DNA from: Ignavibacteriales bacterium
Lineage (GTDB): Bacteria; Bacteroidota; Ignavibacteria; Ignavibacteriales; Ignavibacteriaceae
Length of the DNA stretch: 39,396 bases
Assembly: GCA_012517155.1 (NCBI GenBank)
Contig: JAAYVN010000089.1
Span: forward strand, 1-39,396
Direction of reading: 5' to 3'
The notes beneath the pieces were generated by a model. That model was given only the letters and a program-made list of their open reading frames with translations, had not been told where the DNA came from and ran no database searches. The position numbers and the translations under genes are program-made. This document shows positions 1 to 39,396 of the stretch, one piece after another. How positions within the stretch are numbered: position 1 is the stretch's first letter; the number at the start of each line of letters is the position of its first letter.

Positions 1-1131
1 TTCAATTATCGAGGATACTTTGTCCCACCCCATGAAATCAAACATCATGACCCCTGAAAGAATTACACTTCCAGGATTAACTTTATCAAGTCCGGCATAT
101 TTCGGAGCGGTGCCATGAGTGGCTTCGAATATTGCCGTGTGGTAACTCATGTTAGCGCCCGGAGCAATACCAAGTCCGCCGACCTGCGCTGCAGCAGCAT
201 CGGAAAGATAATCCCCGTTCAAATTCGGGGTTGCCAGAACGTCGTATTCGCTCGGTCGGAGTAATAGCTGCTGGAATATGCTGTCCGCAATCCTGTCCTT
301 TATAAGTATTTTTCCGTCAGGCATTTTTCCGTTGAATTTAGCCCACAGTTCATCTTCCGTTACTATAAAATCACGGAACTCGTCAACTGCTATTTCGTAA
401 CCCCACTCCTTGAAGGAACCTTCCGTAAATTTCATGATATTCCCTTTGTGTACCAGGGTAACAGTCTTCTTGTTATGGGCTATTGCGTGCTCAATAGCTT
501 TCTTAACCAGCCGCTTCGAGCCGAATTCGCTTATCGGCTTTATTCCTACTCCGGATGGCTTACGTATATTCTTGTTGAACTTCCTGTTGATATAGTTGAT
601 AAGATCCTCTGCCTCTTTCGTGCCGGATTTGAATTCTATCCCGGAGTAAACATCCTCGGTGTTTTCCCTGAATATTACTATGTCCAGGTCCTGAGGTCTT
701 TTTACGGGACTTGGAGTGCCGGGGTAATATTTTACCGGACGCACACATGCAAAAAGATCAAGCAGCTGCCTTAATGCAACATTAAGGCTCCTGATGCCTC
801 CCCCTATCGGGGTTGTTAACGGTCCTTTTATAGCGACATTGTACTCTCTAATCGCGTCAACGGTTTCGTTTGGAAGCCACTGGTTTTTACCGTAAACTTT
901 AAGCGATTTCTCGCCGGCATATACTTCCATCCATTCAATTTTCTTCTTGCCGTTATAAGCTTTTTTTACTGCCTCGTCAAAAACAAACTTTGATGCATTC
1001 CAGATGTCCGGACCTGTCCCGTCTCCCTCAATAAACAGGATAATCGGATTGTCGGGAACGTAAAGATTTCCCTCTTTTACGGTTACTTTTTCTCCCTTTG
1101 CAGGGACAACAATTTTCTTGAATTTTTTCAT
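1..1131 (-). CDS. icd: NADP-dependent isocitrate dehydrogenase, C-terminus missing at window edge
   Basis: Oxidatively decarboxylates isocitrate to 2-oxoglutarate in the TCA cycle, producing NADPH, in the cytoplasm. I translated the reverse strand from the ATG at 1131. It begins [18 protein letters not shown] and stays open for 377 codons to the left edge, so roughly the last 40 residues of this ~416-residue family are off-window. It follows the E. coli Icd sequence almost block for block: [10 protein letters not shown], the substrate-binding stretch [42 protein letters not shown] and [16 protein letters not shown]. The motif [11 protein letters not shown] carries the Lys-Tyr pair that in E. 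coli contacts the 2'-phosphate of NADP, so NADP rather than NAD use is expected. It lies 43 nt downstream of the flippase-like gene on the same strand. Confidence 0.97.
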
Positions 1132-1174
1132 TTTATGCCTCTTTTTATTTACTTATTCTTCTGTTATTTCTTGT

Positions 1175-2134
1175 TTACGGTAGTTCACTTTCTTTGCTTG
1201 TTAACAGCATCTTCCTCTGAAACATGGCTATGGCAATTACCCCGACCAGCACTGCAAACCATAGCGTGGCAGCCCTTATTATAAACGTCGAGGCTACCGC
1301 AGTGCTTAGTGGAATGCCTTGTTTGCTTACCAGGTATGTCAGGGAGCCGTCTGTTACTCCCAAACCCCCGGGAAGCATGGTTATCGCACCTATTATCGTC
1401 GAAAAACAATAGACGAATGATGACCAAATTATAGAAACTTCAACTTTAAAATTAACAAGAATTATGTAATATCCCAAACACTCCAGAAACCAACTTAACA
1501 GACTAAGCAGACTCATCAGCAGCAGCGGTTTCCCCCTGAGCAATGTGTAAGAACTTTCATACGCGGATTTAAGGTTGCCTGCATACTTCCTTGCGATTCG
1601 CAAACCCGATACTGCCTCAATCAGTTTCAGCGAGAGGTTACGGTTGCTTATCGCCAGTATCACAATCAGGAAGAAAAGCCCTGTGAAGAGGACAATCATT
1701 CTCCCATAGTCAAATATATATGCACCGATCAGGGCAATGAACACCAGCGAAACAAAATCCGTGATTCTCTCAACCACCACAATCGGTGCAGTCTTGCTTA
1801 CCGGTGCGCCGGATATCTGCTTCAGCAGATACGACTTTAGAACTTCTCCCATCTTTCCGGGAGTTACGCTCATAATCAGTCCGGACATGAAAATCGTAAA
1901 GGAGTCCCGTTTTTTTATCTGTATGTTCAGCAATCCCAGATAGTAATCCCACTTCAGAAACCTGGTGAAATAATTGGAGAAAACAAGCAGCAGCACAAGC
2001 GGAATTATGAAAACGGGGAAGCGTGAAAAGGACTCGTAAACCAGCTCGTAATCGGCATAGATCGTGAATGCCAGATAAATCAGCCCGGTTAGCCCAAGGG
2101 AAATGTATATTTTATTCTTTATTTTTTGCAGCAA
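1175..2134 (-). CDS. Flippase-like membrane protein (lysylphosphatidylglycerol synthase TM-domain family)
   Basis: A 319-residue integral membrane protein with about eight hydrophobic segments. It matches the stand-alone transmembrane domain family of MprF (UPF0104, PF03706), which includes lipid flippases. The family signature LPGGLGVTDGSL is present near residue 250, and MSVTPGKMGEVLKSYLL near residue 90 is also typical. There is no C-terminal aminoacyl-transferase domain, so it should not make lysyl-PG itself. The start is TTG; an AAGGTG Shine-Dalgarno-like sequence inside the end of maf is correctly spaced, and no in-frame Met follows for about 90 residues. It starts 1 nt after maf ends, so it is translationally coupled to the SpoIID-Maf operon. 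The substrate is unknown; a membrane lipid or lipid-linked sugar is plausible by family. Confidence 0.85.
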   Translation of the reverse strand: MLQKIKNKIYISLGLTGLIYLAFTIYADYELVYESFSRFPVFIIPLVLLLVFSNYFTRFLKWDYYLGLLNIQIKKRDSFTIFMSGLIMSVTPGKMGEVLKSYLLKQISGAPVSKTAPIVVVERITDFVSLVFIALIGAYIFDYGRMIVLFTGLFFLIVILAISNRNLSLKLIEAVSGLRIARKYAGNLKSAYESSYTLLRGKPLLLMSLLSLLSWFLECLGYYIILVNFKVEVSIIWSSFVYCFSTIIGAITMLPGGLGVTDGSLTYLVSKQGIPLSTAVASTFIIRAATLWFAVLVGVIAIAMFQRKMLLTSKESELP

Positions 2135-2135
2135 A

Positions 2136-2714
2136 TCAGAGCACCTTTAAAATTGCCTGATGCACTTTGGTAAGCGGCAATCCCACCACATTGTAATAAC
2201 ACCCGTTAATCCTGCTTATGAACACTGCCCCGTAATCATCCTGAATTCCGTAGGCTCCGGCTTTATCCATCGGGCTTCCGGTCTCTATGTAATCAAGTAT
2301 CTCTTTCCTGTTCAGGCTTCTGAATGTCACTCCGGTCTTTTCATACGAGTTAACCATTTTCCCGGTAATACTGTTGTAAACGCAAAAGCCGGTATAAACC
2401 GTATGGGTTTTGCCGCTCAGGAAGGAAAGCATCCTGAAAGCATCTTTTTTATTCAGCGGTTTGTTGAGAATCTTTTTCCCGTAAACAACTATTGTGTCCG
2501 CGGTTATTATAATTCCTTTTGGATTGTGATGACTCACTGCCTCCAGTTTATGAAGCGCAAGTTCTTTTACCAGCCGTGCGGGTTGTTTTATTTCGAGATG
2601 ATCTTCCCTGTAATTGCATTTTATTACCCTGATTTTAAGGTTCAGCAGCGCTAATAATTTTTTCCGTCTGGGGGATTTCGAGGCAAGGTAGATATTGATT
2701 TTCTCTTTAATCAT
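2136..2714 (-). CDS. maf: Maf-like nucleoside triphosphate pyrophosphatase (YhdE type)
   Basis: A 192-residue house-cleaning pyrophosphatase that hydrolyses non-canonical or selected NTPs to NMP and pyrophosphate in the cytoplasm. The family's N-terminal motif ASKSPRRKKLL (residues 11-21) and the catalytic-Asp motif TADTIV (D73) are both present, followed by NKPLNKKDAFRML and TVYTG. The late motif GAYGIQ with Gln is that of the YhdE subgroup (dTTP/UTP and modified pyrimidines) rather than the YceF subgroup. Its start codon lies inside the end of the upstream SpoIID-like gene (8-nt overlap) and its stop is 1 nt before the flippase-like gene, so all three probably share one transcript. The length is normal for the family. 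Confidence 0.95.
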   Translation of the reverse strand: MIKEKINIYLASKSPRRKKLLALLNLKIRVIKCNYREDHLEIKQPARLVKELALHKLEAVSHHNPKGIIITADTIVVYGKKILNKPLNKKDAFRMLSFLSGKTHTVYTGFCVYNSITGKMVNSYEKTGVTFRSLNRKEILDYIETGSPMDKAGAYGIQDDYGAVFISRINGCYYNVVGLPLTKVHQAILKVL

Positions 2715-3945
2715 ATTTTATCTGGATGACTGTTGAAGGAAAGTAGTGTTGAATAATCTCTTTATAGTCGGCCCCTTCTTTTGACATCCCTAAAGCACCC
2801 CACTGGCATAATCCCACTCCGTGCCCGCTTCCTTTTCCGGTGATTATCAGTTTCGCAAGTACGTCATTTTTGAAGTCCTTCTGTATGTCGAAAAGCAGAC
2901 TGCGCAGTATTCCGTTGTTCTTCTTCTGCCGGAATACCTGACGTATCTCCCGCTGGTCCAGGGTTATCTGCTCGCCGGTTTTGAAGGAGATCCGCAGTTT
3001 GGAAACCCTTCCGGAGGAGAGCCGCGAAAGGATTTCAATATCGCTGATCGCTTTTTCTTCCATGAAAAATTTAGTGTTGAAAAAGAATTTCGAAATCTCC
3101 TCCCCGCTGTAAACTTCCTGCCACCCGAAGGTTGGGGAGATTGAGCAGTTCGGCGGATCGCCATCTTTTACGGGGATAAGATATGGATAATCATTCTGGA
3201 AAATATGCCTGGCTGCTTCGGTGGAACCCCCGCAGGCACCATGATAAAGCACTTGTGCCGGCTCGTTGTTGTAATATATCAGCATCCCTTCGGTTTCGGC
3301 AATTGCAACCGAGTCCATTTCCGTTTCCCTGTCCGCTCCCCCATACACCTGGTCCCGGGTATCAGGGAAGAGGTCAAAATACTGGTTTCGCTTGTCGGTC
3401 TTGATCACTGTGTAGGTTCGTGCGGTTATTGCAAATGCTTTAAGTCCCTGGAAATAGGATTTATCGTTCTTTGTCGGAAGTTCATAAGGGAGCACTCCCC
3501 GCAGGTAATCATTCATGGTCACATGGTTAACCAGCATTATCCCCGATGCACTGGCGATAAACTCAAATAAGCCCCGGTACCTGCTTTTCTTAAAGGTCAG
3601 AAAACCCTCGCCTGCAAGACTCACTTTAAACGAATTTGCTCTGAATGTTTTTCTTTGTATCCTGCAGGTTAGTTCGGTGCCGGCTCTTTTTAGGTCAATC
3701 AGATTTCCTTTTTTTATCATCGCAATCTTTATCCCGTCTGCATAAAGGTCAACGGGAATGTCCACACGGTATTGAAAGGAGCTGATTTCCTCGGACAGCA
3801 GTACCCGCACGGTGTCTGCCGGTATGTTTTTACCACCGCCAAGTATTACTTTGGTCTTTTGCGGCGAAACGGTTCTTACGGTCGCGGTGCAACCGCTCAA
3901 AATGAATATGGAAATAAATAAAAAGTAAGTAAACTTATTCTTCAT
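2707..3945 (-). CDS. SpoIID/LytB-domain lipoprotein
   Basis: A 412-residue exported protein. The N-terminus MKNKFTYFLFISIFILSGC is a lipoprotein signal with lipobox LSGC (Cys19), so it should be anchored in an envelope membrane. The central part holds the SpoIID domain: NDYLRGVLPYELP near residue 145, AITARTYT near 170, VLYHGACGGSTEAA near 233 with the paired small and Cys residues of the family, and the closing signature GSGHGVGLCQWGALGMSKEG near residue 375. In sporulating Firmicutes SpoIID is a lytic transglycosylase acting on denuded glycan. In non-sporulating bacteria the role is usually inferred as peptidoglycan remodelling or amidase stimulation. It leads the SpoIID-Maf-flippase operon. 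Confidence 0.9.
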   Translation of the reverse strand: MKNKFTYFLFISIFILSGCTATVRTVSPQKTKVILGGGKNIPADTVRVLLSEEISSFQYRVDIPVDLYADGIKIAMIKKGNLIDLKRAGTELTCRIQRKTFRANSFKVSLAGEGFLTFKKSRYRGLFEFIASASGIMLVNHVTMNDYLRGVLPYELPTKNDKSYFQGLKAFAITARTYTVIKTDKRNQYFDLFPDTRDQVYGGADRETEMDSVAIAETEGMLIYYNNEPAQVLYHGACGGSTEAARHIFQNDYPYLIPVKDGDPPNCSISPTFGWQEVYSGEEISKFFFNTKFFMEEKAISDIEILSRLSSGRVSKLRISFKTGEQITLDQREIRQVFRQKKNNGILRSLLFDIQKDFKNDVLAKLIITGKGSGHGVGLCQWGALGMSKEGADYKEIIQHYFPSTVIQIKYD

Positions 3946-3980
3946 CCGGTGATATTTAGGGGGAGAAAGTTAAAGAAAAT

Positions 3981-4379
3981 TTATCTGAACATTGCCTTGA
4001 TGCTTCCCCAGGTTCTTTTGACTCCGGAGATAGCATGAGAAACAGAAACTTCTTTTGAGTAGCTGAATGAGTTGTCATTTTCAACAATTTTAACTCGGTA
4101 AACGAAGACCAAACCGGAAGATGTCTTGTAGGCATTTTCGTCGTAGAATGAATAGAAGGAATTGCTTCCTTTTGGGGCGATAGTTGCTATCTGGATATAA
4201 TCTGTGTTCACACTCTTTCGCTCTATCACAAAGTGTCTCAGATTGTTCTCCTCGCCGGTTTTCCATTCAAGTTTAATATTCGACCCGTCGCTTTTTGCGT
4301 GAAAGTAATCAAACAGCGCACTCGCAAAAGCGGTTGTGAAGAATAAAACTGCAGCAACTACTAAAAATTTGTATTTCAT
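3981..4379 (-). CDS. Small secreted protein, fibronectin-III-like fold
   Basis: A 132-residue protein with a cleavable signal peptide (MKYKFLVVAAVLFFTTAFASA) and a mature part that resembles the single beta-sandwich modules often found just before T9SS sorting domains: IKLEWKTGEENNLRHFVIERK followed by YSFYDENAY and VFVYRVKIVENDNSFSYSKE. This is the same pattern as residues 970-1060 of the protein at 20326-23760 (LNWTTATETNNKGFEVQRR), but here it stands alone with no sorting domain. I do not know its function; periplasmic or surface location is inferred. It sits 35 nt upstream of the SpoIID-like gene on the same strand and may be co-transcribed. Confidence 0.7.
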   Translation of the reverse strand: MKYKFLVVAAVLFFTTAFASALFDYFHAKSDGSNIKLEWKTGEENNLRHFVIERKSVNTDYIQIATIAPKGSNSFYSFYDENAYKTSSGLVFVYRVKIVENDNSFSYSKEVSVSHAISGVKRTWGSIKAMFR

Positions 4380-4519
4380 ATTGAAAAGTTAACTCTAATT
4401 ATCTTAAAAGTCAAGGAAAAATTAAATAAATATTCCAAAATTATGATCCAGTCCAAATACCCCACATCCCCAATCCACCACTTCAGTTCTGAAATCTTCC
4501 CGAAGCTGTGGATATTCTG

Positions 4520-4550
4520 TTTTATTTTCCCGTAGAAATTATTAAATTTG
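4520..4550 (+). promoter_or_regulatory. Possible Bacteroidota-type promoter for the heme lipoprotein gene
   Basis: TAAATTTG at 4543-4550 fits the Bacteroidota -7 element TAnnTTTG. The expected -33 TTTG, 19 nt upstream, is only TTTT here. A start of transcription near 4556 would leave a short leader before the ATG at 4570. The rest of the 4380-4560 gap shows nothing else recognisable. The assignment rests on one element only. Confidence 0.25.
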
Positions 4551-4569
4551 TACCTGAATTTTGAAGAAT

Positions 4570-4974
4570 ATGAAAAAAGTAATCCTTAATACCCTGGTCG
4601 CCTCGCTTTTCGGTCTCCTGCTATTCATTGGCTGCGATAAGGCGGTTGATGCGGAGGACATTGATAAAGTGGTTATTCCGGAAAAGAATGTGAGCTACGG
4701 AAAGTATATCCACCCCGTCCTGAACCTGAAATGCGCCACCTCAGGCTGCCATAATGACGAGTCACGCGCCGCCGGCTATAGTGTTAATACCTGGAGCAGT
4801 ACCAGAACCCCCGGAATTGTGAATCCCGGCGATGTCCAGACCAGCACGCTTGTATGGGTAATCGAGGGAACGGTAGCAGGCAGAAATATGCCCCCCTTCG
4901 GATATCCCCCCCTGAATCAGAATCAGATCAACGGCATTAAACAGTGGATCCTCGAAGGGGCTCTGAATAATTAA
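4570..4974 (+). CDS. Small cytochrome-c-like lipoprotein with a CX4CH motif
   Basis: I start this at the ATG at 4570, giving 134 residues; a TTG nine bases upstream is in frame but less likely. The signal ends at lipobox FIGC (Cys22), so this is an envelope lipoprotein. The mature part reads HPVLNLKCATSGCHNDESRA, where Cys55, Cys60 and His61 form a CX4CH heme-like motif rather than the usual CX2CH. Met107 in RNMPPFGYPPL is placed where a distal heme ligand would be, and the end INGIKQWILEGA matches the closing helix of the planctomycete-type cytochrome c domain (PF07635-like). I infer a periplasm-facing electron carrier, but heme attachment through CX4CH is uncertain. It converges on mfd; the two stop codons overlap. 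Confidence 0.75.
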   Translation: MKKVILNTLVASLFGLLLFIGCDKAVDAEDIDKVVIPEKNVSYGKYIHPVLNLKCATSGCHNDESRAAGYSVNTWSSTRTPGIVNPGDVQTSTLVWVIEGTVAGRNMPPFGYPPLNQNQINGIKQWILEGALNN

Positions 4975-7900
4975 TCCCCCTCACTCTCCTCTTTTTTCGA
5001 AAATGTTTCCATTAATGTTTTTGTGAAACGTATCAGAAAGTCCAGCGTGTTCTCCGCCGATTCAAAATTGTTGTTGATTATCAGCCTGAGTTTTTCCTTT
5101 TCCTGGTGCAGCTTTACTGTGTCCCGGTAGTTCTTCATTATGAAACTCATCAGCACAGGGAAATGCCTGGTGTAAAAGTTCTCCTTCTCTCCGCCCGGCA
5201 GCAGTATCATGATAATCTTCCGCTGTATGATTATCTTCTCGAACAGCACCCTCGACGCGTAATACTTGAGCTCCGCCGCCCAGAACAGTCTTGCCACCAG
5301 CGGCGAAAATGGTCCGTACTTATCGGTTATCTCGTCCTGTATATCTTCAAGCTCGTTCAGGTTTTTTATCGAGTAAAGCGCGGTGTAAAAACTCAGCCTG
5401 TCCATCTGGTCGGGCATGTACCCCCTCGGTATGCCAATCTCGAAGTAGGTGTCTATGGTTGGCTCTGTCCTCTCCTCCGGTTGGGGCAGATTCCTGAATA
5501 TTTCCTTATAATCCTGGGTTTTTAGCTCTTCGACGGCTTCGTTTATCAGCTTGATGTAGAGATCAAACCCCACCTCGTTGATAAATCCGCTCTGCTCGTA
5601 ACCCAGCAGGTTTCCCGCCCCCCTTATCTCCAGATCTCGCATGGAAAGATTGAACCCCGCTCCCAGTTCGGTGAATTCTTCAATTGCCTGTAGTCTCTTT
5701 ACAGTCTTTTTGTTCAGCACTTCAACTGAGGGGACTATCAGATATGCATACGCCTGCTTGTCGGAACGCCCCACTCTCCCCCTTAACTGATGTAACTCCG
5801 CTAACCCGAATCTGTCCGCCCGGTTTATTATAATCGTGTTTACATTCGGTATGTCCAGCCCCGACTCTATTATTTTCGTGCTTATCAGTACGTCGTATTT
5901 CCGCTTCAGGAAGTCGTGGAATACTTTCTCAAGCTTGCCCGGACTCATTTGCCCGTGCGCCGTAGCGAACTTTACGGAGGGCATATGCTTTTCCAGATAC
6001 CCAGCCAGCTGCTCTATCGAAGCTACCCGGTCATGCACCAGATATACCTGCCCGTTCCGGTTTAGTTCATAGTATATCCACTCCCGGATCTTTTTAATGT
6101 TGAATACCTCTATCTTTGTGTATATCGGCTGCCTGTTCGGCGGGGGAGTGGCAATGATGGAAAGATCCCTTGCCCCCAGCAATGAGAGGTTGAGTGTCCT
6201 GGGAATCGGCGTTGCGGTGAGGGTTAGTGTGTCCACATTCAGTTTAAGCGAACGCAGTTTTTCTTTTGCAGTTACCCCGAATCTGTGCTCTTCGTCTATT
6301 ATCAGCAGCCCCAGGTCTTTGAACGCAAGGTCCTTGGAAAGCAGTCTGTGCGTCCCTATTACTATATCTATCCTCCCTTCGGATAGCTCCTTTATTATCT
6401 CGCTCTGCTGTTTCCTGGTCTGGAATCTCGAAAGTGCGGCTATCTTTACCGGAAATTGTGCTAACCGGTCACTGAAAGTGTTGTAATGCTGCTCGGTGAG
6501 TATGGTGGTCGGCACAAGTATCGCCACTTGCTTGTTATCCTGCACTGCCTTGAATGCCCCCCTCACGGCAACTTCCGTTTTCCCGAATCCTACATCCCCG
6601 CATACCAGCCTGTCCATCGGATTGTGCGCTTCCAGATCGTTCTTTACTTCCTCGGTCGCTCGAGACTGGTCAGGGGTGTCCTCATATATGAATGAGGCTT
6701 CCAGCTCTTTCTGCCATACGGTGTCCGGACTGAAAGCATTCCCCGGAGTAGCCTTCCTCTTTGCGTATAACTCGATCAGCTCTTTGGCAATTTCCTTGAT
6801 TTTCTTCTTCGTCTTCCGCTTGGTGTTTGCCCATTCGTTTGAACCCAGTGTGGAAAGTTTTGGCGCTATGGCATCTTTGGAACTGTATTTTTTAACCAGG
6901 TGAAAATAATTGAGGTTTACGTAAACTGTTCCCCCTTCGTCGTACTGCAGTTTCATGCTCTCCTGACTAACCTCCCCGATCTTTATCGTCTCCAGTCCTG
7001 CGTACCGCCCTATTCCGTAATCTTCATGCACTACGAAATCGCCGGCATGTATGGAGGCAAGCTCGCTGCTCCTCGGTTTTTTCCCCTGTTTTATTTTCGG
7101 CAGTTTGGTTCGGTATGGCTTCTTGAAAATCTGATAATCGGTCAGAACCAGTAATTTGCTCTCCTTGTCGGCAAATCCCTCTCGCAGGGGCAAGGTCACT
7201 ACGTGTATCCTCTCGGCTCCGTGCATATCCCTTCCTGTCTCGTCGTAATCCTGAAGCACCTCCTTCAACCGGTTTGTCTGAATATCATTCTCCGCGGTTA
7301 TGTAAATCGTGTACCCCTCCGCCAGATAACTCATCAGCAGTGCGAATAACACTTTGAAGTTGGAGTTTACCGCCGGTGCTCCGGCTATGTTCAGCCTCAG
7401 CCCCCCGGCGGAGGGGAGCAGTAGCTCCTGCTCAATCAGCCAGCTTGTTCCTTCGGTGGATGTGTACCCCTGCAATTCTTCTTTCGTATAGTTCCCCGGC
7501 ATATTTTGCGGACTCTCTTCCGGCTCAGTTTCCGGAAAATCTGTAAAATCATCATCACGGCTCTTCCCCGCACTAACCCCCGCTTCCTTCTCAGCACCGT
7601 TATCTCCTGAATACCTCTGCGTGTTCAGAAAATCATACTCCGCAATTATGAAAAGGGGATTCTCCAGAAATGCGAATATCGCATCCCCCGGACCTCCTTC
7701 CTCACCTCCGTCTCCTAGCAGTGGAGCCAGACTGACTTTCTCCAGGCGGCTGATCGACCGCTGATTGTCCGGGTCAAAGCTTCGCAGCGACTCAATAAAG
7801 TCTCCGTCAAATTCCAGTCTTACCGGATATTTTTCGCTGTATGACCAGAAGTCAATTATCGCCCCCCGCTTCGCAAATTCCCCCGGCACTTCCACAAAGT

Positions 7901-8354
7901 CGGTGGAGTTGTAGTTCATCAGATTAAGGTGCTCAAGCAGCCCGTCATACCCGACTTCGCTTTCCTTGTCTATCCCAAGCGTGCTCTTTTTTATCGCTTC
8001 TTTTTTGGGTAGTCTGCATTCCAGCAGCCGGTAGGTGGAAAGGATTATAAACTCATTCCTTCCGCTGACATCGGATAGTTTCTCCTGCAGGGCTTCGTGT
8101 GTAAAGTCGGTTATGGTTATAGTTTTCCCCTCATGCCCCAGTTGCCTCAGCTCCACATCGTATTCCAGCACCGGCTCCTGATTCGGATGCAGTATAACAA
8201 TCTGCTTATGCTTTTTCAGCAGCCGTATGGCTAAAAGTGTCTTTGCCGAACCGTGCAGTTTCGAGGTGTATAATACCTTCCGCTGCTCCAGCGCTTTTTC
8301 AGTCTCCCTGAAAGCTCCCGGTAGCAGGAATTTATCAAGAATGGTCGTTGACAT
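4971..8354 (-). CDS. mfd: Transcription-repair coupling factor Mfd
   Basis: A DNA translocase that removes RNA polymerase stalled at lesions and recruits UvrA for nucleotide excision repair. It has 1127 residues against about 1150 in E. coli. The order is an N-terminal UvrB-like part (FVEVPGEFAKRGAIIDFW near residue 155, RLEFDGDFIESLRSFD), the RNA-polymerase-interacting region (GDFVVHEDYGIGRYAGLE near 440), then helicase motifs: Walker A GDVGFGKTEVA near 588, DEEHRFGV near 686, TATPIPRTL, and the TRG region HGQMSPGKLE to GRVGRSDKQAYAYL. The C-terminal UvrA-binding inhibitory domain follows. The N-terminal part is shortened, and a low-complexity acidic linker rich in Asp, Glu and Pro lies near residues 260-300, both departures from the E. 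coli layout. It follows the Ig-like lipoprotein gene after 6 nt. Confidence 0.98.
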   Translation of the reverse strand: MSTTILDKFLLPGAFRETEKALEQRKVLYTSKLHGSAKTLLAIRLLKKHKQIVILHPNQEPVLEYDVELRQLGHEGKTITITDFTHEALQEKLSDVSGRNEFIILSTYRLLECRLPKKEAIKKSTLGIDKESEVGYDGLLEHLNLMNYNSTDFVEVPGEFAKRGAIIDFWSYSEKYPVRLEFDGDFIESLRSFDPDNQRSISRLEKVSLAPLLGDGGEEGGPGDAIFAFLENPLFIIAEYDFLNTQRYSGDNGAEKEAGVSAGKSRDDDFTDFPETEPEESPQNMPGNYTKEELQGYTSTEGTSWLIEQELLLPSAGGLRLNIAGAPAVNSNFKVLFALLMSYLAEGYTIYITAENDIQTNRLKEVLQDYDETGRDMHGAERIHVVTLPLREGFADKESKLLVLTDYQIFKKPYRTKLPKIKQGKKPRSSELASIHAGDFVVHEDYGIGRYAGLETIKIGEVSQESMKLQYDEGGTVYVNLNYFHLVKKYSSKDAIAPKLSTLGSNEWANTKRKTKKKIKEIAKELIELYAKRKATPGNAFSPDTVWQKELEASFIYEDTPDQSRATEEVKNDLEAHNPMDRLVCGDVGFGKTEVAVRGAFKAVQDNKQVAILVPTTILTEQHYNTFSDRLAQFPVKIAALSRFQTRKQQSEIIKELSEGRIDIVIGTHRLLSKDLAFKDLGLLIIDEEHRFGVTAKEKLRSLKLNVDTLTLTATPIPRTLNLSLLGARDLSIIATPPPNRQPIYTKIEVFNIKKIREWIYYELNRNGQVYLVHDRVASIEQLAGYLEKHMPSVKFATAHGQMSPGKLEKVFHDFLKRKYDVLISTKIIESGLDIPNVNTIIINRADRFGLAELHQLRGRVGRSDKQAYAYLIVPSVEVLNKKTVKRLQAIEEFTELGAGFNLSMRDLEIRGAGNLLGYEQSGFINEVGFDLYIKLINEAVEELKTQDYKEIFRNLPQPEERTEPTIDTYFEIGIPRGYMPDQMDRLSFYTALYSIKNLNELEDIQDEITDKYGPFSPLVARLFWAAELKYYASRVLFEKIIIQRKIIMILLPGGEKENFYTRHFPVLMSFIMKNYRDTVKLHQEKEKLRLIINNNFESAENTLDFLIRFTKTLMETFSKKEESEGD

Positions 8355-8360
8355 CTGTAG

Positions 8361-10070
8361 CTAAAAAATCCGCTCGTTATATATAAAATTAAAATTGGTT
8401 ACCGACCACCGCGCCGGCAGTTTTATCTCTTCCCGGAATGTGCTGAACGACTCCGCAGGCACAAAAGGATATGGGAATCCGGCATCAATCTCTCCGTTCC
8501 CGTTTTCATCGTGCACAAGCGTCAGGAAATATGTCCCCGGCACTATCCGCTCGAACTCAAATGTCGCATCGCTCTTTAGTTTCTGCCGGTAAACTAATTT
8601 CTTCTCGTCCTTGTTCCTTAGTATCAGCAGCGGATTCTTGCTTGTGTCCGCATACTTCACTGTCCCCGAAAGCCCCGTGAATTCCAGCCCGGTAATGGTC
8701 TTGAATGCATAGTTGTATAGCGAGTCCCGGTAACTGTTCCCTGCGGCGTCTTTTATATCTTCCTTCATGAACTTGATTTCATAGTAGGTTTCCGGCTTTA
8801 GTTCTTCCGCCGCTTTTATCATGTAACTACCGTCGTCCAGTCGCCGGAAGTCAAATTTTATCCTGTTCCCCACGGTGTCCCCGAAGCTTATCCTCTCTGC
8901 CAGCGGCTTCGCCCCCCCAAACATGTCCGTCGCATCGTCCAGCCTGAATATGAATTCCGGATATGCAAAATCAATTTTGTCTGAGTAAATGTTCGGCTCA
9001 GTCGAGTATATCACCGGCTTCAGCGTGTCCGGCTTAATGGATACGGTTATTGCCACAGTGTCCGTGCCGGATAAATTTCCTTTTCTGTCCCGTAAATTCT
9101 CCGACAACAGATAGTAGCTCTCTTCCTCTCTGAATAGCGTGTCTGTCACCAGCACCAGTTCCTTCTCTTTCGTCCTCCCCTTGAATACGAACAGGGGATT
9201 GGCTATCTTCCGGTATGCCGAATCGGTTATGCTGAAATTCTCCCTTTTGTAAGCGGATGTGTCCGCCTCCTCGGATAAAATCAGTAATATGTGCTGCCTG
9301 TCTGTCATTACTGCGGAAAAAAGCTTCGGACCCGTCGTGTCAATTTTTTGCATTACGTAGTTCAGTCCGTAAAAAGCGGAATCCTCTTCCGAAAGGGGTA
9401 TGTCAGTGTGCGGCATTCCTATCAGATCCTGCTCCGGCTGGAATACCCTGTCCCTGAATTCATCCTTCACTGCAAATATCCTGTACTTCCCGTATGCCAG
9501 ATAATCCAGCTTGAAATAACCGTTTGTTCCCGCCTGGGAAATATAATCGGGTTTGTGTATGGAGGGATCAATCGTGTCCCCCTCAATCCTGTATGCAAAC
9601 AGCATTATACCCGAGGGTTTCTCATCGCTTACGAATCCCTCAATTTTACCATTGTCAATCTTCTCCCCGGTGGAAAATGCAAAGGTGAAAGCGGAATCCA
9701 TCCGGTTCCGGTTGTTGTAATCCACCACGTCCGTACCTATCGATATGCTGTAAGTCATATCCGGTCTTAACTCTGAAGGGAAAAATACCCTCGCGTACCG
9801 GTTGGTCCAGCTCACTTCCAGATTCCCGTCAACCGGTGGAGAAATGAATATCGCATCTTTGAAAGTCCGCTTGTCCACATACTCCGAAAACTCAATCTCG
9901 AAATAATTATCCCCGAACCCGGTAGTCCGGTTCTCCGGATATGTGGATACTATCTTTGGGGGAATCAAATCTGCCTCACCTCCTCCGGGGGGAAGCTGGT
10001 TTGCACAGTGGAAACTCAGCAGCGCGGGAATTAAGAGTAAACCCCGTTTCAAATACTCACTTGCTCTCAT
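8361..10070 (-). CDS. Ig-like domain lipoprotein (SbsA-Ig/Big_5 type)
   Basis: A 569-residue exported protein of a family widespread in Bacteroidota. The signal MRASEYLKRGLLLIPALLSF precedes HC, where Cys22 is the likely lipidation site. His at -1 is atypical for a lipobox, so processing is less certain than usual. The mature start CANQLPPGGGEADLIPPKI is the conserved opening of this family. Residues 38-130 form a Big_5-like domain (PPKIVSTYPENRTTGF, FEIEFSEYVD, TYSISIGTDVVDYNNR, TFAFSTG). Two further domains follow (TLKPVIYSTEP near 345), and near the end DENGNGEIDAGFPYPF resembles a calcium-binding loop. The function is unknown. Its start overlaps the end of mltG by 14 nt and mfd follows, so it is co-transcribed with both. 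Confidence 0.85.
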   Translation of the reverse strand: MRASEYLKRGLLLIPALLSFHCANQLPPGGGEADLIPPKIVSTYPENRTTGFGDNYFEIEFSEYVDKRTFKDAIFISPPVDGNLEVSWTNRYARVFFPSELRPDMTYSISIGTDVVDYNNRNRMDSAFTFAFSTGEKIDNGKIEGFVSDEKPSGIMLFAYRIEGDTIDPSIHKPDYISQAGTNGYFKLDYLAYGKYRIFAVKDEFRDRVFQPEQDLIGMPHTDIPLSEEDSAFYGLNYVMQKIDTTGPKLFSAVMTDRQHILLILSEEADTSAYKRENFSITDSAYRKIANPLFVFKGRTKEKELVLVTDTLFREEESYYLLSENLRDRKGNLSGTDTVAITVSIKPDTLKPVIYSTEPNIYSDKIDFAYPEFIFRLDDATDMFGGAKPLAERISFGDTVGNRIKFDFRRLDDGSYMIKAAEELKPETYYEIKFMKEDIKDAAGNSYRDSLYNYAFKTITGLEFTGLSGTVKYADTSKNPLLILRNKDEKKLVYRQKLKSDATFEFERIVPGTYFLTLVHDENGNGEIDAGFPYPFVPAESFSTFREEIKLPARWSVTNFNFIYNERIF

Positions 10071-11379
10071 TCTTCTTTTTCTCTTTCAGGTATTTATAGT
10101 ACTCGCGCGCCAGTCGCTGATGCTCGCTGAATGTGGACGAAAACTTGTGCCCCCCGCTTCCGTCTGCAACAAAAAATATGTAATTATGCTCCTCCGGATA
10201 AAGGGTCGCCAGTATTGCCTTCCTTCCCGGATTGTTTATCGGACCCGGCGGCAGTCCGTTTACTTTGTAAGTATTATAGGGCGATTCCACTCGCAGATCG
10301 GAATGTTTCAGCCGCTTCCATCCGTCCGGCTGAAGATATTGCACGGTCGGATCCGCCTGCAGTTTCATTCCCCGCTTAAGCCGGTTCAGATATACCCCCG
10401 CAATCGTCGGCATCTCCGGCTCGTAATTCGTCTCCCCCTCCACAATCGAAGCCAGAGTAAGCAGCTGATGAATGGAAAATCCCATTTCAATTGTACGCTG
10501 ACGCAGACTGTCGTTCAGAAATGCCGTCATCTCATTTACCATCATCCCTGCAACTTCCCTTGCGCTGCTCCGTTCGAAAAAGAAATACTTTCCCGGCAGC
10601 AAATACCCTTCAAGCGACCGCTCATCCAGCCCTTTGGAGACGATATAATCATAATCATCAACCAGTGCAATAAAAGAATCCGCCTCGGTAATCTTATACG
10701 ATTCAAACAATTTAGCCAGTCCTTTAACAGACGCCCCCCCTCCGATATTCAGTTCAAAAAGCCGGTCCCCCTTCCCCTCGTCAAGTATATTCAGCAACTC
10801 CAGATAGCTCAGATCCTGAGTGAAAGTATAGCGTCCTGCTTTTATATTCTTAGTTCCGCCCGAGATATAGGCAGCCAGTTTGAAATTGAATTTACTGGGA
10901 ATAAGTCCCCGGTCATAAATCCGGTTGGCGATAACGTCAAACGGTTCTCCGTTTTTAATCTCCACCTTCACCGGATAAGCCAGAGAAGTAGAATTAACTG
11001 TAAAGAAAGTATAATAAAGAAGGGAGAGGACAAAAAAGAAAAAAGCAATAACAAGCAGCCACTCCCTTTTCGAAAGCGCCTTTTTAATTGGTAACCTACC
11101 CCCGTTATCCGTAGATGATTTCTGAAAAGCCCGGGTAGCGTCCATTATTCTCTCATAAACCTTTGATACAAAAAGCACCAGATCTCTTTCCGGTACATTA
11201 TTTTTAATCCTCTCATTAATTTTCTTTTCCCGATCGGGAGAATAGCGGGGTAGGACGAGCGTGGATTTTTCAATTCCGATTTTCCGACTCAATTTAAAGC
11301 GGTATCTAAGCAGGCGGATAATCAATCCGTCGACCAGATCAACGCACTTCCGATACAATTTCAATCTACTCTCACTCAC
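10057..11379 (-). CDS. mltG: Endolytic transglycosylase MltG with an N-terminal chorismate-mutase-like domain
   Basis: A 440-residue inner-membrane protein. Residues 107-126 are a membrane helix. The periplasmic part is MltG/YceG (PF02618): a LysM-like region, then TLASIVEGETNYEPEMPTI (catalytic-Glu region near 314), YLNRLKRGMKLQADPTVQY, YNTYKVNGLPPGPINNPG and HNYIFFVADGSGGHKFS. MltG cleaves nascent glycan and sets strand length. Residues 5-87, cytoplasmic, align without gaps through their first half to AroQ-type (E. coli) chorismate mutase. Arg11, Arg28, Lys39, Arg51 and Glu52 correspond to R10, R27, K38, R50 and E51, Gln88 to Q86 after a one-residue gap, and Asp48 is replaced by S47. The start is GTG with AAAAGGG closely upstream, so the extra domain belongs to the protein. 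The frame runs unbroken across the junction. Confidence 0.93.
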   Translation of the reverse strand: MSESRLKLYRKCVDLVDGLIIRLLRYRFKLSRKIGIEKSTLVLPRYSPDREKKINERIKNNVPERDLVLFVSKVYERIMDATRAFQKSSTDNGGRLPIKKALSKREWLLVIAFFFFVLSLLYYTFFTVNSTSLAYPVKVEIKNGEPFDVIANRIYDRGLIPSKFNFKLAAYISGGTKNIKAGRYTFTQDLSYLELLNILDEGKGDRLFELNIGGGASVKGLAKLFESYKITEADSFIALVDDYDYIVSKGLDERSLEGYLLPGKYFFFERSSAREVAGMMVNEMTAFLNDSLRQRTIEMGFSIHQLLTLASIVEGETNYEPEMPTIAGVYLNRLKRGMKLQADPTVQYLQPDGWKRLKHSDLRVESPYNTYKVNGLPPGPINNPGRKAILATLYPEEHNYIFFVADGSGGHKFSSTFSEHQRLAREYYKYLKEKKKNESK

Positions 11380-11436
11380 CCAACCCTTTTCACCTTTTAC
11401 AATAAATGACTTCTTAACACCTCATCAAATCACCTG

Positions 11437-11450
11437 TCCCGCTCGCGGGA
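11437..11450. repeat. Dispersed palindromic repeat, copy 1
   Basis: The palindrome TCCCGCTCGCGGGA has six-base arms. It is preceded by AAATCACCTG and followed by ACAAAAATCCC. The same arrangement recurs at 13663-13676 and 16147-16160 in the same orientation. It lies between tsaD and mltG, 29 nt beyond the tsaD stop. No T-run follows on either strand, so I do not call it a terminator. Confidence 0.7.
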
Positions 11451-11471
11451 ACAAAAATCCCTTTTCCACTA

Positions 11472-11497
11472 TTCACCGTTCACTGTTCACCGTTCAC
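11472..11497. repeat. Heptamer tandem repeat overlapping the 3' end of tsaD
   Basis: Three heptamers TTCACCG, TTCACTG, TTCACCG plus a final TTCAC stand head to tail (period 7). Read on the minus strand, the repeat supplies the last five tsaD codons (Val-Asn-Gly-Glu-Gln) and its TGA stop at 11480-11482. Confidence 0.85.
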
Positions 11498-12526
11498 AAT
11501 TTCCCCCCATCCCGCCTCCGGAAGAGCTGGAAAAGTTTCCGCCTCGAAATCCGAACCATACCCCGATTTATACAGCGTATACCCCCGGAACGCAATCATC
11601 GCCGCATTATCCCCGCAAAACTCAAAACCCGGTATAAACACACGTACATTCTGATTATTCCCGATCTCCGCAATCGCCTCCCTAAGCGGTTTGTTCGCCG
11701 CCACCCCTCCCACCAGCGACACCGACTTCACCCGATATTCCTTAAGAGCGCGTTTAACACTCCGTGTAAGCGCCCGGATAACCGCATACTGAAACGACGC
11801 TGCGATATTCGGCAAATCCTGTTCCGGAATATGCCTTTCCGGATAGTGCTTCTCCACGTATCTCAGCACCGCCGTCTTCAGCCCGCTGAACGAAAAGTCA
11901 TAACGTCCCTTAAGCTCTGAAACCGGGAAGGGGATAGCCAGTGGATTCCCCCTCTCCGCATACCTCTGAATCTTCGGACCCCCGGGATAACCCAGCCCGA
12001 TCAGCTTTGAAACCTTATCAAATGCCTCCCCCGCAGCATCATCAACAGTAGTTCCCAGCCTCGCAAACTCCGTAAAACTCTTTACCAGCAGCAGCAGCGA
12101 ATGTCCCCCAGACACCACCAGCACCAGCATCGGGAACTCCGGCTTCTCCCCTCCAAGGAATCCCGAAAAAATATGTCCTTCAATATGATTCACCGGAATA
12201 AATACCTTCTTAGTCGCAAGCGCTAGACTCTTGGCGAACATGAACCCTACCAGCAGGGCACCAATCAGACCCGGACCCGCCGTAGCTGTAATGACTTCCA
12301 CCTCCTCAAGCGTAGTCCCTGCCTTCTTCAGCGCCTCCTTCACCAGCGGCAGCACCTGCTGAATATGAGCGCGGCTGGATAACTCCGGAACCACCCCTCC
12401 GAAAAGCTTGTGGAAATCCTGGGAGGAAATCACATTACTCAGCACCTCCGTCTCGAACTCCCCCGATTCCCTTAAAACCGCAACCGAAGTCTCATCGCAT
12501 GAACTCTCTATACCCAGTACAATCAT
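11480..12526 (-). CDS. tsaD: tRNA N6-adenosine threonylcarbamoyltransferase TsaD
   Basis: Transfers the threonylcarbamoyl group from TC-AMP to A37 of ANN-decoding tRNAs, working with TsaB and TsaE in the cytoplasm. Its 348 residues are normal for the family. It opens MIVLGIESSCDETSVAVL (ASKHA fold), has the metal ligands His114 and His118 in NHIEGHIFSGFL, then LVVSGGHSLLLL, DDAAGEAFDKVSKLIGLGYPGGP, SLVGGVAANKPLRE and the metal Asp in FCGDNAAMIA (D306). The ATG overlaps the stop of the proline dehydrogenase gene (ATGA), so translation is probably coupled. The final residues VNGEQ and the stop are encoded by a heptamer DNA repeat, so the natural C-terminus may once have been different; this should not touch the active site. 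Confidence 0.98.
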   Translation of the reverse strand: MIVLGIESSCDETSVAVLRESGEFETEVLSNVISSQDFHKLFGGVVPELSSRAHIQQVLPLVKEALKKAGTTLEEVEVITATAGPGLIGALLVGFMFAKSLALATKKVFIPVNHIEGHIFSGFLGGEKPEFPMLVLVVSGGHSLLLLVKSFTEFARLGTTVDDAAGEAFDKVSKLIGLGYPGGPKIQRYAERGNPLAIPFPVSELKGRYDFSFSGLKTAVLRYVEKHYPERHIPEQDLPNIAASFQYAVIRALTRSVKRALKEYRVKSVSLVGGVAANKPLREAIAEIGNNQNVRVFIPGFEFCGDNAAMIAFRGYTLYKSGYGSDFEAETFPALPEAGWGEIVNGEQ

Positions 12527-13449
12527 CCGCGCTTCGAGAAAAAGTTTTTCATAATATGCAGAGCCATATTCGGATTCTCCTGCAGTCTTCTTATCGAGTA
12601 CCTGTACCAGTCAATGCCGAACGGCACGTAAATTCTCACCTTGTATCCGTCCGCGTTTATCCTGTTTCTCAGTTCCTCCTTCACCCCCAGCAGCATCTGG
12701 AACTCGAACTTATCCTTCGGCACATTCAATTCCTTAATCAGCCGGTAAGCCTCCTTCACCAGATAGTCGTCGTGGGTGGCAATTCCAACGTAATTCCCGT
12801 CAGTTAACATCCTGTGGAGAATCTTCACAAAATTCTCCCTTATCTTCTGCCGGTTTTTAATCGCAAGCCTTTCCGGTTCAATATAAATTCCTTTACAAAG
12901 CCGGTAATTAGTCCCAAGCTTATTCAGTTCAGTCACATCGTCGTAAGTCCGTTTCAGATAAGCCTGCACTACCACCCCCACATTCTTATAATCCCGGTGA
13001 AAATGCTTCAGCAGATCAAAAATCCTGTCTGTGGTAGGCGTATCCTCCATATCCAGACGTACAAAACTCCTAATCTCCGTCGCCTTCTCCAGCAACTCCT
13101 TCACCTGAGTATAGCACAGCTCTTTGTCCAGCATAAGCCCCATCTGTGTCGGTTTAATCGAAAGGTTAGCGAGCAGATTATGCTCCTGAATCGCCCCCAG
13201 CACCTCCATGCATGCATTCTTCGAGGCAATCGCCTCCTCGCGGGTCGAAATCGCCTCACCTAGCACGTCAATTGTAGTATATATCCCCCGTTTATTCAGC
13301 TCCTTCGTCAGATTAACTGCATCACTCAGATAATCCCCTGCAATATACCTGCTCGAAAAAAACTTAACCACCGGTTTCGGCATCAGTTTTACAATAGTAA
13401 CAATAAATTTATTCAGATAACTTAACATAAAACTCCAAAATTTAACCAT
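12523..13449 (-). CDS. Proline dehydrogenase, monofunctional
   Basis: A 308-residue FAD enzyme of the PRODH family that oxidises proline to pyrroline-5-carboxylate, usually at the inner face of the membrane with quinone as acceptor. Motifs in order: GIYTTIDVLGEAISTREEA near 55, LSIKPTQMGL near 95, FVRLDMEDTPTTD near 128, VVVQAYLKRTYDDV near 160, YRLCKGIYIEPE near 183, GIATHDDYLV near 220 and FEFQMLLGVKEELR near 242. The C-terminal RYSIRRLQENP carries the Tyr/Arg-Arg substrate-binding signature of the family. There is no pyrroline-5-carboxylate dehydrogenase in the window to complete proline catabolism. It is the first gene of the tsaD-mltG-mfd run and has no clear Shine-Dalgarno. Confidence 0.93.
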   Translation of the reverse strand: MVKFWSFMLSYLNKFIVTIVKLMPKPVVKFFSSRYIAGDYLSDAVNLTKELNKRGIYTTIDVLGEAISTREEAIASKNACMEVLGAIQEHNLLANLSIKPTQMGLMLDKELCYTQVKELLEKATEIRSFVRLDMEDTPTTDRIFDLLKHFHRDYKNVGVVVQAYLKRTYDDVTELNKLGTNYRLCKGIYIEPERLAIKNRQKIRENFVKILHRMLTDGNYVGIATHDDYLVKEAYRLIKELNVPKDKFEFQMLLGVKEELRNRINADGYKVRIYVPFGIDWYRYSIRRLQENPNMALHIMKNFFSKRG

Positions 13450-13605
13450 GTAAATTACTAAAACCTTCTAAATAACAAAAATTCTCCCGCTCCCATAACA
13501 GCTCAATATTCAAGAAACTTACAGGCGAGTCGATGTTACACCCATAAAAAGTTAGACGGAGAGATAAAGAGACGGTGAGCTGGAGAGTTAAAAACAATTA
13601 ATGAC

Positions 13606-13619
13606 TTCGACGCGTCGAA
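13606..13619. repeat. Perfect 14-bp palindrome
   Basis: TTCGACGCGTCGAA reads the same on both strands. It is one of several unrelated short palindromes in this gap, and the flanks show no T-run. Confidence 0.6.
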
Positions 13620-13662
13620 CTAAATACAGCATAGCCACCTCAACAAATCGACAAAACGCCTG

Positions 13663-13676
13663 TCCCGCTTGCGGGA
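13663..13676. repeat. Dispersed palindromic repeat, copy 2
   Basis: TCCCGCTTGCGGGA, flanked by CCTG on the left and ACAAAAATTCC on the right, matches copies 1 and 3 in sequence and orientation. It lies in the middle of the intergenic mosaic, about 260 nt from the nearest gene end. Confidence 0.7.
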
Positions 13677-13742
13677 ACAAAAATTCCTTTTTCCCTCTTT
13701 ACTTCTACCTTACCCTCCCTTCGGCGATTGATAGCTCTTAAC

Positions 13743-13771
13743 CACAGATTTTCACAGATTACACACAGATT
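13743..13771. repeat. Three spaced copies of CACAGATT
   Basis: CACAGATT occurs at 13743-13750, 13753-13760 and 13764-13771, separated by two or three bases. No function is evident. Confidence 0.6.
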
Positions 13772-13823
13772 CTCACCCCGCTTCACGGGGCAGGCAGATT
13801 AACAAATCAACCCTTTTTACTTT

Positions 13824-13853
13824 ACGTTATGAACGTTACAAACGTTATAAACG
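13824..13853. repeat. 9-bp tandem repeat around AACGTT
   Basis: The units ACGTTATGA, ACGTTACAA and ACGTTATAA plus a partial ACG give about 3.3 copies with period 9. Each junction recreates the self-complementary AACGTT. Confidence 0.65.
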
Positions 13854-13855
13854 AC

Positions 13856-13870
13856 TCCGACTAAGTCGGA
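13856..13870. repeat. 15-bp palindrome with one-base centre
   Basis: TCCGACTAAGTCGGA has seven-base arms around a single central A. It is followed by ATGACGGCG and immediately follows the 9-bp tandem repeat. Confidence 0.6.
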
Positions 13871-13935
13871 ATGACGGCGCAGCCAACTTGACACCTCAAC
13901 AAATCGACAAATAAACAAATCAACCTTTTCCCGAC

Positions 13936-15615
13936 TTACTTAACCACCATCATCTTCTTTGTCTCAATATATTTTCCTGCCTGCAAGCGGTAGAAATAAA
14001 CTCCGCTCGATAATCCCGTTGCATCAAACTGCACTTCGTATCTGCCCGAAGATTTCTCCCCGTTCACAATCGTTGCCACCTCGTTACCAAGCACATCAAA
14101 CAACTTAAGGGTTACATGACTGCTTACACCTGTCTGAAAGTTTATCACCGTCACCGGATTAAATGGATTCGGATAATTCTGCGAAAGAGCATATTCCCCG
14201 GGGATGTAATCATCATTCACATTCGTCCCGGTTGGAACAAGTTTGGCAACAAAAGCTCCCATAATCACACTGTCCGCATCAAAGAATCCAATATTCGAAC
14301 TGCAGTAACCGGTGATATAAATATTCCCCTGGCGGTCTCCGGTAATTGCCAAACCCACATCCTCGGCGTTTCCGCCACCTCGCCTTACAAATTTGCATTC
14401 CTGACTCCCGGTGTAATAAGCAATTATGGGATCCCAACTATTCTCAACAGAGTGTACCACCACAGTATCAAAGAGAGCGGGATCTGCACAGAATCCGGTT
14501 ACATAAACCTGATTATTGTCAGGAGTAAATATTCCATGACCCCTGTCATAATCGGGCGCCCCGGCCAGCTTTGCCCACACGACTTCCCCAGCTAAATTGT
14601 ACTTAGCGATAAAAATATCATGAGAACCAATCGGAGTAAGCTGAACCTGGTCAAAGTATATAATATTGGCTCCTAATCCGGGTTTGGCTGCATATCCGGT
14701 AATAAAGCATCCCATTCCATTTGCAGTGGATACAGCCAGACCATAATCTCCGGCACTTCCCCCCCCATGTTTAGCCCAAACACAATTTCCAATCGGATCG
14801 TACAGACAAACAAAAATATCCAGGTTACCGTAACTGCCTATCTGACTAGTCCCAAAAGTGGCACCGGCACTACCTATTGAGCCGGTAATAAACGTATAGC
14901 CGTCAGGATCGGTTGAAACCCCCCGGATAAAATCGCTTCCGGTTCCGCCACCGCTTTTAACCCAGATACAATTGCCGGAGGTATCATATTTTGCGAGGAA
15001 TGCATCGGTTGACCCGTTCACGGATGAAATTATTTTATCGTCAAAGGTGGCACTTCCGCTGTACCTTCCTCCTATATAGATGTGTCCCAGCTTGTCCATC
15101 GAGATAGATTCAGAACGCTCTCCCAGAATCCCACCGGCACTTTTTGCCCAGATAAAGTCTCCGTTTGGATCAACTTTTACAATAAAAACATCATCATTGC
15201 TGCCGTTACGATTAATCTTCAGGTTTCCGAAAAAGATTGAATCGGAGTCGAAGATACCCGTAACGTAAGAATAGCCGGCGGAATCTGTAACAATACCCAG
15301 CGCCATATCTGTGGCATACCCCGTTCCTTTTTTTGCCCAGATGCAATTCCCCTGGGCATCATACCTGGCGATAAAAGGGGATGTGTTATTAGCGTTGGTA
15401 GTAAACTTTATTCCCCCGCCAAAATCAATTGAGTGCTTGAATTGTCCGCAAACAAAAATATTTCCGGCGTAGTCGGTTGCAATCCCGTTTCCTTGCGGAA
15501 CGGGAGCGGTACTGTGCCCCGGCATGCTGCTTGCCCATTGAAAATACTGAGGGGAAAGGGGGGACATAAGTAAAAAGAAAATTATTAAAAATGGAAAAAT
15601 AAATTGATTTTTCAT
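13936..15615 (-). CDS. Secreted SBBP-repeat protein with T9SS sorting domain
   Basis: A 559-residue exported beta-propeller-like protein. The signal peptide is residues 1-23 (MKNQFIFPFLIIFFLLMSPLS). Six full and one partial SBBP-type repeats of about 60 residues follow. Each contains a phrase like FLAKYDTSGNCIWVKSGGG, then a strand-turn like GYTFITGSI. Most repeats keep a Cys before the Ile/Val-Trp. Residues 475-559 are the type A T9SS C-terminal sorting domain: YALSQNYPNPFNPVTVINF, LKLFDVLGNEVATIVNGEKSSG, and the end SSGVYFYRLQAGKYIETKKMMVVK (last part). It should cross the outer membrane through T9SS and be surface-bound or released. GGAG lies 8 nt before the ATG. The biological role is unknown. 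Confidence 0.9.
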   Translation of the reverse strand: MKNQFIFPFLIIFFLLMSPLSPQYFQWASSMPGHSTAPVPQGNGIATDYAGNIFVCGQFKHSIDFGGGIKFTTNANNTSPFIARYDAQGNCIWAKKGTGYATDMALGIVTDSAGYSYVTGIFDSDSIFFGNLKINRNGSNDDVFIVKVDPNGDFIWAKSAGGILGERSESISMDKLGHIYIGGRYSGSATFDDKIISSVNGSTDAFLAKYDTSGNCIWVKSGGGTGSDFIRGVSTDPDGYTFITGSIGSAGATFGTSQIGSYGNLDIFVCLYDPIGNCVWAKHGGGSAGDYGLAVSTANGMGCFITGYAAKPGLGANIIYFDQVQLTPIGSHDIFIAKYNLAGEVVWAKLAGAPDYDRGHGIFTPDNNQVYVTGFCADPALFDTVVVHSVENSWDPIIAYYTGSQECKFVRRGGGNAEDVGLAITGDRQGNIYITGYCSSNIGFFDADSVIMGAFVAKLVPTGTNVNDDYIPGEYALSQNYPNPFNPVTVINFQTGVSSHVTLKLFDVLGNEVATIVNGEKSSGRYEVQFDATGLSSGVYFYRLQAGKYIETKKMMVVK

Positions 15616-15662
15616 AACGCACTCCTGAAATAATTTTTAAACTTTTTACAGAGAAAAGGATA

Positions 15663-15692
15663 TACCGGGAGTGGTCCGGAAGATTCCCGGTA
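15663..15692 (-). promoter_or_regulatory. Hairpin in the 5' leader of the SBBP-repeat gene
   Basis: On the plus strand TACCGGGA (15663-15670) pairs with TCCCGGTA (15685-15692) around a 14-nt loop that itself contains TCCGGA. It lies 48 nt upstream of the start codon. No T-run follows in the direction of transcription, so it could be an mRNA-stabilising hairpin or an operator; neither is shown. Confidence 0.35.
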
Positions 15693-16146
15693 AATGAATA
15701 CGGTTTGAGATGAAAGATTGATATTGAATAAAACCAAGCGGAAAAAGGAAATTGAATCACACAACCGTCAATATCCTTAAAATGTTTATATCTGAAATCA
15801 ATTTATAAAAATAATTATTTAAATGCAACAATAAACGTTTTCATATTTATCAGTTGAATAGTAAATAAATTTTTACTTGCCACACTCGCTTCAGGAACAC
15901 AATCTGTGCAGCATTTATTAAATTTGCTCCCCACCTTCATCTCTCCGTCGCCTAACCATCAGCCGCAGCAGGCAGTTGCAATGAGTAATTTCTTTCATGA
16001 CATTGCTTTTTACTTTGCTCCGATGGGTCAGGTCGCCGCGGGCGTATAATCTTTTAACCTTTTTCCCGTCCTTCGACTTAATGATCCCACAACAAATCTA
16101 CAAATCGACAAAAATCCCTTTCATCAACAAATCAACAAATCACCTG

Positions 16147-16160
16147 TCCCGCTTGCGGGA
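16147..16160. repeat. Dispersed palindromic repeat, copy 3
   Basis: TCCCGCTTGCGGGA, preceded by AAATCACCTG exactly as in copy 1 and followed by CCCAAAATCCC. It lies 12 nt beyond the glycosyltransferase stop codon. Confidence 0.7.
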
Positions 16161-16172
16161 CCCAAAATCCCA

Positions 16173-17267
16173 CTAACCCCTAAACTCCTTCCACTCCGGC
16201 TGGTGAAAAATCGAACTGAAGAAGTTTACTACTATAAAAAATTCATAACTGAACGAAAGTAAAACCGCTTCACGCATGGAAAATCTGTATCCCCATTCCC
16301 CCGCAAATCTGCTGCTGAACAGTACGTCAATCCCTGATTTTATTATCGCTGGGATTATGCACCACCAGGAAAGAAAAACGAATACCGGGGAAATTACCAT
16401 TGCGAGATTAAGCAGATGCCATACCCCAAGTGCCGCTATGTGCCGCGGCAAATAGTGAAATGAGGTTTTTATGTGCCGGCTCCTTTGGGATATGTATTCC
16501 TTTAATGTTTCCGTACTGTCCGATTTTACTCCGCTCTCCATCCCCGGCACGTAATGCACTCTGAGTCTGTTTCTGTATGCCTCCCTTAAAAGCAGATCAT
16601 CATCCCCGCTTAGCGTTTGCAGAGTCTTACCGTATCCCCCCGACTTTTCAAATGCCTTCCGGCTGAATCCAAAGTTCCGCGCAGGGGCTGAGAAGGGGAG
16701 TCCCGCTTTCAATAAAAAGAGGTTGAGCAGCCCCGACCTGAAATTTTCATAGCATGATATTTTGTTTATGCTTCCGGTTGTTTGCTTAAATGGCGCCGGT
16801 CCGAATATGAAATCCGCTCCCTTTCTGAATCCCCCCCCCATTCGCTTTAACCATCCCCGCTCCACTTCGCAGTCCGCATCGGTTATCAGGAAGCAATCAT
16901 ACAGCGCCTTTTCTATGCACGCCTGCAACGCCCCTCTTTTTGCCGGATATGCTTTCTCTCCCGGCTTTATCAGTAAATAATTCTTTTTTTCTTTTATGAA
17001 TTCTTTTGTAATTTGATTGGTTGAATCAGTGGAATTATCATCGGCAACGATTACCTCGAATTTTTCTTCCGGATAGTCAAGTTTTTCCAGCGAGGTTAGC
17101 AGTCGAAGGATTTTTTTCTCCTCGTTCTTTGCCGCGATCAGTATCGAAATTGCCGGGTGCTCTGCACTCTCCTCCGGCGCTTTGCGGAAAAGCCCGCCAA
17201 GGATTAACCCCTTTCCGGCACTGACGCACATGTATAAGCAGCTGATTATGAGATAAAATTCTGTCAT
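16173..17267 (-). CDS. Membrane-bound family 2 glycosyltransferase
   Basis: A 364-residue GT-A fold inverting glycosyltransferase. An N-terminal membrane segment (residues 4-26) precedes the catalytic domain: SILIAAKNEEKKILRLLTSL near 42, VIVADDNSTDSTNQI near 73, the nucleotide-sugar DxD in FLITDADCEVERGWL near 128, the acceptor region LSGDDDLLLREAYRN near 222 and a QxxRH-like motif in YISQRSRHIKTSF near 262. Two or three hydrophobic segments follow at the C-terminus. This layout is that of processive or lipid-linked sugar transferases acting at the cytoplasmic face of the inner membrane. The sugar and acceptor cannot be read from the sequence. It stands alone, without a polysaccharide cluster. 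Confidence 0.88.
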   Translation of the reverse strand: MTEFYLIISCLYMCVSAGKGLILGGLFRKAPEESAEHPAISILIAAKNEEKKILRLLTSLEKLDYPEEKFEVIVADDNSTDSTNQITKEFIKEKKNYLLIKPGEKAYPAKRGALQACIEKALYDCFLITDADCEVERGWLKRMGGGFRKGADFIFGPAPFKQTTGSINKISCYENFRSGLLNLFLLKAGLPFSAPARNFGFSRKAFEKSGGYGKTLQTLSGDDDLLLREAYRNRLRVHYVPGMESGVKSDSTETLKEYISQRSRHIKTSFHYLPRHIAALGVWHLLNLAMVISPVFVFLSWWCIIPAIIKSGIDVLFSSRFAGEWGYRFSMREAVLLSFSYEFFIVVNFFSSIFHQPEWKEFRG

Positions 17268-17316
17268 ATATAGTTATTAAAATCAGGTAGTAATTTAATT
17301 AATTTTTGTCTAATTA

Positions 17317-18573
17317 ATGTTAAGAATCTCATTTTTTCTTTTCTTTTTTTCATTCGCCCTTAATGCACAGATCTGGGTGGACCGGTTTTTACCCGATAAA
17401 ACCAACCTTTACGATATCGCCTTTCGCGATTCTTTGCTTGGTATTGCCGTCGGGGATTCCGGCATTATCCTGATTACTCAGGATGGAGGCGCCAGCTGGC
17501 AGTTGCAGCAGGGAATAGCTTTCTGGGATGAATCTCTATTCAAAATTCAATACCTCCCGGGAGCTGCTTATCTGACCGGTTCCTCCTCTGCCAACGGTGG
17601 TTTCTTTGTTATCCTTAATCCCGAAACCGGCGAATTTACCCGCGTTGAGTTCCCCTATAAGGAAATTTACCTTACGGATTCTTATTTCGTCTCTTCAGAT
17701 ACCGTATTCGTATGCGGACTTCAGGGGAAATTTCTCCGCTCCTTCGATGGCTTGCAGAGCTGGGAGGAGTTCGAGGATCCCAATAACTTCTTCGCCAATC
17801 GCCGTATCCTTTTTACCGATGCCCAAAACGGCTGGCTTACCGGAGGCAGAATTGACCTTATCGGCTTCCTGAAAAATACTACCGACGGGGGAGTGACCTG
17901 GACAAATAAACTCCTTACTATTGAACCGATGCTCGATATTATTTACTTGAATGAAGATACTCTTTTCGCCGCCGGGGGGGATCCTGAATATGGGGGATGG
18001 ATCTATATTTCCTCCGACCGCGGCGAGTCCTGGTCTCTGCAGCAACGCCCCGGTAATGTGATTACCCTGGGGAGCGTTAATTTCGCTAACCGGAAACGGG
18101 GTTGGGCTACCGGCGCCGGCTCTGTTCTCTCTTCTTCCGACCTGGGAAATACCTGGGAGTTGTTCAGGGAAACTCCCGAGTTTATTTATAAGTCCTCAAT
18201 GCGTACGGAACGGAGTCATTGGTTCGCCGGTACTTCGGGCTTCCTTAGCGAGTATATTGATACTTCTCGCACCGATACAACCACCGGCATTAGGGATTTT
18301 TACCGGGCTTCGGATAACCGGCGCTTTTCGGTCTTCCCTAATCCCGCTAACAGTCAGGCAACTCTTTCCTTTTATATCGAAAAAAATAGCTTTGTCAGAA
18401 TAGATCTATATGATATTTTAGGAAGACGGATTAAAAATATCTTTTCGGGTTTTCTTCAGGAAGGCAGCTGCACGCAAAATTATAGTTTTAACGACCTACC
18501 TTCTGGTATTTACTTTATCTGTTTGCTTAAGGATACGGAAATATCTGCACAAAAATTTGTTTTAAATAAATAA
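17317..18573 (+). CDS. YCF48/Asp-box repeat protein with T9SS sorting domain
   Basis: A 418-residue exported protein. The signal peptide is MLRISFFLFFFSFALNA. Five Asp-box-like motifs (S/T-x-D-x-G-x-x-W) mark a YCF48/BNR-type propeller: TQDGGASWQ, SFDGLQSWE, TTDGGVTWT, SSDRGESWS and SSDLGNTWE, each in a repeat of about 45-60 residues. The C-terminal sorting domain spans roughly residues 335-418: FSVFPNPANSQATLSFY, IDLYDILGRRIKNIF, LPSGIYFICLLKDTE. Here the motif is FPNPANS rather than NYPNPFNP. Its stop codon overlaps an in-frame ATG of the next gene, and three T9SS cargo genes follow one another here. The ligand or role is unknown. There is no obvious Shine-Dalgarno. Confidence 0.88.
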   Translation: MLRISFFLFFFSFALNAQIWVDRFLPDKTNLYDIAFRDSLLGIAVGDSGIILITQDGGASWQLQQGIAFWDESLFKIQYLPGAAYLTGSSSANGGFFVILNPETGEFTRVEFPYKEIYLTDSYFVSSDTVFVCGLQGKFLRSFDGLQSWEEFEDPNNFFANRRILFTDAQNGWLTGGRIDLIGFLKNTTDGGVTWTNKLLTIEPMLDIIYLNEDTLFAAGGDPEYGGWIYISSDRGESWSLQQRPGNVITLGSVNFANRKRGWATGAGSVLSSSDLGNTWELFRETPEFIYKSSMRTERSHWFAGTSGFLSEYIDTSRTDTTTGIRDFYRASDNRRFSVFPNPANSQATLSFYIEKNSFVRIDLYDILGRRIKNIFSGFLQEGSCTQNYSFNDLPSGIYFICLLKDTEISAQKFVLNK

Positions 18574-18587
18574 TGAATGGAGTCATA

Positions 18588-20291
18588 ATGGACAAAAAAA
18601 ATCTACTACTTCAGGGGTTGGCTGTTGCTTTGGTCATTGCACTTGTTGCAGGAGCGACTTTCGTTTATTTCGGCAGCAGTGACATTTCAACTCAAAAACC
18701 CAAATCTCAACTCTTTATAGAGAAATTTGGTGACAGCAGGGATAGAACACCTGAAAATCCCTCCTTTTCCGAAGGTGTGATGAATATCAGATTAAACCAG
18801 CTTGACGGTGTCAGCGAACCCGTGGTTGCAATTAATCCGGATAACGACGCAAAGATGGTCGTCGCTGCTAACGATTTCAGAATTTTTGGAAACAGTGCCC
18901 GGCTGTTCTTTTCGAATGATGCCGGGAATAGCTGGATTCCGGCTCTGGTCCCCCTTTCCGGTCTCTCTAACTTCACGGAAGCTACTGATCCGGCTGTTGC
19001 TTACGATGCGCAGGGTAATGTTTACTATGCTATGATCCATTACCAGACTTTCGGAAACGGAGACGGGCTCTTCGTTAATATGTCCGCCGATAATGGCGCT
19101 ACTTGGAAAAACAAGGCGGTTGAGGTTAAAAGAAATTCCGACGCTACTGTTTTCGAGGACAGACCAGCGATTACTGTGGATAATTCCTCCGGCACGTTTA
19201 AGAATAACGTTTATGTTACCTGGACATCGCTCGAAAACGAGAATGGAAGAATTCTCTTTTCAAGAAGTGTCAACGGCGGCGCCTCTTTCGAAAACTATAT
19301 TGAACTCGCAACCGGCAAGGTTCATACCACTGACGTTAAGGTTGATCAGAATGGCGCTGTTTATGTTGCTTTCTTACTGAACAACAATACTATTGTGGTT
19401 AGAAAATCAGTGGATGGCGGGCTCTCTTTCGGTGCACCGGTTACCGCGGCAACTTTTGAGCATTCGGGCATTGCTTATAACAATACATTCCTCCTGAAGC
19501 AGAATGGAACCACCGGCGTGAAAGTAAGAAGCTTCCCCACACTCGCACTTCTGAATAATCATGTTTATATCTGCTACTCTGCAAAGAATGCAGGCGATCT
19601 TTCCGATATCTTCATGGTTAAATCACCGGATGGCGGCGCAACCTTCAGCGCTCCGGTGAAGATCAATAACGATAATACTGGCTCCGACCAGTTCATGCCA
19701 AGGGCTGATGTCAGGGATGGAAAATTATATATTACCTGGCTTGATTCCCGCGATGATGCAAATAATGTGACTATCGCTGCTTATCTCGGCGTTTCGGAAG
19801 ATGCCGGCGCCTCGTTTACTAACAGACGCCTCGCTTCTCAGGATTTTAATCCTTCTTCTATTTTACTGAAAAATTATATCGGCGATTATATCGGTCTGGC
19901 TGTTGGCAGGGAAAATATAATTTCCGTCTGGACAGACGGCAGAAATAATCTGTTCGATGTTTACGCCGGAATTATTAAAATGAATCCGACCTCGGTCGAC
20001 AATCCCGCTGTTGCAGGCGAATTCACTCTCAACCAGAACTATCCGAATCCCTTCAACCCCTCCACGGTTATTTCTTATTCCGTCCCCGCTGAAAATCAGG
20101 TAACTATTAAATTATACGATATCAGTGGGAAGGAGATTGCAAATCTCTTTAACGGTTTTGTTGGCGCCGGTTCGCATAGTTTTAATTTTGACGCAAAAGG
20201 TTTAAGGCTTGATTTAGCCAGCGGTACCTACGTTGTGAAAGTACAGTATGGTGAGATTATGAAGTCGATTAAAATGTCGTTTGTTAAATAA
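18588..20291 (+). CDS. Sialidase-like (BNR) T9SS cargo protein
   Basis: I choose the ATG at 18588 because GGAG lies six bases before it; an ATG at 18573 overlapping the previous stop would add five residues. The protein has 567 residues with an N-terminal hydrophobic anchor or signal (LLLQGLAVALVIALVAGATF). The body is a six-bladed sialidase-like propeller with Asp-box motifs such as SNDAGNSWIP, SADNGATWKN, SVNGGASFEN, SVDGGLSFGA, SPDGGATFSA and SEDAGASFTN, and a final blade NYIGDYIGLAVG...SVWTDGRN. The catalytic Arg triad of true sialidases is not evident, so enzymatic activity is doubtful. The sorting domain begins at FTLNQNYPNPFNPSTVISY. It is paralogous to the next gene over most of the propeller. 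Confidence 0.87.
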   Translation: MDKKNLLLQGLAVALVIALVAGATFVYFGSSDISTQKPKSQLFIEKFGDSRDRTPENPSFSEGVMNIRLNQLDGVSEPVVAINPDNDAKMVVAANDFRIFGNSARLFFSNDAGNSWIPALVPLSGLSNFTEATDPAVAYDAQGNVYYAMIHYQTFGNGDGLFVNMSADNGATWKNKAVEVKRNSDATVFEDRPAITVDNSSGTFKNNVYVTWTSLENENGRILFSRSVNGGASFENYIELATGKVHTTDVKVDQNGAVYVAFLLNNNTIVVRKSVDGGLSFGAPVTAATFEHSGIAYNNTFLLKQNGTTGVKVRSFPTLALLNNHVYICYSAKNAGDLSDIFMVKSPDGGATFSAPVKINNDNTGSDQFMPRADVRDGKLYITWLDSRDDANNVTIAAYLGVSEDAGASFTNRRLASQDFNPSSILLKNYIGDYIGLAVGRENIISVWTDGRNNLFDVYAGIIKMNPTSVDNPAVAGEFTLNQNYPNPFNPSTVISYSVPAENQVTIKLYDISGKEIANLFNGFVGAGSHSFNFDAKGLRLDLASGTYVVKVQYGEIMKSIKMSFVK

Positions 20292-20325
20292 TCAATTTAC
20301 ATAGAATTTTTACAACGGAGTACAG

Positions 20326-23300
20326 ATGAGAAAACAGTTTCTTTCCCTTTTTCTACTTATTGCTGTATCAGGTTTGAGTTTCGCACAGTTGAAGGATGAT
20401 GATTCAACCCCTTACTGGTCAAAAATCAAACAGGATGTTAAACAGCCTGAGATGCAAACAGATTATATCTACACCCCCTCGCCGCAGGTTATTAGAAAAT
20501 ATCAGATTTTCGGTACTGAGGCAATTGTATATCCCAACGTTCGCCCAAAGCCTACTACCAATACCACGCAGTCCGAAATGAGCATTGATATCCACCCGAC
20601 TAATCCGGATATCATTTTCGGAAGCGCAAACGCAACTCCGTGGCCTGTTGCCGGTATTTATGGCACCGGGGTTTACTGGACTACCAACGGAGGTACTGCC
20701 TGGTCCGGTTATGATAATCCTCCTTTCGGGACCAACAGCGGTGACCCCGCCGGGGCAATCGGTACCAACGGGAATTTTTATATCGGCTTTATTGACGGCG
20801 GCTCGAATGACGGCGGTCAGGGGGTCGCCGTTTCTACTAACAACGGTCAGAACTGGACCCGCTATGTCGTTGGCGCTGCTCCTCCCGGATTTAATGACCT
20901 CCTCGATAAAAACCACCTCTGGGTGGATAAAAAAGTCGGCAGCCCTTACGAAAACAGAGTCTATGCCGCCTGGACCGATTTTTATTCAGGAAGCGCTAAC
21001 AACTACTGCCTTGCCTTCAAATACTCGACCAACAACGGTCAAACCTGGTCAACCCAGAAAAATATAAGCGTTTCTCTTGCAAACTCTTACCTCGACCAGG
21101 GGGTGAATATCGCTACCGGTCCCAACGGTGAGGTCTATGCTGCCTGGGCAATTTATCAGGATGGTACGGTAAGCACCGGCGAAGACGGAATTGGTTTTAA
21201 CGTCTCTACCGACGGTGGCGAGACCTGGGGAACTCCCCGTGCAATTTATTTGAAATCGAATTTTGGCATCAGAGGTACCCTCTCCAGTAAAGCAGGCATA
21301 AGAGTGGCTTCCTTCCCCTCAATGTCGGTTAACAGAAACACCGGCGAAATTTATATCGTGTTTCCTCAGAAGGGGAACGTCGCTCCCTCGGGAAACAGTA
21401 TTGATATCGTTATGATTAAATCAACGGACGGTGGTACCACCTGGACTACCGGAACCAGGGTAAATAATGATCCGACAAACAACTCCAAGGATCAGTACTA
21501 TCCCTGGTGTACTGTGGATCAGTCCACAGGCGCTCTGCACGTTGTCTTCTACGATAGCCGCGATGTACGTAATGACAGCGCCGAGGTCTTTATGGCTTCT
21601 TCCTTCGACGGCGGCTCTACTTTCGAGAATTTTAAGGTTAGTGATCAGAAGTTTAAACCCAAAGCTATCTCCGGCCTCGCTGGTGGTTATCAGGGGGACT
21701 ATATCGGAATTACCGCTCTGAATAATGTTGTCTATCCTTACTGGTGCGACGATAGAACCGGTATTTACCAGGGCTGGCTTTCTAAAGTCGTGGTCGCTAC
21801 TTATCCCTTAAATCCCTTTAACCTCACGTCACCCCCGAATAATGGAACGCTTACCTCATTCCCAAACTCCTCCACTCCTAATATTATTTCCTGGGATACC
21901 GCTTCGTCAACTGCTACATACAAGATCATTATCGGCACCCCTCTGAATCCGAGAATGCTGGAATTGCCTGCCGGCTCTAATGTTTTTACCCTCACGAACG
22001 GTCAGCTTGACGCTCTCCTTGCTTCACAGGGGGTTAATGCAGGTGACTCAATCTTTGCAATTTGGGACGTCTGGGCATACCGTAATAACGCTCCCCAGAA
22101 TGATTCTCTTAAGTCAACTAACGGTCCCTGGAATATTATCCTCAAACGCGGTAAACCGGCTCTTATTCCTTTTAATCTTCTTACCCCCGGTGATAATTCC
22201 ACGATTGTTACCTCCGTGTTTAATAATACCCCCGTTACTATCAGGTGGAATCGCTCCGGCGAAGGGGTTAATTATAAATGGAAATTCGGTACATCCCTCT
22301 CTAATGACGGGGAATCTAAAGCAACTTTGCTCGAACTTCCTTCCGGTAATGGAGGTTTTGATACTTCTATAACTCTTCTTAATTCTGCCCTGGATGCCGT
22401 ACTCGCCGGAATTGGCTTGCAGCCCGGGCAGTCAAGTGTTGGGCAGTGGACTGTTTATGGTTACAGCGGTTTTGACTCCCTTAAAGCGATTCAGTCCTTC
22501 AACCTCACTCTGCAGAGACAGGCAAAGGGGAGTGTGCTCCTCGTTTATGATTCGACCTCAACAAACGGTCGGGTCAGCAAAGATTCCGTCGCAAATATTC
22601 TTGGACGCCAGGCGGTTACTTTTGATCTCTTCAATAAAGGGGGGCAGACAAGTACAAATGTTATTTCCTTAAGAGGATACGACAGGTTGATTTGGCTGGG
22701 TGAGGGGACAAGTGTTATGTCCGCTGTTCAGAAGGATTCGGTTAAAGCCTACCTCACGAACCCCGGAAAGAATAAATCAAAGTTGATTATTTTCTCCGAG
22801 GATATCGGATATCAGCTTGGCAGGTCAGCCTCCTCCTACTATGACCTTGATTTTGTTAATAATTATCTTGGATTCAATTTTGTTCTTGACCGTCCTTCAT
22901 CAGGCGGTGCCCAGGCACTCACCTGGGATTACATGCCTTCGGTAACTAATCATAAGGACAGCACCATTGGCACCTGGCCCGATGTTCTTTCGGTATTTAA
23001 CAGCGCAAACGGTAACGGGCTGGTGAAGTTTAACGACAACTCCTTCAACGCTGTCGGCATGTCTAACCTTACCTCCACTGTTGTGGTTTGGGGCGTGGAT
23101 ATCGAATCGATGCGTCGCTCTTACTTCAGCCCCGACACCGGATCCGCTCAGGAAAGAGCTGTTTACTGGGCTTTGAAGTATGTTGACTTGAGCGGTTTTA
23201 TTCCGGTTGAGCTCAACTCGTTTAATGCGAATGTGGACAATAACCTCGTCTCTCTAAACTGGACTACCGCTACAGAGACAAACAACAAGGGTTTTGAGGT

Positions 23301-23760
23301 TCAGAGAAGGTTCAAGGATCAGCCCTTCTCGGTTATCGGGTTTGTTGAAGGTAAGGGAACTATCTCCGATCAGCAGGATTATATGTTCATTGACAAGACT
23401 TCCGTATCGGGTAAGTATTTCTACAGGTTGCGTCAGATTGACCTCGACGGAACCCAGTCCTTCAGTGATGAAATTGAAGTGGACGTAATTGCCCCCGTTC
23501 ATTTCTCTCTTGAACAGAATTATCCTAACCCCTTCAATCCGGCTACTACTATAAAATATGCAGTTCCGCAGGATGGGCTGGTTAATTTATCGGTATATAA
23601 CATGCTTGGCGAGAAAGTCGCTACGCTGATTAACGAGGTTCAGATTGCCGGGCATTATGAATTTAATTTGAATGCCTCGAAATTTGCTTCGGGAATTTAT
23701 TTCTACCGGCTTGAAAGCGGTAAGAATATCTCTATCAAAAAAATGGCACTGATAAAATAA
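20326..23760 (+). CDS. Large multidomain T9SS cargo protein with sialidase-like propeller
   Basis: An 1144-residue exported protein. The signal is MRKQFLSLFLLIAVSGLSFA, with GGAG 11 nt upstream of the ATG. Residues about 70-490 form a propeller with Asp-box motifs (STNNGQNWTR, STDGGETWGT, STDGGTTWTT) and the blade GGYQGDYIGITAL...YWCDDRTG, which matches the preceding protein. Two Ig/FN3-like modules (NPFNLTSPPNNGTLTSF near 505; PFNLLTPGDNSTIV near 618) are followed by a module near 735-965 with RLIWLGEGTSVM and AVYWALKYVD. An FN3-like module (LNSFNANVDNNLVSLNW near 970) precedes the sorting domain (SLEQNYPNPFNPATTIKY to ISIKKMALIK). A surface or extracellular location is expected; the substrate is unknown. 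A strong terminator follows. Confidence 0.88.
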   Translation: MRKQFLSLFLLIAVSGLSFAQLKDDDSTPYWSKIKQDVKQPEMQTDYIYTPSPQVIRKYQIFGTEAIVYPNVRPKPTTNTTQSEMSIDIHPTNPDIIFGSANATPWPVAGIYGTGVYWTTNGGTAWSGYDNPPFGTNSGDPAGAIGTNGNFYIGFIDGGSNDGGQGVAVSTNNGQNWTRYVVGAAPPGFNDLLDKNHLWVDKKVGSPYENRVYAAWTDFYSGSANNYCLAFKYSTNNGQTWSTQKNISVSLANSYLDQGVNIATGPNGEVYAAWAIYQDGTVSTGEDGIGFNVSTDGGETWGTPRAIYLKSNFGIRGTLSSKAGIRVASFPSMSVNRNTGEIYIVFPQKGNVAPSGNSIDIVMIKSTDGGTTWTTGTRVNNDPTNNSKDQYYPWCTVDQSTGALHVVFYDSRDVRNDSAEVFMASSFDGGSTFENFKVSDQKFKPKAISGLAGGYQGDYIGITALNNVVYPYWCDDRTGIYQGWLSKVVVATYPLNPFNLTSPPNNGTLTSFPNSSTPNIISWDTASSTATYKIIIGTPLNPRMLELPAGSNVFTLTNGQLDALLASQGVNAGDSIFAIWDVWAYRNNAPQNDSLKSTNGPWNIILKRGKPALIPFNLLTPGDNSTIVTSVFNNTPVTIRWNRSGEGVNYKWKFGTSLSNDGESKATLLELPSGNGGFDTSITLLNSALDAVLAGIGLQPGQSSVGQWTVYGYSGFDSLKAIQSFNLTLQRQAKGSVLLVYDSTSTNGRVSKDSVANILGRQAVTFDLFNKGGQTSTNVISLRGYDRLIWLGEGTSVMSAVQKDSVKAYLTNPGKNKSKLIIFSEDIGYQLGRSASSYYDLDFVNNYLGFNFVLDRPSSGGAQALTWDYMPSVTNHKDSTIGTWPDVLSVFNSANGNGLVKFNDNSFNAVGMSNLTSTVVVWGVDIESMRRSYFSPDTGSAQERAVYWALKYVDLSGFIPVELNSFNANVDNNLVSLNWTTATETNNKGFEVQRRFKDQPFSVIGFVEGKGTISDQQDYMFIDKTSVSGKYFYRLRQIDLDGTQSFSDEIEVDVIAPVHFSLEQNYPNPFNPATTIKYAVPQDGLVNLSVYNMLGEKVATLINEVQIAGHYEFNLNASKFASGIYFYRLESGKNISIKKMALIK

Positions 23761-23783
23761 AATAACGTAAATTCAATTTATTT

Positions 23784-23820
23784 GCCGGAGATACTGTGAA
23801 ACGTATCTTCGGCTTTTTTA
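23784..23820 (+). terminator. Rho-independent terminator after the T9SS cargo run
   Basis: GCCGGAGATAC (23784-23794) pairs with GTATCTTCGGC (23803-23813) over 11 positions including one G-T, around the loop TGTGAAAC, followed by six T. It ends two bases before the start codon of the radical SAM gene, which is an unusual position. Confidence 0.85.
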
Positions 23821-23821
23821 T

Positions 23822-24805
23822 ATGAAACCGGGATACTTAAATCTCCATAAATCTGGTGAACTCGGAAGCCGAAGCCTCCGGGCGATGTCACTTCTTTCAG
23901 ATTGCAATGTCTGTCCACATGCTTGCGGTGTTAACCGCTTGCTTGGAACTGCAGGGAAATGCTTTTCAGGTGAGCTTCCAATCGTTGCATCCTATTCGCG
24001 GCACATGGGGGAAGAGCCCGTAATCAGCGGCTATAACGGAGCCGGTAATATTTTTTTCGGGAATTGCAATTTGAAATGCATATACTGTCAGAATCACGAG
24101 ATTAGCCAGGACCGCAAAACAGACTGCTGCAGGGAAATTGGTTTTGAGCGGCTCGCAGAGATCATGCTGGAATTGCAAAGCTCCGGGTGCCATAATATTG
24201 GGCTCGTCTCTCCCTCTCACTTTGTTCCGCAAATTCTCAAATCCCTGGATATTGCCGCCGGTCAAGGGCTTGAACTTCCCCTGATTTGGAACAGCAACGG
24301 ATACGATTCCCTCCAAAGCCTGCACCTGCTCGACGGGGTCATTGATATTTATCTCCCCGACTTCAAGTACGGGAACGATGATTATGCGCTGGCATACTCG
24401 AAAGCTCCCTGCTATTTCAGCATCGCCGGGGCGGCAATTACTGAGATGCACAGGCAGATGAAAGGCGACTTTATCATCGGCGCGGACGGAGTGCTCAAAA
24501 GGGGTATGATTGTCCGCCATCTCGTGCTGCCGAATGATCTCGCTGAGTCTGAAAATATTTTTAAGTTTCTGGCTGAAAATATCGGCACAAACATCCGCAT
24601 CTCTCTAATGTCCCAGTATTACCCGGTTCACAATGCAAACCGCGAGATTCTTTTATCGAGAAAGATCACCGGACGCGAATATGAAAAGGCTGTTGAGCTG
24701 CTTCACAGGTATGGTCTTACACAAGGCTGGATTCAGGAACTCGAAAGCTGTGATTATTACCGCCCCCAGTTTATTGCAAATCGTGACAATCCCTTCGGAA
24801 ACTGA
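23822..24805 (+). CDS. Radical SAM protein, PflX/COG1313 type
   Basis: A 327-residue iron-sulfur protein resembling pyruvate-formate-lyase-activating enzymes but of the uncharacterised PflX group. The radical SAM CX3CX2C is at Cys82, Cys86 and Cys89 (NCNLKCIYCQNHEIS). An extra N-terminal Cys set (Cys28, Cys31, Cys35, Cys47 in CNVCPHACGVNRLLGTAGKC) is typical of this group and may bind another cluster. Further motifs are NIGLVSPSHFVPQI, IWNSNGYDS, DIYLPDFKYG and GMIVRHLVLPND. The start fits homologues of this group, whose opening is a similar Tyr-Leu-x-Leu-x-x-Ser-Gly-Glu-Leu. No glycyl radical enzyme is in the window to serve as partner. The gene begins directly at the end of the preceding terminator. 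Confidence 0.9.
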   Translation: MKPGYLNLHKSGELGSRSLRAMSLLSDCNVCPHACGVNRLLGTAGKCFSGELPIVASYSRHMGEEPVISGYNGAGNIFFGNCNLKCIYCQNHEISQDRKTDCCREIGFERLAEIMLELQSSGCHNIGLVSPSHFVPQILKSLDIAAGQGLELPLIWNSNGYDSLQSLHLLDGVIDIYLPDFKYGNDDYALAYSKAPCYFSIAGAAITEMHRQMKGDFIIGADGVLKRGMIVRHLVLPNDLAESENIFKFLAENIGTNIRISLMSQYYPVHNANREILLSRKITGREYEKAVELLHRYGLTQGWIQELESCDYYRPQFIANRDNPFGN

Positions 24806-24905
24806 ATTTTTTCCCCCTTTTTTTCCTGCTTTGAAATTCTAAAATATTAACTATTTTAATAGTTAAATTTTATTTTACTTTTCACAAAATCGAAGTATTG
24901 TAATT

Positions 24906-26099
24906 ATGGAATGGATTATTCTTTTTCTCTGGTTAGCGATAATTAACGGAGGACTTGGCGGTCAGTACATCCTGAACTGGATGGGAAATCAGCCCAAGTA
25001 TGTTGGTAATCAGCCTGTTGGTGTTTCCGCAGGGGTTATGACCTGGTGGCGCGAAATCTCCAAGCTCCTTTGGGCTGCCGTGGCTGTGATTATTGAAATT
25101 GCCCGCGGCAAGGAACTCAAGTATTTCTGGCCCGGACGGATTTCAATGATCACTATTGTGATTTGCGCTTTCACGGGAGTTATTGAAAATATCGGCTTCT
25201 TCTATCTTCCCAGAAATTATTCCCCGCATCTCTATGCACCATACGTAAACCTCTATCTGGCAATGCTCCCGTTCTTCGGGAAATTCCTGTTTGATGCGCA
25301 GGTCAGAAAAGAACATTATATAGGTATATTTCTGGTGATTTCTGGACTTATAGTACCGCATATTCCTTGGGTGCTTGGTCATACGGTTGATGCAAATTCG
25401 GTACTTGACCTGAATGCAATAATCTGGATTATCATCATAAATTGTTGCCTCTGTTCACAACAGATTCTGAATAACAAAACCGTTCAGACTGCATTTAAGG
25501 GCGTGGGTCCAAACGCACTGGTTTTATGGCGGGAAATCTGGAAGCTTCTCTTTATAAGTTCATTCCTGCTCATTATTCCCCTGATCGCAACTTTGTTTCA
25601 GGTTCATACACCCGCTGAGATATCGAAAATTAAATTCGAAAAAGCTCTTACTCAGTTAGATGCCGAGGATCAGGAATTTATTAAACAATATTATACTGCC
25701 GATCAGGAAGTCTTCAGGATCGCCTCCAACCTTTCGGAAGAAACAGAAAGTAAAATAGAATCCGTCCTTAGGAAAACTGACCACAACGGATTTTTCTCTC
25801 TGTTTGAGGGAAGTCTCTTCCCCGATAACTGGTGGCCGATATTGTTCGTTGTGGCAGCTGGTCTGACCGGGTATATTTACAGTTTCGGATTCTTTAAACT
25901 TTCAAAATACTCCGCTCATTACTGGGTGCCTTATACCAACCTCTGGCTGGCTGTCCTCCCATTCGTTATGCTTGCCTTTGGTAAGGATGTTACACTTTAT
26001 CAGATCATCGGAGCAGTGATAGTTACTGCGGGACTTATCGTTGGTGTCTCTGACTACGGTCGTCATAAAGTTGAGGAGATTGAAAAAACCCATAAATAA
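24906..26099 (+). CDS. Duplicated DMT-like membrane protein with a hydrophilic insert
   Basis: A 397-residue polytopic protein with about ten membrane segments. It is an internal duplication. INGGLGGQYILNW (near 14) matches INCCLCSQQILNN (near 179), MTWWREISKLLW (near 45) matches LVLWREIWKLLF (near 208), and YSPHLYAPYVNLYLAMLPFF (near 102) matches YSAHYWVPYTNLWLAVLPFV (near 338). Two halves of about five helices are the plan of the drug/metabolite transporter (EamA) superfamily, so a small-molecule exporter or permease is inferred. Residues about 232-308 are a charged, probably helical insert found only in the second half. I do not recognise a named subfamily. It is preceded by a 100-nt AT-rich gap. 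Confidence 0.75.
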   Translation: MEWIILFLWLAIINGGLGGQYILNWMGNQPKYVGNQPVGVSAGVMTWWREISKLLWAAVAVIIEIARGKELKYFWPGRISMITIVICAFTGVIENIGFFYLPRNYSPHLYAPYVNLYLAMLPFFGKFLFDAQVRKEHYIGIFLVISGLIVPHIPWVLGHTVDANSVLDLNAIIWIIIINCCLCSQQILNNKTVQTAFKGVGPNALVLWREIWKLLFISSFLLIIPLIATLFQVHTPAEISKIKFEKALTQLDAEDQEFIKQYYTADQEVFRIASNLSEETESKIESVLRKTDHNGFFSLFEGSLFPDNWWPILFVVAAGLTGYIYSFGFFKLSKYSAHYWVPYTNLWLAVLPFVMLAFGKDVTLYQIIGAVIVTAGLIVGVSDYGRHKVEEIEKTHK

Positions 26100-26133
26100 T
26101 AAGGCTCTGTAACCGGGAATGATTTATTTATTT

Positions 26134-26187
26134 GCAAGGTGGATTGACGGTTCTGCGGCAGATCCGTTATGCATGGTTTTTCCTTGC
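26134..26187. promoter_or_regulatory. Nested dyad between the DMT-like and porin genes
   Basis: The outer arms GCAAGG (26134-26139) and CCTTGC (26182-26187) enclose a 21-bp near-palindrome at 26147-26167, ACGGTTCTG/CAGATCCGT, with one mismatch. No T-run follows, so an operator or leader structure for the porin gene is as likely as a weak terminator. The rest of the gap holds nothing else recognisable. Confidence 0.3.
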
Positions 26188-26252
26188 CGAACTTTCACTC
26201 TGCTTTGTCTTATTTATAAATATGAATTATGCCTGAGTGAATAATCTTTAAC

Positions 26253-26999
26253 ATGAAAGAAATGATTATGAAACGTCTCTTGTTAGTCATCTCGTTTTTA
26301 TTCCTTATCACAAATGTGCCAGCCCAGGAGGAATCCGGGTCAAAATTTAGCGCAGATGCCGGCGCTGAGCTTGTCAGCCGCTATATCTGGAGGGGCTTCG
26401 AGTGGGGGGGCAACTCCCCTGCAATTCAGCCGTTTTTCTCAATCTGCTACAATCTCTCGGATTATGGTATCCTTGAGTTTGGTGCCTGGGGCAACTATAT
26501 GTTCCAGGGGAGCTTCACAGAGAATGACTTTACTCTTAAATACTCCCTGCCTACTGAGAAATATGGCGTCTTCTCTTTGGGACTGACTGACTATTTGTTC
26601 CCCTATCTTAACGTCTCGATAAATAATTTTGAGGGGAACGGGGATGGTGCCCATACGCTCGACGTTACGCTGGAGTATGAAGGTCCGGAAGAGTTTCCTT
26701 TCAGCCTTCTCTTTTCCCAGCTTGCATACAACGATTATCCTGATTTCAAATCATTCTACACGGAACTCGGTTACAGTTTTACGATTTCCGAAATGACCAA
26801 CAAGCTCTTTTGCGGCGTGGCTTTGGGTCCCAGCGACTGGAATTCAGTCATGACCGATAAACCCGAGCTCATTAACCTCGGTTATGAAATAACAAAAGGG
26901 ATCCTCGTCTCTGAGGCTTATATGGCTTACGCATCGGCCGCATTTATAGTTAACTGGCATTTGAAGAGTTCTTACCTGGTCTTTAAACTTACTATATAA
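26253..26999 (+). CDS. TorF-like outer-membrane porin
   Basis: A protein of 248 residues from the ATG at 26253, or 243 from the ATG at 26268, which directly precedes the signal peptide KRLLLVISFLFLITNVPA and may be the real start. The mature protein opens FSADAGAELVSRYIWRGFEWGGNSPAIQP, the hallmark of the TorF/Gcw_chp putative porin family (a strand, then Tyr-x-Trp-Arg-Gly). It continues as alternating amphipathic strands rich in aromatic residues (GAWGNYMFQGSF, FSLGLTDYLFPYLNV, FKSFYTELGYSFTI) and ends in hydrophobic strands with a terminal KLTI. An outer-membrane beta-barrel is likely; the solute is unknown. Neither start has a convincing Shine-Dalgarno. ispG follows after 4 nt. Confidence 0.8.
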   Translation: MKEMIMKRLLLVISFLFLITNVPAQEESGSKFSADAGAELVSRYIWRGFEWGGNSPAIQPFFSICYNLSDYGILEFGAWGNYMFQGSFTENDFTLKYSLPTEKYGVFSLGLTDYLFPYLNVSINNFEGNGDGAHTLDVTLEYEGPEEFPFSLLFSQLAYNDYPDFKSFYTELGYSFTISEMTNKLFCGVALGPSDWNSVMTDKPELINLGYEITKGILVSEAYMAYASAAFIVNWHLKSSYLVFKLTI

Positions 27000-27003
27000 A
27001 AAG

Positions 27004-28956
27004 ATGACAAATAATAAGTTTTGCAATAGTGTACTAAATTATTCACGCCTTCTTACCCGTGAGGTTTTTATTGGTGACCTCCCCCTGGGTGCCGGAAATC
27101 CTATCCGCATCCAGTCAATGACCACTACCGATACCATGAACACAATCGCCACAGTCGAGCAGACTATCCGGATGGTTCAGGCAGGTTGTGAATATGTGAG
27201 GATTACTGCTCCCAGTATTAAAGAGGCGGAAAATCTCGGCGTGATTAAAAAGGAATGAAAGCAAAGGGGTTATTCAGTCCCCCTTATTGCCGATATTCAT
27301 TTTACTCCGAATGCCGCCGAACTTGCTGCACGCCTGGTTGAAAAGGTTCGGGTCAATCCCGGTAATTATGTTGACAAGAAGAGGTTTGAAACTCTGGAAT
27401 ATACGGACGCTGAGTACGAGGAAGAGATTGAGCGGATTAGAAAACGCTTTTCCCCGCTTGTTAAAATTTGTAGGGAATATGGTACCGCCATGCGTATCGG
27501 CACAAACCATGGCTCTTTGTCTGACCGTATTATGAGCAGATACGGCGACTCTCCTTCGGGAATGGTGGAATCAGCTCTGGAGTTCGTCAGGATTTGCCGT
27601 GATCTCGATTATCACAATATCGTCCTTTCAATGAAAGCAAGCAATACAAAAGTCATGGTGGAAGCCTACCGCCTTTTGGTTTACCGAATGAAGATAGAGG
27701 GGATGAATTATCCGCTACATCTTGGGGTTACTGAAGCCGGCGGGGGAGAGGATGGAAGAATCAAATCTGCTCTTGGAATCGGCACGCTGCTCGAAGATGG
27801 TCTGGGGGATACTATCCGCGTTTCGCTTACTGAAGACCCCGAGTTTGAGGTTCCTGTTGCTAGAGCGATCGTAAACCGCTATAAGCATCGCACCTCGGAA
27901 CCTGCACTCCCCGTCACGATTAATATTGGCACGATTAACAATTTTTCTCCCTTCGATTATCAGCGCCGGCAATGTGCGTCATTAGCCGGGATTGGCGGGG
28001 ACAACGTCCCCCGCGTTATTGCCGACTTCTCGGCTCATAGGGAACTCACCCTCGATGATCTGAAATCTGTTGGATACGAATATCATGAGCCAACGGATAA
28101 ATGGTATGTGAGTGATTCTGCTCCTGACTTTATTTTCCTCGGCACGTCGGAATGTAATATCCCTTTGCCCACTACCCTCCGGCTGATTGTCGATGCCCAC
28201 AAATTCCACTCCTTCACAGCTTTGGACAGCGTTAAGGTCTATCCATTTTACTCCTCTCCCGGTGAGTTTGCTAAGAGAGTGGAAACCGGAGCATTCTGCA
28301 ATTTTATTTATGTGGACGCTGCTGAAGCAACGGATGATTTTATTCAACAGCTCAAAAGGGATCATCAGGCAGTACTGGTCGTTGGTGCCAAAAGGGATCA
28401 CTGGCTTGCTACTGTTAGGAGTCTCTTTTTCCGCCTCCTTAATGAAGGACTTGATTTGCCGGTTGTTGTGAAGCGGGATTATCAGGCTCTTGACCAGGAA
28501 GATTTCGTACTCTATTCATCTACTGATTTTGGGGGACTGCTTGTGGATGGATTTGGTGACGGGGTTTGGTTAGCTCACAACAGCATGCTTAAATCCGACA
28601 TGAACAGGGTGACTTTTGGAATTCTCCAGGCAGCAAGAGTTAGAATATCCAAGACGGAATACATCGCCTGCCCATCCTGCGGACGCACACTCTTTGATTT
28701 GCAGGAGACCACTGAGATGATTAGGGTACATACAGAGCATCTGAAAGGGGTAAAAATTGCTATAATGGGATGCATCGTAAATGGTCCTGGGGAAATGGCG
28801 GACGCTGATTATGGATACGTCGGGAGCGGTCCCGGCAAGATAACTCTCTATAAAGGAAAGGAGATAATCAAACGAAACATAAACTCCGATGTGGCGGTTG
28901 ATCAACTGATTTCACTGATCAGGGAAGATGGGAAGTGGGTGGACAAGCAGAAATAA
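27004..28956 (+). pseudogene. ispG: 4-hydroxy-3-methylbut-2-enyl diphosphate synthase, long form, interrupted by an in-frame TGA
   Basis: IspG reduces MEcPP to HMBPP in the MEP isoprenoid pathway using a [4Fe-4S] cluster. The 650-codon frame has the long architecture of plants, Chlorobi and Bacteroidota: an N-terminal TIM barrel (TREVFIGDLPLGAGNPIRIQ, VRVNPGNYVDKKRF), an inserted second barrel-like domain (about residues 280-520), and the cluster domain with Cys556 and Cys559 in ACPSCGRTLF, then Cys590 and Glu597 in MGCIVNGPGEMADADYG. Codon 85 (27256-27258) is TGA. The same frame resumes at once with KQRGYSVPLIADIHF, so only one residue is lost; homologues have Leu there. The first in-frame restart is the ATG at 27490, which drops the VNPGN motif. 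Everything else looks intact and selected, so a recent nonsense change or a sequence error is most likely. Confidence 0.9.
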
Positions 28957-29087
28957 TTCTGGCTTAACGGGCGATAATTTATCACTGTGTCCGGTTTTTT
29001 TCGGCTTAATTTAATTATTTTACCCGGGGTTGGAGCAAGAAATAAAAAAGATTTGCGTATTTTCCCTGAAACTGTTATTTTTACAAT

Positions 29088-29174
29088 ATGAATGCAAAAA
29101 AATATCTGATTAGGAAACTACTAATTGTTACGCTCGGACAAACGAAAAAACTAGAACTTAAAAAAAGAAAATGA
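29088..29174 (+). CDS. Possible 28-residue basic peptide, or part of a small RNA
   Basis: An ATG-started frame encodes 28 residues, MNAKKYLIRKLLIVTL followed by a Lys-rich tail, and its TGA touches the first stem base of a strong terminator. Upstream, TTTG at 29052-29055 and TATTTTTA at 29076-29083 are 20 nt apart, close to the Bacteroidota TTTG-N19-TAnnTTTG promoter; transcription would start about at the ATG. The peptide could be real and leaderless, or the unit could be a ~120-nt small RNA with a chance frame. I cannot decide from sequence alone. Confidence 0.25.
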   Translation: MNAKKYLIRKLLIVTLGQTKKLELKKRK

Positions 29175-29208
29175 AATGCACCCCAAATAATAAGGTGCAT
29201 TTTTTTTT
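29174..29208 (+). terminator. Rho-independent terminator upstream of the Nif3-like gene
   Basis: AAATGCACC (29174-29182) pairs perfectly with GGTGCATTT (29194-29202) across an 11-nt loop, followed by continuing T to 29208. It could end transcription from the porin-ispG unit or from the short transcript proposed at 29088. A second, weaker dyad (CCTCGTCC with GGACGTGG, 29211-29233, one T-T mismatch) lies just before the next start codon. Confidence 0.9.
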
Positions 29209-29241
29209 GACCTCGTCCGTATTTAGGACGTGGCTTAAATT

Positions 29242-30372
29242 ATGAAGATAAACGAAATTCTTAAACATATTGAAGATTGGGCTCCGCCGGGGATTGCCTG
29301 GGATAAAGATAATCCCGGAATTCAGGTTGGATCTGCGGAGGCAAGAGCAAGGAATGTACTTATCTGCCTTGACCTCACCCGGGAGATTGTTAAGGAGGCG
29401 GTCTTAAACAAATGCAACTTAATTATCTCTCATCACCCCCTTATTTTTAACCCCATCCGAAAAATACAAATATCTGACGACCCAACTTCCCAACTTATCG
29501 AACTGCTCATTAAAAACAATATCACTCTTTATAGCGCCCACACTAATCTTGATTTTTCTAAAAATGGTGTTAGTTTTCAACTGGCAAAGACTCTTGGTCT
29601 CAAAAATATCAGTTTTCTTAAAGCCCTTGGGGAGAAGCTGGTTAAATTAGTGGTTTTTGTCCCTGAAGATAGTGTTGAAAAGGTTTCGGAGGCGTTATTC
29701 AGTTGTGGCGCCGGGATTATTGGCGAGTACACCGGCTGCAGTTTTAAAACCAGAGGAAAAGGTACTTTCCGACCGTCAGAATCAGCTAACCCCGCAATAG
29801 GTAAAAGAGGCAAGTTTGAAGAGGTGAATGAAATACGGCTTGAAGTAGTTGCAAATAGTTGGCAGGTTATGGGAATTGTTGACGCCATGAGAGATGCCCA
29901 TCCTTACGAGGAACCTGCTTATGATATTTATCCGATTAGGAATCCTTCCACTGAATTTGGATTTGGTGCGATTGGTGAATTGGAAGAAGGAAAATCAGAG
30001 AATGAGTTCCTCGATTTGGTATGTGCTAAATTGAATGCAAATGGGTTAAAGTTCTCCCCTTCAATAGGCAGGCAAATAAGAAAAGTAGCAGTTTGCGGCG
30101 GATCGGGAAGCGAACTTCTTGATCAGGCGATTGCGTGCGGAGCTGACGCTTTTTTAACTGCGGACGTCAGGTATCATACATACTTTGATGCACTTGGTAA
30201 GATTTTACTTATTGACGGTGGGCATTTTGAAACAGAGGTTCTTGTGTTCCCGGAATTAAAAAGATATATTCAAAAGTTTTTTAAAAGGGACAAAATTTCA
30301 GTGAAAGTATTGATATCAAAACATCTTCATAGTCCCGTAAAGGTTTATAATTATTCAAAAAGGAGTAAATAA
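29242..30372 (+). CDS. Nif3-like dinuclear metal centre protein (YqfO type)
   Basis: A 376-residue member of the COG0327 family, which forms toroidal hexamers with a di-metal site in each subunit; the cellular function remains unsettled. Metal ligands are seen in LIISHHPLIFNPIRKI (near residue 60), LYSAHTNLDFSKNG (near 96) and DGGHFETEV near the C-terminus (about residue 325). Residues about 130-235 form the inserted YqfO/CutA-like domain (VVFVPEDSVEKVSEALFSCGAGIIGEYTGCSF, in part) that makes this the long form; short forms such as E. coli YbgI lack it. The next gene starts 1 nt after its stop; pairing of this family with COG1579 zinc-ribbon proteins is common across bacteria. Confidence 0.93.
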   Translation: MKINEILKHIEDWAPPGIAWDKDNPGIQVGSAEARARNVLICLDLTREIVKEAVLNKCNLIISHHPLIFNPIRKIQISDDPTSQLIELLIKNNITLYSAHTNLDFSKNGVSFQLAKTLGLKNISFLKALGEKLVKLVVFVPEDSVEKVSEALFSCGAGIIGEYTGCSFKTRGKGTFRPSESANPAIGKRGKFEEVNEIRLEVVANSWQVMGIVDAMRDAHPYEEPAYDIYPIRNPSTEFGFGAIGELEEGKSENEFLDLVCAKLNANGLKFSPSIGRQIRKVAVCGGSGSELLDQAIACGADAFLTADVRYHTYFDALGKILLIDGGHFETEVLVFPELKRYIQKFFKRDKISVKVLISKHLHSPVKVYNYSKRSK

Positions 30373-30373
30373 A

Positions 30374-31096
30374 TTGGTTGAGAAACTAAAAACATTATAT
30401 AAATTGCAGCGGCTTGATTCACATCTTGATAAACTGGAGGAGCTGAGAGGTGACCTGCCATTAGCCGTTAAAGCTCTTGAAGAGAGACTAAACGATATGG
30501 AAAGAATACTGGAAGCCAAGCAGAAGGAAAAAGAAGACTCGGCAAAGAAACGGGAAAGCAATGACGATGAAATTCGCACACTGAGCGAAAACCAGAAGAA
30601 ATATAAGAGTCAACTATATTCTGTAAGGAACAACAAGGAATACGACGCACTTACTAAGGAAATTGACCATACTGATACGAAGATCAAGAAAATGGAAATG
30701 GAAAACGATGCTTTGGCAGATTTCAGTAAGCGTGTTGAAAATGAGATTGAGGAACTCACTCCCCTTATCGATAATCTCAAAGCAGAAATGAAAGAAAAGG
30801 AAGCAGACCTTAGAACCATTATCAAGGCAAACGAAAAAGAAGAAATAAAACTAAGGGAGATCAGGGCCAAAGTTGAAGTGAACGTAAAGAAACCTGATTA
30901 TTCGCAGTACATACGCATCAGGAAGGCGAAGAAGGGAACTGCCGTGTCCGTTGTAAAAAGGGGTTCATGCTCAGGATGTCACAATGTCGTTCCTGCTCAG
31001 CGTCAGCTTGAAATTAAGAAAAATAATAAACTCTACACCTGCGAGTACTGCGGCAGAATTCTGATCTCGGAGGATATTGCTAAAGAAAACGAATAA
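30374..31096 (+). CDS. C4-type zinc-ribbon coiled-coil protein (COG1579)
   Basis: A 240-residue protein whose first ~180 residues are a long charged coiled coil (LYKLQRLDSHLDKLEELRGD, NKEYDALTKEIDHTDTKIKK) and whose end is a zinc ribbon with four Cys: GSCSGCHNVVP (about 198 and 201) and LYTCEYCGRIL (about 222 and 225). This is the COG1579/DUF164 family, of uncertain cellular role, thought to act with RNA, ribosomes or protein secretion depending on the organism. The start codon is TTG, supported by AGGAG eight bases upstream. It follows the Nif3-like gene directly and precedes the RNase P RNA gene. Confidence 0.9.
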   Translation: MVEKLKTLYKLQRLDSHLDKLEELRGDLPLAVKALEERLNDMERILEAKQKEKEDSAKKRESNDDEIRTLSENQKKYKSQLYSVRNNKEYDALTKEIDHTDTKIKKMEMENDALADFSKRVENEIEELTPLIDNLKAEMKEKEADLRTIIKANEKEEIKLREIRAKVEVNVKKPDYSQYIRIRKAKKGTAVSVVKRGSCSGCHNVVPAQRQLEIKKNNKLYTCEYCGRILISEDIAKENE

Positions 31097-31191
31097 AATC
31101 TGTTCAATTTCTGACTGAATTTATTATATTGTGATCAGTTAATTAATTTTTTTCGTTTTTACGGAAAACATTTAAAAATTTTAATAAAAAA

Positions 31192-31197
31192 TATAAG
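31192..31197 (+). promoter_or_regulatory. Possible -10 element for RNase P RNA
   Basis: TATAAG lies about eight bases before the predicted 5' end of the RNA, the right distance for a -10 hexamer. The region upstream is extremely AT-rich and I see no clear -35 or -33 element. Confidence 0.3.
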
Positions 31198-31204
31198 ATC
31201 ATTT

Positions 31205-31612
31205 AGTTGCGAATGGGCAATTGCCGGATGTGAATCCGGAGGAAAGTCCGAACTCCACAGAACAGAGTGCCGGGTAACGCCCGGGCAGCAATTGGGTAAC
31301 CGGTTGTTGACTGACAGTACCACAGAAAAAATACCGTCCCGTTAATCGGGATAAGGGTGAAAAGGCAGGGTAAGAGCCTACCGCTGCTGCAGTAATGCAG
31401 GAGGTCCTTCAATGGAGTCCCCCATGGGATCATGGTAAACCACACTCGGAGCAAGATCAAATAGGAGTATTATTTCCTCAAGGAAACGCAGTGGTTCGCT
31501 GTGATTAATACTCGGGTAGATTGCTTAATCCTTTCAGTAATGAAAGGATAAGATAAATAATTGCCGGCTCCGGTTTTCCGGAGCTACAGAATTCGGCTTA
31601 TAGTTCGCAGCT
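31205..31612 (+). ncRNA. rnpB: RNase P RNA, bacterial class A
   Basis: The catalytic RNA that trims 5' leaders from pre-tRNAs. Universally conserved core segments occur in order: GGAGGAAAGTCCGAACTCC (31238-31256), AGGGTGAAAAGG near 31353, GGTAAGAGCCTACCG near 31369, AAACCACACTCGGAGCAAGA near 31437 followed by CAAATAGG, GGTAGATTGCTT near 31515 and ACAGAATTCGGCTTATAG near 31586. The ends form helix P1: AGTTGCGAA (31205-31213) pairs with TTCGCAGCT (31604-31612) with one G-T pair. The length of about 408 nt is typical of type A. Exact ends may differ by a few bases. It sits between the zinc-ribbon gene and recJ. Confidence 0.96.
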
Positions 31613-31635
31613 AAATTTCTTCAGAAAATCATTCT

Positions 31636-33345
31636 ATGCAAGAAAAAATATGGAACATCAAAGAAGTTGATGACCTTTCTGAGGTGATTTATCTGGCTGA
31701 TTCCCTTAATGTCTCGGAGCCATTAGCAAAGCTCCTTGTCATGAGAGGAATTAAAACCTTTTCCCAGGCTAAGTCCTTTTTCAGACCTTCCCTCGATTCT
31801 CTTTACGATCCCTTCATTATGGATGGAATGTCCTTAGCTACTCAACGGGTGATTGATGCTTTGACTAATAAACAGAAAATTGTGGTTTACGGGGATTATG
31901 ATGTCGATGGCACGTGTTCTACTGCTTTATTGGTAATGTTTCTTAAGGAACTTGGAGCAGATGTCGAATACTATATCCCGAACAGAGTTAAAGAGGGTTA
32001 TGGAATAACTGCTTTGGGAATTAATCTGGCAAAATCAGTCAATACTTCTCTCATGATTTCGGTCGATTGCGGAATAACCGCAAATGAAGAGGTTAAGTAT
32101 GCAAATTCTCTCGGTATTGATTTTATTATTTGCGATCATCACCAGCCTAAAGATCAATTGCCGGAGGCTCTGGCGATTCTTGATCCCCTTAAACCATCCT
32201 GCAATTATCCCTTTAAGTATCTTTCGGGAGCAGGAGTCGCTTTTAAGTTGGCTCAGGGAATAAGCGATCGGATAGGAAAGAAGGATCTTCCTTTGAAATA
32301 TCTGGATCTTGTTGCCTTGGCCGGAGCGGCAGATATTGTTCCTCTTATTGATGAAAACCGGATACTGGTGAAGGAAGGAATTGACCAGATTAATCATAGC
32401 CCCAGAGCTGGTATCGCATCGCTTATTCGCTGGAGCGGGATGGAACCCGGAAATCTCTCCAGCGGACACATTGTCTTCACACTTGCACCAAGAATTAATG
32501 CCGTTGGACGGCTTGGTGATGCCAATATAGCCGTGAAACTGCTTATGACCACATCCTCGGCTGAAGCCGAAAATCTTGCAGGTATCCTGGATCACGAAAA
32601 CCGAGAAAGAAGGAAGATAGATGAGGATACGTTAAATGCTGCGATTAGTATTGTCGAAAACAAAATTGATTTGAATGATAGTCTTGGAATAGTCCTTCAT
32701 GAGGAAGGTTGGCACCCGGGTGTTATTGGGATTGTAGCTTCCAGACTTGTCGAGAAGTTCTACCGCCCGACAATAATGCTGACAACAATTGATGGGGTTG
32801 CCAAAGGTTCAGCACGCAGTATTTCTCAATTCAATATGTACGATGCTTTGAAAGAGTGTGAGGATCTTTTGATTCACTACGGCGGTCATCAGGCTGCGGC
32901 AGGCTTGGCTGTTGAGATAGATAAACTGGGCGAATTCCGTGAACGCTTTAATGAGATTGTCCGCGAAAAATTCAAAAACGAAGAGCCCAAACCATATATA
33001 GATATCGATACAAAAATCAGAATGGCAGAACTGACACCCAAATTCAGACGAATAGTTGATCAGTTTGCACCTTTTGGTCCCGGTAATCTTAGACCAACTT
33101 TCCTCTCTGAGAATGTCGAAATCGTAGGCACCCCGCGACTACTGAGCGGAAAGCATATTGCTTTTGTAATCCGCCAGCATGGATGTGAAAAGGTTTTCGA
33201 TTGTATCGCGTTTAATTTTAGCGAATACTGGGAGAGTTTATCAACTCATCGAAGTACAATAGATATTGTCTTTGGAATGGATAATATGCAAAGGGATGGG
33301 AAAATCTATCCCCAGTTCAGGATTAAGGATATTAAGATAAATTAA
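31636..33345 (+). CDS. recJ: Single-stranded-DNA-specific 5'-3' exonuclease RecJ
   Basis: A 569-residue DHH-family exonuclease used in recombination and mismatch or base-excision repair. Metal-binding motifs appear in order: VVYGDYDVDGTCSTALL (near residue 85), MISVDCGITANEE (near 138), FIICDHHQPKDQLP (DHH near 167), GAADIVPL (near 232), and the DHHA1 domain motif HYGGHQAAAGLAVE (near 415). The C-terminal OB-like domain follows (FAPFGPGNLRPTFLSENV). The length is normal. The ATG starts 23 nt after the P1 strand of RNase P RNA, so a promoter within or before rnpB may serve both. It opens the recJ-yebC-ruvC-ruvA run. Confidence 0.97.
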   Translation: MQEKIWNIKEVDDLSEVIYLADSLNVSEPLAKLLVMRGIKTFSQAKSFFRPSLDSLYDPFIMDGMSLATQRVIDALTNKQKIVVYGDYDVDGTCSTALLVMFLKELGADVEYYIPNRVKEGYGITALGINLAKSVNTSLMISVDCGITANEEVKYANSLGIDFIICDHHQPKDQLPEALAILDPLKPSCNYPFKYLSGAGVAFKLAQGISDRIGKKDLPLKYLDLVALAGAADIVPLIDENRILVKEGIDQINHSPRAGIASLIRWSGMEPGNLSSGHIVFTLAPRINAVGRLGDANIAVKLLMTTSSAEAENLAGILDHENRERRKIDEDTLNAAISIVENKIDLNDSLGIVLHEEGWHPGVIGIVASRLVEKFYRPTIMLTTIDGVAKGSARSISQFNMYDALKECEDLLIHYGGHQAAAGLAVEIDKLGEFRERFNEIVREKFKNEEPKPYIDIDTKIRMAELTPKFRRIVDQFAPFGPGNLRPTFLSENVEIVGTPRLLSGKHIAFVIRQHGCEKVFDCIAFNFSEYWESLSTHRSTIDIVFGMDNMQRDGKIYPQFRIKDIKIN

Positions 33346-33362
33346 TTTACAGGAGTTGAAAG

Positions 33363-34088
33363 ATGTCCGGTCACTCAAAGTGGGCAACCATAAAAAGAAA
33401 AAAAGCCGTCGCAGACTCCAAGCGAGGCAAAATGTTTACGAAATTAATCAAGGAAATTACGATTGCTGCCAGGGAAGGGGGAGGAGACCCCGGGGGTAAT
33501 CCCCGTCTTCGCCTTGCGATTGATAATGCTAAGGGAATGAACATGCCCGCTGATAATATTGATCGCGCAATAAAAAAGGCAACCGGAGAACTTGAAGGGG
33601 TCACTTATCATGAGCTGAATTATGAAGGATATGGACCCGGGGGAATAGCAATGATGATAGAAGTTGCTACAGATAATAAAAACCGGGCTGTCGCAGAGGT
33701 CAGGCACATCTGCTCAAAATATCACGGATCGCTTGGTGAATCGGGTTCGGTTGCATGGATGTTTCAAAGAATGGGAGTGATAATCATAAACCGTGGAAAT
33801 TCTTCCGAGGAAGAATTATTGGAAACTATCCTCGAAGCCGGGGCGGAAGACATGACGACAGAGGAAGAATTTTTTGAAGTGAAAACAAACCTGGAAGATT
33901 TTGAAAACGTTCGTAGAGCATTGGTCGGAAAAAACTACGAAATCGAAAGCGCGAATCTCCAATGGGTGCCCAAAAATCTTGTTAAGGTTTCGGGAGATGC
34001 TGCCGAATCAATCATTCGACTGATAGAAGCACTTGAGGATAGCGACGATGTTCAGCATGTTTTTTCTAATGCCGATTTTGAAGTATAA
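33363..34088 (+). CDS. yebC: YebC/PmpR family protein
   Basis: A 241-residue member of the YebC/TACO1 family, described in various organisms as a DNA-binding transcriptional regulator or as a factor that helps ribosomes through difficult peptide stretches. The diagnostic opening MSGHSKWATIKRKKAVADSK (first 20 residues) is present, then GKMFTKLIKEITIAAREGG, PRLRLAIDNAKGMNMPADNI and YEGYGPGGIAMMIE. A Shine-Dalgarno AGGAG lies seven bases before the ATG. It is 17 nt after recJ and 5 nt before ruvC, a placement beside ruvC seen in many bacteria. Confidence 0.97.
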   Translation: MSGHSKWATIKRKKAVADSKRGKMFTKLIKEITIAAREGGGDPGGNPRLRLAIDNAKGMNMPADNIDRAIKKATGELEGVTYHELNYEGYGPGGIAMMIEVATDNKNRAVAEVRHICSKYHGSLGESGSVAWMFQRMGVIIINRGNSSEEELLETILEAGAEDMTTEEEFFEVKTNLEDFENVRRALVGKNYEIESANLQWVPKNLVKVSGDAAESIIRLIEALEDSDDVQHVFSNADFEV

Positions 34089-34093
34089 AACAA

Positions 34094-34630
34094 ATGATAA
34101 TTTTAGGAGTTGATCCGGGCACTCTCAGAACTGGTTACGGTATTATATCAGTCGCTCAGGGAAAGACCATCTGGATTGCTTCAGGTACTATCAATCTGGT
34201 TAAACTTAAAACCCTCCCCGAGAAACTTAAAAAAATCTATTTCGAACTTACTGATCTGATTGAAAGGTATAATCCACAGGAGTTTGCTATCGAAACAGCA
34301 TTTTATGGAAAGAATGTCCAGTCAGCTATGAAAATTGGCTATGCCCGAGGTGTGTCAATACTTGCTGCGGTTAATAAAGCAATATTTATTTGTGAATACA
34401 GCCCCAGGGAAGTAAAAAAATCGGTTGTGGGAACAGGTGCAGCTTCAAAGGAACAGGTCAATTATATGGTCAAATCGATCTTGGAGCTTGCGAAAGGGAA
34501 AGTTGGTTTGGATGAGAGTGATGCCTTGGCAGTTGCACTTTGTCATTCATTCCGTATAAAGGGGATTTCCCGGAAATCGACAAGTTGGAAGTCGTTTGTT
34601 GAAAAATATCCTGAAAGGATAATACAATGA
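34094..34630 (+). CDS. ruvC: Crossover junction endodeoxyribonuclease RuvC
   Basis: A 178-residue Holliday-junction resolvase. Acidic active-site residues are visible: Asp7 in GVDPGTLRTGYGI, Glu near 67 in FAIETAFYGKNVQSA, and the pair in GLDESDALAVALCHS near 139-142. The Lys/Arg-rich C-terminus is somewhat longer than in E. coli. Its TGA overlaps the ATG of ruvA (ATGA), indicating coupled translation. RuvB, the third component of the complex, is not within the window. Confidence 0.97.
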   Translation: MIILGVDPGTLRTGYGIISVAQGKTIWIASGTINLVKLKTLPEKLKKIYFELTDLIERYNPQEFAIETAFYGKNVQSAMKIGYARGVSILAAVNKAIFICEYSPREVKKSVVGTGAASKEQVNYMVKSILELAKGKVGLDESDALAVALCHSFRIKGISRKSTSWKSFVEKYPERIIQ

Positions 34631-35211
34631 TTGCATATTTGAAGGGTGGGATTCTGAGTAAAAAACCCGGAAAGATTATACTGGATGTTAATGGAGTCGG
34701 GTACCTTGTATTGATTTCTGCAAATACTTTTGACCAAATAGCACTACTTGATTCGGTGGAACTTTTCATTCATACAGCAGTCAAAGAAGATTCAATTACC
34801 CTCTTTGGGTTCAAGAGTGAAAATGAAAAGATGATGTTTGAACTCCTGATTTCCGTCAATGGTGTCGGTCCTAAAACAGCCCTCGGGATCCTCTCGGGAA
34901 TAAATGTGGATGACTTGAAAAGGGCTATTATATCATCAGACCTGAATCGCATCTCAATGGTTCCGGGGATCGGAAAAAAATTGGCTGAACGCCTGGTTAT
35001 CGAATTAAAATCCAAAATAGATATGGTTTATGAAGAACCAGGTCAAAAGAGAATTTATTCGGGTAGGTCAGAAGCAATTTCTGCCCTGACTGCCCTTGGA
35101 TTTAACTTCAAAAATGTTGAGCTGGTGATAAAAGAAATCTCAATTAATGAGTCGGATCTTTCTGCAGAAGAATTAATAAAAAAGGCTCTGTCCCGGCTTA
35201 GCAGTAAATAG
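34627..35211 (+). CDS. ruvA: Holliday junction DNA helicase subunit RuvA
   Basis: A 194-residue junction-binding protein that forms tetramers and loads RuvB for branch migration. It opens MIAYLKGGILSKKPGKIILDVNGVGY (OB-fold domain I, in part). Two helix-hairpin-helix motifs follow, NGVGPKTALGILSG (near 76) and PGIGKKLAERLVIELK (near 112), and then the C-terminal RuvB-binding domain SEAISALTALGFN (near 150). Its TAG is immediately followed by the stop of the convergent hydrolase gene, with no base between. Confidence 0.97.
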   Translation: MIAYLKGGILSKKPGKIILDVNGVGYLVLISANTFDQIALLDSVELFIHTAVKEDSITLFGFKSENEKMMFELLISVNGVGPKTALGILSGINVDDLKRAIISSDLNRISMVPGIGKKLAERLVIELKSKIDMVYEEPGQKRIYSGRSEAISALTALGFNFKNVELVIKEISINESDLSAEELIKKALSRLSSK

Positions 35212-35868
35212 CTAAATTATTTCCGTTTCAAAGGACGCAACATTAGTTATCTCACCATAAAGTTTATCCCCCTTTACTACTTTTGAAACTCCTGAAGGTG
35301 TACCCGTAAAAACAAGGTCTCCCTCCTCAATAGTCATGAAAGAGGATATGTACTCAACTATCCTTGCCGGAGGGAAAATCATTTTGTTAAGCTGTTCACG
35401 CTGACGAACCACGCCGTTGACTTTCAGAGTCATCCAGTCCTCCGGCGATACTTTGTGTTCTTCCTTCGCCAAAAAATCAGAAACCAGCGCGGACATATCA
35501 AAGCATTTGGCGGTTGTCCAGGGCTGCCCTTTCTTTTTCAAATTATCCTGCACGTCCCGTAATGTCATATCAAGCCCCACACCATATGCGATGATCGCTT
35601 CCTCTGCTTCCACAGCATTTGCATCTTTGAGTTTTTTGCCAATCAGCAAAACCAGTTCAATTTCGTGATGCATGTTTTGTGAGTAGGCCGGGATTTCAAT
35701 CGGGTGTTTGGAATAAATAAGTGCAGAAGCTGGTTTAAGAAATATAACAGGGAGTTCAGAAGGTTCGTTTCCAAGTTCCTTAATATGCTCAGCATAATTT
35801 CGTCCAAGACATATAATCTTGCCTACTGAATACTCTTTATTTTTGTTCCTGATTTTTATAGTTTTCAT
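35212..35868 (-). CDS. Fumarylacetoacetate hydrolase family protein
   Basis: A 218-residue single-domain FAH-fold enzyme, the size of FAHD1-type acylpyruvate hydrolases and oxaloacetate decarboxylases. Motifs: ICLGRNYAEHIKELGNEP near residue 20, FLKPASALI near 43, metal-binding HHEIELVLLIGKKL near 67 (two Glu) and GVGLDMTLRDVQ near 96 (Asp), then the catalytic region PWTTAKCFDMSA and EGDLVFTGTPSGVSKV near 188. The substrate cannot be fixed from sequence; cleavage or decarboxylation of a beta-keto acid is the family reaction. It lies 15 nt downstream of the DUF5686 gene, on the same strand. Confidence 0.9.
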   Translation of the reverse strand: MKTIKIRNKNKEYSVGKIICLGRNYAEHIKELGNEPSELPVIFLKPASALIYSKHPIEIPAYSQNMHHEIELVLLIGKKLKDANAVEAEEAIIAYGVGLDMTLRDVQDNLKKKGQPWTTAKCFDMSALVSDFLAKEEHKVSPEDWMTLKVNGVVRQREQLNKMIFPPARIVEYISSFMTIEEGDLVFTGTPSGVSKVVKGDKLYGEITNVASFETEII

Positions 35869-35883
35869 ATTGTGTCCTTTATG

Positions 35884-38307
35884 TTAGTCAATTATTAGTG
35901 AGGTTAATCCAAATCGGAATGAGTTCTCTTCTCGGTGATTAAGCCGCCATGCAAATGAGAAGCGAATTGGGAAAACGCCATGTCCTATGTTAAAGCCTGC
36001 TTCCCATAACGGTTTTGTATATGTTTTTACCCGATATGGAAGGATTTTATGGCTTGGATAACTAATATCGGAATAAGCGCCGTTTACAAATACTGTCGTT
36101 TGCAGATCAAGGGTTTTTAAGAAAGGTATTCCGCTTAAACGGAAAAGTTCATCGTACATATTGTACTCAAAAAATGCAGTAACTTTTCGGTCTCCCAGTG
36201 CCGAATTAAATCCAAGTGTTCGAAGAGTGTTTTCACGGGCAATTAACTCTACGTTTCCCGGTATATCAAACAGCATTTGATAAGGAAGGGAACCTGTGGT
36301 ATAAAGCCCATCCAAAAGAAAGCTAAGAGTCGTTCTGCTGAATAAGTTGATAGAGCCCTTAAGCTCTCCGTTCCAGGAAGTGAAATCAAGACCGCTGGAA
36401 ATTAAATCATTTTTTGAGTGAAGTACATCCGCAGTTAATTGCAGATTTAAAGATCTTGGCGTATTAACACGTCTTCGGAATTTCCCGTCTTCAATATACT
36501 TTCTTAAATCAATTGTTAAACCAAGTTGCAGATAGTTTAGGCGGGTCTCGTATATCAAGGGATTATCTCTGAATGCTTTATCCTTAGAGAATATTGAAAA
36601 ATCACTATTTTTAAAGGCTGTATTATCGGTGCGATTGTAAAAACCCATAAACAATTTAAGAATCGGGAACACTTCTCCCGACAGCTGAATTTCGAATCCC
36701 TTTTTGTAGAAATAATCGTTGAAATCATATTTGTCCAACAGACACATTAAAGTTGAGAAAAATTGAGAGTAGTCTTCACTTGTTGAAAAGAGTTTTTCCG
36801 TATGATTATAAAAGCTTGCTTTTATTTCGTATGTTCTGTAATTACCCGGTAAAAAAGAAGTTGAAAAAAAGTATTTGAACTTTTTATCATTAAATCCGTA
36901 TGAGAAGGATAGCTCGGAATTACTCCGTTCCTCAAACCCATCGAAACTGCGGAAACTGAAATCCAGTGAATGCCCTTCCACTCTATTAAAGTGATAAAGT
37001 GAAAGTGGACTGCTTATTGAAAAATTAGGTGACAAAAGTACACGAGGTGAAAGGATTGAAAAATTATCTGCAATGGAGAATGGTACATTTTGCTCGCTGT
37101 CAATTTTTTCATAGGCAGTCATTTCTTCTTTGGTTTCTGGAATTCTCTGCATCGAACTCCAGTAAAGGGAGTCTTTCTTGTCCGCATCAGTATTTACGGT
37201 AATAATTGCCATGTTAAAAATATCATCATCAACAGGATGGTTGATTTTATAGTTGTAGAGAATTGAGTTTACCTGAAACGAAAATTTGATTAGTCCCAGT
37301 ATTTTTGCCGTAACCATAAGATGATAATCCACAGGCATGAGTATCCCATCCTCAGCGGCATAGAATTGCTGATATATCGAAATTGTGTCTAGAAGTCCGC
37401 CAACGTTAGCCGCTTTGTTCAGATTAAGTTCAATTCTTACCATTTCGTAAGTTTCGGCAGTAATATAAATATTCCCGATAAATCCGGGATCGAGTGAGTC
37501 ATCCGGCGTCATAAGCAATTTATAAACCGGTTTATTGTCAATCGCAAGTGTATCAACTATCATGAAATAATAATAGCTTAGCGCATTTTCTGCAAGGGGA
37601 CCGTAAATATTCCTTCCGAAAAAATAAATATCATCTGAATAAAAATTAAGGATTATTCTCCCTCCTGTCAGGATATTTATCGAGGAGGGGAGATTGGCGG
37701 TCTGCTTCCTGGCGGTTATCCACTCTTTATAATTGTCTGGTTTTTTAAAGTAGCCAATGCTCTCATTTTCCAGAATTCCGTTAATTTTCAATTCTGCTGT
37801 ATCCAGGCCGGTTTCAATAGAAATAGTGTTTGATGAGGCGGTAACTTCCTGATTGGTTTTTATTATCCCCTTTGTATAAGCAGTGAATGAATAACTGTTA
37901 AGTCTTGCGTTCCTTTCATTTTTAACACGGATGGCATTGCGTATTATATTATTTGCCGGATTTTCTCCCGGAATCACAGTTACCTCAGACAGATCAACAA
38001 AAGAAGGGGAAAGACGTAAAAGTACTTCGGAAATATTATTGCTAACATTAATCTGAATAGTATCCGAGACAAATCCCATGTAAGAACAAATAAAAGTATA
38101 ATTCCCTTTTTTTAGTCGGATTTCAAACACCCCTTCCGGATTAGTTGCAGTACCAAGCCCACTATCGCCGAGTCGGATATTCGCATATTGCAGAGGTTTT
38201 CCTGTCTCAGCGTCTATAACCTTTCCGCTCACATTAAAGGTTTGTGCGTTTGTTAAGTAGCTTACTAAACAAATGAAAAAAAATACTCGGTAGTATATCG
38301 AAGCCAT
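35884..38307 (-). CDS. DUF5686 outer-membrane protein with carboxypeptidase-regulatory-like domain
   Basis: I start at the ATG at 38307 (807 residues), where a signal peptide begins at once (MASIYYRVFFFICLVSYLTNA). A TTG at 38334 would add nine residues. Residues about 22-105 form a CarboxypepD_reg-like domain: FNVSGKVIDAETGKPLQYANI, GTATNPEGVFEIRLKKGNY, SYMGFVSDTIQINV. The rest matches the DUF5686 layout: VTVIPGENPANNIIRNAIRVKN near 120, then a long run of alternating amphipathic strands typical of an outer-membrane barrel (for example FSFRSFDGFEERSNSELSFS). Despite the TonB-receptor-like start there is no plug domain. The function of this Bacteroidota family is unknown. Confidence 0.88.
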   Translation of the reverse strand: MASIYYRVFFFICLVSYLTNAQTFNVSGKVIDAETGKPLQYANIRLGDSGLGTATNPEGVFEIRLKKGNYTFICSYMGFVSDTIQINVSNNISEVLLRLSPSFVDLSEVTVIPGENPANNIIRNAIRVKNERNARLNSYSFTAYTKGIIKTNQEVTASSNTISIETGLDTAELKINGILENESIGYFKKPDNYKEWITARKQTANLPSSINILTGGRIILNFYSDDIYFFGRNIYGPLAENALSYYYFMIVDTLAIDNKPVYKLLMTPDDSLDPGFIGNIYITAETYEMVRIELNLNKAANVGGLLDTISIYQQFYAAEDGILMPVDYHLMVTAKILGLIKFSFQVNSILYNYKINHPVDDDIFNMAIITVNTDADKKDSLYWSSMQRIPETKEEMTAYEKIDSEQNVPFSIADNFSILSPRVLLSPNFSISSPLSLYHFNRVEGHSLDFSFRSFDGFEERSNSELSFSYGFNDKKFKYFFSTSFLPGNYRTYEIKASFYNHTEKLFSTSEDYSQFFSTLMCLLDKYDFNDYFYKKGFEIQLSGEVFPILKLFMGFYNRTDNTAFKNSDFSIFSKDKAFRDNPLIYETRLNYLQLGLTIDLRKYIEDGKFRRRVNTPRSLNLQLTADVLHSKNDLISSGLDFTSWNGELKGSINLFSRTTLSFLLDGLYTTGSLPYQMLFDIPGNVELIARENTLRTLGFNSALGDRKVTAFFEYNMYDELFRLSGIPFLKTLDLQTTVFVNGAYSDISYPSHKILPYRVKTYTKPLWEAGFNIGHGVFPIRFSFAWRLNHREENSFRFGLTSLIID

Positions 38308-38393
38308 TAAGAAAAAAAAGTTTGTTATTGCCAACTAATTCATTAAATTGAGTTCAAATTTACTACACATTTATAAGATTTTAAAGGAATTAT

Positions 38394-39110
38394 ATGCGAT
38401 TTCTGAATTTTTTCACACTATTATTTTTATTTCCAATGCTTCTGACCGCACAGGATACGGATACGGTAAAGAATTTTCCCGAAGGTAAAGAAATACTTAT
38501 GAAATATATCGAGGCAATCGGAGGCGTTGATAACTACCTTGCAATTAAAGATAAGAAAATTGTAATGGAAGGAAAAGTACAGGGCATGGATCTTTCAAGT
38601 GAAATATTCTTCAAAGCTCCTAATAAATTAATGCAAAGAACAACAGTAGCCGGAATGGAGCAGATTATCTTATTTGACGGGACGCAAGGATATCAGAAAG
38701 GTATGAATGGAGAAGAGGAAATTACCGGTGATGCGCTTGAAATGCTTAAACTCGAATCATCCTCCGAGGCTCTGGTTAATCCGGACGAGTTTGGGATTAA
38801 ATACACTACGAAGGATACCGTAACACTGGATGGCGGTACGGCGTACAAAGTTGAGAAAACTTATCCCTCCGGAAATTCGAATATTGAATACTACGATATT
38901 GCTACAGGACTCAAAGTCAAGGAAGAAAGGGCAGTAGAGACTCCGCAGGGAGTATTAAACCAGGTTGTTTATCTTCAGAATTACACTGAGGTGAAGGGAG
39001 TAAAACTCCCCTTTAAATTAATCCAGGAAATTGCAGGAATGAAAATAGAACTGACTGTAAAAACGGCTGAGATAAATGTCGGACTTAAAGACGCTATTTT
39101 CATGAAATAA
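38394..39110 (+). CDS. Secreted LolA-like protein
   Basis: A 238-residue exported protein with signal peptide MRFLNFFTLLFLFPMLLTA. The mature part (EILMKYIEAIGGVDNYLAIK, VMEGKVQGMDLSSEIFFKAPNKL, MEQIILFDGTQGYQ, VVYLQNYTEVKGVKLPF) has the strand pattern of LolA/LppX-like lipid-binding half-barrels often annotated as outer-membrane lipoprotein-sorting proteins. The same module also occurs at the C-terminus of some M16 peptidases in Bacteroidota. Lipid or lipoprotein binding in the periplasm is an inference. AAAGGA lies 6 nt before the ATG. It is divergent from the DUF5686 gene, and the two share a gap of less than 100 nt. Confidence 0.75.
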   Translation: MRFLNFFTLLFLFPMLLTAQDTDTVKNFPEGKEILMKYIEAIGGVDNYLAIKDKKIVMEGKVQGMDLSSEIFFKAPNKLMQRTTVAGMEQIILFDGTQGYQKGMNGEEEITGDALEMLKLESSSEALVNPDEFGIKYTTKDTVTLDGGTAYKVEKTYPSGNSNIEYYDIATGLKVKEERAVETPQGVLNQVVYLQNYTEVKGVKLPFKLIQEIAGMKIELTVKTAEINVGLKDAIFMK

Positions 39111-39124
39111 GGGCAGCGATAATT

Positions 39125-39396
39125 TTGAAAAACAAAATAAAGGTCTTTGTCTCGGATCTGGGAAATGTACTGATCCCATTTGACTATAATGTTCCGCTGA
39201 AAAAAATCAATGATCGCTTTCCAGGATTAGGGGACCGGTTTATGCAAATGTATCGCATTCGATACGAGGATCACAGGAATTTTGAAAAGGGTATTATCAG
39301 TGAAAAGAATTTTATTTCCATGCTGATGAAAGGATCGGAGTTCAAATTCAGCGAGGAGGAAATTTGCCGTCTCTATTCTGAGATCTTTTTGGTGAA
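39125..39396 (+). CDS. HAD-superfamily hydrolase, N-terminal part only
   Basis: The first 90 codons are in the window. From a TTG start the protein reads LKNKIKVFVSDLGNVLIPFD, where SDLGNVLIPFD is HAD motif I in the variant DxGxV seen in YihX-like sugar-phosphate phosphatases. A helical cap region begins afterwards (YRIRYEDHRNFEKGIISEKN). No ATG or GTG offers a better start, and only a weak AAGGG lies upstream, so the start is provisional. Motifs II to IV are beyond the right edge. It follows the LolA-like gene by 14 nt. Confidence 0.75.
   Translation, partial: MKNKIKVFVSDLGNVLIPFDYNVPLKKINDRFPGLGDRFMQMYRIRYEDHRNFEKGIISEKNFISMLMKGSEFKFSEEEICRLYSEIFLV

Follow-up and report, generated by a model that had tools for sequence, protein, structure and literature searches.

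An AroQ-type chorismate mutase domain joined to a predicted MltG transglycosylase in Ignavibacteriales

Chorismate mutase (CM) supplies precursors of phenylalanine and tyrosine. In several bifunctional enzymes, namely the E. coli PheA P-protein, the TyrA T-protein and DAHP synthase-CM, the AroQ fold with its catalytic residues is fused to a second protein. Rare fusions in an unusual setting have been described between an exported CM and cyclohexadienyl dehydratase, and their authors observed no improvement in catalysis when the domains were linked (PMC10520331). On the other side, E. coli MltG (YceG) consists of a membrane helix and a YceG domain with a conserved glutamate, and a study on E. 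faecalis MltG describes an additional N-terminal cytoplasmic part (PMC12369325). In our literature searches, we found no description of a CM-MltG fusion.

The window, by which we mean the whole stretch of DNA analysed here, comprises 39,396 nucleotides from an Ignavibacteriales bacterium. A preliminary description of it had proposed that a CM-like domain is fused to the cytoplasmic end of MltG, and the gene bears this out: a CM_2 domain, a helix and a YceG domain lie in one unbroken minus-strand frame that shows no internal stop over all 440 amino acids. The features of the locus are as follows.

10057..11379, minus strand: CM-MltG fusion gene, GTG start, 440 amino acids plus stop (open reading frame list and profile search)
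11119..11352, minus strand: AroQ-type chorismate mutase (CM_2) domain, residues 10-87 (profile and fold match)
11002..11070, minus strand: predicted membrane helix, residues 104-126 (helix from the structure model)
10105..10965, minus strand: YceG/MltG domain, residues 139-425 (profile search)
11480..12526, minus strand: tsaD, directly upstream, a conserved neighbour (TsaD E 7.6e-92, same family as the relatives' tsaD)
12523..13449, minus strand: proline dehydrogenase gene (profile and gene order)
8361..10070, minus strand: Big_5-domain protein gene, overlapping the end of CM-mltG, a conserved downstream neighbour (profile, same family as the relatives' gene)

The YceG profile (PF02618) matches residues 139-425 with an E-value of 9.6e-79 (265.1 bits against a cut-off of 32.4), and TIGR00247 scores 227.7 bits, above its cut-off of 103.4. 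E316 aligns with E218 of E. coli MltG, which we take to be the catalytic glutamate, and this column holds glutamate in 71 of the 72 aligned rows, the remaining row being a gap. By these profiles and the glutamate, the C-terminal part is a predicted MltG/YceG endolytic transglycosylase. The predicted structure has the YceG fold after a helix of membrane length at residues 104-126, which is preceded by a K/R-rich stretch; the helix would lie in the membrane with the N-terminus in the cytoplasm and the YceG domain in the periplasm. The Shine-Dalgarno-like sequence ahead of the GTG, cited in the preliminary description, is weak evidence for the fusion. A codon scan of the linker from Q86 to residue 114 is more informative: it found zero in-frame ATG, GTG or TTG, so that a separate MltG could not begin at a standard start codon in this stretch.

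At the N-terminus, the CM_2 profile (PF01817) matches residues 10-87 with an E-value of 1.3e-11 when the whole protein is searched, and with 6.3e-13 when only the first 100 residues are used; the latter search, which had been proposed as a check, is significant at 49.2 bits against a cut-off of 27. The NCBIfam CM equivalogs (TIGR01805 and others) reach at best 42.1 bits, below the cut-off of 71.2, and therefore the domain is given no named CM subtype. In the single-chain prediction, helices at residues 3-41, 48-61 and 65-91 make up the three-helix AroQ fold, and this model resembles the solved AroQ mutases 2d8e (TMt 0.87), 1ybz (0.91) and 1ecm (0.80 and 0.83), although with Foldseek E-values of only 0.002-0.4. 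The fold matches also include 5go2 and the CM-like domain of B. subtilis DAHP synthase, which has a regulatory role in that enzyme.

The alignment to E. coli CM places R10, R27, K38, R50, E51 and Q86 at E. coli R11, R28, K39, R51, E52 and Q88, which we take to be the catalytic residues of AroQ CM, and T82 and S47 at S84 and D48, reproducing the residue correspondence of the preliminary description. Its claim that the active site is conserved also extends well beyond the window: all six residues are present in our protein and unchanged in 47 of the 47 CM domains found at mltG, fused or separate (282/282 positions). This includes the equivalent of R11, presumably the residue contributed by the partner chain of the AroQ dimer. 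The D48 position is not retained across the mltG-linked CMs of the lineage (N in 20, S in 19, D in 5, T in 2 and A in 1).

An unbroken CM-MltG fusion was found in 21 further genomes of the order, in one of which (G007) it sits on a 4.2 Mb single contig, as well as in a genome of another family (G485). In a tree of 72 loci, 22 are fused, our own included, and keep the six catalytic residues, as asked for in the suggested survey of MltG homologues; in a further 25, a separate CM gene immediately precedes mltG. Counted by well-supported branches, the tree shows four or more switches of the fused label, and in two genomes (G013 and G035) CM and mltG share one frame parted by a single stop codon. 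The preliminary description had linked a separate CM gene beside mltG to an assembly error behind our frame. The former is indeed common among relatives (25/72 loci), and it would suit an assembly or sequencing error that fused two genes, as would the lone stop codon in G013 and G035. However, such an error is refuted for the family by the 22 unbroken fused loci, including that on the single contig, and by G485, leaving it a negligible probability. The fusion is thus confirmed as real and not an assembly artefact. Among 19 genomes from elsewhere in the phylum with a CM at mltG, 18 have separate genes and one a fusion. We dropped any meaning in a frame shared by CM and mltG across the phylum: 17 loci are in one frame by selection for a two-domain alignment, and in G194 and G243, from the same batch, CM and mltG are in different frames.

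By profile search, the fused domain is the sole CM_2 in all 22 fused genomes, and an AroH-type CM (CM_1) was found in 0 of the 146 genomes searched; a second CM in our own genome, another suggested check, appeared with neither profile. Chorismate synthase, prephenate dehydratase (PDT) and prephenate dehydrogenase (PDH_N) are all above cut-off in 16 of the 22. A sole CM_2 with the rest of the branch in most fused genomes suggests that this domain normally serves as the housekeeping CM, anchored at the membrane, and indirectly supports that the N-terminal CM probably converts chorismate to prephenate. Thus, of the two readings offered earlier, the tethered active enzyme is the better supported for the family. 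The CM at mltG is also the only CM_2 in 19/19 genomes from elsewhere in the phylum. Ten of the 14 same-family tree genomes lacking a CM at mltG have one elsewhere, and the other four gave no CM_2, PDT or PDH_N match. A PDT gene lies in the same block as mltG in 16 of the 21 fused loci other than our own, in 8 of 25 separate loci and in 0 of 8 examined loci without CM. In many relatives it precedes the proline dehydrogenase gene; at the window locus there is no PDT gene before that gene.

Our own genome (99.65% complete) gave no PDT, PDH_N or PDH_C match in profile searches, and the housekeeping role therefore cannot be demonstrated in it. The same three profiles found no match in G073 and G080, both of which retain a CM at mltG as a separate, unfused gene; it is in these three genomes, where the six catalytic residues are kept with no PDT or PDH found, that the earlier sensing or dimerising reading holds some ground. 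A diverged TyrA, sought in all three with PDH_C plus PDH_N, was not found. Absence by these two profiles is not proof of a missing enzyme, since G003 has PDT and a fused CM and yet is negative for PDH_C and under the cut-off for PDH_N. CmoA, which uses prephenate in forming carboxy-SAM, was rejected as an outlet, with 0 of 10 genomes above the TIGR00740 cut-off, our own included; weak matches in 9 of the 10 resemble general methyltransferases, and 9 of 14 controls match, one above cut-off. The CM score of our protein (49 bits) is the second lowest among the full-length mltG-linked CMs of the CM_2 search, only G080 being lower (47.5).

We compared column conservation in ten CMs, from our own genome, G073, G080 and seven genomes with a second CM, with the 37 other mltG-linked CMs. 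The ten sequences, some of which are related to one another, keep the catalytic residues at 60/60 positions while 25 other lineage-conserved columns are down to 157/250; in the 37 others the values are 222/222 and 876/925. Our own CM has changed in 10 of the 25 columns and kept all six catalytic residues. Fisher tests per sequence are weak singly and were not relied on.

From these observations, we consider it probable that a whole AroQ CM capable of catalysis forms the N-terminus, and that this housekeeping CM of the lineage has been joined to mltG. A CM gene directly upstream of mltG, as in many related genomes, would have become joined to it through adjacency rather than a need to link both functions. 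Two protomers may form the intertwined AroQ dimer on the inner membrane face, where it would turn chorismate into prephenate, with two MltG domains on the periplasmic side. The prephenate of most fused relatives could then go to TyrA and to PDT, whose gene is frequently part of the same block; our own genome may either have lost the pathway recently with the enzyme still intact or use prephenate otherwise. This explanation is weakened by the unmatched PDT, PDH_N and PDH_C and the low CM score in our own genome, and a simple housekeeping role leaves unexplained the 7 of 25 separate-gene genomes that hold another CM besides the mltG-linked one. It also sits poorly with four genomes of the same family that lie off the tree and are 80-89% complete (G021, G089, G118 and G135), which have a PDH_N match, G135 also PDT, and no CM_2 match.

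The three genomes that keep a CM at mltG without a matched branch, and the intact catalytic columns in the ten drifting sequences, would fit a ligand-binding dimerisation module, in which chorismate or prephenate, bound at the inner face of the membrane, controls whether the periplasmic MltG transglycosylase dimerises or how active it is, and catalysis is perhaps incidental; a gated dimerisation switch would explain why the pocket is kept in branch-less and second-CM genomes. The fold match to the CM-like domain of DAHP synthase and the phosphorylation of the cytoplasmic segment of E. faecalis MltG with an effect on resistance (PMC12369325) point the same way. We nevertheless regard such a module as unlikely, and its coupling of the chorismate pool to glycan-strand length, through termination of peptidoglycan strands, as doubtful. 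With the sole CM_2 in 22/22 fused genomes, catalysis is needed wherever phenylalanine and tyrosine are made; among ten family-f1 genomes (of the 146) that match neither PDT nor PDH_N, CM_2 is absent from seven, which include five of a single genus, and is kept in only three; and stronger constraint on catalytic columns than on the others may be all that is seen, in sequences that are not all independent. Our own CM domain could instead be a passenger that outlasts a recent loss of the branch, since the useful MltG to which it is attached lacks a separate start codon, as the unmatched branch, the low score and the linker without start codons would allow. However, the retention of all six catalytic residues amid the other changed columns speaks against this, and hitch-hiking does not explain why G073 and G080, with the same apparent loss, keep a CM gene that is not fused; both points make a passenger rather improbable. 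The housekeeping CM joined to mltG therefore remains our preferred explanation.

The genome's only chorismate mutase, an enzyme of primary metabolism, is here tied to a predicted peptidoglycan transglycosylase, and if the link exceeds gene adjacency, it would connect chorismate metabolism directly with the growth of the cell wall. The fused, separate, redundant and pathway-less cases form a natural set that makes the link between CM and MltG testable. For annotators, proteins named MltG in this lineage can hold the CM of the genome, and missing the N-terminal domain would create a false missing pathway step.

CM-MltG resembles the AroQ bifunctional enzymes in its fold, catalytic residues and fused second protein. 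While their partners in PheA, TyrA and DAHP synthase-CM are cytoplasmic enzymes of the aromatic pathway, here the partner is a predicted membrane-anchored peptidoglycan transglycosylase. It shares with the CM-cyclohexadienyl dehydratase fusions the rarity and the unusual setting, but in those an AroQ-gamma CM is exported and its partner acts on prephenate (PMC10520331), whereas the CM of CM-MltG is predicted on the cytoplasmic side. Its helix, YceG domain and conserved glutamate are those of E. coli MltG. The extra cytoplasmic part recalls E. faecalis MltG, where the segment is predicted to be disordered and is phosphorylated (PMC12369325); in CM-MltG, it is predicted to be a folded enzyme domain.

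The preliminary description had proposed a chorismate mutase (CM) domain fused to the cytoplasmic end of MltG, and the profile search bears out both halves of the window protein:

11379 to 10057, minus strand: CM-MltG fusion ORF, GTG start, 440 residues
Residues 10-87: CM_2 domain (PF01817), well over the curated Pfam cut-off
Residues 104-126: helix that fits the membrane in the AlphaFold model
Residues 139-425: YceG domain (PF02618), well over the curated Pfam cut-off

The protein also reached the cut-off of the NCBIfam MltG model TIGR00247 and that of no NCBIfam CM equivalog, the best being TIGR01805 (42.1 vs 71.2 bits). In the AlphaFold model (20 aligned sequences, mean pLDDT 82.9, pTM 0.63; poor at residues 91-97 and across most of 342-380), residues 1-91 form three helices and the C-terminal part shows the YceG fold. 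Foldseek matched the C-terminal part to the YceG structures 4iiw, 2r1f, 8yq7 and 8yoa, and the N-terminal part to AroQ mutases, where the better E-values were just 0.002 to 0.4, yet the probability was 1.00, with an rmsd of about 1.5-2.4 and a TMt of 0.79-0.91 against single-domain chains. Most of 19 aligned fused relatives carry a ~20-residue extension (consensus MENxxxKIENELxxLS) before the CM domain; the window protein lacks it (window:11380-11424) and has no room for it because a stop codon lies 14 codons upstream. In the window gene, no in-frame ATG, GTG or TTG occurs in the short stretch that links the CM to the membrane helix. Of 20 fused genes examined, 17 contain such a codon, and these might also yield a separate MltG.

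The whole-protein search covered 59 genomes (the window's own and 58 relatives; 58 match) and the CM_2 search 146 genomes of the order (131 match), after which mltG loci were fetched and their frames read. On a quick tree of MltG plus TsaD from 72 mltG loci, rooted on the outgroup family f2, 22 loci are fused (the window's included), in 25 a separate CM gene immediately precedes mltG, and the other 25, 11 of them from f2, gave no CM match at mltG. With this root, all 47 loci with a CM at mltG fall inside the clade of f1, the window's own family, and f3 (SH-aLRT 100). The unbroken frame in 22 loci, one of them on a single 4.2 Mb contig (G007), indicates that the fusion is real. A separate CM gene beside a normal mltG in relatives, with the window's frame produced by misassembly, had been named as grounds for doubt; the separate gene does occur (25/72 loci), and the unbroken fusion in 22 loci speaks against the error.

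By its starred branches, the quick tree shows at least four changes of the fused label, and eight in all, a count without direction that therefore does not give the number of independent fusions. In G013 and G035, a single stop codon parts CM and MltG in the same frame, so the switch between the two states can take one mutation. The loci L089:1311-2651 and L110:7914-9311, with exactly one stop codon between in-frame CM and MltG, are possible snapshots of fusion or fission.

In relatives, the surrounding block reads pheT, a coiled-coil gene, zapA, RNase Y, coaE, prephenate dehydratase (PDT), proline dehydrogenase, tsaD, CM, mltG and a Big_5-type gene, the last named after the window's copy, of the same family by BLAST. 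The dehydratase gene is part of this block at 16 of the 21 fused loci, at 8 of the 25 with a separate CM and at none of 8 without a CM; this count leaves out the window and six more f1 loci without a CM, and contig ends shorten some loci. The window retains proline dehydrogenase, tsaD, CM-mltG and the Big_5 gene. Upstream of its proline dehydrogenase there is no dehydratase gene, but a gene for a T9SS-tail protein; the intervening stretch (13450-13935), where the dehydratase gene sits in many relatives, contains no ORF that reaches 80 aa. The best supported reading is that the fusion arose from the CM gene lying next to mltG.

The CM at mltG appears ordinarily to serve as the housekeeping CM. 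AroH-type CM is absent from all 146 genomes of the order, and the fused domain is the sole CM_2 match in 22/22 fused genomes; the search for a second CM that the preliminary description had called for thus found none in the window's genome. Chorismate synthase is present in 20 of the 22, PDT in 18 and the prephenate dehydrogenase profile PDH_N over its cut-off in 19, all three together in 16; those missing at least one are the window's genome, G003, G112, G114, G121 and G131, of which G112, G114 and G131 are 79-89% complete. The mltG-linked CM is the sole CM_2 in 18 of the 25 separate-gene genomes, and seven carry another (G004, G013, G018, G028, G031, G067 and G091). Among the 14 f1 genomes on the tree without a CM at mltG, ten have one elsewhere, and the other four (G001, G002, G029, G036) have no CM_2, PDT or PDH_N match. 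Such a distribution is the one expected of a housekeeping enzyme. Four genomes of the same family outside the tree (G021, G089, G118, G135; 80-89% complete) run counter to it, having a PDH_N match (G135 also PDT) and no CM_2 match.

The window's genome is itself an exception: at 99.65% completeness it encodes chorismate synthase, yet profile searches gave no PDT, PDH_N or PDH_C match, an absence that unmatched enzymes, missing contigs or stretches outside the searched sequence could account for. The same holds for G073 (99%) and G080 (92%), where the CM gene is separate. Ten f1 genomes among the 146 match neither PDT nor PDH_N; the three just named still carry a CM, located at mltG, and the other seven, five of them from one genus, have no CM_2. 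Across those three plus the seven separate-gene genomes that carry another CM, the six catalytic positions (R11, R28, K39, R51, E52, Q88) are kept in 60/60 cases and 25 other lineage-conserved columns in 157/250, compared with 222/222 and 876/925 in the remaining 37 loci, on which the 25 columns were chosen. This retention suggests selection on the pocket beyond Phe/Tyr supply, but the ten loci are partly related to each other and catalytic columns may be more constrained anyway. CmoA, the only other prephenate user searched for, gave no match over cut-off.

The window CM scored highest against mltG-linked CMs of its own order (46/46 matched, median 41.9 bits, best 54.1). Stand-alone, mostly acidobacterial CMs (51/51, median 37.4, best 42.7) score higher overall than mltG-linked CMs elsewhere in the phylum (19/19, median 24.7, best 49.3), but they were picked by likeness to the window query. 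Dehydratase-fused CMs and those in 359-374 aa frames are more distant, matching in 23 of 30 cases (median 16.5). From these scores, the CM was likely inherited together with mltG inside the order, and less clearly so beyond it. Position 48 is variable among the 47 CMs at mltG in this lineage, with N in 20, S in 19, D in 5, T in 2 and A in 1. In 10 of the 30 fetched non-mltG CMs, W replaces the catalytic E52 (L032, L033, L034, L035, L037, L038, L039, L040, L042 and L046); these are the 359-374 aa frames of some family members (209 aa in L038), presumed from size alone to be DAHP synthase-CM. Other loci (L036, L043, L055, further f2 and some f1) have CM and PDT sharing a single frame of about 387-405 or 668-736 aa, the longer ones with ~300 extra residues.

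Across 395 genomes of the phylum, at least 48 outside the order matched the whole protein through both domains, nearly all of those listed with a stop codon inside. Of 19 loci fetched, 17 of them picked for such a match, one is fused (G485, another family of the class) and 18 have a CM gene adjoining mltG; this CM is the genome's only CM_2 in 19/19, with R11, R28, K39, R51 and E52 in all and Q (14) or E (5) at position 88. Among the best 80 of 148 loci in the named collection, several of them, judged by length, the same contigs as in our comparison genomes and hence not independent, 17 are fused, 12 adjacent and 51 without MltG on the stretch read. The fused and adjacent loci mostly carry Ignavibacteria, Ignavibacteriales, Ignavibacteriaceae or Bacteroidetes labels (one Chlorobiaceae), and most of the 51 are Acidobacteria.

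The best supported reading of the protein is an active AroQ dimer that would be held at the inner membrane face and make prephenate for the cytoplasmic pathway. Open-licence papers yielded no description of a CM-MltG (YceG) fusion, which does not prove novelty, and the architecture may well be listed in domain databases already. One paper on CM and MltG/YceG mentions E. coli TyrA in a table, and one on CM and Ignavibacteria includes the combination of CM_2 and PDT among transferred architectures. In a structural study, the MltG of Mycobacterium abscessus is described as a monomer in solution (PMC11533991); an obligate CM dimer would then force MltG to pair. For E. faecalis MltG, it has been reported that the cytoplasmic segment can matter (PMC12369325). 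In E. coli K-12 (L170:3301-5135), pabC, encoding the chorismate-branch enzyme aminodeoxychorismate lyase, lies directly upstream of mltG, 2 bases apart, and the YceG structure 2r1f still bears the title 'predicted aminodeoxychorismate lyase'; this neighbourhood may be a coincidence or a recurring tie of mltG to chorismate metabolism. In exported CM fusions, joining is reported to bring no catalytic gain (PMC10520331), which makes it more likely that such fusions have a neutral or regulatory reason.
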